Assembly (NCBI RefSeq): GCF_015910535.1
Contig: NZ_JACBJG010000006.1
Coordinates: forward strand, 248,001 to 312,000
Direction of reading: 5' to 3'
DNA from: Saccharomonospora sp. NB11
Lineage (GTDB): Bacteria; Actinomycetota; Actinomycetes; Mycobacteriales; Pseudonocardiaceae
DNA: 64,000 nt
Under the pieces are notes generated by a model that searched no databases, was not told the DNA's origin, and was given only the letters and a program-made list of their open reading frames with translations. The position numbers and the translations under genes are program-made. Of the stretch, positions 1 through 64,000 are shown piece after piece (within the stretch, counting starts at the first letter, position 1; each line of letters starts with the position of its first letter).

Positions 1-193
1 CACGAGCCAGACAACTCGTTAGTGGAGCCGTTTACCAGGACTTGTCGGTGGACAGTACGGGGTACACGACGAACGGCGGGTCACGTCACCCGAGCAGAGT
101 AACGATCACGTATGGAACCGGCGTTGCACGTGCACGCTGTCGTGCAGGTGCGTCGTGCAGGAGGCGTGGTCGGACGGCCCGAGCGCGCCTCCG

Positions 194-1405
194 TCAGGCG
201 AGGTCGGCGGCGATCCGCTCGTCGTCGGAGAAGACGAGCTTGCGGGTCTGGATCTCCGTGGTGCCGTCGGTGTAGGTGACCTTCACCGTGTTCAACGTGT
301 AGCCCTCGCGGGAGTCGACGAAGACCTCCTGGACCTCGAAGTACGCCACGTCGGCGTAGCGGTCGGCGAGTCCTTCCGGTCCCTGCGCGGCCAGCTCGCC
401 GGTGGTGAGCGCGTGTGCCGCGTGCGGATCCTCGGTCACGGTGTCGAAGTACTGCTGCGAGCGCTGCGCGAGCAGGTCGCTGTCGTGCTTGGACCACAGC
501 ACGACGGGGGCCCGCTCGGTGGGCGCGGGGGTGACCGGCGGTTTCGGTGGCACCGCGACGCCGTCGGTGTCGTTCGTGCCGTCCTGAGCTGGTTCGCCGC
601 CGTCGGCGACGTCCTCCGCGGCCTCCGCGGCGGTCGGGGACGTGGTGTCGTGGGTCGCGAGCGCGCCACGGGTGCCGTCGGCTCCCTCTTGCGCGGACGT
701 GGTGGCCGACGGACCAGCCGGTTCGGTGGTGTTCTCGCCGGTACGCGGCGTGCCGTTGCCGTCGTTGCCCGGCAGGGTCGGTTGGGGCGAGTTCGGCCCG
801 GGCCAGGTGTCCAGGGCCCGGGTGGCGTCGGTGGAGTCCGAGACGAATGCCGAGCCCGCCATGAGCATCGCCGCCACGGCGGCCCCCGACGCCACGCTGG
901 CGAACCAGGCCGCCTTGCGCCACGTCCGGGGCGGCGTCACCGACGCGGGCACCGAGCCGAGATCGAAGGTGCCGAGACCGCGAGGGCCGGACGAGTACAC
1001 GCGAACGTCCTCGTCGCCCTCGGCGTCGGAGGCCGTGGTCAGCAGGACCCGTCTGCGTCGGGTGCGGCGGGATCGCGGCACCTCGTCGTCCAGGGCCAGC
1101 ACGCCCCGGACCTCGGGGTAGTCGTCGGAGTCGTCCTCGTCGCCGTCACCGTCGTGGCCCGTGGGGACACGGGGGAGTGGTTCGGTGCGGGCGTGCGAGG
1201 TGCCTCCGCCGTGAGCCGCGGGGATCCACCGTCCCGGTGCGGGCCGGTGTCGGTGCCCCGACGTCTCGCCGGGGTCGGGCCCGTGGTCGTCGAGCCCGTC
1301 TCCCGGGTCGTCCAGGACGTCGATGACACCGATGCGCCCGGTGTCCTCGTCGCCGCTGTCGCGACCAGGAAGGTCGCCATGGGGAACGTCGAAATGTCCG
1401 GTCAT
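194..1405 (-). CDS. Single-pass membrane protein with acidic, disordered N-terminal half
   Basis: The 403-residue product is not assigned to a named family. Residues 1-160 are rich in Asp, Gly, His and Arg and look disordered. A transmembrane helix lies at about 165-188, followed by a Ser/Thr/Pro/Gly-rich linker (about 200-300). The C-terminal hundred residues look folded, with beta-rich text such as YADVAYFEVQEV and a possible NTF2-like fold. The ATG at 1405 was chosen over upstream in-frame starts because a GGAGG-type site precedes it, although about 12 bases away, and because upstream translation is Arg-rich and not protein-like. Topology suggests a cytoplasmic N-terminus and an extracellular C-terminal domain. 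Function is unknown. Confidence 0.7.
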   Translation of the reverse strand: MTGHFDVPHGDLPGRDSGDEDTGRIGVIDVLDDPGDGLDDHGPDPGETSGHRHRPAPGRWIPAAHGGGTSHARTEPLPRVPTGHDGDGDEDDSDDYPEVRGVLALDDEVPRSRRTRRRRVLLTTASDAEGDEDVRVYSSGPRGLGTFDLGSVPASVTPPRTWRKAAWFASVASGAAVAAMLMAGSAFVSDSTDATRALDTWPGPNSPQPTLPGNDGNGTPRTGENTTEPAGPSATTSAQEGADGTRGALATHDTTSPTAAEAAEDVADGGEPAQDGTNDTDGVAVPPKPPVTPAPTERAPVVLWSKHDSDLLAQRSQQYFDTVTEDPHAAHALTTGELAAQGPEGLADRYADVAYFEVQEVFVDSREGYTLNTVKVTYTDGTTEIQTRKLVFSDDERIAADLA

Positions 1406-1673
1406 GCCGGGTGGACGCCTCCTCCCGCTGCTGCGCCCCCGTGTGCCGGGGTCGCCGTGGGGCCCGAGCGAGGGAGGCCGTCCGCCCACGTCGCTGCCCT
1501 CGGTCTCGCGCGTGCGGACCGATCGGCGTTCGTGCCACCCCTCGCGCTCACCTGAAGCAGAGTAGGAGCTTTTCGACCCGGCGGCGGGCACTGAACGCCG
1601 ACGTCCGTCCGATTCACTCTCTAGGGGCGCGAGCCTCATGCGCCCGGTGGCACGTCGGCGTCGTGCCTCCTCC

Positions 1674-1985
1674 TCAGCTACCGCTGCGGTAGCGGGCCTG
1701 CGTCGACTGGAGTGCCTTCGTCGCCACCGCACCCGAGCCCACGGCCAGCAACACGGCGAGGATGTCCATCACGGTGCCGCCCGCGGTGAAGAGCAGAGCA
1801 ACCACGGAGGCCGCTGTCGTGCCGCCCGCGATCGGCCACCGCGAGCGCACGTAGTCGGCGATCGGGCCGCCGCCTGCTCGCTTGTTCGCCGCACTGTTCA
1901 GCAAGGCCAGGTAACCGACGTGGGCGAGCGCGGCGAGCAGGCTCGCGATCGCGGCCACGACGGCGATGATGTTGACGATGTCCAT
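1674..1985 (-). CDS. Small three-helix membrane protein, unknown function
   Basis: The 103-residue product has three hydrophobic stretches at about residues 4-28, 50-70 and 73-95, separated by short basic loops. It starts [10 protein letters not shown], and the ATG at 1985 gives a normal first helix. No motif points to a function. It lies on the same strand as the neighbouring membrane protein and chorismate mutase genes, but the gaps are too wide to claim an operon. Confidence 0.65.
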
Positions 1986-2078
1986 GACACCAGTGTGCCG
2001 TCGCGTCGGCCCGATCCGGGTCAGGGGAATCCCTGAGATCGGACAACGGTACCGAAACGACGCCGAACGTCGTCGGTG

Positions 2079-2366
2079 TCAGCGCCCGAGGCGGCCTCGA
2101 CCGAGGTTCAGCAGCGCCATGGCGAGCTGCCGCCCTTCGGGGCCCAGCTCCCGGTAGCGCGCGAGCACGTCCATCTCGCGGTTGTAGACGATGCGCGGGC
2201 CTCCGGCGGCCATCCGGGCGGCGCCGATCGTCTTCGACACCTCGGCACGTCGCTTCACGAGGCGAAGGATCTCGGCGTCGAGCCAGTCGATCTCCTTGCG
2301 GAGCTCGTCGATCTCCTCGGCGGCCGGGCGGGCGTCGTGGTCGGTGTCGCGGGTCTGGGCGTTCAT
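2079..2366 (-). CDS. aroQ: Chorismate mutase, AroQ-delta type
   Basis: This 95-residue protein converts chorismate to prephenate, the branch point to Phe and Tyr. The all-helical AroQ signature is visible in EEIDELRKEIDWLD, in the basic helix LRLVKRRAEVSKTIG and in the tail LGRGRLGR. Short length and tail match the secondary-subclass (delta) enzymes such as M. tuberculosis Rv0948c, which are activated by complexing with DAHP synthase. AGAGG lies 5 bases before the ATG at 2366. The gene is divergent from the PcrA helicase gene, as in mycobacteria. Its 5' leader carries a putative Phe/Tyr attenuator (leader peptide 2465-2527, hairpin 2411-2449), so expression is probably tied to aromatic aminoacyl-tRNA supply. 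Confidence 0.9.
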   Translation of the reverse strand: MNAQTRDTDHDARPAAEEIDELRKEIDWLDAEILRLVKRRAEVSKTIGAARMAAGGPRIVYNREMDVLARYRELGPEGRQLAMALLNLGRGRLGR

Positions 2367-2410
2367 CGTGACCTCTTCTCAGTCGTGGAGGTGGTCCGGT
2401 CCCCGAGACG

Positions 2411-2449
2411 ACGAAAGCCCCGGGGTCCGGTGGACTCCGAGGCTTTCGT
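2411..2449 (-). promoter_or_regulatory. Attenuator terminator hairpin in the aroQ leader
   Basis: ACGAAAGCC (2411-2419) pairs perfectly with GGCTTTCGT (2441-2449). An inner stem, 2421-2428 with 2432-2439, has one mismatch and a 3-base loop. Read on the minus strand, the hairpin sits between a 20-codon leader peptide and the aroQ start, 45 bases before the ATG. Its 5' arm CGGAGTCC (2439-2432) is also a perfect 8-base complement of GGACTCCG (2490-2483) inside the leader-peptide gene. This allows mutually exclusive antiterminator and terminator structures. No U-tract follows, which is common in high-GC actinobacteria. Confidence 0.7.
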
Positions 2450-2464
2450 GATGACTGGGTGGCA

Positions 2465-2527
2465 CTACGCGATCACGGGAGCCGGAGTCCGGATCCCGTA
2501 GAAAAATCGGAACGCGTCGTGTCGCAC
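2465..2527 (-). CDS. Phe/Tyr-rich attenuation leader peptide upstream of aroQ
   Basis: GTG at 2527 opens a 20-codon frame ending at TAG (2467-2465). The peptide reads MRHDAFRFFYG followed by IRTPAPVIA. Three Phe and one Tyr codon lie within five consecutive codons, the end products of the pathway that chorismate mutase feeds. The start is 7 bases after an extended -10 box (TGG then CATACT, 2540-2535), so translation would be leaderless. A ribosome stalled at FRFFY would leave 2490-2483 free to pair with the terminator arm, while one reaching the stop would cover it. This reading is inferred from sequence architecture. Confidence 0.7.
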   Translation of the reverse strand: MRHDAFRFFYGIRTPAPVIA

Positions 2528-2534
2528 GTCGTCG

Positions 2535-2540
2535 AGTATG
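2535..2540 (-). promoter_or_regulatory. Extended -10 box for the aroQ leader transcript
   Basis: On the minus strand TGG precedes CATACT, which matches TATAAT at four of six positions. Seven bases separate it from the leader-peptide GTG. No convincing -35 hexamer lies 17-18 bases upstream, which fits an extended -10 promoter. Confidence 0.5.
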
Positions 2541-2737
2541 CCACATCGAACCCCTTCCGAGGCCCGCGGTGACGTGGACCGCACGCGGCGCGGCGGTGCG
2601 GCGACGACGGCGACGTAACATCGAGACGTCCCTTCCCGCCGTTCCCCGGCTCGGGCGATCGGCTCGCCGTCGGTGGCATCGAGTAGCGTCGGCGCACGTC
2701 AGCTCGCCAGGCACGTCGTTAGGTCCAGTCACTCACG

Positions 2738-5197
2738 ATGAACACCCTGTTCGACCTTCCCCCCGAACCGGCGCACCGAGCCGGTGACTCGTCCTCCACC
2801 GACGCCCGTGAGGCTCTTCTGGAGGACCTCAATCCCGCACAACGTGCGGCGGTGGAACACCAGGGGCGCCCGTTGCTCGTCGTCGCCGGAGCCGGTTCCG
2901 GCAAGACCCGCGTGCTGACCAGGAGGATCGCCTACCTGCTCGCCGCGAGGGACGTGCATCCCGGTCAGATCATGGCCATCACCTTCACGAACAAGGCCGC
3001 CGCCGAGATGCGCGAGCGCGTGTCCGACCTGGTCGGCCGTCGGGCGGGGGCGATGTGGGTGTCGACCTTCCACTCGATGTGCGTCCGCCTGCTGCGGCGC
3101 GAGGCGAAGACGCTGGAGATGACGTCCAACTTCTCCATCTACGACGCCGACGACAGCAGGCGCCTCATGACGCTCGTGGGACGAGACCTGGACCTCGACC
3201 CGAAGCGTTACGCGGCGCGCGCGCTCGCCACGCACGTGTCGAACTGGAAGAACGAGCTGATCGACCCCGACGCGGCGGCTCAGGCCGCAGCCAGTGACTT
3301 CGACCGCAAGGCGGCCGAGGCGTACCGCGAGTACCAGCGCAGGCTCGTGCAGGCCGGGGCCATGGACTTCGACGACCTCATCATGCGGACGGTCGAACTC
3401 TTCCAGGCCTTCCCCGACGTCGCCGAGCACTACCGGCGGCGCTTCCGGCACGTCCTGGTGGACGAGTACCAGGACACCAACCACGCCCAGTACACGTTGG
3501 TGCGTGAGCTGGTGGGCACCGAACCCACCGAGTCCGGGCTGGAACCGTCGGAGCTGTGCGTCGTCGGTGACGCCGACCAGTCGATCTACGCGTTCCGGGG
3601 CGCGACCATCCGGAACATCGAGGAGTTCGAGCGCGACTTCCCCGACGCGCGCACCATCCTGTTGGAGCAGAACTACCGGTCGACGCAGACGATCCTGTCG
3701 GCCGCGAACGCGGTCATCGCCCGCAACCCGGGCCGTCGCGACAAGCGGCTGTGGACCGACGCGGGTGACGGTGAACGCATCGTCGGCTACGTGGCGGACA
3801 ACGAGCACGACGAGGCCGCGTTCGTGGCCGGGGAGATCGACGCGCTCGCCGACCGCGGGGAGGCGAACTACTCCGACGTCGCCGTCTTCTACCGCACCAA
3901 CAACCAGTCGCGGGTGTTCGAGGAGATCTTCATCCGGCTCGGGCTGCCCTACCGCGTCGTCGGCGGCGTGCGGTTCTACGAGCGCAAGGAGGTCCGGGAC
4001 GCCCTGGCCTACCTGCGGGTGCTGTCCAATCCCGAGGACACGGTGAGCCTGCGGCGCATCCTCAACGTGCCCAAGCGCGGCATCGGCGACCGCGCCGAGG
4101 CCGTGGTCGCGACGCACGCCGAGCGGGAGCGCATCTCCTTCGCCGCCGCCCTGCGCGACGCCGTGGCGGGCCGGGTGCCGCTGCTCAACCCCCGCTCGCA
4201 GAAGGCGATCAGTGCCTTCGTGGAGCTGCTGGACGGGTTGCGGGACCTGGTGGACGAGGGCACCGACGTCGCGGACGTGCTGGATGCGGTGCTCGACCGC
4301 ACCGGTTACCGCGCCGAGCTGGAGGAGTCGCGGGACCCGCAGGACGCCACACGGTTGGAGAACCTCGACGAGCTGGTGACGGTCGCCAGGGAGTTCACGG
4401 AGTTCGCCCAGACCGTGCGGGCGGAGCAGGAGGCCGGCGACGACGCCGACGACACCGATGACGGGGTCCCCGAGCCCGGCTCGCTCGCGGCGTTCCTGGA
4501 ACGAGTGTCGTTGGTCGCCGACGCCGACTCGATCCCCTCACCCGACGGCGAGGAGGACGACGAGGACGACCAGGGCGTGGTGACCCTCATGACCGTGCAC
4601 ACGGCCAAGGGGCTGGAGTATCCGGTCGTGTTCTGCGCGGGCTGGGAGGACGGTGTCTTCCCGCACCTGCGGGCGCTCGGCGAACCGAAGGAGCTGGCCG
4701 AGGAGCGCAGGTTGGCCTACGTCGCCATCACCCGGGCCCAGCGGCGGCTGTACCTGTCCCGCGCGCTGGTGCGCACGGCCTGGGGGCAGCCGATGAGCAA
4801 TCCGGCGTCGCGGTTCCTCGACGAGATCCCCGAGGAGCTGATCGACTGGCGTCGGCAGGAGCCCCGCAAGGAGGCCAGGGCGCCGCGGGCGGCCACCACG
4901 TGGGGGCGCAGGCCGGGCATCGGTTCCGACTCGGCGCAGGCGGGCCTCGCGGCAGGCGGGATGCGCACCACGTCATTCCAGGGCTTCTCGTCGTCGCCGA
5001 GGCGGGGCGACGCGTGGAAGAAGACGGTGGCGCTGAAGCTCGACGTCGGCGACCGGGTCAATCACGACAAGTACGGTCTTGGCACCGTCGTGGCCACCGA
5101 GGGGTCGGGTCCGAGGGCCACGGCCACGATCGACTTCGGCAGCGCGGGCACCGTGCGGCTCATGCTGATCGGCAGCGTGCCGATGGTGAAGCTCTGA
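2738..5197 (+). CDS. pcrA: ATP-dependent DNA helicase PcrA/UvrD1
   Basis: This is a superfamily 1A 3'-5' helicase of 819 residues acting in excision repair and replication restart. Visible motifs are the Q-motif region LNPAQRAAV, Walker A GAGSGKT (51-57), motif II DEYQDT (about 242-247), motif III GDADQSIY, motif IV ENYRST-like QNYRSTQT, motif V VTLMTVHTAKGLEYPVV and motif VI EERRLAYVAITRAQ. The C-terminal 55 residues (VGDRVNHDKYGLGTV) form the Tudor-like domain that in PcrA contacts RNA polymerase. Length matches the family. The gene is divergent from chorismate mutase and convergent with an M23 peptidase gene, as for M. tuberculosis uvrD1 (Rv0949). Confidence 0.97.
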   Translation: MNTLFDLPPEPAHRAGDSSSTDAREALLEDLNPAQRAAVEHQGRPLLVVAGAGSGKTRVLTRRIAYLLAARDVHPGQIMAITFTNKAAAEMRERVSDLVGRRAGAMWVSTFHSMCVRLLRREAKTLEMTSNFSIYDADDSRRLMTLVGRDLDLDPKRYAARALATHVSNWKNELIDPDAAAQAAASDFDRKAAEAYREYQRRLVQAGAMDFDDLIMRTVELFQAFPDVAEHYRRRFRHVLVDEYQDTNHAQYTLVRELVGTEPTESGLEPSELCVVGDADQSIYAFRGATIRNIEEFERDFPDARTILLEQNYRSTQTILSAANAVIARNPGRRDKRLWTDAGDGERIVGYVADNEHDEAAFVAGEIDALADRGEANYSDVAVFYRTNNQSRVFEEIFIRLGLPYRVVGGVRFYERKEVRDALAYLRVLSNPEDTVSLRRILNVPKRGIGDRAEAVVATHAERERISFAAALRDAVAGRVPLLNPRSQKAISAFVELLDGLRDLVDEGTDVADVLDAVLDRTGYRAELEESRDPQDATRLENLDELVTVAREFTEFAQTVRAEQEAGDDADDTDDGVPEPGSLAAFLERVSLVADADSIPSPDGEEDDEDDQGVVTLMTVHTAKGLEYPVVFCAGWEDGVFPHLRALGEPKELAEERRLAYVAITRAQRRLYLSRALVRTAWGQPMSNPASRFLDEIPEELIDWRRQEPRKEARAPRAATTWGRRPGIGSDSAQAGLAAGGMRTTSFQGFSSSPRRGDAWKKTVALKLDVGDRVNHDKYGLGTVVATEGSGPRATATIDFGSAGTVRLMLIGSVPMVKL

Positions 5198-5330
5198 GCC
5201 GGAGCGGCCCGTTTTTGTCGGACCCTCGGTCTAACCTCGATCTCGAACAGGGGTTCGACCGGGGAGGTCCAGGGTGTGTCGTGTCACGGCCGGGGTGGTG
5301 TCCGGCTCGGGGACAGGCGCGGCATACAGC

Positions 5331-5362
5331 GCGGCCCGGGAGTCGAGGGACTCCCGGGCCGC
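5331..5362. terminator. Bidirectional terminator between pcrA and the M23 peptidase gene
   Basis: A perfect 14-bp inverted repeat, GCGGCCCGGGAGTC (5331-5344) and GACTCCCGGGCCGC (5349-5362), has a 4-base loop. It sits between two converging genes. No U-tract follows on either side. Confidence 0.85.
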
Positions 5363-5423
5363 GTGGATCGTCTCGATCACCGACGCCGTCGGCGTCGGAA
5401 GGTTCGGCGTCGGAAGGTTCGGC

Positions 5424-6269
5424 TCAGACGTAGACGCCGCGAGCGGCGAGCCAGGCTCGCGGGTCGACCTTCACGCCGTTCTCGTGCACCTCGAAGTGCA
5501 GGTGGGGGCCGGTCGACTGGCCCTTGTTGCCGATGACGGCGATCTGCTCGCCCGCCTTGACGCGCTGGCCGACCTGGACGGAGAAGCTGTCCATGTGGCC
5601 GTAGACGTGGATCGTGCCGTCGTCGAGCTGCACGCGGACCCAGAGCCCGAAACCGCTCGCCGGACCGGCGTCGATCACGGTACCGTCGGCCGCGGCGAGG
5701 ATCGGCGTGCCGATGGCGTTGGCGATGTCGATGCCGTAGTGGGTCTCGCCCCAGCGAGCGCCGTAGCCGGAGGTGAACACACCCTGCGCGGGTGCCACGA
5801 ACTTGGGGCGCGCGGCCTCCTCGGCGGCCTTGCGCCGCTCCTCGGCCTCCCGCTCCAGCCGCTCCTCCGTGAGCTCGGCGCTCTCGGTGAGCTTCTGAGC
5901 CTCCAGGGAGGCGTCGGTGGGGTCGGCGGTGACCTGGAGCAGTACCGGTGCGCCCGCACGGGCGTCGCCACCGACGCCTGCGGCGCCTCCGGTGGTCATG
6001 GCCGTGCTCGCGTCACCGGCGTTGGCCAGGGGAGTCACGTCGGTGTGGCGTTCGGTCGAATCGCCGCCGGACGTGGCCTGAATCGTCTGTCCTGCTGCTG
6101 CGGCGGCGAACGCGCCTGCCGCGACGGCGGCCACCATCACACGGCCACGCAGCGCCGAGGACGGCGCGGGAAGCCGGTGCGAGCCCCGGGCACGAACGAC
6201 AGCACTGTCCAGTGCTTCTTCGAGTGCCGGGGAAGGACCTTGGCCGCCGGGGGAGCGGTGTCGAGCCAA
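5424..6269 (-). CDS. M23 family metallopeptidase (LytM/lysostaphin-type), membrane-anchored
   Basis: This is a predicted peptidoglycan endopeptidase of 281 residues. The order is a basic cytoplasmic tail, a transmembrane segment (about 44-62), a Glu/Arg/Lys-rich coiled coil (about 120-153) and a LytM domain (about 160-275). Zinc ligands are visible in HYGID (H178 and D181 region), YGH (about 224) and HLHFE (about 256-260). The TTG start at 6269 is chosen because GGAAGG lies 7 bases upstream. The frame continues upstream but without another site and with non-protein-like composition. In M. tuberculosis the syntenic gene is Rv0950c. The preserved ligands suggest an active enzyme rather than a degenerate EnvC-type activator. 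Confidence 0.88.
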   Translation of the reverse strand: MARHRSPGGQGPSPALEEALDSAVVRARGSHRLPAPSSALRGRVMVAAVAAGAFAAAAAGQTIQATSGGDSTERHTDVTPLANAGDASTAMTTGGAAGVGGDARAGAPVLLQVTADPTDASLEAQKLTESAELTEERLEREAEERRKAAEEAARPKFVAPAQGVFTSGYGARWGETHYGIDIANAIGTPILAAADGTVIDAGPASGFGLWVRVQLDDGTIHVYGHMDSFSVQVGQRVKAGEQIAVIGNKGQSTGPHLHFEVHENGVKVDPRAWLAARGVYV

Positions 6270-6781
6270 GACAGCGCCTTCCGTTACTCGGGGAGTCAGT
6301 CGCGATCCGCCGGGCGGGGGGACCCGGTTGAGCGGTGTCGGGGTACCGCTCGTGGTTCGTGATCTGACCGTAATGGGGACTGCGGGACAGTAACGAAATG
6401 GTGGCGCTGCGAGCAAGGTTCCCACCGTGGCGACGGGCGGCCTGGGGGCCGCCGTGATCGTGGGTCGGTCGCATGACGACAGGTAGACGGGTATTCCGAT
6501 CGCAAATGTGATGTGCGTTACATTCAGGCAACCGGAGGTTTGAAACCGCGCGAATGAGATTCCGATCACCGCTCGCGCGCGCAACGCGCTCGCACGCGCG
6601 CCGACCCGACGGTCGGGCGGCCGGTCCGCCTTCCCGCGCACTCGACGGGGACCGCGGGGAGGCGGCTGCCCGGCTACCCTCGTCGCCGGAAGTTCCGCGT
6701 GGCGCGGGCTGCTGTGCCGGACGCGCCGCGTCGCCCGCGACGCCGGCACGGGGGTGGATCATCGGACCTCGACGCGTAGAC
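6270..6781. other. Intergenic region between divergent M23 peptidase and membrane protein genes
   Basis: About 510 bases carry no gene supported by composition or a start signal. The only clear element is the GGAAGG ribosome binding site of the M23 gene (6277-6282). A stretch around 6480-6550 is AT-richer than its surroundings and probably holds promoters, but no convincing -35/-10 pair was found. No c-di-AMP (ydaO-type) riboswitch consensus could be matched, although such leaders occur before other actinobacterial wall hydrolases. Confidence 0.5.
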
Positions 6782-8611
6782 GTGACCGCGGCGTCGCGAC
6801 CCACGGGTGTCGACGGGGAGGCCGACACAGAGGTCGGCGGTCTCGACCGGCGCCTGCTCACGGCCGCGATGGTGGTCGCGGTCGTCGGTGCGGCCCTGCG
6901 CGCGGTGGGCGGAGTCGTTCCCGTGGTCGACGGCGGTGAGCCCGGTTTCGTCAGTGCCCCGATGCTCGTCGCGCTCGCGCTCGCTCCCGTACTGGTGGCC
7001 GGGGCGCTGCTCCGTCGAGCGCGGCGTGGCGCGGGCGCGGCTGTCCTGGTGGGGACGGCCCTCCTCGCTCCCGGTGCGGCCCTCGTCGACCTCCAGCTCG
7101 CGGCCGACGCGTCCGTGGCGTCCCGGCCGGAGTTGTATCTCCCGGTCGATCTCGGACTGCCCTCGCCGACGCCGGGTCTCTGGACGCTGATTCTCGGGCA
7201 CGGGTGTGTCGTGGTCGCCGGAGTGCTGGCCTTCGCGGCCCTGCGCCGTCGGGACGCGGTTGCCGGCGGTGGGGCGGGCGGTGGTCTCCTCGCCGAGGGG
7301 GGAGACACCGACGGTCCGATCGGTTGGCGTCGCCGCGTCCTGTTCGTCGCGGGGGCGGCCGCGGTGGTCGGCGCGTACGGGCTGCTGATGGCGCCCTTCT
7401 CCTCCGACGACGTCTACCTGCTCGCGTCCAACGCCTTCGACGGTCCCGGGCTGGTGCTGCTCGGACTGGTGGTGTGTGCGCTCGCCCTACCGTTGAGTGT
7501 GGTGCTGTTCGTCGCCGAGTTCCGTGAGGCCTCCGTGGTGCGGGCGGCGGTGAGCGGGCTCGCGCTCGCTCTCGCCGGGGTGAGTCTCCCGGCGCTGGTC
7601 GCCGCGATCGCGATGCCGTCGCTGCACGTCGGCGCGGGGTCGGTCATCGCCGCATTCGGCGTGTTCGGTCTCGGAGCGGCGTCGCTCAGCCTCGGGCGTG
7701 CGGAGCCGCGGCAACCGGACGCCGAGGTGGACGCGCACCTGCCGGGCCGGCGTGGTCTCGAAACGGGCACCGCGGTGGTCGCCGTGCTCACCGCCGGATT
7801 GGCCGTCCTCGGTGCGTTGTCGCCGCAGGTGGAGGTCGGCGGCGGCGCGGAGCCGCCCGAGAGTCCGGCCCGGTTCCTCCTGCTGGCGGCGGGTCTGGTG
7901 CTCGGCGTGGCCGGTGTGGCGATGTTCGTCGGACGGCTGGCCCCGCTGGTGCGGCCGGTGGTGTCGATGGTGTGGGTCGGTGTCCCGCTCGCGGCCGCGG
8001 CCGTGCTCGACACGGCTCTCACCACGGGCTACACGTCGTCGATGTTGTCCGTCTCCGGGCCGTTGTCCGGCGACGAGGTGACGGCGGTGTCCATCGACTC
8101 CGGACCCGGGGTGCTCTGGGCGTGGCTCGCGATGGTCGGCGCGGCGGTGACCGCGTGCTGTTCCGTCGTCGCCGGGCTGGTGGAGCGCGAGGAGCTGGAC
8201 GAGGGCGAGAGCGTCGCGGGGCTGTCGGCGGTCGGTCTCCGCATGCTCACGCCGTTGGCCGCGGCGGCGGTGCTGGTGATCGCGGCCTTCGTGACGCCGA
8301 TGGTGACGGCGGTCGGTTACGTCGAACCGGGCCTGATCTCCGACGTGGGTCCGCCGACCTGGGGGCTCGCCGCCGCGTTGGTCACCGTGCTCGGGGGCTG
8401 CGTGCTCGCGGCGCGGAGCAGGCCTGCGCGGGCGGCGGCGCTGCTGGTGGGGGCAGCCGCCGTGGCGGGGCTGCGGGCCGCGACGGCGCCGTTGGTCGGA
8501 GGACAGATCGACGGGGCCTCCGCGGGGCCCGGACTGTGGTTCTCGCTGGGCGCCGTGGTCGTGCTGCTCGCCTGTGCCGCGACGGCCGCGTTCGGTGGTC
8601 GGCGACCGTGA
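6782..8611 (+). CDS. Polytopic membrane protein, unknown function
   Basis: About 609 residues form a large integral membrane protein with some 13-14 hydrophobic helices starting at LLTAAMVVAVVGAAL. Short acidic or polar loops separate them, for example MAPFSSDDVYLLASNAFDG and DTALTTGYTSSMLSVSG. No transporter or enzyme motif was recognised. GTG at 6782 is the preferred start because it sits just before the first amphipathic stretch, but the frame is open further upstream and the Shine-Dalgarno match is weak. The start is therefore uncertain. It lies upstream of sucC on the same strand, separated by about 220 bases, so it is probably a separate unit. Confidence 0.72.
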   Translation: MTAASRPTGVDGEADTEVGGLDRRLLTAAMVVAVVGAALRAVGGVVPVVDGGEPGFVSAPMLVALALAPVLVAGALLRRARRGAGAAVLVGTALLAPGAALVDLQLAADASVASRPELYLPVDLGLPSPTPGLWTLILGHGCVVVAGVLAFAALRRRDAVAGGGAGGGLLAEGGDTDGPIGWRRRVLFVAGAAAVVGAYGLLMAPFSSDDVYLLASNAFDGPGLVLLGLVVCALALPLSVVLFVAEFREASVVRAAVSGLALALAGVSLPALVAAIAMPSLHVGAGSVIAAFGVFGLGAASLSLGRAEPRQPDAEVDAHLPGRRGLETGTAVVAVLTAGLAVLGALSPQVEVGGGAEPPESPARFLLLAAGLVLGVAGVAMFVGRLAPLVRPVVSMVWVGVPLAAAAVLDTALTTGYTSSMLSVSGPLSGDEVTAVSIDSGPGVLWAWLAMVGAAVTACCSVVAGLVEREELDEGESVAGLSAVGLRMLTPLAAAAVLVIAAFVTPMVTAVGYVEPGLISDVGPPTWGLAAALVTVLGGCVLAARSRPARAAALLVGAAAVAGLRAATAPLVGGQIDGASAGPGLWFSLGAVVVLLACAATAAFGGRRP

Positions 8612-8833
8612 CGACGTCGGCTCGCCCGGTGTGCGGCGGACCTCACTCGAACGGGTCGGCCATGGGGGCCGACAGCGCGATTTTCGCCACACTTCCCAGC
8701 TCAGACGGGGTGCGGTGACCCAGTTCACCTGACGTGGGCGATGTCGCGACCGGACGGCTCGATAGGGTCGACGGCGTCCGGCAGCACGGTTTCACACAAA
8801 CCACATTTGGCGTGTCGTCAGGAGACTGAAGTA

Positions 8834-10003
8834 GTGGACCTCTACGAGTATCAGGCGAAGGAGCTCTTCGCTGCCCACGACGTTCCGGTACTGCCCGGAA
8901 CCGTGGTCGGCGAGGCCGAGGAAGCCCGCCGGGCGGCCGAGGAAATCGGTGGCCAGGTCGTGGTGAAGGCTCAGGTGAAGACAGGTGGCCGTGGTAAGGC
9001 CGGCGGCGTGAAGCTCGCCGGTGACCCGGCCGAGGCGGTGGAGAAGGCCCGAGCGATCCTCGGCCTCGACATCAAGGGACATGTGACGCGTCGGGTGCTG
9101 GTCACGGAGGCGTCTGAGATCGCCGAGGAGTACTACTTCTCGTTCCTGCTCGACCGCGCCAACCGCACCTTCCTGGCCATGGCCTCCGCCGAGGGCGGCA
9201 TGGAGATCGAGCAGCTCGCCGTCGAGCGCCCCGAGGCGCTGGCGAAGGTCCCGGTGAACCCGCTCACCGGTGTCGACCTCGACACGGCGCGCGACATCGT
9301 GACCAAGGCGAACTTCCCCGAAGCCGTTCGGGAGAAGGCCGCCGAGGTGGTCGTCAAGCTGTGGGAGACGTTCGTCGCCGAGGACGCCACCCTGGTCGAG
9401 GTGAACCCGCTGGTGCGGGACCCGAAGGACGAGATCATCGCCCTCGACGGCAAGGTGACGCTCGACGACAACGCGGACTTCCGGCAGCCGAAGCACGCCG
9501 ACTTCGTCGACGTCGAGGCCGAGGACCCGCTGGAGGCCAAGGCCAAGGCCAAGGGCCTCAACTACGTCAAGCTGGACGGCCAGGTGGGCATCATCGGCAA
9601 CGGTGCCGGCCTCGTCATGTCCACGCTGGACGTCGTGGCCTACGCCGGCGAGCGGCACGGCGGGGTGCGTCCCGCGAACTTCCTCGACATCGGTGGCGGT
9701 GCCTCCGCGGAGGTCATGGCCGCCGGTCTCGACGTCATCCTGGGTGACCCCGACGTCAAGAGCGTGTTCGTCAACGTCTTCGGCGGCATCACCGCGTGCG
9801 ACGCGGTGGCCAACGGCATCGTCGAGGCGCTGAAGATCCTGGGCGACGACGCGACCAAGCCGCTGGTCGTGCGGCTCGACGGCAACAACGTCGAGGAGGG
9901 CCGCCGCATCCTCGCCGAGGCGGCGCACCCGCTCGTGACGCTGGTGGACACCATGGACAGCGCGGCCGACAAAGCCGCCGAGTTGGCTTCGGCAGGTGCG
10001 TGA
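8834..10003 (+). CDS. sucC: Succinyl-CoA ligase (ADP-forming), beta subunit
   Basis: The 389-residue protein catalyses, with SucD, the interconversion of succinyl-CoA and succinate coupled to nucleotide phosphorylation in the TCA cycle. It begins [11 protein letters not shown], the classic ATP-grasp N-terminus. It shows [16 protein letters not shown] (nucleotide binding), EVNPL (Mg site) and [12 protein letters not shown] plus [13 protein letters not shown] in the CoA ligase-like domain. GTG at 8834 is the start, with AGGAG about 10 bases upstream. The frame extends further upstream without homologous sequence. sucD follows after 5 bases. Confidence 0.97.
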
Positions 10004-10008
10004 ACAAC

Positions 10009-10896
10009 ATGTCGATCTTTCTGAACAGTGACTCCAAGATCATCGTCCAGGGCCTGACCGGGTCCGAGGGCACGAAGCACGCCACCAAGATGCTGGCGGC
10101 GGGCTCGAACATCGTGGGCGGCGTGAACGCCCGCAAGGCGGGTCAGACCGTCACCATCAACGGCAAGGACCTCACCGTCTTCGGCACGGTCGCCGAGGCC
10201 ATGAAGGAGACGGGCGCCGACGTCAGCGTCATCTTCGTGCCGCCGAAGTTCGCGAAGGACGCGGTCATCGAGGCCATCGACGCCGAGATCCCGCTCGCCG
10301 TCGTGATCACCGAGGGCATCCCGGTGCACGACTCGGCCGTGTTCTGGGCCCACGCGTGCGCCAAGGGCAACAAGACGCGGATCATCGGCCCGAACTGCCC
10401 GGGCATCATCTCGCCGGGACAGTCGAACGCGGGCATCATCCCCGCCGACATCACCGGCCCCGGCCGTATCGGTCTGGTGTCGAAGTCGGGCACCCTGACC
10501 TACCAGATGATGTACGAGCTGCGGGACATCGGTTTCTCCACCGCCATCGGTATCGGCGGTGACCCGATCATCGGCACCACGCACATCGACGCGCTGGAGG
10601 CGTTCCAGGCCGACCCGGAGACCGACCTCATCGTCATGATCGGTGAGATCGGTGGGGACGCCGAGGAGCGTGCCGCCGAGTACATCAAGGCCAACGTCAC
10701 CAAGCCGGTCGTCGGCTACGTCGCCGGGTTCACGGCGCCGGAGGGCAAGACGATGGGCCACGCCGGTGCGATCGTGTCCGGTTCGTCCGGGACCGCGGCG
10801 GCGAAGAAGGAGGCCCTCGAGGCCGCCGGTGTGAAGGTCGGCAAGACCCCCACCGAGACCGCCGAGCTCGCACGCGAGCTGTACAAGGCGCTCTGA
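10009..10896 (+). CDS. sucD: Succinyl-CoA ligase (ADP-forming), alpha subunit
   Basis: The 295-residue subunit carries the CoA-binding Rossmann domain ([15 protein letters not shown]) and the phosphohistidine loop [14 protein letters not shown], whose His is phosphorylated in catalysis. Length is standard. ATG at 10009 gives the conserved [15 protein letters not shown] start. An in-frame GTG at 10000 overlaps the sucC stop and could also be used. Close spacing shows translational coupling with sucC. Two stem-loops follow. Confidence 0.97.
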
Positions 10897-10904
10897 CGCG
10901 CGAC

Positions 10905-10984
10905 ACGGGCGGGCGCGAGTGCGTGTCCCGCCCGTCCACCTCACGGAGAACGGGGCCGGGCACCTGGTGTGCACGGCCCCGTTC
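10905..10984 (+). terminator. Two tandem terminator hairpins after sucCD
   Basis: The first stem is ACGGGCGGG (10905-10913) with CCCGCCCGT (10927-10935). The second is GAACGGGGCCG (10948-10958) with CGGCCCCGTTC (10974-10984). Both are perfect and follow the sucD stop at 10896. Confidence 0.8.
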
Positions 10985-11168
10985 CGCGTCCGGGATGATC
11001 TGTGTAGAAAGAGCACCGGAACAGCGAAACCGCGTGCGCTCACATCGCGTCGAAAGAGTGGGCGGGAGTCGGCACCGTCGATCGGGGGCACAGCCGCGGC
11101 GAGGCGCTGTTGCGGCGGGCGTGCGCCGACCGCGACCCTACGAGCTCGAAGACGACAGGAGAACACGG

Positions 11169-11960
11169 ATGACCTTCCCGAGCGGCACGCCGGGTGGATT
11201 CCCGGGCCAGAGCCCGCAGCAGCCACACCAGCCGTACCCGGGCCCGCAGGCGGCGGGACGGCCTTCGCTGCCGATGCCGAAGATCTTGCTGCTGGTGACC
11301 GGCGGGCTCGGGGTGTTGAACCTCTTCCTCGCCTTCGCCAATTTCACGGGCGGGAGCAGCTTCTACGAGTCGGCGGTCAACTGGGTCCCCGCCCTGTTGT
11401 TCATCGCCGGTGCCGTGGCTGCGGTGAGCTTCCTGCCCGGTGAGTCGAAGCCCGGGGCGTGGCCTGCGGTGCTGTCGCTCGGGACCGTGCTCGTGTTCCT
11501 GTTCACCGTGTTCCACGTCAACAATCTCGCCGTGGGCGGCATCCTCGTGCTGATCTTCGGCATCGCCCAGGCCGGTTGCGCCGTCACCGCGTACCTGCTG
11601 GACGCGGGCATCATCAAGCCGAGCAGCCAGCCGCAGCCGTACGGCCAGAACTACCCGCAGACCGGTGGCTTCGGGCAGCCCGGCCAGCCGGCTCAGTCGG
11701 GACAGTTCGGCGCGCCCGCGCCGCAGCAGCAGGGCCAGCCGGGCCAGCCCGCCGCGCCGGGGACGTCCTCGGAGGGCTCGGGCGGGTTCGCCGCGCCGAC
11801 GAAGTTCGCGCAGCCGGTGCAGCAGCAGCCCACCGCGTACGCCCCGCAACACGGCCAGTTCCTCCAGCAGCCGTCGGGTGAGTCGAACCAGCAGCCCGGA
11901 CAGCCGGGGCAGCCCGGCCAGGCCGGGACGCAGGGCGGTTCGACCGGTTCCAACGCCTGA
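11169..11960 (+). CDS. DUF5336 membrane protein with Gln/Pro/Gly-rich tail
   Basis: The 263-residue product resembles the mycobacterial 34-kDa antigen-like protein (Rv0954 in the syntenic position). Four transmembrane helices span about residues 38-140. A long, low-complexity tail rich in Gln, Pro and Gly (QPGQPGQPGQAG) follows. A Pro/Gln-rich segment also precedes the first helix. ATG at 11169 follows AGGAGA by 8 bases. The Rv0954 homologue has been linked to the divisome, so a role in cell-envelope growth is possible but inferred only from family and position between sucCD and the PerM-like gene. Confidence 0.88.
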   Translation: MTFPSGTPGGFPGQSPQQPHQPYPGPQAAGRPSLPMPKILLLVTGGLGVLNLFLAFANFTGGSSFYESAVNWVPALLFIAGAVAAVSFLPGESKPGAWPAVLSLGTVLVFLFTVFHVNNLAVGGILVLIFGIAQAGCAVTAYLLDAGIIKPSSQPQPYGQNYPQTGGFGQPGQPAQSGQFGAPAPQQQGQPGQPAAPGTSSEGSGGFAAPTKFAQPVQQQPTAYAPQHGQFLQQPSGESNQQPGQPGQPGQAGTQGGSTGSNA

Positions 11961-11976
11961 TCGATGACGTGTCGAG

Positions 11977-12029
11977 GGAGGGTGAGTCCCGTCCCACCGC
12001 CTGAGCGGTGGCGGCGTGGCTCACCCTCC
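11977..12029 (+). terminator. Composite terminator after the DUF5336 gene
   Basis: GGAGGGTGAG (11977-11986) pairs with CTCACCCTCC (12020-12029), and a nested stem CCACCGC (11994-12000) pairs with GCGGTGG (12005-12011). The structure separates the DUF5336 gene from the PerM-like gene. Confidence 0.8.
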
Positions 12030-12059
12030 TGACGTTCTCCGGGTGCGAAGGTGCCCCCC

Positions 12060-13259
12060 ATGGGCAGACCGATCGTGCGCGACCACGAGCTGGGGTTCGA
12101 TCGCATCCGGGTGCTCCTCGGCGTCGCGTTCGGACCGATCGTCATCGGGTACGCCGTGGTCGCGAGCCTGCTCGTGGTGGTGGTCGCGCTCGCGCCGAGG
12201 GCCGACTTCTCCGCCGAGGGTGTCCTCTTCGCCGCCTGTCCCGCGTGGTTGGCCGCCTACCAGGCGCCGCTCGACATCGACGGCGCACCGCTGGGGGTGC
12301 TGCCCCTGCTGCCGACGTTCGCCGTCGTGCTCGCCGTGTTCCGGGCGTCGATGGCGGCGTCGTACCGCCTCGACCATCTCGACGGTGGCCAGGCCGGAGT
12401 CGTGCTCCGCGCGCTGCCGGTGATGGGAGCGGTCGCGGGGGCGCACGCTCTGACAGCCGTCGCCTTCGTCGGCATCTCCGTCGGGACGTCCGTGGAGGCG
12501 CAGTTCCCCGAGGCCATCGTGATGCCCACCGTGGTGTCGGTCGTCGCGGCGCTGGTGGGAGCGGCCACGGCCTCGTCCGACGAGTGGCTGCACCGGCTCG
12601 ATCCCGTGGCCGTGCGAGGCATCCGGGCGGGACTCGTGGCCTTCGGCGTCCTCATGGGGTTGGGCGCGCTCGCCTACGTCGGGGCGACGTTGGCGGCGTG
12701 GTCGACGCTGGAGACGTTGTTCGAGGCCTTCTCCCCGGACCCGGGCAGTGCGGTGGGCATGGTGCTGCTGAGCACCGCGTACGTGCCGAACGCGGCCGTG
12801 CTCGCGGCGAGTGTGCTCACGGGCGGCGGTTTCGTGATCGGGTCGGTGTCGGTGAGCGCGTTCGCGATGGACCCGGGACCGTTGCCCGCGTTGCCCGTCC
12901 TCGCCGGGTTGCCCGCGGAGTACGGGTCGTGGTGGCCGCTGCTGCTGGTGTTGCCTCTCGCGCTCGGAGCCGCCGTGGGGTGGTCGCTGCGGGACGTCGA
13001 CGAGCGCGTGGTCGTGCGGCTGCGCGCGGTGCTCGTGGCGGGCGTGGTGTGCGGGTTCTGCGCGCTGGTGGTGGCCGCCGTCACGGGCGGAGAGCTCGGG
13101 GGCGGTGCCTACGATCCCGTCTCGGTGCGTGCCGAGGTGTTCTCCCTCACGGCCTTCGCCTTCGTGGCGGGGCCCGGTGCCGTGGTTGCGTGGTTGACCG
13201 GCGCGAAGTCCGATTCGCGGCGTACCCCTCGGAAGCGGCAGCGGGCACGACGCCCTTAG
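12060..13259 (+). CDS. PerM-like polytopic membrane protein (DUF6350)
   Basis: The 399-residue integral membrane protein has about nine to ten helices and short loops. It matches in position and character the M. tuberculosis divisome-associated protein PerM (Rv0955), just upstream of purN and purH. PerM is known to stabilise FtsB and support division in mycobacteria, but that role is only inferred here. ATG at 12060 is preferred over GTG at 12051 because AAGG lies 8 bases upstream. The C-terminal tail is strongly basic (RRTPRKRQRARRP). Confidence 0.85.
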   Translation: MGRPIVRDHELGFDRIRVLLGVAFGPIVIGYAVVASLLVVVVALAPRADFSAEGVLFAACPAWLAAYQAPLDIDGAPLGVLPLLPTFAVVLAVFRASMAASYRLDHLDGGQAGVVLRALPVMGAVAGAHALTAVAFVGISVGTSVEAQFPEAIVMPTVVSVVAALVGAATASSDEWLHRLDPVAVRGIRAGLVAFGVLMGLGALAYVGATLAAWSTLETLFEAFSPDPGSAVGMVLLSTAYVPNAAVLAASVLTGGGFVIGSVSVSAFAMDPGPLPALPVLAGLPAEYGSWWPLLLVLPLALGAAVGWSLRDVDERVVVRLRAVLVAGVVCGFCALVVAAVTGGELGGGAYDPVSVRAEVFSLTAFAFVAGPGAVVAWLTGAKSDSRRTPRKRQRARRP

Positions 13260-13319
13260 GGTTGGTGGCACCAGCTCAGTAGCCGTGCGCGCGGCGCACG
13301 CCCCGGTGAGGAGATCCCA

Positions 13320-13949
13320 CTGGCTATCCGTTTGCGACTTCCGGCACGGGCGAGGACGGTGGTGCTCGCCTCGGGTTCGGGGACCCTGCTGCAGGCCGTG
13401 CTCGACGCGGCGACCGAGGACTCCTACCCGGCGGAGGTCGTGGCCGTCGGGACCGACCGCACGGGGGTGCAGGCGCTCACCAGGGCGGAACGTTCGGGAG
13501 TGCCGACGTTCACCGTGAAGATGAGCGACCACCCCGACCGGGCGGCCTGGGACAAGGCCCTCACCGAGGCCGTCGCCGCCTACCGGCCCGACCTCGTCGT
13601 CTCGGCCGGATTCCTCAAGATCCTCGGGCCGGAGTTCCTGGCTCGCTTCCCACATCGGGTCATCAACACCCATCCGGCGCTGTTGCCCGCCTTCCCGGGT
13701 ATTCGGGCGGTGGCCGACGCGTTGGAACTCGGCGTCAAGGTGACCGGGTCGACGGTGCACTTCGTGGACGCCGGTGTGGACACCGGGCCGATCATCGCGC
13801 AGGAGGCCGTGGTCGTCGAGCCCGAGGACGACGAAGCGACGTTGCACGAGCGCATCAAGGCCACCGAACGCAGGCTGCTCGTCGACGTCATCGCGAAACT
13901 GGGCCGTGCGGGGTGCACGGTGGACGGACGAAAGGTGAGGTTCTCGTGA
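13320..13949 (+). CDS. purN: Phosphoribosylglycinamide formyltransferase
   Basis: This enzyme transfers a formyl group from 10-formyl-THF to GAR, the third step of purine synthesis. The formyltransferase core shows [13 protein letters not shown], the catalytic Asn-x-His in [14 protein letters not shown] and the Asp in [11 protein letters not shown]. The start is unusual: GAGGAG (13308-13313) is 6 bases before CTG at 13320, whereas the nearest conventional start, TTG at 13332, is 18 bases from that site. CTG at 13320 is therefore given (209 residues); 13332 is the conservative alternative (205 residues). The stop overlaps the purH start by four bases (GTGA). Confidence 0.93.
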
Positions 13950-15529
13950 GCGAGCAGACCCCGATGGCGGGACAGCGGCCCGTACGACGTGCGTTGATCG
14001 GCGTGTCCGACAAGCGAGGCCTGCTCGAACTCGCGACGGGGTTGCACGCGGCCGGGGTGGAGATCGTCTCCACGGGCGGAACGGCGAAGGTCATCGCCGA
14101 CGCCGGTGTGCCGGTGACCCCCGTCGAGCAGGTGACGGGTTTCCCCGAGTCGTTCGACGGCCGCGTCAAGACGCTGCACCCGAGGGTGCACGCCGGGTTG
14201 CTCGCCGACACGACCCGGGAGGAGCACCGTGAGCAGTTGCGGTCGCTCGACATCCTGCCGTTCGACCTGCTCGTCGTGAACCTCTACCCGTTCCAGAGCA
14301 CGGTCGCGTCGGGTGCCGGGTTCGACGAGTGCGTCGAGAACATCGACATCGGCGGCCCCGCCATGGTGCGTGCCGCGGCGAAGAACCACGCGAGTGTCGC
14401 CGTGGTGGTGGACCCGGAGCGTTACGACTGGGTGCTGGAGCGGGTGCGCGACGGCGGCTTCGCCCTCGACGAGCGGCGGCGGCTCGCCGCGGCGGCGTTC
14501 GCGCACACGGCGGCCTACGACACCGCGGTGGCCTCGTGGTTCGCGGAGTCCTACGCGCCCGACGCCGAGGCCGCCGAGAGCGGTTTCCCCGACTTCCTCG
14601 GCGGGAGCTGGCAGCGGCACGCCGTCCTGCGCTACGGCGAGAACCCTCACCAGAAGGCCGCGATCTACCGGGGTTCCGAGCCCTCCGGGCTCGCCTTCGC
14701 CGAGCAGTTGCACGGCAAGGAGATGTCCTACAACAACTACGTCGACACCGACGCGGCGCGGCGGGCGGCGTTCGACTTCTCCGAGCCGGCCGTGGCGATC
14801 ATCAAGCACGCCAACCCGTGCGGGATCGCCGTCGGTGGGGACATCGCCGAGGCGCACCGCAAGGCGCACGCCTGCGACCCGGTGTCGGCCTACGGCGGGG
14901 TCATCGCGGCCAACCGGCAGGTCACGGTGGAGCTCGCGGAGCAGATCGCCGACGTGTTCACCGAGGTGGTGCTCGCGCCCGGGTTCGACGACGACGCGCT
15001 GGACGTGTTGACGCGGAAGAAGAACATCCGGTTGCTGCGCCTGCCGGAGCAGGCGTGGGCCGAGACCACCGAGCTGCGGCCGATCTCGGGCGGGGTGCTC
15101 GTCCAGACCGCCGACCGGATCGACGCCGAGGGCGACGACCCGGCCAACTGGACGCTCGCCACCGGCGAGGCCGTGGACGACGCCACCCTGGCCGACCTGG
15201 CCTTCGCGTGGCGGGCGATCAGGGCGGTGAAGTCGAACGCCATCCTGCTCGCGCACGAGCAGGCCACGGTGGGGGTCGGCATGGGCCAGGTGAACCGGGT
15301 CGACTCTGCCCGGCTGGCGGTGAGCAGGGCCGGGGACCGGGCGAAGGGTGCCGTGGCTGCTTCGGACGCGTTCTTCCCGTTCCCCGACGGTCTCGAAGTG
15401 CTGCTGGAGGCCGGCGTGCGTGCGGTGGTCCAGCCCGGTGGGTCCGTGCGGGACGCCGAGGTGATCGCCGCGGCGGAGACCGTGGGCGCCACCGTGTACT
15501 TCACCGGGACCCGTCACTTCACCCACTGA
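13946..15529 (+). CDS. purH: Bifunctional AICAR formyltransferase/IMP cyclohydrolase
   Basis: The 527-residue protein performs the last two steps of IMP synthesis. An N-terminal MGS-like cyclohydrolase domain ([32 protein letters not shown]) precedes the AICAR transformylase domain ([21 protein letters not shown], and the VKSNAIL and DAFFPF motifs). GTG at 13946 overlaps the purN stop and has AAAGGTGAGG 5 bases upstream. The pair is a translationally coupled operon. Confidence 0.97.
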
Positions 15530-15541
15530 GTCACGTTCTCG

Positions 15542-15582
15542 CCGCCGGTGCGTCACGGGTCTCGGCCCGGGCGCACCGGCGG
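15542..15582 (+). terminator. Terminator after purH
   Basis: An 11-bp perfect stem, CCGCCGGTGCG (15542-15552) with CGCACCGGCGG (15572-15582), lies 12 bases after the purH stop. Confidence 0.75.
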
Positions 15583-15702
15583 TGTCGTGTTCGCCCCCGG
15601 CCGTGAGCGCCGGTGCGGCTCCTCGGGGCGTCGAGGTGGTCGCGCTGTGTCGTCGGGGGCCATGAGCTGCGCGTTCTGCGTCACTCGACCCGGTGCTGTT
15701 GC

Positions 15703-15731
15703 TTGACAGGGGTGGGGTGTCGACGTTTACT
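15703..15731 (+). promoter_or_regulatory. Promoter of the imuA'-imuB-dnaE2 operon
   Basis: A perfect -35 box TTGACA (15703-15708) is followed by a 17-base spacer and a -10 box TTTACT (15726-15731, four of six consensus). The LexA box begins 8 bases downstream, over the expected transcription start. Confidence 0.75.
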
Positions 15732-15738
15732 GAGGCTG

Positions 15739-15754
15739 TCGAACGTGTGTTCGA
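15739..15754. promoter_or_regulatory. SOS box (LexA operator)
   Basis: TCGAAC-GTGT-GTTCGA is a perfect palindrome matching the actinobacterial and Bacillus-type SOS box. It covers the predicted start of transcription of the mutagenesis operon, so LexA should block initiation until DNA damage. Confidence 0.92.
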
Positions 15755-15838
15755 TTGCCGTCTTCCCCGCGGCGCGTCCCGCGCACGTCGATCCTGCGTT
15801 CGACGTGCGCGAATTCGGTGTGAGGGGAGGTGACGTCG

Positions 15839-16627
15839 ATGCGACCGTCGGGAGTCGAGCCGCATGCGGGCTCGGTGACTCCGATCCGGCCGGAGCGGAC
15901 TGGTGCGTCCAGGGGCGCCGTCGCGCGGCTGGCGGCACTGCCCGGGGTGAGCACGGCCAGTGCGGTGGCCGAGGCCGCCGAGCATGCGAAGGCGGCGGGG
16001 CAGGTGCTGCCCGTGGCGTCTCCGCTCGCCGGGTTGCTGCCTCGCGAGGGCCTGAGGAGAGGCAGCACCGTGGCGGTCCGGGGCTCGACGTCCCTGCTGC
16101 TCGCCCTTCTCGCCGAGGCGACGGCGCGGGGTTCCTGGGCGGCGGTGGTGGGCGTGCCCGGGCTGGGCCTGGTGGCCGCCGAGGAACTGGGGGTGGAGTT
16201 GTCCCGGCTCGCGCTGGTTCCCCATCCCGGCGCGGAGTTCCCCGCGGTCACCGCCGCCCTGCTCGACGGGCTCGATCTCGTGGCGGCACGCCCTCCCGCC
16301 GGCCCGGGGAGCGAGACGCTCGCGCGACGGCTGTCGGCGCGGGCGCGGCAACGCGGTTCGGTGCTGCTCTCCCTCGGGGCGTGGCCGGGCGCGGAGGTCG
16401 AGCTGCGGTGTCGGACGATCCGATGGACTGGTACCGAGGACGGCCACGCTCACCTGCGCGAACGCGAGGTCGTGGTGGAGGCGACGGGGCGGGCGGCACT
16501 GGCTCGGCCGGTGCAGGCCACGCTCCTGCTGCCGGGGTCGAACGGCGGGGTGGGGGCACCGGACGTCGTTCTTCCCGCCACACGGTCGTCCGTCTCGCCG
16601 AGCCCGGTGCGGGAGGTCGCGGGATGA
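15839..16627 (+). CDS. imuA': ImuA' accessory protein of the SOS mutasome
   Basis: The 262-residue RecA-like, motif-poor protein lies first in a three-gene imuA'-imuB-dnaE2 operon. In mycobacteria (Rv3395c) it bridges the mutasome. Residues 40-180 keep a degraded RecA-like core (VLPVASPLAGLLPREGLRRGSTVAVRG, then ALLAEATARGSWAAVVGVPGLGLVAAEELGVELSRLALVP) without a true Walker A lysine. ATG at 15839 has GGGGAGG 8 bases upstream; the GTG at 15830 would overlap that site. The imuB ATG overlaps its stop (ATGA). Confidence 0.85.
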   Translation: MRPSGVEPHAGSVTPIRPERTGASRGAVARLAALPGVSTASAVAEAAEHAKAAGQVLPVASPLAGLLPREGLRRGSTVAVRGSTSLLLALLAEATARGSWAAVVGVPGLGLVAAEELGVELSRLALVPHPGAEFPAVTAALLDGLDLVAARPPAGPGSETLARRLSARARQRGSVLLSLGAWPGAEVELRCRTIRWTGTEDGHAHLREREVVVEATGRAALARPVQATLLLPGSNGGVGAPDVVLPATRSSVSPSPVREVAG

Positions 16628-18234
16628 CTCCTCGGTCGACTCCCGCACGTCGGGTGGTGGTGTGGTGCCCGGACTGGCCGGTGGTGGCCGCCTGTGCCTC
16701 GGCACGGCTGTCGGTCCACGATCCGGCCGCCGTGTTCGTCGGTAACCGCGTCGTCTCGTGTTCGCCCGCCGCGCACACGGCCGGGGTCACCCGGGGGATG
16801 CGTCGCAGAGAGGCGCAGGCGCGGTGCCCCGAGCTCGCGGTGTTCGCCGCGGACGAGGACCGCGACGCGCGACTGTTCGAGTCGGTCGCCGGGGCGGTGG
16901 AGGAACTCGTGGTCGGCGTCGAGGTCGTACGACCCGGGATCGTGGCCGTCCCCGTCGGCGGAGCCACGGCGTACTTCGGCGGGGAGCTGCCGTTGGCCGA
17001 GCAGCTCATCGACCACGTCGCCGTCCGCGCCGGGGTGGAATGCCAGATCGGTATCGCGGACGGCCTGTTCGCGGCGATGTTGGCGGCTCGGCGCGGCGTC
17101 GTGGTCGAACCCGGAGGCTCGCCCGCGTTCCTGGCGCCGTGGAGCGTCACCGAGCTCGACCAGCCGGACGCGGACCGGGCGGAGCTGGTGGATCTGCTGC
17201 GCAGACTCGGTCTCCGCACGCTGGGGGCGTTCGCGAAACTCGCCGAGCGCGAGGTGACCGCCCGGTTCGGGCGTGCCGGATTGGTGGCCCACAGGCTGGC
17301 GCGGGGACAGGACGAGCGACCACCGTTCCGGCGGACGCCGCCTCCTGAGTTGGAGCTCGTCGAGTCGTTCGAGCACGCGTTGGATCGGGTGGACACGGCG
17401 GCCTTCGCCGCGAGGACGCTCGCGACGCGGTTCCATGCCGGCCTCGCCTCACGCGGGTTGGCCTGTACCCGGCTCGGCATCTACGCCACCACGGAGAAAG
17501 GCGAGGAGCTGGGCCGGGTCTGGCGCTGTGCCGAGCCGCTCACGGCCGATGGGGTGGCCGACCGCGTGCGCTGGCAGTTCGAGGGGTGGCTGCGGACGGG
17601 GAAGGGAACGCGCCCCACCGCCGGGGTGCGGCTGCTGCGCCTGGTGCCCGAGGAGGTCGTGGAGGGCGAGTCGCTGCAGCTCGGGTTGTGGGCGGGCGGG
17701 GGCTCCGCCGAGCACACCCCGGAGTCCGATCGTGCGGGCAGAGCGCTGGTCCACGTGCAGGGGCTGCTCGGTCCGGAGAGCGTCTGCACCGCAGTGCTGG
17801 AGGGCGGCCGTGGGCCGGGGGAGCGGGTGCGGTTGGTCCCCTGGGGCGAACGCCGGACACCTTCCGCAGGGCACGACGCTCCGTGGCCGGGCCGGATTCC
17901 GGCTCCCTCCCCGACGATCGTCCCCGCTTCGGCTCCGTCCGCTGTCGTCACGGGTGTCGACGGGGCGCAGGTCGGGGTCACGGACCGCAACGAGGCGACG
18001 TCCGCACCGGCGTGGGTGGCCGTGGCCGACGGTCGGCCTCGCAGGGTGGTCGGTTGGGCGGGGCCCTGGGTCGTGCAGGCGCGTTGGTGGGCACCCGACG
18101 GCACGGGGACGCACGCCCGGCTGCAGGTGGTGCTGGAGGACGAGCGGGGTGAGGCCGTGGACGCGTTGCTGCTGCGGTGGGACGCCGAGCCCCGTGATGG
18201 TCCGAAGTGGAGTGTCGAGGGGGTGTACGACTAG
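16624..18234 (+). CDS. imuB: ImuB, catalytically degenerate Y-family polymerase-like protein
   Basis: The 536-residue protein resembles DinB-type polymerases but has lost catalytic acids. The first palm motif reads VVVWCPDWPVV, and the usual SxDE segment reads VRPGIVAVPVGG. ImuB acts as a hub that brings DnaE2 to the sliding clamp. A clamp-binding motif QLGLW is visible at about residues 352-356. The C-terminal region (about 450-536) is a separate small domain also seen in ImuB proteins. It overlaps imuA' by four bases and is followed by dnaE2 after 88 bases. Confidence 0.92.
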   Translation: MTPRSTPARRVVVWCPDWPVVAACASARLSVHDPAAVFVGNRVVSCSPAAHTAGVTRGMRRREAQARCPELAVFAADEDRDARLFESVAGAVEELVVGVEVVRPGIVAVPVGGATAYFGGELPLAEQLIDHVAVRAGVECQIGIADGLFAAMLAARRGVVVEPGGSPAFLAPWSVTELDQPDADRAELVDLLRRLGLRTLGAFAKLAEREVTARFGRAGLVAHRLARGQDERPPFRRTPPPELELVESFEHALDRVDTAAFAARTLATRFHAGLASRGLACTRLGIYATTEKGEELGRVWRCAEPLTADGVADRVRWQFEGWLRTGKGTRPTAGVRLLRLVPEEVVEGESLQLGLWAGGGSAEHTPESDRAGRALVHVQGLLGPESVCTAVLEGGRGPGERVRLVPWGERRTPSAGHDAPWPGRIPAPSPTIVPASAPSAVVTGVDGAQVGVTDRNEATSAPAWVAVADGRPRRVVGWAGPWVVQARWWAPDGTGTHARLQVVLEDERGEAVDALLLRWDAEPRDGPKWSVEGVYD

Positions 18235-18322
18235 CGGACGCCGACGGGCATCGGGACGACCGGGGACACCGTCCGGGAGGGGCGGAGCTTCGGGGAGCGA
18301 CGAGGTGAGGACGCGGTAGGAG

Positions 18323-21300
18323 ATGGGCTGGAACAACCCGCCGGTGCCGTGGCGGGAGTTGGAACGCGCGCTGTCCGGGCGCATCGAACCGTCGGACCGG
18401 CTCGGCGACGGCAGCGACAGTCCCGCGTGGACCCGGCGCAGACAGGAGTACGTGCGTCCCGTCGAGCTGACGACGGTGCGCGGCTCCGACGACACCGGGG
18501 CGGCGACCCGGGTGCCGTACGCGGAACTGCACTGTCACTCGAACTTCAGTTTCCTCGACGGCGCGAGCCATCCCGAGGAACTCGTGGAGGAGGCCGCCCG
18601 GTTGGGACTCGACGCCGTCGCCCTCACCGATCACGACGGCATGTACGGCGTGGCGCGGTTCGCCGAGGCCGCGCGCGAGGTGGGGATGCGCACGGTGTTC
18701 GGCACCGAACTCAGCCTCGGGTTGTCCGCGCCGCAGAACGGTGTGGCCGACCCCGAGGGAGAGCACCTGCTGCTGCTGGCGAAGGGACAGGACGGGTACG
18801 CGAGTCTGTGCCGTGCGGTGACGTCCGGCCAGCTCGCCGGAGGTGATCTCGACGCCGCCGACGTCACAGGAGTCGGCCGGTCCCGGGCGAAGGGCAGCGC
18901 GGAGAAGGGCCGCCCGGTGTACGACCTGGACGCCGTGGCCGAGGAGGTCGCGGGCCGCTGTGTGGTGCTCACCGGATGCCGGAAGGGGGCGGTGCGCCGG
19001 GCGCTGGTCGACGGCGGTCCCGCCGCGGCCGCGGAACGGCTGCGGGGACTCGTCGACCGGTTCGGCCGCGACGACGTGTACGTCGAGCTGATCGACCACG
19101 GGCAACCGGAGGACAGCGCCCACAACGACGTCCTGGCGGGACTCGCCGCCGAGTTCGGACTGCCGACCGTGGCCACCAACGTGGTGCACTACGCCACGCC
19201 GCAACGCGGGTATCTCGCCCAGAGCCTGGCTGCCATCCGCGCCCGGCGTGGGCTCGACGAACTGGAGGGTTGGTTGCCGTCCGGTCCCACGGCTCACCTG
19301 CGGTCGGGTGCGGAGATGGCGCGCCGGTTCGCGCGATACCCGGGAGCGGTCCAGCGGGCTGCGCTGCTCGGCACGCAGTGCGCCTTCGAACTCCATCTCG
19401 TCGCCCCGGATCTGCCGCCGTTCGACGTGCCCGACGGGCACGACGAGGCGAGCTTCCTGCGGACCTGCACGTTCGAGGGCGCGGCGGAACGGTACGGTCC
19501 GCGCGAACGCAACCCGGAGGCCTACCGGCAGTTGGAACACGAACTCGACGTGATCGAAAAACTCGGGTTCCCCGGTTACTTCCTGATCGTGTGGGACATC
19601 GTCCGGTTCTGCCGCCGCAACGACATCCTGTGCCAGGGGCGAGGCTCGGCGGCGAACTCCGCCGTCTGTTACGCGCTGGGCATCACGAAGGTCGACCCGG
19701 TGCGGTGGAAGCTGTTGTTCGAGCGATTCCTCGCGCCGGACCGGGACGGCTACCCGGACATCGACCTGGACATCGAGTCCGACCAGCGCGAGAAGGTCAT
19801 CCAGTACGTCTACGCCAAGCACGGCAGGCTGCGTACCGCCCAGGTGGCCAACGTGATCACGTACCGAGCCCGCTCGGCCGTGCGGGACGCGGCGCGCGCG
19901 CTCGGCCACTCACCCGGACAGCAGGACGCCTGGAGCAAACAGATCGACCGGTGGGGTCCGTTGCGGCACGTGCACAGCCCCACGGAGCACGACGTTCCCG
20001 AGAACGTGCTTGAACTCGCGGCGGCGTTGGAGGACTTTCCCCGGCACCTCGGCATCCACTCCGGGGGCATGGTGATCTGCGACCGCCCGGTGAGCGAGGT
20101 GTGTCCGGTGGAGTGGGCCAGGATGCCGGGCCGCAGCGTGTTGCAGTGGGAGAAGGACGACTGCGCGTCGATCGGGTTGGTGAAGTTCGACCTGCTCGGC
20201 CTGGGGATGCTGTCCGCGTTGCACTACATGGTGGACCTCGTGGCCGAGTACAAGGGCGAGCGCATCGACCTCGCCGACCTGGATCTGGAGGACGACGAGG
20301 TCTACGCCATGTTGCGCAAGGCCGACGCGATCGGCGTGTTCCAGGTGGAGAGCCGGGCGCAGTTGGCCACTCTGCCCCGGCTCGCGCCGAAGACGTTCTA
20401 CGACCTCGCCGTCGAGGTGGCGTTGATCCGGCCCGGGCCGATCCAGGGCGGGTCGGTGCACCCGTACATCCGCCGCTACACCGGCAAGGAGTCCTGGGAA
20501 CACGACCATCCGCTGCTGAAGAACGCGCTCGACAAGACACTCGGGGTGCCGCTGTTCCAGGAACAGCTCATGCAGATCGCGATCGACGTCGCCGACTTCA
20601 CGGCGGCCGAGGCCGACGAACTGCGGCACGCGATGGGGTCGAAGCGGTCGAGCCGGAAGATGGAGCGGTTGCGACGACGCTTCTACGAGGGCGCCGCCCG
20701 CAACGGCGTGGACCACGAGCTGGCCGAACGCATCTTCCGGAAGATGAAGGCGTTCGCGAGCTACGGCTTCCCCGAGAGCCACGCGCTGAGCTTCGCCTAC
20801 CTGGTGTTCGCGAGCGCCTACTTCAAGCGCTACCACCCCGACGCGTTCCTGGCGGGACTGCTGCGGGCGCAGCCGATGGGCTTCTACTCGCCGCAGTCGT
20901 TGGTGGCCGACGCCCGCAGGCACGGCGTGAGGGTCCTCGGCCCGGACGTGAACGCGAGCCTGGCCCACACCACCTTGGAGCCGCGCGGGGAGGGACATGC
21001 CGTGCGGCTCGGGCTGGCGTCGGTCCGGTCTCTCGGCGACGGCCCGGCGGAGGAACTGGTGGCGGAACGGCGACGGCACGGGCCGTTCCGCGACATGACC
21101 GACCTGGCCCGCCGAGTTCGGTTGACCACGCCGCAGGTGGAGGCTCTGGCCACGGCGGGCGCGTTCGCCTCGTGCGGCCCCGATCGACGCGCGGCACTGT
21201 GGGCGGCGGGCGCGGTGGCGCAGGAACGGCCGGAGAAACTCCCTGGTAATCCCGGCGTGTCGGCTCCCGCGTTGCCGGGGATGGACGCGCTCGACGTCGC

Positions 21301-21694
21301 CGTCGCCGATGTGTGGGCCACCGGGTTGTCCCCGGACAGCTACCCGACCGAGTTCGTCCGGGACCGGCTCGACGCGCTCGGGGCGGTGTCCGCGGAGAGC
21401 CTGCAACGGATCGACAGCGGCACCAGGGTCCTGGTGGGAGGCGCGGTGACCCACCGCCAGCGGCCGGGGACGGCGGGCGGCATCACGTTCCTCAACCTGG
21501 AGGACGAGACCGGCATGGTCAACGTCGTCTGCTCGGCCGGACTCTGGCAGCGCTACCACCGGGTGGCACGAGCCAGTCCGGCTCTGTTGGTGCGCGGTGT
21601 GGTGGAACGCGCCGACGGAGTCGTGAGTCTGCGGGCCGATCGGCTGCAGCGACTTTCCCTGGCGGTGCCGACGACGTCCCGGAACTTCCAGTGA
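18323..21694 (+). CDS. dnaE2: Error-prone DNA polymerase DnaE2
   Basis: The 1123-residue C-family polymerase does damage-induced translesion synthesis with ImuB. The N-terminal MGWNNPPVPW is typical of DnaE2. The PHP domain starts at about residue 66 (ELHCHSNFSFLDGASH). The palm has PDIDLDIES (catalytic Asp about 479 and 481). The helix-hairpin-helix and OB-fold regions are present, the latter with GGITFLNLEDETGMVNVV. The ATG at 18323 is supported by homology although GGAG abuts it; AGGTGAGG slightly further upstream may serve instead. Third gene of the SOS operon. Confidence 0.95.
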   Translation: MGWNNPPVPWRELERALSGRIEPSDRLGDGSDSPAWTRRRQEYVRPVELTTVRGSDDTGAATRVPYAELHCHSNFSFLDGASHPEELVEEAARLGLDAVALTDHDGMYGVARFAEAAREVGMRTVFGTELSLGLSAPQNGVADPEGEHLLLLAKGQDGYASLCRAVTSGQLAGGDLDAADVTGVGRSRAKGSAEKGRPVYDLDAVAEEVAGRCVVLTGCRKGAVRRALVDGGPAAAAERLRGLVDRFGRDDVYVELIDHGQPEDSAHNDVLAGLAAEFGLPTVATNVVHYATPQRGYLAQSLAAIRARRGLDELEGWLPSGPTAHLRSGAEMARRFARYPGAVQRAALLGTQCAFELHLVAPDLPPFDVPDGHDEASFLRTCTFEGAAERYGPRERNPEAYRQLEHELDVIEKLGFPGYFLIVWDIVRFCRRNDILCQGRGSAANSAVCYALGITKVDPVRWKLLFERFLAPDRDGYPDIDLDIESDQREKVIQYVYAKHGRLRTAQVANVITYRARSAVRDAARALGHSPGQQDAWSKQIDRWGPLRHVHSPTEHDVPENVLELAAALEDFPRHLGIHSGGMVICDRPVSEVCPVEWARMPGRSVLQWEKDDCASIGLVKFDLLGLGMLSALHYMVDLVAEYKGERIDLADLDLEDDEVYAMLRKADAIGVFQVESRAQLATLPRLAPKTFYDLAVEVALIRPGPIQGGSVHPYIRRYTGKESWEHDHPLLKNALDKTLGVPLFQEQLMQIAIDVADFTAAEADELRHAMGSKRSSRKMERLRRRFYEGAARNGVDHELAERIFRKMKAFASYGFPESHALSFAYLVFASAYFKRYHPDAFLAGLLRAQPMGFYSPQSLVADARRHGVRVLGPDVNASLAHTTLEPRGEGHAVRLGLASVRSLGDGPAEELVAERRRHGPFRDMTDLARRVRLTTPQVEALATAGAFASCGPDRRAALWAAGAVAQERPEKLPGNPGVSAPALPGMDALDVAVADVWATGLSPDSYPTEFVRDRLDALGAVSAESLQRIDSGTRVLVGGAVTHRQRPGTAGGITFLNLEDETGMVNVVCSAGLWQRYHRVARASPALLVRGVVERADGVVSLRADRLQRLSLAVPTTSRNFQ

Positions 21695-21711
21695 CGTCGT
21701 CGGCGTGCACC

Positions 21712-24390
21712 TCAGTCCACCGGCGGGTCGCTGGGCTCCAGCTCGATGAGGTCGCCGTCGGCCAGCAGGTCCTCCACGGACGCGGGCAGCAGGTAGGCGG
21801 CGCCACCGCCGGGCTGGTTGAACCAGGGGATGGCGACACCCGCGAGCGCCCGGATCGGTCGCTGCACGCGGTACACGTGGTAGGGCCGGTTGACCCACTC
21901 CGGCACGAGCGAGCGCTCCTCGAAGGGCGTCCCCGCCGCGTAGGTCAGGTTGCCGTTGGGGCCGCCGAACCGGTCGAGTTCGCTGCCCACCGGCAGTTCC
22001 CGCATCTCCTTGCCACGGAAGAGCGTGAGGGGCGGCTCACCGGGCAGCGGCTGGATCGGCCACTGCTGGCCCTTGCCGCCCTGGCCGTTCGACGAGCCCG
22101 ACGAGCTCGGCTCCCGGGACGCGGGAGCGGAGGCCGGGGGTGCGGGCGGAGTCGGTCCGCCCTGCGCCGGGGGAGCCGGGGGCGCTGGTTGCCGACGCGG
22201 TTCCTCGCGGGGCGGGGCGGGCATGCGCGGCTCGCCGTGCGGCTCGGCGGGCGCCGGTGGGCGAGCGCCGGTGGCCACGTCGGGGGGCAGAGTCGCGGTG
22301 ATCCGCTGGGGTCCCTGCCGTTCCGGCTGCGGAGCGGGCTGCGGGGCCGGCGCCGCGGTCTCGGGGCGCGGACGCGCTTCCTGGGCCACGCCCTCCGGGG
22401 CGAGCAGGAGCTTGCCGAGCATGAACGCCGCCGCGTCCTCGACGTCGCCGAACACGGCCGGGCTGGTCAACTGCTTGTCGTCGTACCAGCCGACCCGCCA
22501 GCCCTCGGCGGCTTCCTCCAACGCCCAACCCCGATCGGCGGGCTCGCCGATGCGGTAGGCGGTGGCGGGCACGCCCAGCTCACCGAGCCGTTCGTGGAGG
22601 TCCTCCAGCACCGGCTCGTCGTAGACGAGCGGACCCGGCGAGTACTCCGTGGGCGGTCCCTCGTCATAGGCGGGGCCGGTGGGCGGCTGCTCGTCGGCGC
22701 GCTGCTGGGCGATCGGCTCGGGCGCACGGCGTTCCCGCTCGGGCTCGGGCGCACCGGGCCTGGGCTGCGCAGGCGGGGCGGGAGGAGGAGGCGGAGCCTG
22801 CTGAGCCGACTGAGCCGGCGGCACGGTCGCAGCCGGGGTGATCGTGGTCGGCGGGTCGTCGTCGAGAGCTGCAGCGGGCGTGAACGTGGTCGCGGCGTCG
22901 GCCGGGTGTTCCGCCGCGCGATCGTGCTCGCGCTCGTCGTAGCCGTCGTGGTCCTCGTACGACTCGTCGTACTGCTGGTCCTCGTACTGGCGGTCGTAGT
23001 GCTGGTCGTGGCCCTCGTGGTAGGCGTCGTCCTCGTAATCCTGCTCGTCGGCCGGGTGACTCTCGGGGTAGCGCTCCTGGCCGCGTCGCTCGTAGTCCTG
23101 CTCGGCGGGGTGACCCTCGTAGCGTTCCTGGCCGCGCCGAGGCTGCTCGTAGTCCTGCTCGTACTCGCGCTCGTAGTGCTGCTGCTCGTACGGCTGCTCG
23201 GCGTAGTCGCCCTCGTCGTAGTGCTGCTCGTCGTAGCGCTGTTCGTCGTCGTAGCGGCCGTCCTCGGACGCGGGGCCCTCGTCGAACCGCGGAGGTGCCG
23301 CGATGCGGGTGCGCTCGGCGTCGCTCTCCTGGAAGTCGGGGGACTCCCCGGAGTCGTGCCCGTCGAAGTCCGGATGCGGCGCGCGGACGGGAGCCGCGAG
23401 CTGGGTCTGCTCGGCGTCCGTCTCGGGCGGTTCGGCGTCGTACGGCTGGGGCGGCTCCCGGCGCTGCTGCGCCTGCGCGGCGGGGGCGTGGTCCTGCTCG
23501 GCGGCTTCCTCGCGCTCGGGCGGCGGAGGCGGCGTGGGCCGCTGCTGTTGCTGGGGCGGCGGGGCCCCACGCGACACGTGTGTGGCCGCGGCCTGGCGCA
23601 CCGGATCGGGTACGTCGGGGATGCTGAACCCGTTCGAGCGGATGTGCTGCACGAGCTCGGGCTCCGGCGGGATGCCGTACTCGCGCAGGTAGTAGTTGAC
23701 GGCCGCGGGCCAGATCCAGGTGCCATCGCTGTGGAAGGCGATCGGCACGGTGCTCTCGGGGTTCGCGGCCAAGCGGTCGAGGTCGTAGCCGCGGCCCGGC
23801 ACCACGACGGGGGCGCCGTCGAGGTAGTCGAGCACCCTGTCCTGCTCCTCGACGTCCAGCTCGGGCCGGTTCACGGTGGGCCTGCCGTCCGCGCCCGGAC
23901 CGTCGAAGATCCGGGCCATCCGGAACCGCGGGCCGGGACGTTCGGGGCCGAGGCCCGCCATCCTGCGCATGAGCCAGTCGGGCACGTTGTCCTCGGAACG
24001 AGGGAACATGCGCAGCTCGTCGGCGTAGGCCTGGGGCGGCGGGGCCAGATCCCAGGTGGGCTCTTCCCGGTCGTACTCGAGGTTGTAGCTGGACGGGTGG
24101 TCGAGCTGGTAGCGGGCGTTGAACCAGGTGCCGCGTCCCTCGCGGTACATGCCTGCGCGCAGCCTGCCGAAGAGGCTGGCGATGTCGTGAGTGGCGACCC
24201 ACTCCTGGGTGGTTCCGTCGGCGAGGCCGACTTCACCCGTGAGTTCGTGGTACCTCCCCACGGCGCGATACTCGACGGTCACTCGGTGCCAGTCGCGCGG
24301 GGCAGCCCGTAGCAAGGAAAGGCCTATCTGCTTGACCAGGGTGTCCTGCTCGGTTGCGTTCAGCTGGGTCGGTAGAGCCACGCCCAACAT
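21712..24390 (-). CDS. TNT-related (NAD glycohydrolase-like) protein with YezG-like N-terminal domain
   Basis: The 892-residue multidomain protein has a C-terminal domain (about 790-892) that looks like the tuberculosis necrotizing toxin fold (TNT, formerly DUF4237). Visible text is DRFGGPNGNLTYAAGTPFEERSL, YHVYRV and WFNQPGGGAAYLLP, including the Arg, Tyr, His and Gln positions expected in TNT enzymes. The N-terminus (about 5-150) resembles the YezG/DUF600 immunity-like family. A second folded segment lies at about 592-665. Between them is a Pro/Gln- and then Tyr/Asp/Glu/Gln-rich disordered stretch (about 270-590). There is no signal peptide or secretion domain. ATG at 24390 is provisional; GTG at 24381 is also possible. 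Activity as a toxin is not shown. Confidence 0.8.
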   Translation of the reverse strand: MLGVALPTQLNATEQDTLVKQIGLSLLRAAPRDWHRVTVEYRAVGRYHELTGEVGLADGTTQEWVATHDIASLFGRLRAGMYREGRGTWFNARYQLDHPSSYNLEYDREEPTWDLAPPPQAYADELRMFPRSEDNVPDWLMRRMAGLGPERPGPRFRMARIFDGPGADGRPTVNRPELDVEEQDRVLDYLDGAPVVVPGRGYDLDRLAANPESTVPIAFHSDGTWIWPAAVNYYLREYGIPPEPELVQHIRSNGFSIPDVPDPVRQAAATHVSRGAPPPQQQQRPTPPPPPEREEAAEQDHAPAAQAQQRREPPQPYDAEPPETDAEQTQLAAPVRAPHPDFDGHDSGESPDFQESDAERTRIAAPPRFDEGPASEDGRYDDEQRYDEQHYDEGDYAEQPYEQQHYEREYEQDYEQPRRGQERYEGHPAEQDYERRGQERYPESHPADEQDYEDDAYHEGHDQHYDRQYEDQQYDESYEDHDGYDEREHDRAAEHPADAATTFTPAAALDDDPPTTITPAATVPPAQSAQQAPPPPPAPPAQPRPGAPEPERERRAPEPIAQQRADEQPPTGPAYDEGPPTEYSPGPLVYDEPVLEDLHERLGELGVPATAYRIGEPADRGWALEEAAEGWRVGWYDDKQLTSPAVFGDVEDAAAFMLGKLLLAPEGVAQEARPRPETAAPAPQPAPQPERQGPQRITATLPPDVATGARPPAPAEPHGEPRMPAPPREEPRRQPAPPAPPAQGGPTPPAPPASAPASREPSSSGSSNGQGGKGQQWPIQPLPGEPPLTLFRGKEMRELPVGSELDRFGGPNGNLTYAAGTPFEERSLVPEWVNRPYHVYRVQRPIRALAGVAIPWFNQPGGGAAYLLPASVEDLLADGDLIELEPSDPPVD

Positions 24391-24548
24391 CTTGGCCAAT
24401 GAACGCCGCGGATGCACGGCACATGTGCACATCGTCGCGGTACGCCCGGCAATCTACGGTCCTTCCGTCGGTTCGCCGAGTGCGGAGCGCCACATTTCAC
24501 CGGAACGAAGCAACCTTGGTATGAGACAGCGACCAACAATGGGGCGCA

Positions 24549-25583
24549 ATGGCTACCGAACGTGCCCGTTCGACGACGGGTGACCCCACGGACGTCTCGT
24601 TCCGATCGAGTGGCAGGCGTCGTGAGTTGCTGGGCCTGCCGATTGCGGTCGTCGCAGGCGTCGGGATGGCGGCGCAGAGCCGGATCAACGGTGAACTCGG
24701 CGGACGGCTGGGTGATCCGATCCTCGCCGCGGTGATCTCCTTCGGCAGTGGGCTGTTGCTTCTGCTCGTCACGCTCGCGGTGTCGGCGAGGATGCGCACC
24801 GGGATCGGCCGGGTGCGGTCGGCGCTGCGTGCTCGCGCGCTCCGGCCGTGGCACTTCCTGGGTGGGCTCGCGGGCGCGACGTACGTGCTGGGGCAGTCGG
24901 TGTCGGTGACGTTGATCGGCGTCGCCATGTTCACGGTCGGTGTCGTGGCCGGGCAGACGGTGAGCAGCCTCGCCGTCGACCGGCTCGGGTTGGGACCCGC
25001 GGGAGTCCGGGTGATCACGTGGCCCCGGGTCGTGGGTGCGGTGCTGATGGTCGGGGCCGTGGGGGTGGCCGTGGGCGGGGATCTCCTCGACGCCGACGCC
25101 GAGCGCGTGTGGGCTCTGGTGTTGCCGCTCGCCGCGGGTGTGGGCATGGCGGTGCAGCAGGCGTTCAACGGCCGGGTGGGGGTGGCGGCAGGCAGCCCAC
25201 TCACGGCGACGCTGGTGAACTTCACGGCAGGGACCACGGCGTTGGTGCTGGCCTGGGGCCTGACCCTGGTGACGTCCGCGCGGGGCCTGCCCAGCACGCT
25301 GCCGACCGAACCGGTGCTCTACCTCGGCGGTGTGGTCGGGGTCGTGTTCATCGCGGTGGCCTCGGTGCTCGTCTCGTGGACGGGCGTGTTGTTGTTCGGG
25401 CTCGCCTCGGTGGCGGGGCAGTTGCTCGGGTCGGTGGTGCTCGACCTGACGGTGCCGGCCGTCGAGGGCGTCGTCCGGGCCACGACGTTGCTCGGGTGCG
25501 GGGTCGCGTTCGTCGCCGTGGTGGTCGCCTCCGTGGGCGGTCGACGTGGCGGCGGGAGACCTTTGGAAGAATCGAGCTCGTGA
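24549..25583 (+). CDS. DMT-family transporter, YdcZ/DUF606 type
   Basis: The 344-residue protein has ten predicted helices in two repeated DUF606 halves. Each half starts with a similar motif: [23 protein letters not shown] and [20 protein letters not shown]. The repeated small-residue, Gln/Asn-containing first helix is typical of this drug/metabolite transporter family. Substrate is unknown. The gene is divergent from the TNT-related gene, and its stop overlaps the folD start by four bases, so the two are probably cotranscribed. Confidence 0.87.
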
Positions 25584-26434
25584 CGGCGACGATTCTCGAC
25601 GGCAGGGCCACCAAGGACGCGATCTTCGCGGAGCTGGCACCGAGGGTGTCCGCTCTCACCGAGCAGGGGCGCACGCCCGGGCTGGCGACCGTGCTCGTCG
25701 GGGACGATCCCGGCTCGCACGCGTACGTGAAGATGAAGCACGCGGACTGCGCGAAGGTGGGAATCAACTCGATCCGGCGAGACCTGCCCGCCGACGTCAC
25801 CCAGGACGAGCTGCACGCCGTCGTCGACGACCTCAACGCCGACCCCGCGTGCAGCGGCTACATCGTGCAGCTCCCGCTGCCGAAGCACCTCGACTCGGGC
25901 GCGGTGCTCGACCGCGTCGACCCGGCCAAGGACGTCGACGGACTCGCGCCGCTGAGTCTGGGCAGGCTCGTGCTGAACGAGCCCGGCTTCCTGCCCTGCA
26001 CGCCGCTGGGCATCGTGGAGCTGTTGCGCCGCTACGAGGTGCCGCTGCGAGGCGCGCAGGTGACCGTCGTCGGCCGGGGCATCACGGTCGGCCGCACGAT
26101 GGGTCTGTTGCTGACCAACCGCGACGTGAACGCCACGGTGACGTTGTGCCACACGGGCACCCGTGACCTCGCGGCCGAGGTCCGGCGCGCGGACGTCGTG
26201 ATCGCGGCGGCCGGATCGCCGGGGCTGATCACGCCGGACATGGTCAAGCCCGGCGCCGCCGTGCTCGACGTGGGTGTCTCCAGGGTCGACGGCGTGCTCA
26301 CCGGGGACGTGGCACCCGGGGTCGAGGAGGTCGCGGGCTTCGTCGCCCCCAACCCCGGCGGGGTCGGTCCGATGACGCGGGCGATGTTGGTGTCCAACGT
26401 CGTCGAGGCCGCCGAGCAGGCCGCCCGGTCGTGA
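25580..26434 (+). CDS. folD: Bifunctional methylene-THF dehydrogenase/cyclohydrolase
   Basis: The 284-residue protein interconverts 5,10-methylene-THF and 10-formyl-THF, the donor used by PurN and PurH. Conserved text includes [15 protein letters not shown] (catalytic Lys), [21 protein letters not shown] and the NADP-binding loop [13 protein letters not shown], a common actinobacterial variant. GTG at 25580 overlaps the previous stop, with GGAAGA about 10 bases upstream. The DUF3017 gene follows with a four-base overlap, as for M. tuberculosis Rv3356c-Rv3355c. Confidence 0.96.
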
Positions 26435-26739
26435 GCACCGCCGTGGAGACCCGCAAGCCCCGCAAGGCGAGCACGGCACTGGAGTACGTGCCGTTCGCCG
26501 TGGTGTTGGCGCTCGTCGCGTTCGGGTTGCTGCGCATCGCGATGTACCACTGGCGCGAGGGTGCGGTGCTGATCGGTGGAGCGCTGCTGGTGGCGGCGGT
26601 GCTGCGAGCGGCGCTCGCCCACCGCAACCTGGCGTTGCTGACGATCCGCACGCGCACGGTCGACGTGCTGAGTTACGCGGGACTGGGGCTGGTGATCCTC
26701 TTCGTGGCGCTCACCATCACCGGCGGCCCACTGCGCTGA
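26431..26739 (+). CDS. DUF3017 small membrane protein
   Basis: The 102-residue protein has three hydrophobic helices (about 20-38, 45-62 and 78-98) and a basic N-terminus. It overlaps the folD stop (GTGA) and has the same partner in mycobacteria and streptomycetes. No function is known for the family; its constant linkage to folD may only reflect shared transcription. Confidence 0.87.
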
Positions 26740-26783
26740 GCGCGAGCCGCCCGGCGAGGTACTTCCCGGCCCCGGACACGCCA

Positions 26784-26830
26784 CAAGGGGCGTCTCGGCC
26801 ATGACGGGGGGATGGCCGAAACGCCCCTTG
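26784..26830. terminator. Bidirectional terminator between the DUF3017 and MFS genes
   Basis: CAAGGGGCGT (26784-26793) pairs with ACGCCCCTTG (26821-26830). The stem continues after a one-base mismatch with TCGGCCAT and ATGGCCGA around a 9-base loop. It lies between converging genes. Confidence 0.88.
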
Positions 26831-26859
26831 GCGGGCGGTTCACGACGTGGTCGGGGGCC

Positions 26860-28158
26860 TCACGCCGTGACGGGTTCGGGTCGGGTCTGCGCGGGGAGCG
26901 CGGGCTCGCTGCCGGTGTCCTCGACGTCGGCGTCGACCTCGGCGTCGGCCTCGACCGCGTGGGTCTCGCCGCCGCTCGTGACGTCGAGCTCGACCGCGGG
27001 TGCGGGGGCGGGGGTCCGCTTGCGGTCGTACACGCTCGACGCGATGGTCAGCGTGAGGCCGACGACGGCGAGCATGGCGCCCACGATGTTCGGGGACACG
27101 AGGCCGAAGCCACCGGCGATGGCGAGGCCGCCGAGGTAGGCGCCGATCGAGTTGGCGATGTTGAACGCCGACTGCACGGCCGCGGACACCATCGACTGCG
27201 CGCCACCGGCCTTCTCCATGATCCGGGCCTGCATCATCGGGCCGACCATGAACGAGGTCATGCCGACGAGGAACAGCGTGACGGCGGCGCCGATCTTGCT
27301 GTCCGCGGTGACGGTGAACGCCAGGAGCACGACCGCGAGGGCGGTCATCGCGCCGTAGAGGCCGGGCAGGGGGAACCGGTCGGCGAGGCGGCCGCCGAGC
27401 ACGTTGCCGACGGTCATGCCGAGGCCCGCCAGCGACAGCAGCAGCGTGACGCTGGTGGCGTCGTAGCCCGACACGTCCGTGAGCACGGGGGACACGTAGC
27501 TCAGGCTGGCGAACCCGCCGCCGAGGCCGAAGGTGACGATGGCCAGCGCGAACCACACCTGGGGCTTGCGGAACGCGCCCAGCTCGCCGCGCAGGGAGGT
27601 GTTGGTGGTCTGACGCTGGTGGGGGACCAGCTTGGCGATCGCGGCGAGGGCCACGACGCCGATCAGGGCCACGACACCGAAGGTGGCCCTCCAGCCGACC
27701 TGCTGGCTGAGGAGGGTGCCCGTGGGCACACCGACCACGTTGGCCAGGGTCAGGCCGAGGAACATCATCGACACGGCCTTGGCCCTGCGCTTGGGGCCGG
27801 CGAGGGAGGCCGCGACGACGGCTCCTGCTCCGAAGAACGCGCCGTGGGGGAGGCCGGCGAGGAATCGGAACAGCATGCCCGTCTCGGGGTTCGGGGCGAA
27901 GGCGAACAGGGCGTTGCTGACGGTGAACACGCCCATCATGGCCAGCAGCATCGTTTTGCGGGACAGCCGTACGGCGACGGCGGTGAGCAGCGGTGCGCCG
28001 ACCACGACGCCCAGGGCGTACGCGGTGATGAAGTTGCCTGCGGTGGGGATGGAGATGCCGAGGTCGTTCGCGATCTCGGGTAGCACACCCATCATGACGA
28101 ATTCGGTGGTACCGATGCCGAAGGCACCGATCGCGAGCGCGAGCAGCGCGATGGGCAC
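26860..28158 (-). CDS. MFS transporter, DHA1/AraJ-like efflux permease
   Basis: The 432-residue, 12-helix major facilitator has an N-terminus (LLALAIGAFGIGTTEFVMMGVLPEIA) characteristic of the sugar-efflux/AraJ-like branch. Motif A is seen as GGRLADRFPLPGL between helices 8 and 9 and in degraded form (VAVRLSRKTML) earlier. An acidic tail of about 40 residues (AVEADAEVDADVEDTG) follows the last helix. GTG at 28158 is chosen for GGGAG 4-5 bases upstream and because it directly precedes helix 1. The frame extends to 28227. Substrate is unknown; drug or arabinose-like sugar efflux is the family expectation. Confidence 0.87.
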   Translation of the reverse strand: MPIALLALAIGAFGIGTTEFVMMGVLPEIANDLGISIPTAGNFITAYALGVVVGAPLLTAVAVRLSRKTMLLAMMGVFTVSNALFAFAPNPETGMLFRFLAGLPHGAFFGAGAVVAASLAGPKRRAKAVSMMFLGLTLANVVGVPTGTLLSQQVGWRATFGVVALIGVVALAAIAKLVPHQRQTTNTSLRGELGAFRKPQVWFALAIVTFGLGGGFASLSYVSPVLTDVSGYDATSVTLLLSLAGLGMTVGNVLGGRLADRFPLPGLYGAMTALAVVLLAFTVTADSKIGAAVTLFLVGMTSFMVGPMMQARIMEKAGGAQSMVSAAVQSAFNIANSIGAYLGGLAIAGGFGLVSPNIVGAMLAVVGLTLTIASSVYDRKRTPAPAPAVELDVTSGGETHAVEADAEVDADVEDTGSEPALPAQTRPEPVTA

Positions 28159-28205
28159 GGGGCTCCCTTCGGGATTGGAGACAGAGGTCGGTACGGGACG
28201 AGCGC

Positions 28206-28225
28206 GTATCGATACTGGATCGATC
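28206..28225. promoter_or_regulatory. Paired palindromes upstream of the MFS gene
   Basis: GTATCGATAC (28206-28215) and GATCGATC (28218-28225) lie about 50 bases upstream of the MFS start in AT-richer DNA. They could be a repressor operator, but no neighbouring regulator gene suggests which protein binds. Confidence 0.35.
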
Positions 28226-28453
28226 AAGAACTACGACGAAAGAAAAGACCCGGCGGGGTCAGGCTCGCTGGGGCTCGCCTGAGAAGGCCCCTGACTTCAT
28301 CGTCGCCGGATCTGTCCGACGTCCAGTTTCAACGAGATGACGGCCGCCTGTCATCCCGCATAAGAGTGACGCTGCGCACGGACGGGTTTGAGTGCGGCAT
28401 TCGCGGTTTTCTGCAGCTCACGTGCAGAAGACGCGGGCGTGGGGCGGCGCAGG
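28226..28453. other. Intergenic DNA between the MFS gene and the DUF1918 terminator
   Basis: Apart from the palindromes next to the MFS gene and the terminator that begins at 28454, this stretch holds only short imperfect inverted repeats. No gene is supported. Confidence 0.45.
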
Positions 28454-28484
28454 AAAAACCCCTCGGATCGCAGTCCGAGGGGTT
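28454..28484 (-). terminator. Rho-independent terminator of the DUF1918 gene
   Basis: AACCCCTCGGA (28457-28467) pairs perfectly with TCCGAGGGGTT (28474-28484). Read on the minus strand the stem is followed by a run of five T (28458-28454), giving one of the few canonical terminators in the window. Confidence 0.9.
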
Positions 28485-28518
28485 CGAGGTTCGGTCGTCG
28501 GGCCGTCGGCAGCGGTGG

Positions 28519-28707
28519 TCACTCGGCGTGGGCCACGACCTCGCAGTCGGGGCCGGGGAACATCAGTGACTCGTGTCCGTCGGGAAACCGCACGACGTAC
28601 GGCGGTTCCCCGTGTTCCCCGCGCACTTCGACGATCTCACCCATCTGCTCGGCGGCGCCGACCGTCCGCCCGTGTACGAGGATCCTGTCTCCCACTGATG
28701 CCTGCAT
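28519..28707 (-). CDS. DUF1918 protein
   Basis: The 62-residue small beta-rich soluble protein has the DUF1918 pattern: VGDRILVHGRTVG, then GEIVEVRGEHGEPPYVVRFPDGHESLMFPGPDCEVV. The fold resembles an SH3/KOW-like barrel. It is common in actinobacteria, function unknown, and here is monocistronic with its own terminator. Confidence 0.9.
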   Translation of the reverse strand: MQASVGDRILVHGRTVGAAEQMGEIVEVRGEHGEPPYVVRFPDGHESLMFPGPDCEVVAHAE

Positions 28708-28953
28708 CGACTACCACCTCCGCATCTTCGAGGGTAGGGGCGCGTCGCGTGGGTGGCGAGTCGGCGACGGGGACGACCACCGCGGCCCCCGGTGTGGGGG
28801 TGCCGACGGTTAGCCTCGGGGAGAAACCCCTTCAGAAATCCGAAATTACCGCTGGGTAACCACGGTGCGCGGTGATGTGGTGCACGTCTACCAGTACGCT
28901 TGTACCGCTAAGTCGACGAACCGCGAAGACCCGCGAGAGGAGCGTCCCCGCTC

Positions 28954-30177
28954 ATGGCCAAGATCAAGGTCGAGGGCACCGTTGTCGAACTCGACGGCGA
29001 TGAGATGACCCGCATCATCTGGAAGTTCATCAAGGACAAGCTCATCCACCCGTACCTCGACATCAACCTCGAGTACTACGACCTCGGCATCGAGGAGCGG
29101 GACCGCACGGACGACCAGATCACGGTCGACGCGGCGAACGCGATCAAAAAGCACGGTGTCGGCGTCAAGTGCGCCACCATCACCCCCGACGAGGCCCGGG
29201 TCGAGGAGTTCGGCCTGAAGAAGATGTGGCGGAGCCCGAACGGCACCATCCGCAACATCCTCGGCGGTGTCGTGTTCCGCGAGCCGATCATTATTTCGAA
29301 CGTCCCGCGGCTCGTACCCGGCTGGACCAAGCCGATCATCATCGGCCGTCACGCGCACGGTGACCAGTACAAGGCCAGCGACTTCAAGGTCCCCGGCCCC
29401 GGCACCGTGACCATCACCTACACGCCCGAGGACGGCTCCGAGCCCATGGAGCTGGAGGTCGCGAAGTTCCCCGAGGGCGGCGGCGTGGCCATGGGCATGT
29501 ACAACTACCGCAAGTCGATCGAGGACTTCGCGCGCGCGTCGCTGCAGTACGGCCTCGACCGCGGCATGCCGGTGTACATGTCGACGAAGAACACCATCCT
29601 CAAGGCCTACGACGGCATGTTCAAGGACACCTTCGCCGAGATCTACGAGAAGGAGTTCAAGGCCGACTTCGAGGCCAAGGGCCTGACCTACGAGCACCGG
29701 CTCATCGACGACATGGTGGCGGCTTCCCTCAAGTGGGAGGGCGGCTACGTGTGGGCCTGCAAGAACTACGACGGTGACGTGCAGTCCGACACCGTGGCGC
29801 AGGGCTTCGGCTCGCTGGGGCTGATGACCTCGGTGCTGCGTACGCCGGACGGTCGCACGGTGGAGGCGGAGGCCGCGCACGGCACGGTGACCCGCCACTA
29901 CCGCCAGCACCAGCAGGGCAAGCCCACCTCCACCAACCCGATCGCGTCGATCTTCGCGTGGACGCGCGGCTTGGAGCACCGCGGCAAGCTGGACAACAAC
30001 GCCGAGCTGATCGGCTTCGCGAACACGTTGGAGAAGGTCGTCATCGAGACCGTCGAGAGCGGCAAGATGACCAAGGACCTCGCGCTGCTGGTCGGCGGCG
30101 ACACGCCGTACCAGACCACCGAGGAGTTCCTCGCGACGCTGGACCGCAACCTGGCCGAGAAGATCGCCCAGGGCTGA
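28954..30177 (+). CDS. icd: NADP-dependent isocitrate dehydrogenase
   Basis: The 407-residue enzyme oxidatively decarboxylates isocitrate to 2-oxoglutarate and makes NADPH. It belongs to the homodimeric, eukaryote-like type II subfamily. Visible text includes [93 protein letters not shown] and [12 protein letters not shown] with [13 protein letters not shown] at 28954 follows GAGAGGAG. A terminator hairpin follows. Confidence 0.97.
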
Positions 30178-30194
30178 CGCGGCCGAGTCCGTGA

Positions 30195-30230
30195 CGTCGA
30201 GGCCCCGACTGGTCGGTCGGGGCCTCGACG
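30195..30230 (+). terminator. Terminator after icd
   Basis: CGTCGAGGCCCCGAC (30195-30209) and GTCGGGGCCTCGACG (30216-30230) form a perfect 15-bp stem with a 6-base loop, 18 bases after the icd stop. Confidence 0.9.
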
Positions 30231-30246
30231 CGTCTTCGGGGGTCCC

Positions 30247-30714
30247 ATGCGATACGACACCACGCTGAGCCTGCCCCGGTGGCAGACCCGGCTCATGTTC
30301 GCCGTCGTCGTCCTGTGCGTGGTGACGGTGGCGGCGGTGTGGCTGGTGGCCGACGGACCGTTGTGGGGGAAGCTCCTCGCCACGGCCGTGCTCCTGGCGA
30401 TGTGGCCGCTGCTCACGATGCACGGCCGGGTCACGGTGGACGACGACGTGCTCACGTTGGCCGTCGTGCCGCTGTTCCGCAAACGCGTCCCGCTGGCGGA
30501 CGTCGTCTCGGCGACGCTCACCACGACCGATCCGATGAACGACTTCGGTGGCTACGGCTACCGGCCGCTCGGCGGTGGCGAGGTGGGTTTCGTCTTCGTC
30601 GCCGGGCCCGCCGCGAAGGTGGTGTTGTGTGACGGGCGGACGTTCGTCGTCGCGGCCCCGGACGCCGACCGGCTCGTGGCGGTGCTGAGCGAGCGGACGA
30701 CGGAGGGCGCGTAG
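30247..30714 (+). CDS. Two-helix membrane protein with PH-like soluble domain (copy 1)
   Basis: The 155-residue protein has two transmembrane helices (about 15-33 and 40-58). A beta-rich cytoplasmic domain follows: GRVTVDDDVLTLAVVPLFRKRVPLADVVSATL and later GYGYRPLGGGEVGFVFVAGPAAKVVLCDGRTFVVAAPDADRLVAVL. The pattern resembles membrane-anchored bacterial PH-like proteins. It is paralogous to the next gene over its whole length. Function unknown. Confidence 0.75.
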   Translation: MRYDTTLSLPRWQTRLMFAVVVLCVVTVAAVWLVADGPLWGKLLATAVLLAMWPLLTMHGRVTVDDDVLTLAVVPLFRKRVPLADVVSATLTTTDPMNDFGGYGYRPLGGGEVGFVFVAGPAAKVVLCDGRTFVVAAPDADRLVAVLSERTTEGA

Positions 30715-30807
30715 GTCTCGCGGAGGTTTCGCACTCGATCAACTCCGGCGGAACGGTGGTTGACTGGAGGAACGCTCGTCCTGACATGACACACCTGGGG
30801 GTGCGGA

Positions 30808-31269
30808 ATGCACTACGAGACCACGGTTGCGCCGCCGCGGTGGTTGGACCGCCTGCTGTTCGTCCTTTTCGTGGCCTGTCTCGTCGGAGCAGTGTTCGCC
30901 TGGCTGCAGGAAGGGCCGCTGTGGGCCAAGCTCATCCCGACCGCCGCAGTCCTGATGACGCTGCCTCTCGTGGGCGCGCGGGGGCGCATCACGGTGGACG
31001 ACCACGCGCTCACGCTCGCTGTCGGGCCGTGGTTCCGTAAGCGGCTTCCGCTGGCGGAGATCACGTCGGCGGAGCTGACTCGGGCCGCTCCCATGGACTT
31101 CGGCGGGTTCGGTTACCGGTCGCTCGGCGCAGGCGAGGCGGCTTTCGTGTTCGCCGCGGGACCGGCGGCGAAGGTGCACGCCACCGAGGGACGTTCGTTC
31201 GTCGTCGGGGCGCCGGACGCCGACCGGCTTGTGGCGGTGCTGAGCGAGCGGGTGACGGAGGACGACTGA
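30808..31269 (+). CDS. Two-helix membrane protein with PH-like soluble domain (copy 2)
   Basis: The 153-residue tandem paralogue of the preceding gene has the same architecture and near-identical anchors: PPRWLDRLLFVLF, GRITVDDHALTLAVGPWFRKRLPLAEITSAEL and the C-terminal segment VVGAPDADRLVAVLSERVTE. The gap of 93 bases has no terminator-like hairpin, so cotranscription is possible. Function unknown. Confidence 0.75.
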   Translation: MHYETTVAPPRWLDRLLFVLFVACLVGAVFAWLQEGPLWAKLIPTAAVLMTLPLVGARGRITVDDHALTLAVGPWFRKRLPLAEITSAELTRAAPMDFGGFGYRSLGAGEAAFVFAAGPAAKVHATEGRSFVVGAPDADRLVAVLSERVTEDD

Positions 31270-31415
31270 GCCCGCAACGGCGGTACCGGATCGGTGCCAC
31301 GTCGGGATCGGCTGCGCGAGACGTGCCGAGACGCGAGACTGCGCGCTCTGTCACCCGTCGCCGGACCATAGGGGCGAGGGGCGTGAGGGCGCCCACCGAC
31401 GTCCGGGAGTCGCCG

Positions 31416-32051
31416 ATGACCACCAGCGAGAAGATCGACTTCAAACGGGAACTCGACTGCTACCGCGCCCCGAGGGGCCGATTCCGCGTCGTCGACGTGC
31501 CCGACCTGCGTTACCTGATGATCGACGGGCACGGCGACCCCAACACCGAGCCCGCCTACGTCGAGGCGATCGAGGCGCTCTACCCGCTGGCCTACCGACT
31601 GAAGTTCGCGAGCAAACGCGCCGGGCGTGACTACGTCGTCATGCCGCTGGAAGGACTGTGGTGGGCCGACGACATGTCCGCGTTCACGAGCGCGCGGGAC
31701 AAGTCGAGGTGGGACTGGACGCTCATGATCATGGTGCCCGATTGGATCGACGAGGCGATGGTCGCCGACGCGGTCGAAGCGATCGCAGCCGAGCCGGCCA
31801 AGGAGCCGCCCCGGCGGCTGTCCGAGGTGCGCTTGGCGACGTTGTCGGAGGGGCGGTGCGTGCAGACGTTGCACGTCGGCCCCTACGACGACGAGGCCGA
31901 CGTGCTGGCCCGCCTGCACGACGAGTTCCTGCCCGACAACGGTCTTCGCCCCACCGGCAAGCACCACGAGATCTACCTCAGCGACGCGCGCAAGGTCGCG
32001 CCCGAGAAGCTGCGCACGATCCTGCGGCAGCCGGTCGCCCCCGTATCGTGA
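31416..32051 (+). CDS. GyrI-like small-molecule-binding protein
   Basis: The 211-residue stand-alone protein has a GyrI-like/SOUL-type ligand-binding fold, with motifs VPDLRYLMIDGHGDPNTEPAYVEAIEALYPLAY, PLEGLWWADD and LHVGPYDDEADVLARLHDEFLPDNGL. Such domains bind hydrophobic drugs or act as cyclopropanoid hydrolases. No DNA-binding domain is present. ATG at 31416 has GGGAG 7 bases upstream; the longer frame from 31323 is less likely. It converges on the LysR gene. Confidence 0.85.
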   Translation: MTTSEKIDFKRELDCYRAPRGRFRVVDVPDLRYLMIDGHGDPNTEPAYVEAIEALYPLAYRLKFASKRAGRDYVVMPLEGLWWADDMSAFTSARDKSRWDWTLMIMVPDWIDEAMVADAVEAIAAEPAKEPPRRLSEVRLATLSEGRCVQTLHVGPYDDEADVLARLHDEFLPDNGLRPTGKHHEIYLSDARKVAPEKLRTILRQPVAPVS

Positions 32052-32055
32052 GTCG

Positions 32056-33021
32056 TCACGACCAGATGGTCACGTGCACGGGCGGGCGGAACCGCGACGG
32101 CGGCACGCCACCTTCGGGCGAGCGCATGAGCTGCATGGCGGCGGGCGTGCCGAGGAAGTAGCGCAGGGACGCGGCGGCGGCCGAGCAGCGCTGCCGGGCC
32201 GGGGTCGTGACGTGCCAGCACACGGGCGCCGGAGTGGCGGACGTGGGCAGCACGGCGAGCTCCCGCCTGCGCAACAGCGGCGCCACGAGGTGTTCCACGG
32301 CCACCGACACCCCGGCCCCGCCCGCGGCGGCCGACCACGCGCTGGTCTCGTTCGGATACACCTGGATGCGCCTGTCCGGGACCCGCAGTCGCCGCAGCAA
32401 CCGCGCCACATCGCTGTCGGGGTCCGCGCCCGACGGACCCACCGACCACCGCCAGCTCGCCGGATCGCCCTGCGGCCGGTCGTCCGGCGGACCGACCGCC
32501 ACGAGCGAGCATCGGAACACGGGGACACTGTCCAGCTCGCCGTCCGGCAACGCCGGTCCCAGCGCGGCGTCGGCGAGCCGGTGACTCACCAGCACTCCCG
32601 TCTGCTCGGTCGTGGCGAGCCCCGACGACACGTCGACCGTGTCGCCGCAGCGGGTGCCGAACGCCTCCAACAGCGGGCCGGCGACGAATTCGGCGACGAT
32701 GCTCGTCACCGCCACGCGCAGGGGTTCCGGTGCGCCGTTCGCCTGCCGCACCGCCGCGTCGGCGTCGACGCCCAGCTCCACCATGCGTGAGGCGATCGGC
32801 AGCAGTCGTCGTCCGGCCGGGGTGAGCGTCATGCCCTGCGCCGTGCGCACCAGAAGTCGGTCGCCGTGATGCTGTCGCAGGGCCGCGAGCGCCTGCGACA
32901 CCGCGGGTTCGCTGACCCCGAGCGCGCGGGCGGCGCCGGTCACCGAGCCCAGCCGTGCCACGAGGACGAAGGCGCTGAGCTGACCGAGTGTCATGCGCCC
33001 TGGTCGGGTGACGCCGGACAC
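32056..33021 (-). CDS. LysR-family regulator divergent from CO dehydrogenase genes (CutR-like)
   Basis: The 321-residue protein has a winged helix at about residues 10-70 (LGQLSAFVLVARLGSVTGAARALGVSEPAVSQALAAL) and a periplasmic-binding-like effector domain beyond about 95. It is divergent from coxM, with a 22-base palindrome between them. In Mycobacterium sp. JC1 a LysR protein (CutR) activates the CO dehydrogenase genes in a similar setting, so this is probably the CO-responsive activator. GTG at 33021 has GAGAGG about 10 bases upstream; ATG at 32994 is an alternative start. Confidence 0.88.
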   Translation of the reverse strand: MSGVTRPGRMTLGQLSAFVLVARLGSVTGAARALGVSEPAVSQALAALRQHHGDRLLVRTAQGMTLTPAGRRLLPIASRMVELGVDADAAVRQANGAPEPLRVAVTSIVAEFVAGPLLEAFGTRCGDTVDVSSGLATTEQTGVLVSHRLADAALGPALPDGELDSVPVFRCSLVAVGPPDDRPQGDPASWRWSVGPSGADPDSDVARLLRRLRVPDRRIQVYPNETSAWSAAAGGAGVSVAVEHLVAPLLRRRELAVLPTSATPAPVCWHVTTPARQRCSAAAASLRYFLGTPAAMQLMRSPEGGVPPSRFRPPVHVTIWS

Positions 33022-33042
33022 GGTTCGAGGCTACCTCTCGCG

Positions 33043-33064
33043 GCGATAAGGGGCCGCTTATCGC
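33043..33064. promoter_or_regulatory. Palindromic operator between the LysR gene and coxM
   Basis: GCGATAAG (33043-33050) and CTTATCGC (33057-33064) form a perfect inverted repeat around six bases, centred in the 82-base divergent gap. The ATAAG-N6-CTTAT core has the size and dyad shape of a LysR-type box, so it is the likely site of the adjacent regulator. Confidence 0.7.
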
Positions 33065-33103
33065 GGCATTGCCACCCCGCCCGCACGGGCCGAGCCTGGC
33101 GGT

Positions 33104-33988
33104 ATGCAGGTGCCCGCGCAGTTCCAGTACGAGAAGGCCACGAGCGTCGAGCACGCGCTCGCACTGCTCGACGCCTACGGCGACGACAGCATGGTGGTGG
33201 CGGGAGGGCACTCGCTGCTCCCCATGATGAAGTTGCGGCTCGCCCAGCCGGAGACCCTGATCGACATCAACGACGTGCCCGAGCTGGCCCGCATCGGGGT
33301 CGATCGCGACTCGGTGACGATCGGGGCCCTGGTCCGGCACGCGGAGCTGCTCGACTCACCCGCGATCGGGGAGCACTTCCCGATCCTCCACGACGCCGAG
33401 CGGGTCATCGCCGACCCGGCCGTCCGCAACCGGGGCACGGTGGGCGGCTCGTTGTGTCAGGCCGACCCGTCGGAAGACCTCGCCGCCGTGTTCGTCGCCC
33501 TCGACGCGATCGCGCTGATCCGGGGGCGGGACGGCGATCGTGCGGTCCCCGTGCGGCAGTTCTTCACCGGCCCGTACTCCACGGCGCTCGACGACGGTGA
33601 ACTACTGGTGGGCGTGCGCGTGCCGATCCGGTCGTCCGCGTCGGCGTACGCGAAGGTGGAGCGTCGCTCGGGCGACTGGGCCGTGGCGTCGGCGGGAGCG
33701 GCGTTGCGGCTCGACGACGGGCACGTCGCCTGGGCGGGCATCGGGTTGACCGCCGTCGGTGCGCCGTCGTTCGGTGCGCCGGAAGCGGAGGAGTACCTCG
33801 TCGGCGGCCCCGCCACCGACGAGCGGTTCGCGGAAGCGGGCACCATCGCCGCCGAACACTGCTCCCCGGTCGCCGACCAGCGCGGCCCCGTCGACTACAA
33901 GCGCCATCTCGCCGCCACGCTCACCACCCGCGTGCTGCGCACCGCCGCCGCCCGCTGGCGAGGCCACGGCAACCACCAGGAGTCGTGA
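33104..33988 (+). CDS. coxM: Aerobic CO dehydrogenase, FAD-binding medium subunit
   Basis: The 294-residue flavoprotein subunit passes electrons from the Fe-S subunit to FAD and then to quinone. The FAD-binding motifs AGGHSLLPMMKLRLAQP (about 32-48) and TVGGSLCQADPSEDL (about 112-126) are present, followed by the C-terminal CO dehydrogenase flavoprotein domain. Length is normal. It is first in coxMSL. The ATG is preceded by only a weak ribosome binding site. Confidence 0.93.
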   Translation: MQVPAQFQYEKATSVEHALALLDAYGDDSMVVAGGHSLLPMMKLRLAQPETLIDINDVPELARIGVDRDSVTIGALVRHAELLDSPAIGEHFPILHDAERVIADPAVRNRGTVGGSLCQADPSEDLAAVFVALDAIALIRGRDGDRAVPVRQFFTGPYSTALDDGELLVGVRVPIRSSASAYAKVERRSGDWAVASAGAALRLDDGHVAWAGIGLTAVGAPSFGAPEAEEYLVGGPATDERFAEAGTIAAEHCSPVADQRGPVDYKRHLAATLTTRVLRTAAARWRGHGNHQES

Positions 33989-33989
33989 C

Positions 33990-34538
33990 ATGGAGATCAC
34001 CGTCACCGTCAACGGCCAGCCCTACACGCGCACCGTGGAGCCCCGCCTGCTGCTGGTGCACTTCCTCCGCGACGAGTTGGGGCTCACCGGCACGCACTGG
34101 GGATGCGACACCTCGAACTGCGGGGCGTGCGTCGTGCTCATGGACGGCGTGCCCGTGAAGTCCTGCACCGTGCTCGCGGTGATGGCCGACCGGCACGAGA
34201 TCCGCACCGTCGAGGGGCTGGAGACCTCCGACGGGCTCGACCCGGTGCAGCAGGGGTTCCGCGCCGAACACGGCCTCCAGTGCGGTTTCTGCACGCCGGG
34301 CATGATGCTGACCGCCCGGTGGCTGCTCGACCGCAACCCGACGCCGTCGGAGGAGGAGATCCGCGAGGCGTTGTCCGGCCAGCTCTGCCGCTGTACGGGC
34401 TACGAGAACATCGTGCGTTCGGTGCGGTGGGCGGCCGAACACGAGGCCGCCGCGAACGCCGTCTCCGACGCGATCCCCGACCAGCGGGCCGACACGGCCG
34501 CCCCACGAACCCGGTCGGACTCGGAGGTGCAGGCATGA
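33990..34538 (+). CDS. coxS: Aerobic CO dehydrogenase, [2Fe-2S] small subunit
   Basis: The 182-residue protein has a plant-ferredoxin-like cluster (C39, C44, C47, C59 in WGCDTSNCGACVVL and KSC). A second cluster domain follows (C98, C101, C133, C135 in QCGFCTPGM and CRCTGY). It transfers electrons from the Mo centre to CoxM. The C-terminal 20-30 residues beyond the second cluster are an Ala/Asp-rich extension. It starts one base after coxM ends, and coxL overlaps its stop (ATGA). Confidence 0.95.
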   Translation: MEITVTVNGQPYTRTVEPRLLLVHFLRDELGLTGTHWGCDTSNCGACVVLMDGVPVKSCTVLAVMADRHEIRTVEGLETSDGLDPVQQGFRAEHGLQCGFCTPGMMLTARWLLDRNPTPSEEEIREALSGQLCRCTGYENIVRSVRWAAEHEAAANAVSDAIPDQRADTAAPRTRSDSEVQA

Positions 34539-36922
34539 CCACCGCGGACGTTCCCACCCAGCGCGGCACCCCCGTCGGCTACGGCAGCATGCCGCGCAAG
34601 GAGGACGAGCGCTTCCTGCGCGGCCACGGCCGCTACGTCGACGACATCACGCTGCCCGGGATGCTGCACGGCGCCGTGCTGCGCAGCCCCCACGCGCACG
34701 CGCGCATCGTCTCCCTCGACACCAGCGCCGCCCAGGCGCACCCGAAGGTGCGTGCCGTGATCACCGGACGCACCCTCGACGGCCTCGACCTCGCCTGGAT
34801 GCCCACGCTGTCCCACGACGTGCAGGCGGTGCTCGCCACCGACAAGGTGCGCTTCCAAGGGCAGGAGGTCGCGTTCGTGGTGGCCGAGGACCGGTACGCG
34901 GCGCGCGACGCGTTGGAGCTCATCGACGTCGAGTACGAGCCGCTGCCGCCGGTCGTCGACGCCACCCGCGCGCTCGACGCCGACGCCCCCGTGATCCGCG
35001 ACGACGTCGAGGGCCGCACCGACAACCGCATCTTCGACTGGGAGACCGGCGACGCCGCCGCCACCGACGCTGTGTTCGCGAACGCCGATGTGGTGGTGTC
35101 GCAGGACATGCTGTATCCGCGCGTGCATCCCGCGCCGATGGAGACGTGCGGTGCCGTGGCCGACATGGACCCGGTGACCGGGAAGCTCACCGTGTGGACC
35201 ACCACGCAGGCCCCGCACGCGCACCGCACCCTGTATGCGCTGGTGGCGGGCCTGCCGGAGCACAAGATCCGCGTGATCTCCCCCGACATCGGCGGCGGTT
35301 TCGGCAACAAGGTCGGCATCTACCCGGGCTACGTGTGCGCGGTGGTGGGCTCGATCGTCACCGGCAAGCCCGTCAAGTGGGTGGAGGACCGCTCCGAGAA
35401 CCTCATGAGCACGTCGTTCGCCCGCGACTACCACATGCACGGCGAGATCGCGGCGACCCGCGACGGCAGGATCCTCGGCCTGCGGGTGAAGGTGCTGGCC
35501 GACCACGGCGCGTTCAACGGCACCGCCCAGCCCAGCAAGTTCCCCGCCGGGTTCTTCGGCGTGTTCACCGGGTCCTACGACCTCCGGGCCGCGCACTGCC
35601 AGGTCACCGGCGTCTACACCAACAAGGCGCCGGGCGGCGTCGCCTACGCCTGTTCGTTCCGCATCACCGAGGCTGTCTACCTCGTCGAACGGCTCGTGGA
35701 CGTGCTCGCGCGCGAGGTGAACGCCGACCCGGCCGAGCTCCGCATGCGCAACCTGTTGCGACCCGAGCAGTTCCCGTATCGCAGCGCCACGGGGTGGGAG
35801 TACGACTCCGGCGACTACCCGCGCACGCTGCGCACGGCACTGGAGGCGGCCCACTACGACGACCTGCGTGAGGAGCAGTGGCAGCGGCGGCAGCGAGGGG
35901 AGCTGATGGGCATCGGCGTCAGCTTCTTCACCGAGGCCGTCGGCGCCGGGCCGCGCAAGCACATGGACATCCTCGGTCTGGGCATGGCCGACGGAGCCGA
36001 GCTGCGCATCCACCCGACCGGCAAGGCCGTGCTGCGGTTGTCGGTGCAGACCCAGGGGCAGGGACACGAGACGACGTTCGCCCAGATCGTGGCCGAGGAG
36101 CTGGGCATCCCTCCCGACGACATCGACGTCGTGCACGGCGACACCGACCAGACGCCGTACGGGCTCGGCACCTACGGTTCCCGCTCGACCCCCGTGTCCG
36201 GGGCCGCGGCGGCCGTCGTGGCACGCAAGGTGCGTGAGCGAGCACGGCTGGTGGCCTCGGCGATGCTGGAGGTCGACCCGGGTGATCTGGAGTGGGAGAA
36301 GGGGCGGTTCTTCGTCACCGGCGATCCCACGTCGGGCGCGACGATCGCCGACATCGCGATGGCCGCGCACTCCGACCTCGACCTCCCCGAGGGCGTGGAG
36401 GGACACCTCGACGCCGAGACCGTCTACAACCCACCCAACCTCACGTATCCGTTCGGCGCGTACGTGTGCGTGGTGGACGTCGACCCCGACACCGCCCAGG
36501 TGCGGGTCCGCGACTTCGTGGCCGTGGACGACTGCGGGGTGCGCATCAACCCGATGATCGTCGAAGGGCAGATCCACGGTGGACTCGCCGACGGAATCGG
36601 GATGGCGCTCATGCAGGTCATGGCCTTCGACGAGGACGGCAACCACCTCGGCGGATCGTTCATGGACTACCTGCTGCCGACCACGATGGAGTGCCCGTCG
36701 TGGCGGCTCGGCGAGACGGTGACGCCGTCGCCGCACCACCCGATCGGCGCGAAGGGAGTCGGGGAGTCGGCGACCGTGGGCTCGCCCGCCGCCGTGGTGA
36801 ACGCCGTCGTCGACGCCCTCGCCCCGTACGGCGTGCGCCACCTCGACATGCCGATGACGCCCGCCGTGGTGTGGCGGGCCATGCAGGGGCGGCCCCTGCG
36901 GACGGATCTGGCGATCACATGA
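34535..36922 (+). CDS. coxL: Aerobic CO dehydrogenase, form I molybdenum large subunit
   Basis: The 795-residue catalytic subunit oxidises CO to CO2 at a Mo-Cu centre. The active-site loop reads AYACSFR (about 370-376, Cys373 the copper ligand). It fits the form I consensus AYxCSFR and not the form II motif AYRGAGR. The catalytic Glu lies in GVGES (about E744). Other cofactor regions, DIGGGFGNKVG and TQGQGHETTFAQI, are present. Usual length. The organism is therefore predicted to scavenge atmospheric or soil CO. The last four bases overlap the CoxI-type gene. Confidence 0.96.
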   Translation: MTTADVPTQRGTPVGYGSMPRKEDERFLRGHGRYVDDITLPGMLHGAVLRSPHAHARIVSLDTSAAQAHPKVRAVITGRTLDGLDLAWMPTLSHDVQAVLATDKVRFQGQEVAFVVAEDRYAARDALELIDVEYEPLPPVVDATRALDADAPVIRDDVEGRTDNRIFDWETGDAAATDAVFANADVVVSQDMLYPRVHPAPMETCGAVADMDPVTGKLTVWTTTQAPHAHRTLYALVAGLPEHKIRVISPDIGGGFGNKVGIYPGYVCAVVGSIVTGKPVKWVEDRSENLMSTSFARDYHMHGEIAATRDGRILGLRVKVLADHGAFNGTAQPSKFPAGFFGVFTGSYDLRAAHCQVTGVYTNKAPGGVAYACSFRITEAVYLVERLVDVLAREVNADPAELRMRNLLRPEQFPYRSATGWEYDSGDYPRTLRTALEAAHYDDLREEQWQRRQRGELMGIGVSFFTEAVGAGPRKHMDILGLGMADGAELRIHPTGKAVLRLSVQTQGQGHETTFAQIVAEELGIPPDDIDVVHGDTDQTPYGLGTYGSRSTPVSGAAAAVVARKVRERARLVASAMLEVDPGDLEWEKGRFFVTGDPTSGATIADIAMAAHSDLDLPEGVEGHLDAETVYNPPNLTYPFGAYVCVVDVDPDTAQVRVRDFVAVDDCGVRINPMIVEGQIHGGLADGIGMALMQVMAFDEDGNHLGGSFMDYLLPTTMECPSWRLGETVTPSPHHPIGAKGVGESATVGSPAAVVNAVVDALAPYGVRHLDMPMTPAVVWRAMQGRPLRTDLAIT

Positions 36923-37965
36923 GCGGCGGGCCCCGGGCGTTCGCCGCGCACGTCGAGGAGCTGCGGGCGCGGCGGGTGCCGTTCGTGCAGGCGACGGTGG
37001 TGCGGGCCCGTCGTCCCACGAGCGCGAGGCCGGGGGATCGGGCGCTCGTGCTCGCCGACGGGACGGTGGAGGGGTTCGTCGGCGGCGTGTGCGCCGAGTC
37101 GACGGTGCGCCTCCACGGGTTGAAGGTCCTTGCGAGCGGACGCCCTCTCGTCCTGCGGATCACGCCGGACGCCGAGCGCGTCGGGGATCCCGGTGACTCT
37201 CAGGCCGGGGACGTCGAGGACACGGTCACCGTGGCGAACCCGTGTCTGTCCGGAGGCGCCGTGGAGGTGTTCCTGGAACCGCAGTTGCCCGCCCCGCTGG
37301 TCGAGGTGTTCGGCGACTCGCCCATCGCGAGGGCGCTGCGGGAGGTCGGCGAGGTCCTGGGCTACGACGTCCGCGAGGGCGAGCTGGAGGCCGAGCTGGA
37401 GGCCGAGCTGGAGGCCGAGCTGGAGGCCGAGGTGGAGGCCGTGGTGGTCGCCTCCCACGGCGGGGACGAGGAGCGCGTGCTGACGGCGGCGTTGCGGGCG
37501 GGCGTGCCGTACGTCGGTCTGATCGCCAGCCCGCGACGAGGGCGTGCCGTGTTGTCCGCGCTCTCCGAGCCCGCCGCCGACCGCGTGCACACCCCCGCCG
37601 GCCTCGACATCGGTGCCCGCACCCCGCACGAGATCGCCGTGTCCGTGTACGCGGAGCTGATCGCGACGCACATGCGGCGGCCGGGACTCGGAGCTGAGTT
37701 CCGGGAAACGGAAGCGCCGAGCACCGTCGACCTGCGCGACCACACCCCGGGGTCGGGACTCGCTCGCGTGCCGGGGACGCCCGCAGCGGGTGAGATCGTC
37801 GAGGCCGTCGACCCCGTGTGCGGCATGACGGTCGCCGTCAGCCCCGTGACACCGAGGGCGGACCACGGCGGTCGCCGGTACCACTTCTGCTGCACCGGCT
37901 GCGCCGACCGGTTCCGCGCCGACCCGACACGCTACGTCTCGACCAGCGAAACTCACGCTCCGTGA
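36919..37965 (+). CDS. XdhC/CoxI-family maturation protein fused to a YHS domain
   Basis: The 348-residue protein starts with an XdhC/CoxI domain (VQATVVRARRPTSARPGDRALVLADGTVEGFVGGVCAE). A Rossmann half (VVVASHGGDEERVLTAALRAGVPYVGLIASPRRG) follows, and a C-terminal YHS metal-binding domain (VDPVCGMTV, then YHFCCTGCADRFRADPTRYV) closes it. XdhC-family proteins insert or sulfurate the molybdenum cofactor in related enzymes. The YHS domain may deliver a metal such as Cu, which is an inference. Residues about 155-174 are an ELEAELEA repeat not expected in the family. Its ATG overlaps the coxL stop. Confidence 0.88.
   Translation: MSGGPRAFAAHVEELRARRVPFVQATVVRARRPTSARPGDRALVLADGTVEGFVGGVCAESTVRLHGLKVLASGRPLVLRITPDAERVGDPGDSQAGDVEDTVTVANPCLSGGAVEVFLEPQLPAPLVEVFGDSPIARALREVGEVLGYDVREGELEAELEAELEAELEAEVEAVVVASHGGDEERVLTAALRAGVPYVGLIASPRRGRAVLSALSEPAADRVHTPAGLDIGARTPHEIAVSVYAELIATHMRRPGLGAEFRETEAPSTVDLRDHTPGSGLARVPGTPAAGEIVEAVDPVCGMTVAVSPVTPRADHGGRRYHFCCTGCADRFRADPTRYVSTSETHAP
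37381..37440 (+). repeat. In-frame 12-bp tandem repeat, five units
   Basis: Four perfect copies of GAGCTGGAGGCC and a fifth with one change (GAGGTGGAGGCC) encode (ELEA)4-EVEA. They lie inside the CoxI-type gene at the junction before the Rossmann strand. The in-frame unit can expand or contract by slippage without breaking the frame. Confidence 0.97.
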
Positions 37966-38077
37966 GCGCCGATGCCGGTGTCGGGCGACGCCGGTTCCTC
38001 CGCACGGGTCTGTTGCGGGACGCGGGAACTCCCTAGTCTGCACGCAAGTCCGTGGTGCCGGGCGCGAGGAGAAGGAA

Positions 38078-38392
38078 GTGAAGCGGGCGTTCATCATCAT
38101 CGGCGTGACCCTGGGCCTCGCGATGATCTACACGACGGGCGCGGAACAGCGCAGCTCGGACGCCGCCAGCGGTGGGGCGGAGGAGCAGGCGGGGTGCACC
38201 GTCGTCGTCACCGCCGACGTCCTCAACGTGCGGTCGGGGCCGAGCCAGGACCGCGACGTCGTCGACACGCTGCGGCAGGACGAGGAGATCGAGGCCACCG
38301 CGGAGACGCGCAACGGCTTCCGCAAGCTCGACGACGACGAGTGGGCTTCGGACGACTACCTGGAGCCCGTGGACGGCGCCGACTGCGACTGA
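38078..38392 (+). CDS. Small exported SH3b-domain protein
   Basis: The 104-residue protein has an N-terminal signal or anchor helix (AFIIIGVTLGLAMIY). It has a bacterial SH3 domain with the typical CTVVVTADVLNVRSGPSQDRDVVDTLRQDEEIEATAE pattern and a closing Cys near the end (ADCD). Two Cys residues may form a disulfide. Such domains bind cell-wall peptides. GTG at 38078 has GAGGAGAAGGAA upstream; a -10-like TAGTCT lies at about 38035-38040. Confidence 0.82.
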   Translation: MKRAFIIIGVTLGLAMIYTTGAEQRSSDAASGGAEEQAGCTVVVTADVLNVRSGPSQDRDVVDTLRQDEEIEATAETRNGFRKLDDDEWASDDYLEPVDGADCD

Positions 38393-38469
38393 GCGACGGT
38401 GCGTGAGCCCGGCCCCAGCCGGTGAGTGCGGGGGAACCGGGAGCGCGGTGCGCGGGTAGCCTGCCGGGC

Positions 38470-39267
38470 GTGCTGACCGTTTCCACCGTCAACGTCAACG
38501 GCCTGCGAGCGGCCGCGAAGAAGGGCTTCACGGAGTGGTTCGCGGCCACGTCCGCCGACGTCGTGGCCTGCCAGGAGGTGCGGGCCGAACCCGACGCGCT
38601 GCCCGCCGAACTGCGGGAGCCGCAGGGCTGGCACGCCGTCCACGCCCCGTGTGCGACGAAGGGTCGCAACGGCGTCTCCCTCTACAGCCGCGTCGAGCCC
38701 CAACGGGTGCAGATCGGCTTCGGCGAGGCCGAGTTCGAGGACAGCGGCCGGTATGTCGAGATGTGGCTGCCGAGCGTGGTGGTGGCGAGCCTGTACCTGC
38801 CGAGCGGAGACGTCGGCACGCCGAGGCAGGACGAGAAGGAGCGCTTCATGGCAGCGTTCCTGCCGTACCTCGCCGGACTGCGCGACAAGGCCGCCGCCGA
38901 CGGTCGTGACGTGCTGGTGTGCGGCGACTGGAACATCGCCCACGCCGAACTCGACATCAAGAATTGGAAGGCCAACCGCAAGAACTCGGGCTTCCTGCCC
39001 GAGGAACGCGCCTGGCTGGGGCGGGTGTTCGACGAACTGGGCTACGTGGACGTCCAACGCCGCCTCGACCCGGAAGGCCCCGGCCCGTACACGTGGTGGT
39101 CGTACCGGGGGAAGGCGTTCGACAACGACGCCGGCTGGCGGATCGACTACCACGTGGCCACGCCGGGCCTGGCGCAGCGCTGCACGTCGTTTGTGGTGGA
39201 ACGGGCGGAGAGCTACGACAAGCGCTGGTCCGACCACGCGCCGGTGACGGCGACGTACGACGTGTGA
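38470..39267 (+). CDS. xthA: Exodeoxyribonuclease III / AP endonuclease
   Basis: The 265-residue EEP-superfamily enzyme cleaves abasic sites and acts 3'-5' on duplex DNA. Metal and catalytic motifs are NVNGLRAA, CQEVR, GDWNIAH and SDHAPV. The trailing WRIDYHVAT matches the family. GTG at 38470 is chosen because a -10 box TAGCCT (38457-38462) lies exactly 7 bases upstream, which implies a leaderless transcript, and because homologues begin LTVSTVNVNG. Confidence 0.94.
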   Translation: MLTVSTVNVNGLRAAAKKGFTEWFAATSADVVACQEVRAEPDALPAELREPQGWHAVHAPCATKGRNGVSLYSRVEPQRVQIGFGEAEFEDSGRYVEMWLPSVVVASLYLPSGDVGTPRQDEKERFMAAFLPYLAGLRDKAAADGRDVLVCGDWNIAHAELDIKNWKANRKNSGFLPEERAWLGRVFDELGYVDVQRRLDPEGPGPYTWWSYRGKAFDNDAGWRIDYHVATPGLAQRCTSFVVERAESYDKRWSDHAPVTATYDV

Positions 39268-39393
39268 GGGCGGATTCCCGCTGGCCGTTGACGATCCCGC
39301 GGGTGGTGCTTGGCTCATTAGTCATCGAGCCGAGCTGATGGTCGATACACTCCGGAGCTGAACGGTCCCGCAACGTCGGCTTTGGGGGTATAG

Positions 39394-39867
39394 GTGGCCG
39401 ATCCCGTCAATCTTGCTGCTGGTGCCGGTGCGCTCGCTCCTGGAGCGGGGGCGATGATGAGCGCGATGTCGGCTTTCAACAAGTCGATGGGCGCCGAGAC
39501 GATGTCGGAGGTGACTCGCTCGGCGGACAGAATGGTCGCGTCAGCGAAGTCAGGCGGCTTCCAGGTCACGAAGGAAGCCGCCGACCCGATCATCAAGGTT
39601 CTGGAAGATTTCATCGACCAGATCGAATCTATGAGAAGTGATCTGACCGTGTTCGACCAGATGCCTTCTCTGGGGGGCCATCAATATGGCCAGTTGGTGG
39701 CGCGGCACATGCACGAAGCAGCGAATGACGGTCAATCCGCCCGTGCTGCTGCGGAGTCTTTGCAAGTCGTGCTCAGGAAGAGTCGCGAAGCGCTACTCCG
39801 GGCATCTGATCAATATGACGAGCGGGAAGAGTCGGCAGAGGACATCTTCCGCAAGATGGGTGATTGA
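39394..39867 (+). CDS. Helical protein, candidate type VII secretion substrate
   Basis: The 157-residue all-alpha protein has an Ala/Gly-rich N-terminus and two long helices (about 50-85 and 95-150) separated by a short loop QMPSLGGHQYG. This recalls the helix-turn-helix hairpin of WXG100-like proteins. The C-terminus carries YDERE (about 141-145), which fits the YxxxD/E export signal. GTG at 39394 has GGGGG 6 bases upstream. Codon use is clearly AT-richer than neighbours (many CTT, GCT, AAT and TCA codons). It is followed after 3 bases by a DUF3558 lipoprotein gene. No family name can be given with certainty. Confidence 0.7.
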   Translation: MADPVNLAAGAGALAPGAGAMMSAMSAFNKSMGAETMSEVTRSADRMVASAKSGGFQVTKEAADPIIKVLEDFIDQIESMRSDLTVFDQMPSLGGHQYGQLVARHMHEAANDGQSARAAAESLQVVLRKSREALLRASDQYDEREESAEDIFRKMGD

Positions 39868-39870
39868 CCT

Positions 39871-40437
39871 GTGACGTCGAGAATCAACGCGCGATCGATG
39901 ATGGTGGCCGGAGCCCTGCTGGCTTTCACAGTGGCGGGATGTTCGGACAAAGAACAGGGCCATGCTGAACCGAAGAACCCGGCGGGTGGCCTGTCCAGTA
40001 CTGCGCCGACGGATTCGGTTCCGCCGACAGCCATCGGTCCCACACTCGAGCCCTGTGAGTTGCTGTCAACGGACGAACTGGCGCAGGTCGGCGAGTTTAG
40101 CTCACGGTACGAAGAACAGGGCGGAGCCCGTTCATGTCACTGGCAGAACAGCATGAAAAGCGGTGGAGACGGTTTCACTTTCGCCGTGAGCGTGCGGGAC
40201 GCCCAGAGTGTCGACGTAATGAATGACAATGGCGCTGGAGTTGAGAGTATCGAGATCAATGAGCGACCAGGGAGGGTATCCAAGAACGCCGCACACGGTA
40301 GCTGCACTGTTGCTCTGAAGCTTGACGACATCTCACGAGTGGATATTTCTGTTCCGCGTACTGAACAGGACGATGCGTGTGAGATCGCTGAGGTAATCGC
40401 CGGGATGGTCGAACCCAATCTACCAGCGGTTCCCTGA
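39871..40437 (+). CDS. DUF3558-type lipoprotein
   Basis: The 188-residue protein has a lipoprotein signal with lipobox VAGC (Cys24). A Ser/Pro linker precedes a DUF3558-like domain: PCELLSTDELAQVGEF, then SCHWQN, SVRDAQSV and GSCTVALKLDDISRVDISV, with paired Cys. The family is abundant in Pseudonocardiaceae and often adjacent to type VII-related helical proteins, as here. The gene shares the lower-GC codon use of the preceding gene, suggesting they moved or evolve together. Confidence 0.82.
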   Translation: MTSRINARSMMVAGALLAFTVAGCSDKEQGHAEPKNPAGGLSSTAPTDSVPPTAIGPTLEPCELLSTDELAQVGEFSSRYEEQGGARSCHWQNSMKSGGDGFTFAVSVRDAQSVDVMNDNGAGVESIEINERPGRVSKNAAHGSCTVALKLDDISRVDISVPRTEQDDACEIAEVIAGMVEPNLPAVP

Positions 40438-40688
40438 CGTCTCGATGCTAGCGCGTCACGCTGAACGCCGCGGGACCGGATAGGTGGTTCCGGGCAGCGG
40501 CTTGATGCGGGGTTGTTGTCTCTCCGTGACCGACCCCGGTGCCACAGGCCAGTTGGCGGGTCGCTAATGTCTCCCGCGCCTGTGGGCTCCGAGGTTGACA
40601 CGCTCGGTAACGTCCATCGGGCGACGTTCACACGGCATGGTGAGCGCCTGCGCTGAACAGTCGAAGAGACATGGTGGGAGGCACCCCG

Positions 40689-41024
40689 GTGCGCAACCCG
40701 GACAGGACGTCGTATCGCTCGTCGGTGCGCACTCTGCGCAGCTCGGCTGCTGTCGCGGCCTTGACGATCGCTGCGCTGGTCGGGGGGCAGGGCACGGCGG
40801 CCGCGGTGCAGGCGGAGCCGAACGCGATGACCTTCGGTCTGCTGGGGCCGGTCGGCCTCATCGCCGTCGTGATCGGCGTGCTCGGCATGATCGCCGGGGC
40901 GCTCCGTCAGCGGAAGAAGAACCGCCTCGCCGCCGCGGAGGCGGAGTCCGTCGCGACCGTGGCGCCGGTGGACGCGATCCCCGAGCCCTCCGTCGTTCCG
41001 GCCGCAGCGGCCGTCGCGGACTGA
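40689..41024 (+). CDS. Small exported or membrane-anchored protein
   Basis: The 111-residue protein has a signal-peptide-like segment (about 17-40, ALTIAALVGGQGTAAAV), a transmembrane helix (about 50-72, GPVGLIAVVIGVLGMIAGAL), then RQRKKNR and an Ala/Val/Pro-rich cytoplasmic tail. GTG at 40689 has GGGAGG 7 bases upstream, better than the ATG at 40671. No function is assigned. Confidence 0.68.
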   Translation: MRNPDRTSYRSSVRTLRSSAAVAALTIAALVGGQGTAAAVQAEPNAMTFGLLGPVGLIAVVIGVLGMIAGALRQRKKNRLAAAEAESVATVAPVDAIPEPSVVPAAAAVAD

Positions 41025-41040
41025 ACGCGACCGCGCGGCT

Positions 41041-41121
41041 TTGCAGGTTCTTGCAATGCCGCGACCCGCTTTCCGCAGGTAGGCGCCCTGCGCTCCGTTG
41101 ATCTTTGCAAGTTTCTGCAAG
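41041..41121. promoter_or_regulatory. Two repeated operator-like motifs upstream of the amylase gene
   Basis: TTGCAGGTTCTTGCAA (41041-41056) and TTGCAAGTTTCTGCAAG (41105-41121) share the pattern TTGCA-R-GTT-C-TGCAA. The second ends 4 bases before the -35 box. Similar TTGCAAG repeats in streptomycete amylase promoters are targets of LacI-type maltose regulators (MalR/Reg1). That identity is inferred here. Confidence 0.65.
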
Positions 41122-41125
41122 ATCG

Positions 41126-41155
41126 TTGACATCGTCGACGCCCTTCCGCTCTGAT
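41126..41155 (+). promoter_or_regulatory. Promoter of the amylase gene
   Basis: A perfect TTGACA (41126-41131) is followed by an 18-base spacer and TCTGAT (41150-41155), four of six -10 matches. The amylase ATG lies about 50 bases downstream with GGAGG 7 bases before it. Confidence 0.55.
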
Positions 41156-41206
41156 GTCCGGACCACCCGGTGGCCCGTCACAACCACAGAGCACGGAGGT
41201 TCGACG

Positions 41207-42652
41207 ATGTTCCAACGTGTCGTCGGTGCGGTCGTCCTGGTGGCCGCGCTGCTCACCGCGCCACTCGCGGCCACGCCGTCCGCCACCGCCGCCCCGCCGG
41301 GCGAGCGTGACGTCATCGCGACGCTCTTCCAGTGGAACTGGAACAGTGTGGCCACGGCTTGTCGAGACCAACTCGGTCCCGCGGGTTACGGGGCCGTGCA
41401 GGTGTCGCCACCGTCGGAGCACGTGGTGCTGCCCGACCAGGGACACCCGTGGTGGCAGGACTACCAGCCCGTCTCCTACCGCATCGACGAGACGCGGCGG
41501 GGCACCCGCGCCGAGTTCGCCGCGATGGTCGACACCTGTCACGCCGCGGGTGTGCAGGTCTACGTGGACGCGGTGGTCAACCACATGACGGGCCAGGACG
41601 AGTGCGGCACCGGCAGCGCCGGGTCCGCCTACTGCCACTACGAGTACGCCGAGGCGGGATACGGCTACGACGACTTCCACCACTGCGGACGCAACGGCGA
41701 CGACAACATCGTCGACTTCCACGATCGGTGGGAGGTCCAGAACTGCGAGCTGGTCAACCTCGCGGACCTCGACACGGGCTCCGAGTACGTGCGCGACCGG
41801 ATCGGCGCCTATCTCAACGACCTGCTCTCGCTGGGTGTCGACGGGTTCCGCATCGACGCCGCCAAGCACATGCCCGCCGAGGACGTCGCCGCGATGGTGA
41901 GCCGACTCGACCGGCCCGCATACGTCTATCAGGAGGTCCTCTACGGCGAGGGCGAGCCGATCACGCCCGAGGAGTACCTCGACAACGGAGACGTCTACGA
42001 CCAGCGCTACGCGCGTGACCTGGCGAAGGTGTTCAACACCGAGAAGCTCGCCTACCTGCGTGACTTCGGTACCCCGGTGCCGTCGGAGCAGGTGGTGGTC
42101 TTCGTCGACAACCACGACAGCCAGCGGGGCGGCGACACGTTGAGCTACCGCGACGGCGACCGCTACGCGCTGGCCAACGCGTTCATGCTCGCGTGGCCGG
42201 TCGGCACGCCGAAGGTCAACAGCAGCTTCACGTTCGACGACTACGACGCCGGTCCCCCGAGCGACGCGGCGGGGAAGACCGCCGACGCCGACTGCGACTC
42301 GGCGGCGTGGCAGTGCGAGCACACGTGGCGGCCGATCCGCAACATGGTGGCCTTCCACAACGCGGTGGGTGACGCGCCGGTGGTGCAGTGGTGGGACAAC
42401 GGCAACGACGCGATCGCGTTCGGCCGCGGTGACAAGGGCTACGTGGTGATCAACGACGAGTCGTCGGCGGTCACCGGCCGGTCGTTCGAGACGCAGTTGC
42501 CCGCGGGCACCTACTGCGACGTGCTGCACGGCGACGTGGTCGACGGGGCGTGCACCGGATCGACCTACACCGTCGACGCCGACGGCTGGTTCCGCGCGGA
42601 CGTCGGCGCGCACGACGGCGTGGCGCTGCATGTCGGCGCTCGCGTCGGCTGA
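41207..42652 (+). CDS. Secreted GH13 alpha-amylase
   Basis: The 481-residue enzyme hydrolyses internal alpha-1,4 bonds of starch. A Sec signal peptide (about 1-28, ending ATAAP) precedes the TIM barrel. The four GH13 regions are visible: DAVVNH, GFRIDAAKH (nucleophile Asp), YQEVLYGE (acid/base Glu) and FVDNHDSQRG. The overall text (RDVIATLFQWNWNSVATACRDQLGPAGYGAVQVSPPSEH) matches the streptomycete, animal-like subfamily. There is no C-terminal starch-binding domain after the all-beta domain C. Repeated operator motifs upstream suggest maltose control. Confidence 0.95.
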   Translation: MFQRVVGAVVLVAALLTAPLAATPSATAAPPGERDVIATLFQWNWNSVATACRDQLGPAGYGAVQVSPPSEHVVLPDQGHPWWQDYQPVSYRIDETRRGTRAEFAAMVDTCHAAGVQVYVDAVVNHMTGQDECGTGSAGSAYCHYEYAEAGYGYDDFHHCGRNGDDNIVDFHDRWEVQNCELVNLADLDTGSEYVRDRIGAYLNDLLSLGVDGFRIDAAKHMPAEDVAAMVSRLDRPAYVYQEVLYGEGEPITPEEYLDNGDVYDQRYARDLAKVFNTEKLAYLRDFGTPVPSEQVVVFVDNHDSQRGGDTLSYRDGDRYALANAFMLAWPVGTPKVNSSFTFDDYDAGPPSDAAGKTADADCDSAAWQCEHTWRPIRNMVAFHNAVGDAPVVQWWDNGNDAIAFGRGDKGYVVINDESSAVTGRSFETQLPAGTYCDVLHGDVVDGACTGSTYTVDADGWFRADVGAHDGVALHVGARVG

Positions 42653-42667
42653 CCGACTGTCGAGTTC

Positions 42668-42714
42668 GTGTCCGCGCCCTGTGCACGCATGACGGCGTCG
42701 CAGGGTGCGGACAC
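42668..42714 (+). terminator. Inverted repeat after the amylase gene
   Basis: GTGTCCGC (42668-42675), then CCCTG, pairs with CAGGG and GCGGACAC (42701-42714), with one unpaired base on each side. It lies 16 bases after the amylase stop and may terminate transcription. The right arm is also the first unit of a tandem repeat. Confidence 0.6.
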
Positions 42715-42759
42715 GCGTGCGTGGGGTGCGGACACGCGGGCATGGACTGCGGACACGCG
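42706..42759. repeat. Three TGCGGACACGCG repeats with 21-bp period
   Basis: TGCGGACACGCG occurs at 42706-42717, 42727-42738 and 42748-42759, exactly 21 bases apart. The spacers (TGCGTGGGG and GGCATGGAC) are partly conserved. The array sits between the amylase gene and the leaderless start of the YihY gene. Confidence 0.9.
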
Positions 42760-42769
42760 GGGGGTCGGA

Positions 42770-42775
42770 TAGCGT
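42770..42775 (+). promoter_or_regulatory. -10 box for a leaderless YihY transcript
   Basis: TAGCGT ends six bases before the GTG at 42782, so transcription should begin at the start codon. No Shine-Dalgarno sequence is present. Confidence 0.5.
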
Positions 42776-42781
42776 CCTGAC

Positions 42782-43819
42782 GTGGGTGACGCCAAGATCG
42801 GGGCTGAGAACGCACGCAACGCCCAGGACGGCGGCGAGGAGAAGCTGCTGCCGCGGTTGCGCAGGAAACACGCGTGGCTCGATCACCTCGTCAGAGCCAA
42901 CGACGCGTTCACCGAACGCTACGGCAACCACTACGCGGCCGCGATCACGTACTTCTCCGTGCTGTCGTTGATCCCGTTGCTCATGGTCGGCTTCGCCGTG
43001 GCGGGGTTCGTGCTCGCGGGCAACGAGGCCGCGTTGTCGGAGCTGCGCGACGGCATCATCCGTTCGGCCCCGGAGGGCCTCGGCGATCTGTTCGCCTCGA
43101 TCGTCGGAGCCGCTCTCGAATCGCGAGCCGGTGCCGGGCTCCTCGGCCTGGCCCTCGCCCTCTACTCGGGCCTCGGGTGGATGACCAACCTGCGTGACGC
43201 GCTGACGGCGCAGTGGGGGCAGGAGAAGAAGAAGCTGCCGTTCCTGTCCACCCGGCTCAAGGACCTGCTCGCCCTGATCGGCCTCGGGCTGGCCCTGGTC
43301 GTGTCGTTCGGTCTCACCGCTGTCGGCAGCGGTGTCGGCCGGTTCCTGCTCGGCCTCGTGGGACTGGAGGACACGGGGTGGGCGAAGGCCCTGCTGCAGG
43401 CGGCCACGGTGGTGCTGTCGTTGACCGCCAACATGCTGGTGTTCCTCTGGGTGCTCTCGCAGTTGCCGAGGGAGAAGGTCGCTCCGCGCAGCGCCGTGCG
43501 AGGCGCGATCATCGCCGCGATCGGGTTCGAGGTGCTCAAGCAGGTCGGTGGTCTCTACCTGACCAGCGTCACGAGTTCGCCGAGCGGGGCGCTCTTCGGG
43601 CCGATCATCGGTCTGCTCGTCTTCGCCTACCTCGTCGCGCGATTCCTGCTGTTCGTGACCGCCTGGACGGCCACGGCCACGGAGAACCTGACGCGCACCG
43701 TGGAGCCTCCTGCTCCGGCCGTGGTCAGGCCGGTGGTGGCGGTGCGGCGAGGGCGAGGTCTCGCCGCGGGCGCGTTCGGCGTCGGGGCGCTCGTGGGGTG
43801 GTTGTCCAAGCGGCGTTGA
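42782..43819 (+). CDS. YihY/BrkB-family membrane protein
   Basis: The 345-residue protein has six main helices. The family pattern is seen in AITYFSVLSLIPLLMVGFAVAGF, GLGWMTNLRDALTAQWG, LPREKVAPRSAVRGAIIAAIGFEVLKQVGGLYLT and SPSGALFGPIIGLLVFAYLVARFLLFVTAWTAT. The biochemical role of the family is unresolved. The N-terminal 40 residues are charged, and the C-terminus ends in a basic tail. GTG at 42782 appears leaderless. Confidence 0.92.
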   Translation: MGDAKIGAENARNAQDGGEEKLLPRLRRKHAWLDHLVRANDAFTERYGNHYAAAITYFSVLSLIPLLMVGFAVAGFVLAGNEAALSELRDGIIRSAPEGLGDLFASIVGAALESRAGAGLLGLALALYSGLGWMTNLRDALTAQWGQEKKKLPFLSTRLKDLLALIGLGLALVVSFGLTAVGSGVGRFLLGLVGLEDTGWAKALLQAATVVLSLTANMLVFLWVLSQLPREKVAPRSAVRGAIIAAIGFEVLKQVGGLYLTSVTSSPSGALFGPIIGLLVFAYLVARFLLFVTAWTATATENLTRTVEPPAPAVVRPVVAVRRGRGLAAGAFGVGALVGWLSKRR

Positions 43820-43864
43820 CGACCGTCTCCTGACATATGCTCGCCCGGGGACGGAGGGGTGAGT

Positions 43865-45061
43865 GTGAGAGCGACGACGACGCCGCCGAAGACGGCGTTG
43901 CCCCGGGAGATCTGGGTGCTCCTCGGGGCCAGTTTCCTCATCGCCATCGGGTACGGGATCGTCGGTCCCGCCCTGCCGAACTACGCGGCCAGCTTCGACG
44001 TGGGCGTGACCGCCGCGTCGGTGGTGGTGAGCGCGTTCGCGTTCGTGCGGCTGGTGTTCGCGCCGACGAGCGGGCGGCTCGTGACGCGCTTCGGTGAGCG
44101 GCCGATCTACCTGTGGGGCGTGTCGATCGTGGCGATCGGCACGCTGCTGTGTGCGGTGGCCACGGAGTACTGGCAGTTGTTGCTGTTCCGGTCGGCCAGC
44201 GGGATCGGCTCCACGATGTTCACCGTGTCGGCGATCGGCCTGCTCATCCGGCTCTCGCCGCCGGAGGCCCGGGGACGGGCGTCGAGCCTGTGGGGATCGA
44301 GTTTCCTGCTGGGCGGCATCGCCGGCCCTGTGGTGGGCGGCGGTCTCGTGACGGTGTCGCTGCGCGCGCCGTTCCTGGTCTACGGCATCGCACTGGTGCT
44401 CACGACCGGGCTCGTGTGGTGGCAGTTGCGGCACTCGTCGCTGCTGGCGCGGCAGCAGGAGGACGAGGTCCCCGAGCTGACGTTCCGGCAGGCACTCCGG
44501 CATCCGTCGTACCGGGCGGCGCTCGCCTCGAACCTGGCCAACGGCTGGGTCGTCTTCGGGGTCCGCATGTCGTTGCTGCCGTTGTTCGTGACCGCCGTGC
44601 TGGCCGAGGACGAGGCGTTCACGGGCGTCGCGCTCGCCGTGTTCGCGGCGGTCAACGCGCTGTCGTTGCTGTTCGTCGGCCGGATCACCGACAAACGGGG
44701 TCGCAAGCTGCCCGCGCTCGTCGGGCTGGGACTGCTCGCGGTGGGAACCGTCGGGCTCGGTGTCAGCGACGACCCGTGGGTGTTCCTGCTGGCGGTCGCG
44801 GTGGCCGGGTTGGGCGCCGGGGCGTTGAACCCGGCGCAGAGCGCCGCCGTCGCCGACGTCCTCGGGTCGAAGGCCCGCGGCGGGTCGGTGCTCGCGGGCT
44901 TCCAGATGTCCGCCGACGTCGGCGCGGTGGTGGGCCCGCTCGTGGCGGGCGCCGTCGCCGAGTGGTCGTACGCGGCGGCGTTCGGACTGACCGGGGTGGT
45001 GGTCGTGCTCGCGTTCACGATGTGGCTCGCCGCTCGGGAGACGCTGCCCGCGACGCGGTGA
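43865..45061 (+). CDS. MFS transporter
   Basis: The 398-residue, 12-helix transporter has motif A at SGRLVTRFGERPIYL and a second copy in VGRITDKRGRKLPALVGL. The family pattern GAGALNPAQSAAVADVLGSKARGGSVLAGFQM is typical of DHA1 drug/metabolite efflux permeases. GTG at 43865 is chosen because GGAGG lies 7 bases upstream; the GTG at 43859 abuts the site. A -10-like TATGCT occurs at 43836-43841. Substrate is unknown. It converges with the carboxypeptidase gene. Confidence 0.88.
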   Translation: MRATTTPPKTALPREIWVLLGASFLIAIGYGIVGPALPNYAASFDVGVTAASVVVSAFAFVRLVFAPTSGRLVTRFGERPIYLWGVSIVAIGTLLCAVATEYWQLLLFRSASGIGSTMFTVSAIGLLIRLSPPEARGRASSLWGSSFLLGGIAGPVVGGGLVTVSLRAPFLVYGIALVLTTGLVWWQLRHSSLLARQQEDEVPELTFRQALRHPSYRAALASNLANGWVVFGVRMSLLPLFVTAVLAEDEAFTGVALAVFAAVNALSLLFVGRITDKRGRKLPALVGLGLLAVGTVGLGVSDDPWVFLLAVAVAGLGAGALNPAQSAAVADVLGSKARGGSVLAGFQMSADVGAVVGPLVAGAVAEWSYAAAFGLTGVVVVLAFTMWLAARETLPATR

Positions 45062-45076
45062 CCCTCTCGTGAGCGC

Positions 45077-46309
45077 TCAGTCCGGGCGGCGGAGCAGTCC
45101 CTTGCGGTGCCCCACCAGCAGTCCGGCGATCACCAGCAGTGTCACGACGAGCGTGACGATCCACCCGGTGGTGCCGAACGGGTCGTCCGCGTCCGGGGTC
45201 GGCACGCCTGCGGCGACGAGATCCTCGTCGGCCTCGTTGTCAGGGGCGGCGATGGGGGCGCTGGTGACGGTGCCGACCGGCTCGGTGCCCGACGTGGCGA
45301 GGGTGAATCCGTAGTCGAGCAGGGCCGCGGCCTGCTCCGCCACGCGCACCGGTCGTTGCTCCGCGCGCAGCAGCACCACGGCGAGGCGTCGACCGTCACG
45401 TTCGGCCGCTCCGGCGTAGGTGTGGCGGGCGTCATCGGTGAAGCCGGTCTTGCCGCCGATGAAGCCCTCGTACGTCGGCCACAGTGGGTTGTCGTTGTAG
45501 ATGGGGAAGTCGGGTTCGCCCGGACCGCCGGGGAAGCGGGTCTCCCTGGTGCTCACCGACTTGACGTAGGCGCTCTGTTCCATGGCGTGCCGGAACACGA
45601 GGCTCATGTCGTACGCCGACGTCATCATGCCCGGACCGTCCAGACCGGACGGTGTCGCGGCGCGCGTGTCCGAGGCGCCGAGCCACTCGGCCAGCGCGTT
45701 CATCTTCTCCACGGCCACGTCGACGCCACCGAGCGCGGTGGCCAGTGCGTGGGCCACGTCGTTGCCGGAGCGCATGAGCAATGCGTCGAGCAGATCGTCG
45801 ACACGGTACTTCCCGCCCGCGACGATGCCCACGCACGTGCATTCCTGGTCGGCGTCGGCCTCGGTGGCCACGACGATGTGGTCGGCGCGCAGTTCTTCCA
45901 ACACCACCAGTGCGAGCAGTGTCTTGATGAGGGAGGCCGGACGGTGCCGGGCGTGCGGGTCCTTCGCCGCGAGGACCTCGCCCGTGTCGAGGTCCTGGAC
46001 GAGCCACGAGGCGGCGGTGACCTCCGGGGGCGGCTCGGGGCTGCCCGGCGGAACGACCACTCCGCACTCGCCCATTCGTTCGCCGCCGGACGGTTCCGTC
46101 GGCACGGGAAGCGGCGTGGGGGAGGCCTCGCCCGGTGGTGGTTCCTCCGAGGTGTCCACGGGGGACGGTGGCAGGGTGCGGTTCGGACACGACGAGGGTT
46201 GCTCCGCGACCGCCGCGCTCGGCGGCGTCCCCACGAGCGCGGTGAGCATCGTGAGAGCGGCCGTGACGAGCACGGCGAGGACTGTCCGGGACGGAGTGTC
46301 GCTGCGCAC
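45077..46309 (-). CDS. D-alanyl-D-alanine carboxypeptidase (S11, PBP5-like)
   Basis: The 410-residue enzyme trims the terminal D-Ala of peptidoglycan stems. A signal peptide (about 1-35) and a Pro-rich linker (40-95) precede the serine hydrolase domain. That domain has SLIK (S126-K129), SGN (181-183) and KTG (287-289). A C-terminal membrane anchor (about 383-402, GWIVTLVVTLLVIAGLLVG) ends in a short basic tail. Substrate-side Cys residues (ECTC) could pair. Position next to SCO4848-like and sdh genes parallels Streptomyces SCO4847. Confidence 0.94.
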   Translation of the reverse strand: MRSDTPSRTVLAVLVTAALTMLTALVGTPPSAAVAEQPSSCPNRTLPPSPVDTSEEPPPGEASPTPLPVPTEPSGGERMGECGVVVPPGSPEPPPEVTAASWLVQDLDTGEVLAAKDPHARHRPASLIKTLLALVVLEELRADHIVVATEADADQECTCVGIVAGGKYRVDDLLDALLMRSGNDVAHALATALGGVDVAVEKMNALAEWLGASDTRAATPSGLDGPGMMTSAYDMSLVFRHAMEQSAYVKSVSTRETRFPGGPGEPDFPIYNDNPLWPTYEGFIGGKTGFTDDARHTYAGAAERDGRRLAVVLLRAEQRPVRVAEQAAALLDYGFTLATSGTEPVGTVTSAPIAAPDNEADEDLVAAGVPTPDADDPFGTTGWIVTLVVTLLVIAGLLVGHRKGLLRRPD

Positions 46310-46563
46310 CCGTGCAGGCTAGCGGCGTCGACGTGGGGGATGTCACCGACATGCGGGTGTCTCGTCGGCCTTTCTCCGCCCGCATCGGCTTGAGAACGCG
46401 CGTCCGGCCCCCGCTGCTCGGCACGTCGGGGGTCGGGAGCGGCCGACGCGCCGTCGAGCCTCGGTACTCGGAACGGGTGCCGGGTGAGCGTGCGAACGGC
46501 GGAGCGAGTCCGTGGTGTGTTCGGTCGCCTCCATGGCGGCCGATCGGCTGCGCAGAGTAGTTC

Positions 46564-46680
46564 CGAAACTTTCGAAACTTCTGCTCGGTCACCATGATTG
46601 TTACGTGGTGGAAGCCCGTTCCGGCGGGGTTCAGCCTGGTCGGCGGCGTGTCAGGTGCTCATTTGTGTCGAAAACTTTCG
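46564..46680. promoter_or_regulatory. Two GAAA-CTTTC operator-like palindromes upstream of the xylanase gene
   Basis: CGAAACTTTCG (46564-46574, with a further CGAAACTTC overlapping at 46573-46581) and CGAAAACTTTCG (46669-46680) are near-palindromes about 105 bases apart. The second ends 12 bases before the -35 box. Similar GAAAnTTTC motifs occur upstream of streptomycete xylanase genes and are bound by LacI-type xylan regulators. The binding protein here is not in the window. Confidence 0.7.
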
Positions 46681-46692
46681 GAAAACTGGGTG

Positions 46693-46721
46693 TTGACCAT
46701 TGGTGTGACCGTTGCCATACT
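46693..46721 (+). promoter_or_regulatory. Promoter of the xylanase gene
   Basis: TTGACC (46693-46698) and CATACT (46716-46721) are separated by 17 bases. The start codon lies about 105 bases downstream. Confidence 0.6.
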
Positions 46722-46749
46722 CCGGTGCTGTCGTCGCCCGGCGCGGTGA

Positions 46750-48216
<1,467 letters not shown>

Positions 48217-48228
48217 GGACGACCCGGA

Positions 48229-48257
48229 CTCCCCGCCCCTGCCGGGTGGGCGGGGAG
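48229..48257 (+). terminator. Terminator after the xylanase gene
   Basis: CTCCCCGCCC (48229-48238) pairs perfectly with GGGCGGGGAG (48248-48257) around a 9-base loop, 12 bases after the stop. Confidence 0.8.
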
Positions 48258-48376
48258 ACCGGGACGACGGCCGGTCCGGTCACCACGACCGGGCCGGCCC
48301 CGCCGTGGTGTCGGGCCGACGTGGTGCTGCGCACCCGTACGGGCCGAGGCGGGCGGAGCGGAGGGATACTGCCGAC

Positions 48377-48622
48377 ATGCGGATGTCTCGTCGTACCTCC
48401 CTGTTCCTCACGGCCTTCGGTGTGTGGTCCTGGATCATCTGGATCACCTTCGCCCGCAACCTGTGGAACAGCGACAACGCGTGGAACGACGACGGCTCGG
48501 CCACCCCGTTCTTCTGGGTGCACCTCCTGCTCGCGGTGACCTCGTTCGTGCTCGGCACGATCATCGGCCTGATCGGATGGCGTGGCCTGCGGGCCTCACG
48601 GAACCGAGAGCCCGCCCGGTAG
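48377..48622 (+). CDS. SCO4848-like small membrane protein
   Basis: The 81-residue two-helix protein reads RRTSLFLTAFGVWSWIIWITFARNLWNSDNAW, then FFWVHLLLAVTSFVLGTIIGLIGWRGLRASR, the pattern of the Streptomyces SCO4848 family next to SCO4847. ATG at 48377 follows a GATACT -10 box by six bases, so it is probably leaderless. The longer frame from 48305 lacks support. Function unknown. Confidence 0.82.
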   Translation: MRMSRRTSLFLTAFGVWSWIIWITFARNLWNSDNAWNDDGSATPFFWVHLLLAVTSFVLGTIIGLIGWRGLRASRNREPAR

Positions 48623-48634
48623 GTCTCACCTGCC

Positions 48635-49087
48635 ATGACGGACCAGACACCGCCGACCTGGCAGGCCCCGCCACCCCAGCAACCGCCACAGCCGCTTCCG
48701 GAGGCACCGACCGCCCGTAAGGGGTGGGGCCGAGTGCTGGCGGGCGCTCTCGTCGGACTGCTCGTCGGCGGGGGAGGTGTCGGCCTCACGTGGTTCCTGC
48801 TGGCCGACGACGCCGCCGAGGGGGCAGAGGCCGACGCGCGGGACGCGTGCGCGATCGTGGAGCGCACCCCGACGGTGGAGCCGACGAAGGAGAGCGCCGC
48901 CCACATGTACCGCTGGGGTGCTGCCGCCGGATTGGCGATGGCGGCCGCCGAAGCCGACCCGACGTACGAGTCGCTGTCCGAGGCCATCCGAAAGCCGTAC
49001 ATCCTGTTCCAGCGGTACTTCGACATCGAGAATGCCGAGTTCCAGAGCGCCATGACGGACGCCCGCACCGCCTGCGCCGACTTCTGA
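48635..49087 (+). CDS. Single-pass membrane protein with Pro/Gln N-terminus
   Basis: The 150-residue protein has a Pro/Gln-rich N-terminal 30 residues, one helix (about 34-56, GWGRVLAGALVGLLVGGGGVGLTWFLL) and an extracellular alpha-helical domain with three Cys-flanked segments (DACAIVERTP, then TACADF). It follows the SCO4848-like gene by 12 bases, so the two probably form one unit. No family recognised. Confidence 0.72.
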   Translation: MTDQTPPTWQAPPPQQPPQPLPEAPTARKGWGRVLAGALVGLLVGGGGVGLTWFLLADDAAEGAEADARDACAIVERTPTVEPTKESAAHMYRWGAAAGLAMAAAEADPTYESLSEAIRKPYILFQRYFDIENAEFQSAMTDARTACADF

Positions 49088-49103
49088 TCCGGGCCCACAA
49101 CGA

Positions 49104-49146
49104 CGAAGGCCACCCTCCCGCGTCGTCCGCGGTCGGGTGGCCTTCG
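49104..49146. terminator. Bidirectional terminator between the membrane protein gene and sdhB
   Basis: CGAAGGCCACCC (49104-49115) pairs perfectly with GGGTGGCCTTCG (49135-49146). It sits between converging genes. Confidence 0.85.
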
Positions 49147-49162
49147 CGTGTGGCCGGGCGTC

Positions 49163-49942
49163 TCACACGCGCTTGAACAGCAGCGCGCGCTTGACCTCCT
49201 GGATGGCCTTGGTGATCTGGATGCCGCGCGGGCACGCGTCGGTGCAGTTGAACGTCGTGCGGCAGCGCCACACACCCTCGGCGTCGTTGAGGATGTCCAG
49301 CCGCTCCTCGGCGCCCTCGTCACGCGAGTCGAAGATGAACCGGTGCGCGTTCACGATGGCCGCCGGGCCGAAGTACGACCCGTCGGCCCAGTACACCGGG
49401 CACGACGACGTGCACGCCGCGCACAGGATGCACTTGGTGGTGTCGTCGAACCGCTCGCGGTCGGCGGGCGACTGGACGCGCTCCCGGGTCGGCTCGTTGC
49501 CGTAGGCGATGAGGTACGGCTTCACCGCGCGGTAGGCCTCGAAGAAGGGCTCCATGTCGACGTAGAGGTCCTTCATCGTCGGCAGGCCCTTGATCGGGGC
49601 GATGGTGATGGTGGTGGGCTTGCCGTCCTTGGCCAGCAGGTCCTTCACCAGCACCTTGCACGCGAGGCGGTTGACGCCGTTGATCTGCATGGCGTCCGAG
49701 CCGCAGATGCCGTGCGCGCACGAACGCCGGAACGCCAGCGTGCCGTCCACGTAGTTCTTGATGTTGAACAGCAGGTTCAGCACGCGGTCGGTGGGCAGAG
49801 CCGGAACGTCGTAGGACTCCCAGTGCGGCTCGGAGTCCACCTCGGGGTTGAACCGGAGCAGCTTCACCGTGACGGTGACCGAACCCTCCGGTGCGGGAAT
49901 CTGCGAGGTGTCGTGAACGCCCTCGGAAACCGTGGCAGTCAT
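49163..49942 (-). CDS. sdhB: Succinate dehydrogenase iron-sulfur subunit
   Basis: The 259-residue subunit carries three clusters. The [2Fe-2S] ligands lie in CAHGICGSD with a later Cys in NRLAC. The [4Fe-4S] ligands lie in CILCAACTSSCP and the [3Fe-4S] ligands in CRTTFNCTDACP, each site also using a Cys of the neighbouring motif. It relays electrons from SdhA to quinone in the membrane. Last gene of sdhCDAB, starting one base after the sdhA stop. Confidence 0.97.
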   Translation of the reverse strand: MTATVSEGVHDTSQIPAPEGSVTVTVKLLRFNPEVDSEPHWESYDVPALPTDRVLNLLFNIKNYVDGTLAFRRSCAHGICGSDAMQINGVNRLACKVLVKDLLAKDGKPTTITIAPIKGLPTMKDLYVDMEPFFEAYRAVKPYLIAYGNEPTRERVQSPADRERFDDTTKCILCAACTSSCPVYWADGSYFGPAAIVNAHRFIFDSRDEGAEERLDILNDAEGVWRCRTTFNCTDACPRGIQITKAIQEVKRALLFKRV

Positions 49943-49943
49943 A

Positions 49944-51731
<1,788 letters not shown>

Positions 51732-51756
51732 GTCACGTCGCTTTCGTGTGGTGGGG

Positions 51757-52173
51757 TCAGTCGGCCGGAATGTTCGGGTCGAAGGTGAAGATCACCAGCG
51801 TGCCGAGCAGGACGATCACCGCCACGGACACGTACAGCACCATCTTCAGCCAGAAGCGGGTGCTGTCCCTGCGCGCGTAGTCGTCGATGATCGTGCGGAG
51901 GCCGTTGCCGCCGTGGATCATGGCCAGCCACAGCATCGCGAGGTCCCAGAACTGCCAGAACGGCGAGGACCAGCGGCCCGCGACGAAGGCGAAGTTGATC
52001 CGGTGCACGCCGCCGTCGAGGATGTTCATGATGAACAGGTGCCCGAGCACCAGGACGACGAGCAGCAGGCCCGACATGCGCATGAACAGCCAGCTGTACA
52101 GCTCGAAGTTGCTGCGTCGGGCCGCGGGCCTGCGGGCGGAGCGCGGCGTGTCGAGGTTGAGTGTCTCAGCCAT
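51757..52173 (-). CDS. sdhD: Succinate dehydrogenase membrane anchor subunit D
   Basis: The 138-residue anchor protein has three helices (about 24-50, 70-92 and 108-130). A heme-ligand candidate His lies in LVLGHLFIMNILDGGVHRI, and Arg and Asp near the quinone pocket in GLRTIIDDYARRD. Its start overlaps the sdhC stop by one base (TGATG). Confidence 0.92.
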   Translation of the reverse strand: MAETLNLDTPRSARRPAARRSNFELYSWLFMRMSGLLLVVLVLGHLFIMNILDGGVHRINFAFVAGRWSSPFWQFWDLAMLWLAMIHGGNGLRTIIDDYARRDSTRFWLKMVLYVSVAVIVLLGTLVIFTFDPNIPAD

Positions 52174-52619
52174 CAGTTGCCGCCTCCGAAGAGTTCACTC
52201 AGGGTGCGCTCGAGCATGAAGTACGCGCCCGGGATCATGACCAGCACCCAGACGCCCAGGATCGACCAGAGCATGACGCGCTGGTACTTCGCGCCCTTGG
52301 ACCAGAAGTCGACCAGGATGATCCTGATGCCGTTCAGTGCGTGGTAGAGCACCGCGCCGACGAGGCCGACCTCCATGAGGTTGACGAGCGGGGTCTTGTA
52401 GGTCTCGATGATCGCGTCGTAGGCGTTCGGCGAAACCCGGACGAGCGCAGTGTCGAGAACGTGTACGAACAGGAAGAAGAACGTGAGCACGCCGGTGATG
52501 CGGTGCAGCACCCAGGACCACATGCCCGGGTCGCCGCGGTAGAACGTACCGCTCCGACGTGAGGCGCCTGCCCGATCACTCGCAGCCGCCTGGGCGGCGG
52601 TGCTCGCAGTGGTGGACAT
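52173..52619 (-). CDS. sdhC: Succinate dehydrogenase cytochrome b subunit C
   Basis: The 148-residue three-helix anchor has the pattern GTFYRGDPGMWSWVLHRITGVLTFFFLFVHVLDTALV, giving two His candidates for heme b and the conserved HRITG motif. ATG at 52619 is chosen because homologues start with an Ala/Ser-rich MSTT tail; the frame extends to 52685 without conserved residues. First gene of the operon. Confidence 0.92.
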   Translation of the reverse strand: MSTTASTAAQAAASDRAGASRRSGTFYRGDPGMWSWVLHRITGVLTFFFLFVHVLDTALVRVSPNAYDAIIETYKTPLVNLMEVGLVGAVLYHALNGIRIILVDFWSKGAKYQRVMLWSILGVWVLVMIPGAYFMLERTLSELFGGGN

Positions 52620-52871
52620 CGGTGTACGGCCTCCAACGTCACTGATGGACTGTGCCCGGCGACCTGCGACTTCCCGAAGTCTCAACCCGCGCGGGCGGGG
52701 TTATCCCAGGATGCTAGACCTGCCCTTGACACGGGGGCCCAACTCGGGGTTGGCCGCTGTGATGGACCAGACACGGATTTGACGTGAGGCTGTGTCGTCA
52801 CCCCTCTGACCCGGCCAGCGGTACCGATTCAGTTCAGGGATTTCAACTACACAGTGTGTTGACGCGGTAGC
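52620..52871. other. Divergent intergenic region between sdhC and the nucleoside operon
   Basis: This part of the 415-base gap contains an isolated TTGACA (52727-52732, plus strand) without a matched -10. A TAGCAT-like -10 on the minus strand (52716-52711) lacks a good -35. It probably holds the sdh promoter, but none can be fixed. Confidence 0.4.
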
Positions 52872-52948
52872 CCGAACGGCTGGATGGTGAACATTTGGAT
52901 TACGCCGAACGGCCACTGTGTGACGTTGCTTTCCGCAGGCGGTACCGT
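52872..52948 (+). promoter_or_regulatory. Promoter and direct repeats of the nucleoside transport operon
   Basis: GTGACG (52920-52925), a 17-base spacer and TACCGT (52943-52948) make a plausible promoter. Two copies of CCGAACGGC (52872-52880 and 52905-52913) lie 33 bases apart just upstream, about three helical turns, and may bind an activator. Confidence 0.5.
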
Positions 52949-53034
52949 TCGCCAATCGTCGCCCGGCCACTGACGCGCCGGGCGCTTCCTTGAGGTGCGT
53001 TCCGCTGGGAAAACAGCGGGAAGGGAGAACCACC

Positions 53035-54168
53035 GTGCGTCGAAAGCGTGGTGCAGCGCTGGCGGCTATCGCCATGACCGGCGTGTTGGCGTTGACGGCC
53101 TGTGCCAAGGACTCCGGCGACAACAGCGCCGCGGGTGACGGCGGAGAGTCGGGCGAGTGCGTGACTGCGGCTGCCCCGCCCCGGGCCGAGGCCAGCAGCA
53201 AGGAACGGGAGGCTCCGGCCGACGTCGACGCGAGCGATTTCAAGGTAGGCCTTGCCTATGACGTAGGCGGCCGTGGTGATGCGTCGTTCAATGACGCTGC
53301 TGCTGCGGGGGTGGACCAAGCCAAGGCTGATTTCGGGCTCGCTGAGGTGACAGAGGGCACAGCTGCTTCGAACGAGTCGCCAGATGCGAGGCGGCAGCGA
53401 CTGTCACAAATGGCGGCCCAGGGTTACAACCCCATCATCGGCGTCGGGTTCGACTACGCTGACGCGATGGAGGCCGTGGCCTCGGAGTACCCGGACACGG
53501 AATTCGCGATCATTGATGACGACTCGGTGGACCTGCCGAATGTGACCCCTCTGGTGTTCGCCGAGGAGGAGGGCTCGTTCCTGGCCGGTGTGGCCGCCGT
53601 CTACAAGAGCGAGAACTGCCACGTCGGCTTCGTCGGTGGTGTGGACACCCCGCTGATCCAGAAGTTCGAGGCGGGCTTCGTGCAGGGCGCGAAGGCGGCC
53701 TCCGACAAGGTCAAGATCGAGGTCGACTACCTCACCCCCGCGGGTGACATCTCGGGCTTCAACGACCCCGGCAAGGGCAACGTCGTCGCGAAGTCGCAGA
53801 TCAACAAGGGCGCGGACGTGCTCTACCACGCCGCGGGCGCGTCCGGTAAGGGCGTCTTCGAGGCGGCCAAGGCCAGCGACGCGCTGGCGATCGGTGTCGA
53901 CTCCGACCAGTACGAGCAGAAGACCGTCGCCGACGTCAAGGACGTCATCATGACGTCGATGCTCAAGCGCGTGGACGTGGCGGTCTACGACTACATCCGC
54001 GCGGTGGCGGAGGACGACCTCGGCTCCCTGCCCGAGCGTTTCGACCTGTCGGTGGACGGCGTCGCGTACTCGACCTCCGGTGGCAAGGTCGACGACATCG
54101 CCGACGTTCTCGACGGCTACAAGGCGCAGATCGTGGCCGGCGAGATCAAGGTCTCGCCCACCCCGTAA
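53035..54168 (+). CDS. BMP-family nucleoside-binding lipoprotein
   Basis: The 377-residue substrate-binding lipoprotein is of the BmpA/PnrA type. Lipobox LTAC gives Cys23. The fold pattern is seen in KVGLAYDVGGRGDASFNDAAAAGVDQA, VGFVGGVDTPLIQKFEAGFVQGA and DVLYHAAGASGKGVFEAAK with VDSDQYEQ. GTG at 53035 has GGGAG 8 bases upstream. Adjacency to nucleoside catabolic genes supports purine or pyrimidine nucleosides as ligand. Bases about 53240-53520 use AT-richer codons than the rest of the gene. Confidence 0.92.
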   Translation: MRRKRGAALAAIAMTGVLALTACAKDSGDNSAAGDGGESGECVTAAAPPRAEASSKEREAPADVDASDFKVGLAYDVGGRGDASFNDAAAAGVDQAKADFGLAEVTEGTAASNESPDARRQRLSQMAAQGYNPIIGVGFDYADAMEAVASEYPDTEFAIIDDDSVDLPNVTPLVFAEEEGSFLAGVAAVYKSENCHVGFVGGVDTPLIQKFEAGFVQGAKAASDKVKIEVDYLTPAGDISGFNDPGKGNVVAKSQINKGADVLYHAAGASGKGVFEAAKASDALAIGVDSDQYEQKTVADVKDVIMTSMLKRVDVAVYDYIRAVAEDDLGSLPERFDLSVDGVAYSTSGGKVDDIADVLDGYKAQIVAGEIKVSPTP

Positions 54169-54185
54169 CCGACTCGAACTGCCGT

Positions 54186-54235
54186 ACGGCGCGGGGCCGA
54201 TGGGAGGCGATCCCTCCCGTCGGCCCTCGCGCCGT
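54186..54235 (+). terminator. Strong intra-operon stem-loop after the binding-protein gene
   Basis: ACGGCGCG-GGGCCGA-T-GGGAGG (54186-54207) pairs with CCTCCC-G-TCGGCCC-T-CGCGCCGT (54213-54235). The stem is about 22 bp with one bulge and a 5-base loop. It probably reduces read-through into the ATPase gene or stabilises the upstream mRNA, raising binding-protein levels. Confidence 0.75.
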
Positions 54236-54298
54236 CGGATGGCAGGCTGTCCGCGGTCCACAGCGGACCCCTCGACAGCCGTGGGGAGCTTTCACGAC

Positions 54299-55848
<1,550 letters not shown>

Positions 55849-55852
<4 letters not shown>

Positions 55853-56943
55853 TCTCCTGGCGTACCGCCCTGCTTCCACCCGTCATGGCGATCGTGTTCG
55901 CCATGGCGCTGTCGTCCGTCGCCCTGCTCGTCTCCGGCGCGAACCCGCTCGAGGCGTTCGCCACCATGGGCGCGCAGTTGTTCGAAGGCACGACCGCCGT
56001 CGACACCGTGAACCTCGCGGTCGTCTACTACTTCGCGGGTCTGGCCGTCGCCATCGGGTTCCAGATGAACCTGTTCAACATCGGTGTCGAGGGCCAGTAC
56101 CGGTTCGCGGCCGTGGTCGCGGCGATCGTGGGTGCGGCGATGGAGCTGCCGCCGGTGCTGCACGTGCTGGTGATCCTCGCCGTGGCCATGCTCTCCGGTG
56201 CCGCGTACGCGCTGCTGCCCGCGATCCTGAAGGTCACGCGCGGCGTGTCCGAAGTGATCACGACGATCATGCTGAACTCGATCGTCTTCGGCATCGTGGC
56301 CTACCTGATCAGCGCCGAGCAGTTCGGTGTCCAGCGCGGCAACAACATCAGCACCGCCGAGATCCCGGAGACCGGGTGGATCCCGGGCATTCCGCTGGGC
56401 GAGGCGGGAACCGTGTTCGGTTCGGTGGTCATCGCCGTCGCCCTCGGTGTCGGGTACTGGTTCCTGCTGAACCGCACGCGCTTCGGCTTCGAACTCCAGG
56501 CCAGCGGTGAGTCGCCCACGGCGGCCACGGCGGGCGGTGTGAGCGCCAAGCGGATGACCATGATCGCGATGCTGCTGTCCGGCGCGGTCGCCGGACTCAT
56601 CGCGATGCCCGAACTTCTCGGCCGCGACCACGTGTATGCGATGACCGCGACCCAGGGCTACGGCTTCACCGGTATCGCGGTGGCCCTGCTCGGCCGCAAC
56701 CATCCCGTCGGGGTCGCCTTCGGCGCGCTGCTGTGGGCGTTCCTCGACAAGTCGGCCGTGTCGCTGGAGACCATCGGAGTGCCGAGGGAGATCGCCACGA
56801 TCATCCAGGGCACGATCGTGCTCTCCGTCGTGGTCGCCTACGAAATCGTCAAACGAGCGGAACTCGCCGCCGAGCAGCGCCGGGTGGGTCGCCAGACCCG
56901 TAACGGCATGCCCGCGAGCGTCAGCCAGGGAGGTGCGGTGTGA
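55849..56943 (+). CDS. Nucleoside ABC transporter permease 1
   Basis: The 364-residue permease of the BPD_transp_2 type has about nine to ten helices. Family text includes VYYFAGLAVAIGFQMNLFNIGVEGQYRFAAV and ITTIMLNSIVFGIVAYL. The later motif FGFELQASGESPTAATAGGVS is the permease EAA-like coupling region. It overlaps both neighbours by four bases. Confidence 0.93.
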
Positions 56944-58220
56944 GCACCACGGTCGAGACCGGGCCCCAGAACACGGCGGGCGCGACGAAACCGGCTCCGC
57001 GGGAGCGGCGCCCGATGCCGGGATGGCTTCGTGGGGTGCTGTGGGCCGTCGCGGCCATCGCGGTGCTGTCCACGACGTCGTACCTCACGGGCATCGACAC
57101 GCTGACGTCGAGCAACACGTCGCAGACGGCGTTGCGGCTCGCGCTGCCCATTCTGTTCGCCGCGCTCGGCGGGCTGTGGGCGGAACGGTCGGGCGTCATC
57201 AACATCGGCCTCGAAGGCATGATGATCCTCGGCACGTGGGGCGCGGCGTGGGGCGCGTACTACGGCGGGGTGTGGACCGGCCTGCTCGTGGCGATCGTCT
57301 TCGGTGCGCTCGGCGGGTTGTTGCACGCCGTCGCCACGGTGACGTTCGGTGTGAACCACATCGTGTCCGGTGTGGCCATCAACCTCCTCGGGCTCGGCGT
57401 GGCGAAGTACCTCGCCGACCTCGTGTTCGAGCCGCTGTCGGGCAACCCGAGGCAGTCGCCGCCCGTGCCGAAGTTCGACACGTACTCCGCGACGTTCCTC
57501 GCCGACTGGCTGAAGGACCTGGAGGACGCCCAGCGGGTCGGGATCTCCGACGCGGCGGGTCTGTTGCGAGGGCTCGTCACGCAGGTGTCGCCGCTGGCGA
57601 TGCTGGGCCTGCTGCTGGTGCCGATCAGCTACTTCGTGCTGTGGCGCACCCGGTTCGGGCTGCGGCTGCGCTCGTGCGGTGAGAACCCGGTGGCGGCCGA
57701 GTCGCTCGGGGTGAACGTCTACGTCCACAAGTACGCGGCGCTGCTGGTCTCCGGTGGTCTCGCCGGTATGGGCGGTGCGTCGCTGGTGCTGCTGTCCGGT
57801 GGTGCGGACTACCTGGAGAACCAGACGAACGGCCGAGGCTACATCGGTCTCGCCGCGATGATCTTCGGTAACTGGCGGCCCGGCGGGCTGCTCGGTGGTG
57901 CGGCGTTGTTCGGCTACTCCGACGGTCTCCAGTTGTCCGCGGGGGGAGAGGCCGTGCTGGCGCTCTGCTACGGCGCGGTGCTCCTGCTGGTGCTGCTCGC
58001 GGCCGTCCAGCTCGCGCGCAAGCAGTGGTTGGCCGCCGGACTCGCCGGTCTCGGTGCCGCGGCGCTGTACTACGTGTACTGGGCCAACGACGAGCTGCCG
58101 CGTGAGCTGATCCCGTACACGCCGCACTTCGTGACGATCATCGTGCTGGCGGTGGCCGCGCAGAAGCTGCGGCCGCCGAAGGCGATCGGCAAGCGGTACC
58201 GCCGAGGAGAGGACGACTGA
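56940..58220 (+). CDS. Nucleoside ABC transporter permease 2
   Basis: The 426-residue second permease pairs with the preceding one. Family motifs are TALRLALPILFAALGGLWAERSGVINIGLEGMMILGTWGAAWG and FGLRLRSCGENPVAAESLGVNVYVHKYAALLVSGGLAGMGGA. A basic and Pro-rich N-terminal extension of about 30 residues precedes helix 1. GTG at 56940 overlaps the previous stop, and its own stop overlaps the cdd start (TGATG). Confidence 0.93.
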   Translation: MSTTVETGPQNTAGATKPAPRERRPMPGWLRGVLWAVAAIAVLSTTSYLTGIDTLTSSNTSQTALRLALPILFAALGGLWAERSGVINIGLEGMMILGTWGAAWGAYYGGVWTGLLVAIVFGALGGLLHAVATVTFGVNHIVSGVAINLLGLGVAKYLADLVFEPLSGNPRQSPPVPKFDTYSATFLADWLKDLEDAQRVGISDAAGLLRGLVTQVSPLAMLGLLLVPISYFVLWRTRFGLRLRSCGENPVAAESLGVNVYVHKYAALLVSGGLAGMGGASLVLLSGGADYLENQTNGRGYIGLAAMIFGNWRPGGLLGGAALFGYSDGLQLSAGGEAVLALCYGAVLLLVLLAAVQLARKQWLAAGLAGLGAAALYYVYWANDELPRELIPYTPHFVTIIVLAVAAQKLRPPKAIGKRYRRGEDD

Positions 58221-58618
58221 TGTCCGCACCGGAGATCGACTGGGAGCGGTTGCGGTCCGAGGCGACGGCGGCGGCGCAGAAGGCGTACGCGCCGTACTCG
58301 CGGCTGCGGGTCGGTGCTGCGGCGCTGACCGACGACGGCCGGATCGTCACCGGATGCAACGTGGAGAACGCCTCCTACGGTCTCGGCCTGTGTGCCGAGG
58401 CCACCATGACCGGGCAGCTTCGGCTGTCCGGCGGAGGCCGGTTCGTCGCGGTCGCCTGCCGTTCCGGTGAGGGCGAACTGCTGATGCCGTGCGGCCGGTG
58501 CCGTCAGTTGATCTACGAGTTCGGCGGTACCGACTGCCTCGTCGACACTCCTGCGGGAGTGCAGCCGATGACGGCCGTGTTGCCGCAGGCGTTCGGGCCG
58601 GAGGATCTGCCGTCATGA
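58220..58618 (+). CDS. cdd: Cytidine deaminase
   Basis: The 132-residue homotetrameric zinc enzyme converts cytidine and deoxycytidine to uridine and deoxyuridine. The catalytic motifs are NVENASYGLGLCAEATM (Cys ligand and Glu) and MPCGRCRQLIYEFG (two Cys ligands). It lies inside the nucleoside uptake operon, just upstream of deoA. Confidence 0.96.
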   Translation: MSAPEIDWERLRSEATAAAQKAYAPYSRLRVGAAALTDDGRIVTGCNVENASYGLGLCAEATMTGQLRLSGGGRFVAVACRSGEGELLMPCGRCRQLIYEFGGTDCLVDTPAGVQPMTAVLPQAFGPEDLPS

Positions 58619-59949
58619 GTGTGGAACCGTTCGCGGCGGTCGACGTCATCCGCACCAAGCGGGACGGTGCTCGACTGACCGACGCGCAGATCGACTGGGT
58701 GATCGACGCCTACACGCGCGGTGTGGTCGGCGACGAGCAGATGGCGGCGCTGGCGATGGCCGTGTTCCTGCGCGGCATGGACGCCGAGGAGACGGCGCGC
58801 TGGACCGGCGCGATGATCGACTCGGGGGAGCGCCTGACGCTGCGGTGCTCGCGTCCCACGGTCGACAAGCACTCGACGGGCGGGGTCGGCGACAAGATCA
58901 CGTTGCCGCTGGCTCCGCTCGTCGCGGCCTGCGGTGCCGCCGTGCCGCAGCTCTCGGGTCGCGGACTCGGGCACACCGGCGGCACGCTCGACAAGCTGGA
59001 GTCCATCCCCGGCTGGCGGGCCGAGTTGTCGGCCGACGAGATCGATCGTCAGCTTGAGGACGTCGGCGCGGTGGTCTGCGCCGCCACACCCACTCTGGCC
59101 CCTGCCGACCGGAAGCTGTACGCGCTGCGGGACGTCACGGCCACCGTCGAGGCCGTGCCCCTGATCGCCAGCTCGATCATGAGCAAGAAGATCGCCGAGG
59201 GTGCGGGGCGGTTGGTGCTCGACGTCAAGGTCGGCTCGGGTGCCTTCATGAAGACCCGTGATCAGGCCCGGGAACTCGCCGAACGACTCGTGGCGATCGG
59301 CGCGGCGCACGACGTGGCCACTACCGCCCTGCTCACCGACATGAGCACGCCGCTCGGGGTCGCCGTCGGCAACGCGGTCGAGGTGGCCGAGTCCGTCGAG
59401 GTGCTGCAGGGCGGTGGCCCGGCCGACGTCGTGGAACTCACGCTCGCCCTCGCGCGCGAGATGCTCGCCCTCGCCGGGCTCGGCGACGTCGACCCGGAAC
59501 GGGTGCTCGCCTCCGGGCAGGCGTACGAGACGTGGTGTCGCATGATCGCCGCCCAGGGCGGCGATCCGGAGGCCCCGCTGCCCACCGCACAGCACGTGCA
59601 GGTCATCGAGGCGCGCGAGTCGGGTGTGGTGGCCGGGCTGGACGCCTACGGCGTCGGCGTGGCCGCGTGGCGACTCGGTGCGGGTCGGGCGCGCAAGAGC
59701 GATCCGGTGCAGGCCGCGGCGGGTGTGCGTTGCCTCGCCAAGCCCGGCGACCGGGTGGAGCGCGGTCAGCCGCTGTTCGAACTGCACACCGACACCCCGG
59801 AGGCGGTGGCGGCGGCCGAGCCGCTGCTCGACGCGGCGCTCGTCCTCAAGGACGTCACGGACATCTCGCCCGGAGACGCCGACGCCCCCGCGGCCGTCGA
59901 GGCACGCGAGGGCGTCGTTCTGGAACGGTGGGGACACGACCGGCGCTGA
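58615..59949 (+). CDS. deoA: Thymidine phosphorylase
   Basis: The 444-residue enzyme phosphorolyses thymidine and deoxyuridine to base and deoxyribose 1-phosphate. Visible motifs are MAVFLRGMDAEETARWTGAMIDSG, DKHSTGGVGDKITLPLAPLVAACG, SGRGLGHTGGTLDKLESIPG and IMSKKIAEGAGRLVLDVKVGSGAFMKT. The C-terminal domain ends with the loop GVGVAAWRLGAGR and KPGDRVERGQPLFELHTD. ATG overlaps the cdd stop. Confidence 0.97.
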   Translation: MSVEPFAAVDVIRTKRDGARLTDAQIDWVIDAYTRGVVGDEQMAALAMAVFLRGMDAEETARWTGAMIDSGERLTLRCSRPTVDKHSTGGVGDKITLPLAPLVAACGAAVPQLSGRGLGHTGGTLDKLESIPGWRAELSADEIDRQLEDVGAVVCAATPTLAPADRKLYALRDVTATVEAVPLIASSIMSKKIAEGAGRLVLDVKVGSGAFMKTRDQARELAERLVAIGAAHDVATTALLTDMSTPLGVAVGNAVEVAESVEVLQGGGPADVVELTLALAREMLALAGLGDVDPERVLASGQAYETWCRMIAAQGGDPEAPLPTAQHVQVIEARESGVVAGLDAYGVGVAAWRLGAGRARKSDPVQAAAGVRCLAKPGDRVERGQPLFELHTDTPEAVAAAEPLLDAALVLKDVTDISPGDADAPAAVEAREGVVLERWGHDRR

Positions 59950-59967
59950 CCGGTCGGGTCCACCCCC

Positions 59968-61059
59968 TCAGTCGTCGGAGTCGGCGTCGGCCTTGGCCTT
60001 GGCGTCGGCTCCCTTGGTGTTACGGCCGTTGCGGCGGCGCGGCTGCCGCGGCGTGGGAGGCGCGGAGATGGCGGGCTGCGGCGCCGGCCCGCCACCGAGC
60101 ATCAGCTCCGCGAACGTGGCCATGGCCTCGTCGAGCTGACCACCGATGCGGCGCTCCGACTCCTCGTTGCTCTTGCGCACCACCGACGTGAAGTAGTCGT
60201 TGTCGGGCTGCTGCGCCAGCGTGCCCTCGACCTCCGACAGCCCGGACTTGATCGAGCCGTCCAGCTCGCCGAGGCGCGTCGCCACGTTCTCCTCGACCTT
60301 GTCGAGGCGGGAGGCCAGCGCGTCGAGGCGGTTGCCGAGCTGCTCCAGCCGCTCGCCCAGCGTGTCGAACCGCGCCGTCGGGTCGAGGATCTCGGCCGTG
60401 TCGTTGAGCGCCGAGCGCAGCGACTCGGAGGAGTCCGACACCGCCGAGCGCAGCGATTCCGACGTGCTGGACAGGCGCTCCTTGGCGTCGGCGTCGAGAC
60501 GGTCGACGCGCTCCTTGAGACCGGTCTCCAGCGTGTCGAGCCGCTCGCGCATCGGACCCTGCACCGCCGTCGGCACGTGGTCGATCTTCATGTCCTGCTT
60601 GTCGAGGTGGTTGCCCAACTCGTCAAGCCTGCGGTGGATGTTCGAGAGCTTGTCCTCCAGGCCGTCCATCCGGCCGGCGACGCCTTCGAACCGGGCCGCG
60701 ACCCCGTCGAGCCTGCCGTCGAGCTGTGCGAAGGGCTTCGCAAGCTTGTCGACGATGGCCTCCACGGAGCGGGCCAGGTCGGCGAGCGCGTTGTCCTGCG
60801 CCTCGAGGCGGGTCATGGCCTCGTCGAGCCGCTCGGCGAGTACGCCGACCTCGGTGCGGTCCGGCAGCTCGGAGAGTCGCTTGCGCACGGCGCCGAGCGA
60901 ATCCACCGGCGCGAGCCTGGCGTAGATGTCGTCGAGCGCGTCGAAGATCTGCTGCTGCTCGCTCTCTCGGACCTCGGCCGCGCGCACCAACATGTTGCGC
61001 ATCCGGTCGAAGGACGGGGCTGCGAGGTGATTGTCAGTCGTCACTGCGGTGTCCTTCAT
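59968..61059 (-). CDS. Coiled-coil protein with basic Ala/Lys/Asp tail
   Basis: The 363-residue, Met/Leu-rich, almost wholly helical protein has heptad-like stretches from about residue 75 to 300 (RLDGVAARFEGVAGRMDGLEDKLSNIHRRLDELGNHLDK, DKVEENVATRLGELDG). The C-terminus is PRRRNGRNTKGADAKAKADADSDD. Phasin-like or nucleoid-associated helical proteins look similar, but no family can be named. It is divergent from add. Confidence 0.82.
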   Translation of the reverse strand: MKDTAVTTDNHLAAPSFDRMRNMLVRAAEVRESEQQQIFDALDDIYARLAPVDSLGAVRKRLSELPDRTEVGVLAERLDEAMTRLEAQDNALADLARSVEAIVDKLAKPFAQLDGRLDGVAARFEGVAGRMDGLEDKLSNIHRRLDELGNHLDKQDMKIDHVPTAVQGPMRERLDTLETGLKERVDRLDADAKERLSSTSESLRSAVSDSSESLRSALNDTAEILDPTARFDTLGERLEQLGNRLDALASRLDKVEENVATRLGELDGSIKSGLSEVEGTLAQQPDNDYFTSVVRKSNEESERRIGGQLDEAMATFAELMLGGGPAPQPAISAPPTPRQPRRRNGRNTKGADAKAKADADSDD

Positions 61060-61274
61060 CGGCGGGGAAGATGGGACGTCGATCGCAGCCTAGCGACCAA
61101 CCCATTGCAGAGGGTATTCCCCCCAGGCCCGGACCGCGTGACGTGCGACTCCGACGATTGGATAACGAGGGGGTCACCGTCCAACGTTCGAGTACAGCGT
61201 GAGACTTCGCCACCCGATCGGGGTGGACCGTGGTGAACGTCCGGGTGTCGCCGGGTGTGTCGGGCCCGCGCAGG

Positions 61275-61280
61275 TACCGT
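61275..61280 (+). promoter_or_regulatory. -10 box for a leaderless add transcript
   Basis: TACCGT ends six bases before the ATG at 61287. Transcription is therefore expected to begin at the start codon, and no ribosome binding site is present. Confidence 0.5.
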
Positions 61281-61286
61281 CATCGC

Positions 61287-62378
61287 ATGTCGACGCGAAC
61301 CGTTCCGACTCCGCACGAACTGCGCAGCGCGCCCAAGGTGCTGCTCCACGACCATCTCGACGGGGGGCTGCGACCCGGCACCGTCGTCGAGCTCGCCGAC
61401 GAGATCGGGTACCAGGGCCTGCCCACCACCGATGTCGACGAGTTGAGCCGTTGGTTCCGCAACGCCGCCGACTCGGGCTCCTTGGAGAAGTACCTGGAGA
61501 CGTTCGCCCACACCTGCGGGGTCATGCAGACCGAGGAGGCGCTGTCGCGGGTCGCCGCGGAGTGCGTGGAGGACCTGGCCGACGACGGCGTCGTGTACGC
61601 CGAGGTGCGGTACGCCCCCGAGCTGTTCGTCGAACGTGGGCTGTCGTTGGACGCGGTCGTCGAGGCCGTGCAGGACGGGTTCGAGCGTGGGCGCAAGGCC
61701 GCCGCCGAACGCGGCAAGCAGATCCGGGTCGGGCAGTTGCTGTGCGCCATGCGGCAGCACGCGCGGGCGCTGGAGATCGCCGAGCTGATGGTGCGTTACC
61801 GCGACCGCGGCGTCGTCGGCTTCGACATCGCGGGCCCGGAGAAGGGCTTCCCTCCCACCCGCAACCTCGACGCGTTCGAATACCTGCGGGAGAACAACGC
61901 GCACTTCACCATCCACGCCGGTGAGGCGTTCGGACTGGCGTCGATCTGGGAGGCCATCCAGATCTGCGGAGCCGAGCGGCTCGGCCACGGCGTTCGCATC
62001 GCCGACGACATCACGACGGCCGACGACGGCAGCGTCTCGTTGGGCAGGCTCGCCGCGTACGTGCGCGACCGTCGCATCCCGCTGGAGGTGTGCCCGTCGT
62101 CGAACGTCCAGACGGGCGCGGCGGCCTCGATCGCCGAGCATCCGATCGGCCTGCTGGCGAAACTTCGGTTCCGCGTGACGGTGAACACCGACAACCGGCT
62201 GATGAGCGGCTGCTCGGTGTCCTCGGAGTTCGCGGCGCTGGTCGACGCGTTCGGCTTCGACTGGTCGGACGTGCAGTGGTGCACCATCAACGCGATGAAG
62301 TCGGCGTTCATCGGCTTCGACGAGCGGCTCGACATCATCGACAACGTGATCAAGCCCTGGTACGCCGAGCGCGTGTGA
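61287..62378 (+). CDS. add: Adenosine deaminase
   Basis: The 363-residue zinc enzyme converts adenosine and deoxyadenosine to inosine and deoxyinosine. Metal and catalytic motifs are [12 protein letters not shown] (first His pair), HAGEAFG, HGVRI, SSNVQTG and [10 protein letters not shown]. The last has TDN where many enzymes have TDD, a variant common in actinobacterial Add. The preferred ATG at 61287 agrees with the leaderless -10 box; the frame extends to 61230. It links to the salvage operon upstream, though separated by the coiled-coil gene. Confidence 0.95.
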
Positions 62379-62388
62379 GCTGACGAAA

Positions 62389-62429
62389 ACGGTCGTCGTC
62401 CCGGCGTTCAACCTCGGGACGACGACCGT
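62389..62429. terminator. Bidirectional terminator between add and the acidic protein gene
   Basis: ACGGTCGTCGTCCC (62389-62402) pairs perfectly with GGGACGACGACCGT (62416-62429). It lies between converging genes. Confidence 0.88.
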
Positions 62430-62439
62430 GTACGTCGAA

Positions 62440-63729
62440 TCAGTTCAGGTGCAGGCGGTTCTCGAAGGTCTCGACGAGCCTGCGCCACGTCTGCTGCTCG
62501 GTGTCGAACGGCGCGCTCGGGGTGAGCCGCGTCGGGTCGGGCCGCAGCACGAAGGACACCAGCCAGCCCAACCGCTCCGAGGTGGCCAGTTCCTTGCCCA
62601 CCTCGTCGTCGCCCGCCCAGTCGGCGGCGTCGCGCAGCAGTTCCACCGCGAGTTCGAGCTGCGTCGGGTCGATGGCGTCGACGCCGTCCGCGATGTCCTC
62701 GTCGAGCCCGGCGAGCACGTAGGTGTTGTCCGGGTCGACCTCGATCTCCAGCTCACCCGCGGTGGCCGACGCCAGCACCTCGTCCCACGTGGAGACCGTG
62801 GCGATGTCGGTGTGGGCGAGGTCCGCGCCGTCCGCCAGCGCCCGCGCCAGCGCGCGCTCCGACGGATACACCTCGATGGTGCCTTCGGAGCCGAGGAACA
62901 CCGGCTCGTCGTCGAGGTAGCAGCGCAGGGTGTAGTAGTCGCGCGCCGACGTCTGGATCTTGATCGGGTCGATGCCGACCTCGGCCCAGAAGCCCTCGGG
63001 CTCGTCGTCGTAGTCCTCGTCGTCGGTGTCGGACGTCTCGTCGGCGTCGGCGGAGTCCCGGTCGACCGGATCGATGTCGTCGAGATCGTTGTCGCTGTCC
63101 ACGCCGGCCTCGGACTCGGCGGACTCCTCGTGGAACGCCGCGAGTTCCTCGGCGGTGGCGTCGAGCGTCGCGGAGTCGACGTCGGGAACGGTGACGAGTT
63201 CGTCGATGGCGTCGAGCACGGTGTCCCACTTCTCCGACACCGTCTTCGACAGCTCGTTCCACAGTCGCGCGCCCTCACGGCCGCTGAAGGGAAGCTGACC
63301 CTGGTCGAGCAGGGAGAAAGCCTCGGAGCTGTCGAGAACCTCGTGCACCTCGTCCAGCTCGCACACGTCCGCGAGCGAGCGCACGATGTTGACGATCTCG
63401 GCGAGTTCGGACAGCGTCCAGGAGTCCGGTTCCTCGGCGACGAGTTCCGGGACGCCCACGAGGTCGAAGCAGTGGTCGTCGTCCGGGATGAGTTCCGGCA
63501 CGTTCAGCGCCGGCACGGCTTCCCACGCGGGGTGGTCGAGCAGGTCGTGCTGTTCGGCCGTGCGCACGTATGCGGCGAGGTGCGCGGCGTCGGGGAACGC
63601 GTAGAGGTCGTCCTCGTCGCCGAGGAAGGCTTCCCACTCCTCGCCGTCCTCTCGCCATCGTGGCGCCCACAGGGTCACCAGATCGCCTTGTGGCAGCCCG
63701 AGTTCGATCGGGATGATATCCTGTGCCAT
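62440..63729 (-). CDS. Highly acidic conserved protein (Rv3311-like)
   Basis: The 429-residue soluble protein is very acidic. A central disordered segment (about 205-250: DSDNDLDDIDPVDRDSADADETSDTDDEDYDDE) separates two folded parts, with text such as LWAPRWREDGEEWEAFLGDEDDLYAFPDAAHLAAYVR and, in the second, YYTLRCYLDDEPVFLGSEGTIEVYPSERALARALADGA. The two parts appear related and may be repeats of one fold. Position next to add, deoA and sdh matches Rv3311 in M. tuberculosis. ATG at 63729 has GGAGG 6 bases upstream. Function unknown. Confidence 0.85.
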   Translation of the reverse strand: MAQDIIPIELGLPQGDLVTLWAPRWREDGEEWEAFLGDEDDLYAFPDAAHLAAYVRTAEQHDLLDHPAWEAVPALNVPELIPDDDHCFDLVGVPELVAEEPDSWTLSELAEIVNIVRSLADVCELDEVHEVLDSSEAFSLLDQGQLPFSGREGARLWNELSKTVSEKWDTVLDAIDELVTVPDVDSATLDATAEELAAFHEESAESEAGVDSDNDLDDIDPVDRDSADADETSDTDDEDYDDEPEGFWAEVGIDPIKIQTSARDYYTLRCYLDDEPVFLGSEGTIEVYPSERALARALADGADLAHTDIATVSTWDEVLASATAGELEIEVDPDNTYVLAGLDEDIADGVDAIDPTQLELAVELLRDAADWAGDDEVGKELATSERLGWLVSFVLRPDPTRLTPSAPFDTEQQTWRRLVETFENRLHLN

Positions 63730-63870
63730 TCCGCCCTCCGGAAACACCTGTGCACGAGCCGGCTCTCGGCATTCGAAACCGGACGTGTTAGCCGAAGCCT
63801 ACGGGTTCCGGCTTCGCGCCGCGATCACCCCTCACGGGATCGGCACGTCAGTGACACGATCTAAGGCACG

Positions 63871-64000
63871 ATGACTGACTTTCTCACGAACCGCCTTCCG
63901 GGCGACAGCGATCCCGACGCGCTCTTCGACGCCTTCTCCACGTGGGCGCAGGAGCGTGGTCTCGAGTTGTACCCGGCGCAGGAGGAGGCGCTCATCGAAC
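63871..64000 (+). CDS. DEAD/DEAH-box helicase (DUF3516 type), partial at window end
   Basis: ATG at 63871, with AAGG 4 bases upstream, opens a frame running off the window. It reads MTDFLTNRLPGDSDPDALFDAFSTWAQERGLELYPAQEEALIE, the N-terminus of actinobacterial DUF3516-containing RNA/DNA helicases. LYPAQEEALIE is the Q-motif region. The Walker A would lie just beyond the window. Only 43 codons are visible. Confidence 0.82.
   Translation, partial: MTDFLTNRLPGDSDPDALFDAFSTWAQERGLELYPAQEEALIE

Follow-up and report, generated by a model that had tools for sequence, protein, structure and literature searches.

A putative Phe/Tyr transcription attenuator upstream of the chorismate mutase gene aroQ in Saccharomonospora and its actinobacterial relatives

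A leader between pcrA and aroQ

Chorismate mutase supplies Phe and Tyr, and control of the Rv0948c-type enzyme is discussed mainly as allostery. In the window (the whole 64,000-nt stretch of Saccharomonospora sp. NB11 DNA that was analysed), a leader lies on the minus strand between pcrA and aroQ, whose product has M. tuberculosis Rv0948c (2qbv) and 6ygt as its nearest solved relatives. We computed the anatomy of this leader, its conservation, the coevolution of its helices and a model of its switch, and together they indicate that a ribosome-mediated transcription attenuator very probably controls aroQ. All of this is computational; our confidence is high for the anatomy and good for the mechanism. 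The features are the following, with the evidence for each in brackets.

2738-5197, plus strand: pcrA (NCBIfam TIGR01073)
2535..2543, minus strand: extended -10, TGG-CATACT, with CATACT at 2540-2535 (sequence; TGn in 111 of 132 parsed relatives)
2465..2527, minus strand: leader ORF VRHDAFRFFYGIRTPAPVIA, 20 codons from GTG (2527-2525) to TAG, predicted to be leaderless (sequence; spacing in relatives)
2513..2527, minus strand: 5' strand of the outer helix, on the start side of the ORF (swap test)
2498..2506, minus strand: control codons Phe8 TTT, Phe9 TTC and Tyr10 TAC (conservation in 132 leaders)
2475..2499, minus strand: inner 1:2 hairpin ACGGGA-T-CCGG-ACT-CCGG-C-TCCCGT, the anti-antiterminator (fold, consensus, swap test, column counts)
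2482..2490, minus strand: core of segment 2, GGACTCCGG, the 5' strand of the antiterminator (swap test, column counts)
2472..2478, minus strand: 5' strand of the apical antiterminator helix, CCGTGAT, pairing with ATCAC (swap test)
2459..2471, minus strand: 3' strand of the outer helix, around the stop codon (swap test)
2448..2452, minus strand: 3' strand of the apical antiterminator helix, ATCAC (swap test; relatives have ACCAC opposite GTGGT)
2432..2440, minus strand: segment 3, TCGGAGTCC, both the 5' arm of the terminator and the 3' strand of the antiterminator (duplex comparison, modelled stalls, column counts)
2411..2449, minus strand: predicted terminator hairpin, 39 nt, -28.6 kcal/mol, with a short U tract, TTTCGT, inside and after the stem (folding)
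2371..2375, minus strand: SD-like GAGGT of aroQ (sequence)
2079..2366, minus strand: aroQ, stand-alone chorismate mutase of the Rv0948c type (NF005894, 124.8 bits, cutoff 73)

An earlier note on this DNA had described an extended -10 with CATACT, a GTG 7 nt beyond it, a 20-codon ORF and its stop codon, and we confirmed these base by base. The note had also placed a strong hairpin 45 nt before aroQ; the hairpin was found, at a spacing of 44 nt from the aroQ ATG at 2366, and the SD lies 36 nt past it. Its further claim, that part of the ORF is perfectly complementary to the 5' arm of the hairpin, holds for GGACTCCG (2490-2483) and CGGAGTCC (2439-2432); a ninth antiterminator pair is G.U in the window and G-C in most relatives. 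The 103-aa ORF after aroQ (1985-1674, minus strand) matched no family above its curated cutoff.

Several traits of an attenuator can be read in this region. A short ORF in the leader carries codons for Phe and Tyr, the end products of the pathway; the antiterminator and terminator are mutually exclusive and share one strand; and, by geometry only, a stalled ribosome would cover the 1:2 anti-antiterminator. The region folds at -72, compared with a dinucleotide-shuffle mean of -57.3 (sd 4.1), and beats 200 of 200 shuffles. The hairpin is strong and its U tract weak, and a U-tract terminator scan left it unflagged because its tail contains few T; in relatives, the 10 nt that follow the GGGG core contain 4.0 T on average. 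A consensus scan returned no -35/-10 promoter pair, and Rfam 15 (4227 families), searched with positions 2000-2800, gave three matches far below threshold and no leader or T-box family. Where the leader begins (2530-2511), a small hairpin followed by TTTTT was flagged as terminator-like and is possibly a pause site.

Four of the 20 leader codons specify Phe or Tyr, a binomial P of 0.018 against a Phe+Tyr background of 5.2% taken from 30 mechanically chosen ORFs. Judged from sequence, this count alone is weak evidence, and it is conservation that makes the case convincing.

Conservation and coevolution in relatives

We found the leader throughout the home family and well beyond it. A first covariance model (R1, built from 43 leaders) gave one match each in 246 of 249 genomes of the family (227/228 among the better assemblies), and it also matched 203/298 genomes sampled from the order and 49/394 sampled from the class. 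A broader model (R2, built from 26 leaders) matched 158/394 genomes of the class and 26/149 of the phylum, some of the weaker matches being terminator only; R2 matches weaker than ~1e-5 are often of this kind and were excluded from leader counts. The R1 matches L195 and L196 (group f41) and the R2 match L257 had no evident leader and were taken as chance.

The RNA leader was seen in all 80 loci that had been fetched by protein. Since these loci were collected through their protein, their chorismate mutase is no evidence of linkage, which comes instead from loci detected with the RNA model. Of 121 such loci, 115 have chorismate mutase downstream (54/54, 27/27 and 34/40 in three sets, counting loci that are not all independent species); in the set of 40, 32 were recognised by tblastn and two by NCBIfam. 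The remaining six comprise four before DAHP synthase and two before neither gene. By tblastn and NCBIfam, the leader precedes chorismate mutase in 12 family-level groups beyond the home family, with the 80 named loci assigned to f1 by assumption. A single enzyme tested from group f8 marks it as Mycobacterium-like; among the genomes listed, its genera g65, g96 and g98 gave no broader-model match and g80 and g83 a marginal one or none, so the leader may be lost or changed there. In L012, titled Rhodococcus rhodnii, the chorismate mutase region is almost identical to that of Kibdelosporangium L007, and the entry may be misnamed or contaminated.

For the leaders themselves, we assembled 141 sequences: the window, the 80 protein-found loci, 27 more (L136-L162) and 33 of the 40 further loci, leaving out four DAHP synthase loci (f31), two of f41 and L200, a duplicate of L139. 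From 13 family-level groups, 132 of the 141 could be parsed; L036, L038, L056, L069, L167, L170, L172, L173 and L174 could not and stand outside the counts. The short step from -10 to start codon, the basis for the note's leaderless peptide, recurs in all 132 parsed leaders, at 6 nt in 97 and 7 nt in 35, under a start rule that allowed gaps of 5-9 nt. A wider scan over 45 nt, which uses the rule-chosen starts, placed 107 of 114 TGN[CT]ANNNT motifs at 6-7 nt. From this spacing we infer that the leader ORF probably starts at or near the 5' end of the transcript. For comparison, a study in S. lividans reports a mean -10-to-start distance of 6.3 nt and 17% of transcripts as leaderless (PMC8079986).

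The control codons are conserved in homologous leaders, a check that the note had set, with Phe and Tyr in 132/132 parsed leaders, Tyr partly by construction since it served as a search anchor. Within peptides of 17-32 residues, FFYG occurs in 111 of the 132; Phe stands at the first core position in 131 (TTT in 130) and at the second in 112 (TTC 74, TTT 38), where the third base is free. Phe-Phe-Tyr stands in the open frame of 79 of 81 leaders (the window and the 80 loci). L036 and L069 each lack one T of the Phe run, which leaves their leaderless frame without Phe-Phe-Tyr, through mutation and decay or sequence error. In the home family the peptide FFYGxRTPAPV is nearly fixed. L016 replaces an inner-stem G-C by A-U with an altered peptide, and L023 has lost one base after FFYG and uses a different stop with the pairing kept; these two leaders suggest, at the sequence level, that selection acts on the RNA and the control codons and not on the peptide. 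The first core Phe codon (2506-2504 in the window) is near-invariant as TTT, perhaps as a slow codon, an unpaired loop or a polymerase pause, although 30 long ORFs of the window use TTT for just 5 of their 428 Phe codons.

An automatic consensus structure came out without the outer helix; hence, swap tests were used, in which native helix partners were compared with partners exchanged between species (20000 permutations). Across all families, native partners paired better in the outer helix between start and stop sides (-17.1 vs -13.2 swapped, 0/20000), the inner hairpin (-19.4 vs -15.1, 0/20000), the antiterminator core (-15.6 vs -13.7, 0/20000) and the apical antiterminator helix (-8.2 vs -7.5, 8/20000). 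The whole 2:3 duplex likewise favoured native partners by species (0/20000, 44 leaders) and by group (0/20000, 13 groups); in groups f7, f12 and f36, with one member each, the native 2:3 duplex had no advantage. Within the home family the outer helix was again strong (0/20000) and coevolution weak in the core (257 of 20000), the apical helix (1098) and the inner hairpin (406); the core and inner parts vary little within this family.

Column counts agree. Among 26 leaders, changes on both sides of a pair filled 28 cells in the inner hairpin vs 10.6 when shuffled, and 16 vs 3.7 in the antiterminator core, both above slid controls; the number of inner-hairpin pairs with both-side changes (4) was matched by 120 of 500 shuffles. 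Swap and column tests correct only partly for shared ancestry, and five of the terminator hairpins chosen for them may be wrong. The alternative pairing that the note had expected in homologous leaders is retained in them, with compensatory changes.

The modelled switch and its rivals

The modelled ribosome was assumed to cover the 15 nt that follow the first base of the P site. If it stalls with Phe9 as the A-site codon, free RNA begins exactly at GGACTCCGG. With polymerase at the terminator apex, the window antiterminator reaches -28.3 kcal/mol for a stall at Phe9, -28.1 at Phe8, -19.3 at Tyr10 and -1.8 at the stop codon; the means over 132 leaders are -26.8 (Phe9), -27.4 (Phe8), -21.0 (Tyr) and -3.8 (stop). 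In these models the antiterminator core is whole with a stall at either core Phe, shortened at Tyr and lost at the stop.

Equilibrium folding as the switch was rejected, since the terminator wins in nearly every state: the antiterminator was favoured in 9/132 leaders with a stall at the second Phe, 5/132 at the first Phe, 2/132 at Tyr and 0/132 at the stop. With its 3' arm present the terminator dominates, so the switch can only be a kinetic one, decided by the order of folding. In the ribosome-free window with polymerase at the apex, the minimum-energy fold is the antiterminator (-35.8). Hence, default termination requires that the 1:2 structure form first and persist; the long 1:2 structure averages -32.4 over the 132 leaders.

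The mechanism we propose is as follows. Transcription would begin at or adjacent to the GTG, so that a ribosome could load straight onto the 5' end. When charged tRNA-Phe is scarce, the ribosome would stall at Phe8 or Phe9 and cover the 5' strand of the 1:2 hairpin; GGACTCCGG, set free, would anneal to the terminator's 5' arm while the 3' arm has yet to be transcribed, and polymerase would enter aroQ. With ample Phe, a ribosome at the stop codon would occlude part of segment 2 together with the apical helix; the terminator would fold and transcription would end. Without a ribosome, the 1:2 structure would form first and termination would again follow. A stall at Tyr would give weaker read-through than one at Phe, and in sensing, Phe is therefore predicted by the model to dominate over Tyr, as reported for aroR (PMC11802643). 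The note's attenuation reading, with a mutually exclusive antiterminator and terminator, gains computational support from the shared strand, the coevolution and the modelled stalls; the present analysis adds to it a wider spread, a conserved outer helix, an apical antiterminator helix, a predicted precedence of Phe over Tyr from geometry and the U-poor tail.

Could the leader be something simpler? If it were a constitutive short RNA or an ordinary terminator near a promoter, the aromatic codons would be accidental; uncontrolled termination is common, and 4/20 Phe/Tyr gives a P of only 0.018. This is scarcely credible given that core Phe is kept in 131/132 and 112/132 leaders, the second with its third base free between TTC and TTT, that the antiterminator coevolves and that the codon set varies with the downstream enzyme. 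Nor is the peptide itself at all likely to act, as an arrest peptide or a small functional protein. Although FFYGxRTPAPV is almost invariant in the home family, its conserved part coincides with an RNA stem and changes with the RNA (RSAVPVGI, GSPAAVGRA, NRPTGCHGRAA, RIAVPVVSG), L023 keeps FFYG and the pairing yet shifts frame afterwards, and four leader peptides had no Pfam match and the window's had no NCBIfam match.

The weak U tract could also mean that the leader structures hide or free the aroQ SD, and mycobacterial cysteine attenuators are reported to act on translation (PMC13236596). Such translational attenuation is very unlikely here: the SD is 36 nt away from the hairpin, its predicted openness is 0.39 without a ribosome, 0.39 with a Phe stall and 0.42 with a ribosome at the stop (88/132 leaders with an SD), and in the same 88 leaders the share of the SD predicted to be paired to the leader or the terminator is just 0.09. 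Finally, transcription attenuation may be right with termination that depends on Rho or requires NusA/NusG instead of being intrinsic, as the short U tract of the window would allow. We consider this unlikely, since relatives carry a terminator hairpin of at least 6 pairs in 132/132 cases (mean -26.0, where five picks lie more than 40 nt past the stop and may be the wrong hairpin) and the members of f2, f13 and f15 examined show 4 to 7 T after the hairpin. The preferred reading is ribosome-mediated attenuation of transcription.

Known attenuators and related leaders before DAHP synthase

The closest described system is C. glutamicum aroR-aroF, which we set beside the window leader by its description. 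Reportedly, aroR is leaderless, and its attenuator is attributed to Neshat 2014. Like the window leader, aroR is actinobacterial and has a leader peptide with Phe and Tyr (Phe-Tyr-Phe in aroR); as is proposed for the window, it works by ribosome stalling. Stalling under Phe limitation is reported to raise aroR-aroF transcription (PMC11802643, PMC4046766); Tyr availability is given as without effect in PMC11802643, and control by both Phe and Tyr is given in PMC7356990. The two differ in target, DAHP synthase aroF for aroR and chorismate mutase for the window leader.

In E. coli, pheA encodes a bifunctional chorismate mutase/prephenate dehydratase and its leader is SD-led; pheL differs from the window leader in this SD, in sequence and in the bifunctional target enzyme. 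What pheA (pheL) and pheST share with the window leader, according to PMC11802643, are Phe codons and a mutually exclusive terminator and antiterminator. Streptomyces lividans leuL, ilvL and trpL resemble it as leaderless peptides with control codons, and the trpL1, ilvL and leuS leaders also carry a Rho-independent terminator; these attenuators serve other amino acids, and the eight listed in the passages seen do not include chorismate mutase (PMC8079986). The mycobacterial ilvB1 attenuator, from a related group, likewise has a uORF-controlled terminator and antiterminator but responds to branched-chain amino acids, and chorismate mutase goes unnamed in the main text of that study (PMC13236596). 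In Actinobacteria, Seliverstov 2005 reports elements for trp, cys, leu/ilv and ileS, and for the remaining amino acid pathways no structures that are conserved (PMC1262725).

In the open-licence PMC literature, supplements aside, we did not find the chorismate mutase leader described, and it may be listed elsewhere; the passages seen of PMC8079986, PMC4046766, PMC11802643, PMC7356990, PMC5784534, PMC4633059, PMC9094748, PMC4128351, PMC3388012, PMC4833913 and PMC13236596 do not describe it. The mechanism is of a known kind; in that literature we found no description of it with this target, of its spread or of the additional outer helix. With this leader, control of the chorismate branch point in many actinobacteria takes a concrete form that can be tested, and it bears on genera such as Amycolatopsis, in which aromatic amino acid supply feeds natural products.

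DAHP synthase supplies all three aromatic amino acids. The covariance models also match leaders, e.g. MQRNFWRFYGYRPTGSVARRALR and MNGYFGFWFFYGGDSPA, before AroF-type DAHP synthase genes (group f31, phylum-level group f67). These leaders (L193, L194, L201, L202, L239-L251 and L254-L256) are apparently leaderless and carry Trp, Phe and Tyr codons; the enzyme was identified by NCBIfam for L194 and recognised by its N-terminal sequence for the others. In the 17 of 20 that were parsed, the start lies 7-8 nt after the -10. The four core codons of the chorismate mutase leaders never include Trp (0/132), vs 17/17 parsed DAHP synthase leaders with it, a contrast whose Fisher value overstates independence because the DAHP synthase leaders come from few lineages. 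Codon content thus matches the place of the enzyme in the pathway: all three aromatic amino acids depend on DAHP synthase, and only Phe and Tyr on chorismate mutase.

Homology between the two sets of leaders is suggested by the model match and the shared FYG and RP motifs, and only by these. Tentatively, they may form a single Actinomycetota attenuator family whose codons are retuned for each gene (Phe/Tyr for chorismate mutase, Trp/Phe/Tyr for DAHP synthase). Such a family would set the aromatic entry and the branch point through tRNA charging, including in Mycobacterium-like and, by inference, Streptomyces genomes. The rare, near-invariant TTT would in that case introduce a timed pause, either of the ribosome or of the polymerase. 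The Trp codons offer a natural test of whether codons track the pathway position of the gene. Of the unparsed DAHP synthase leaders, read by eye, L193 and L255 contain Trp and L256 does not.
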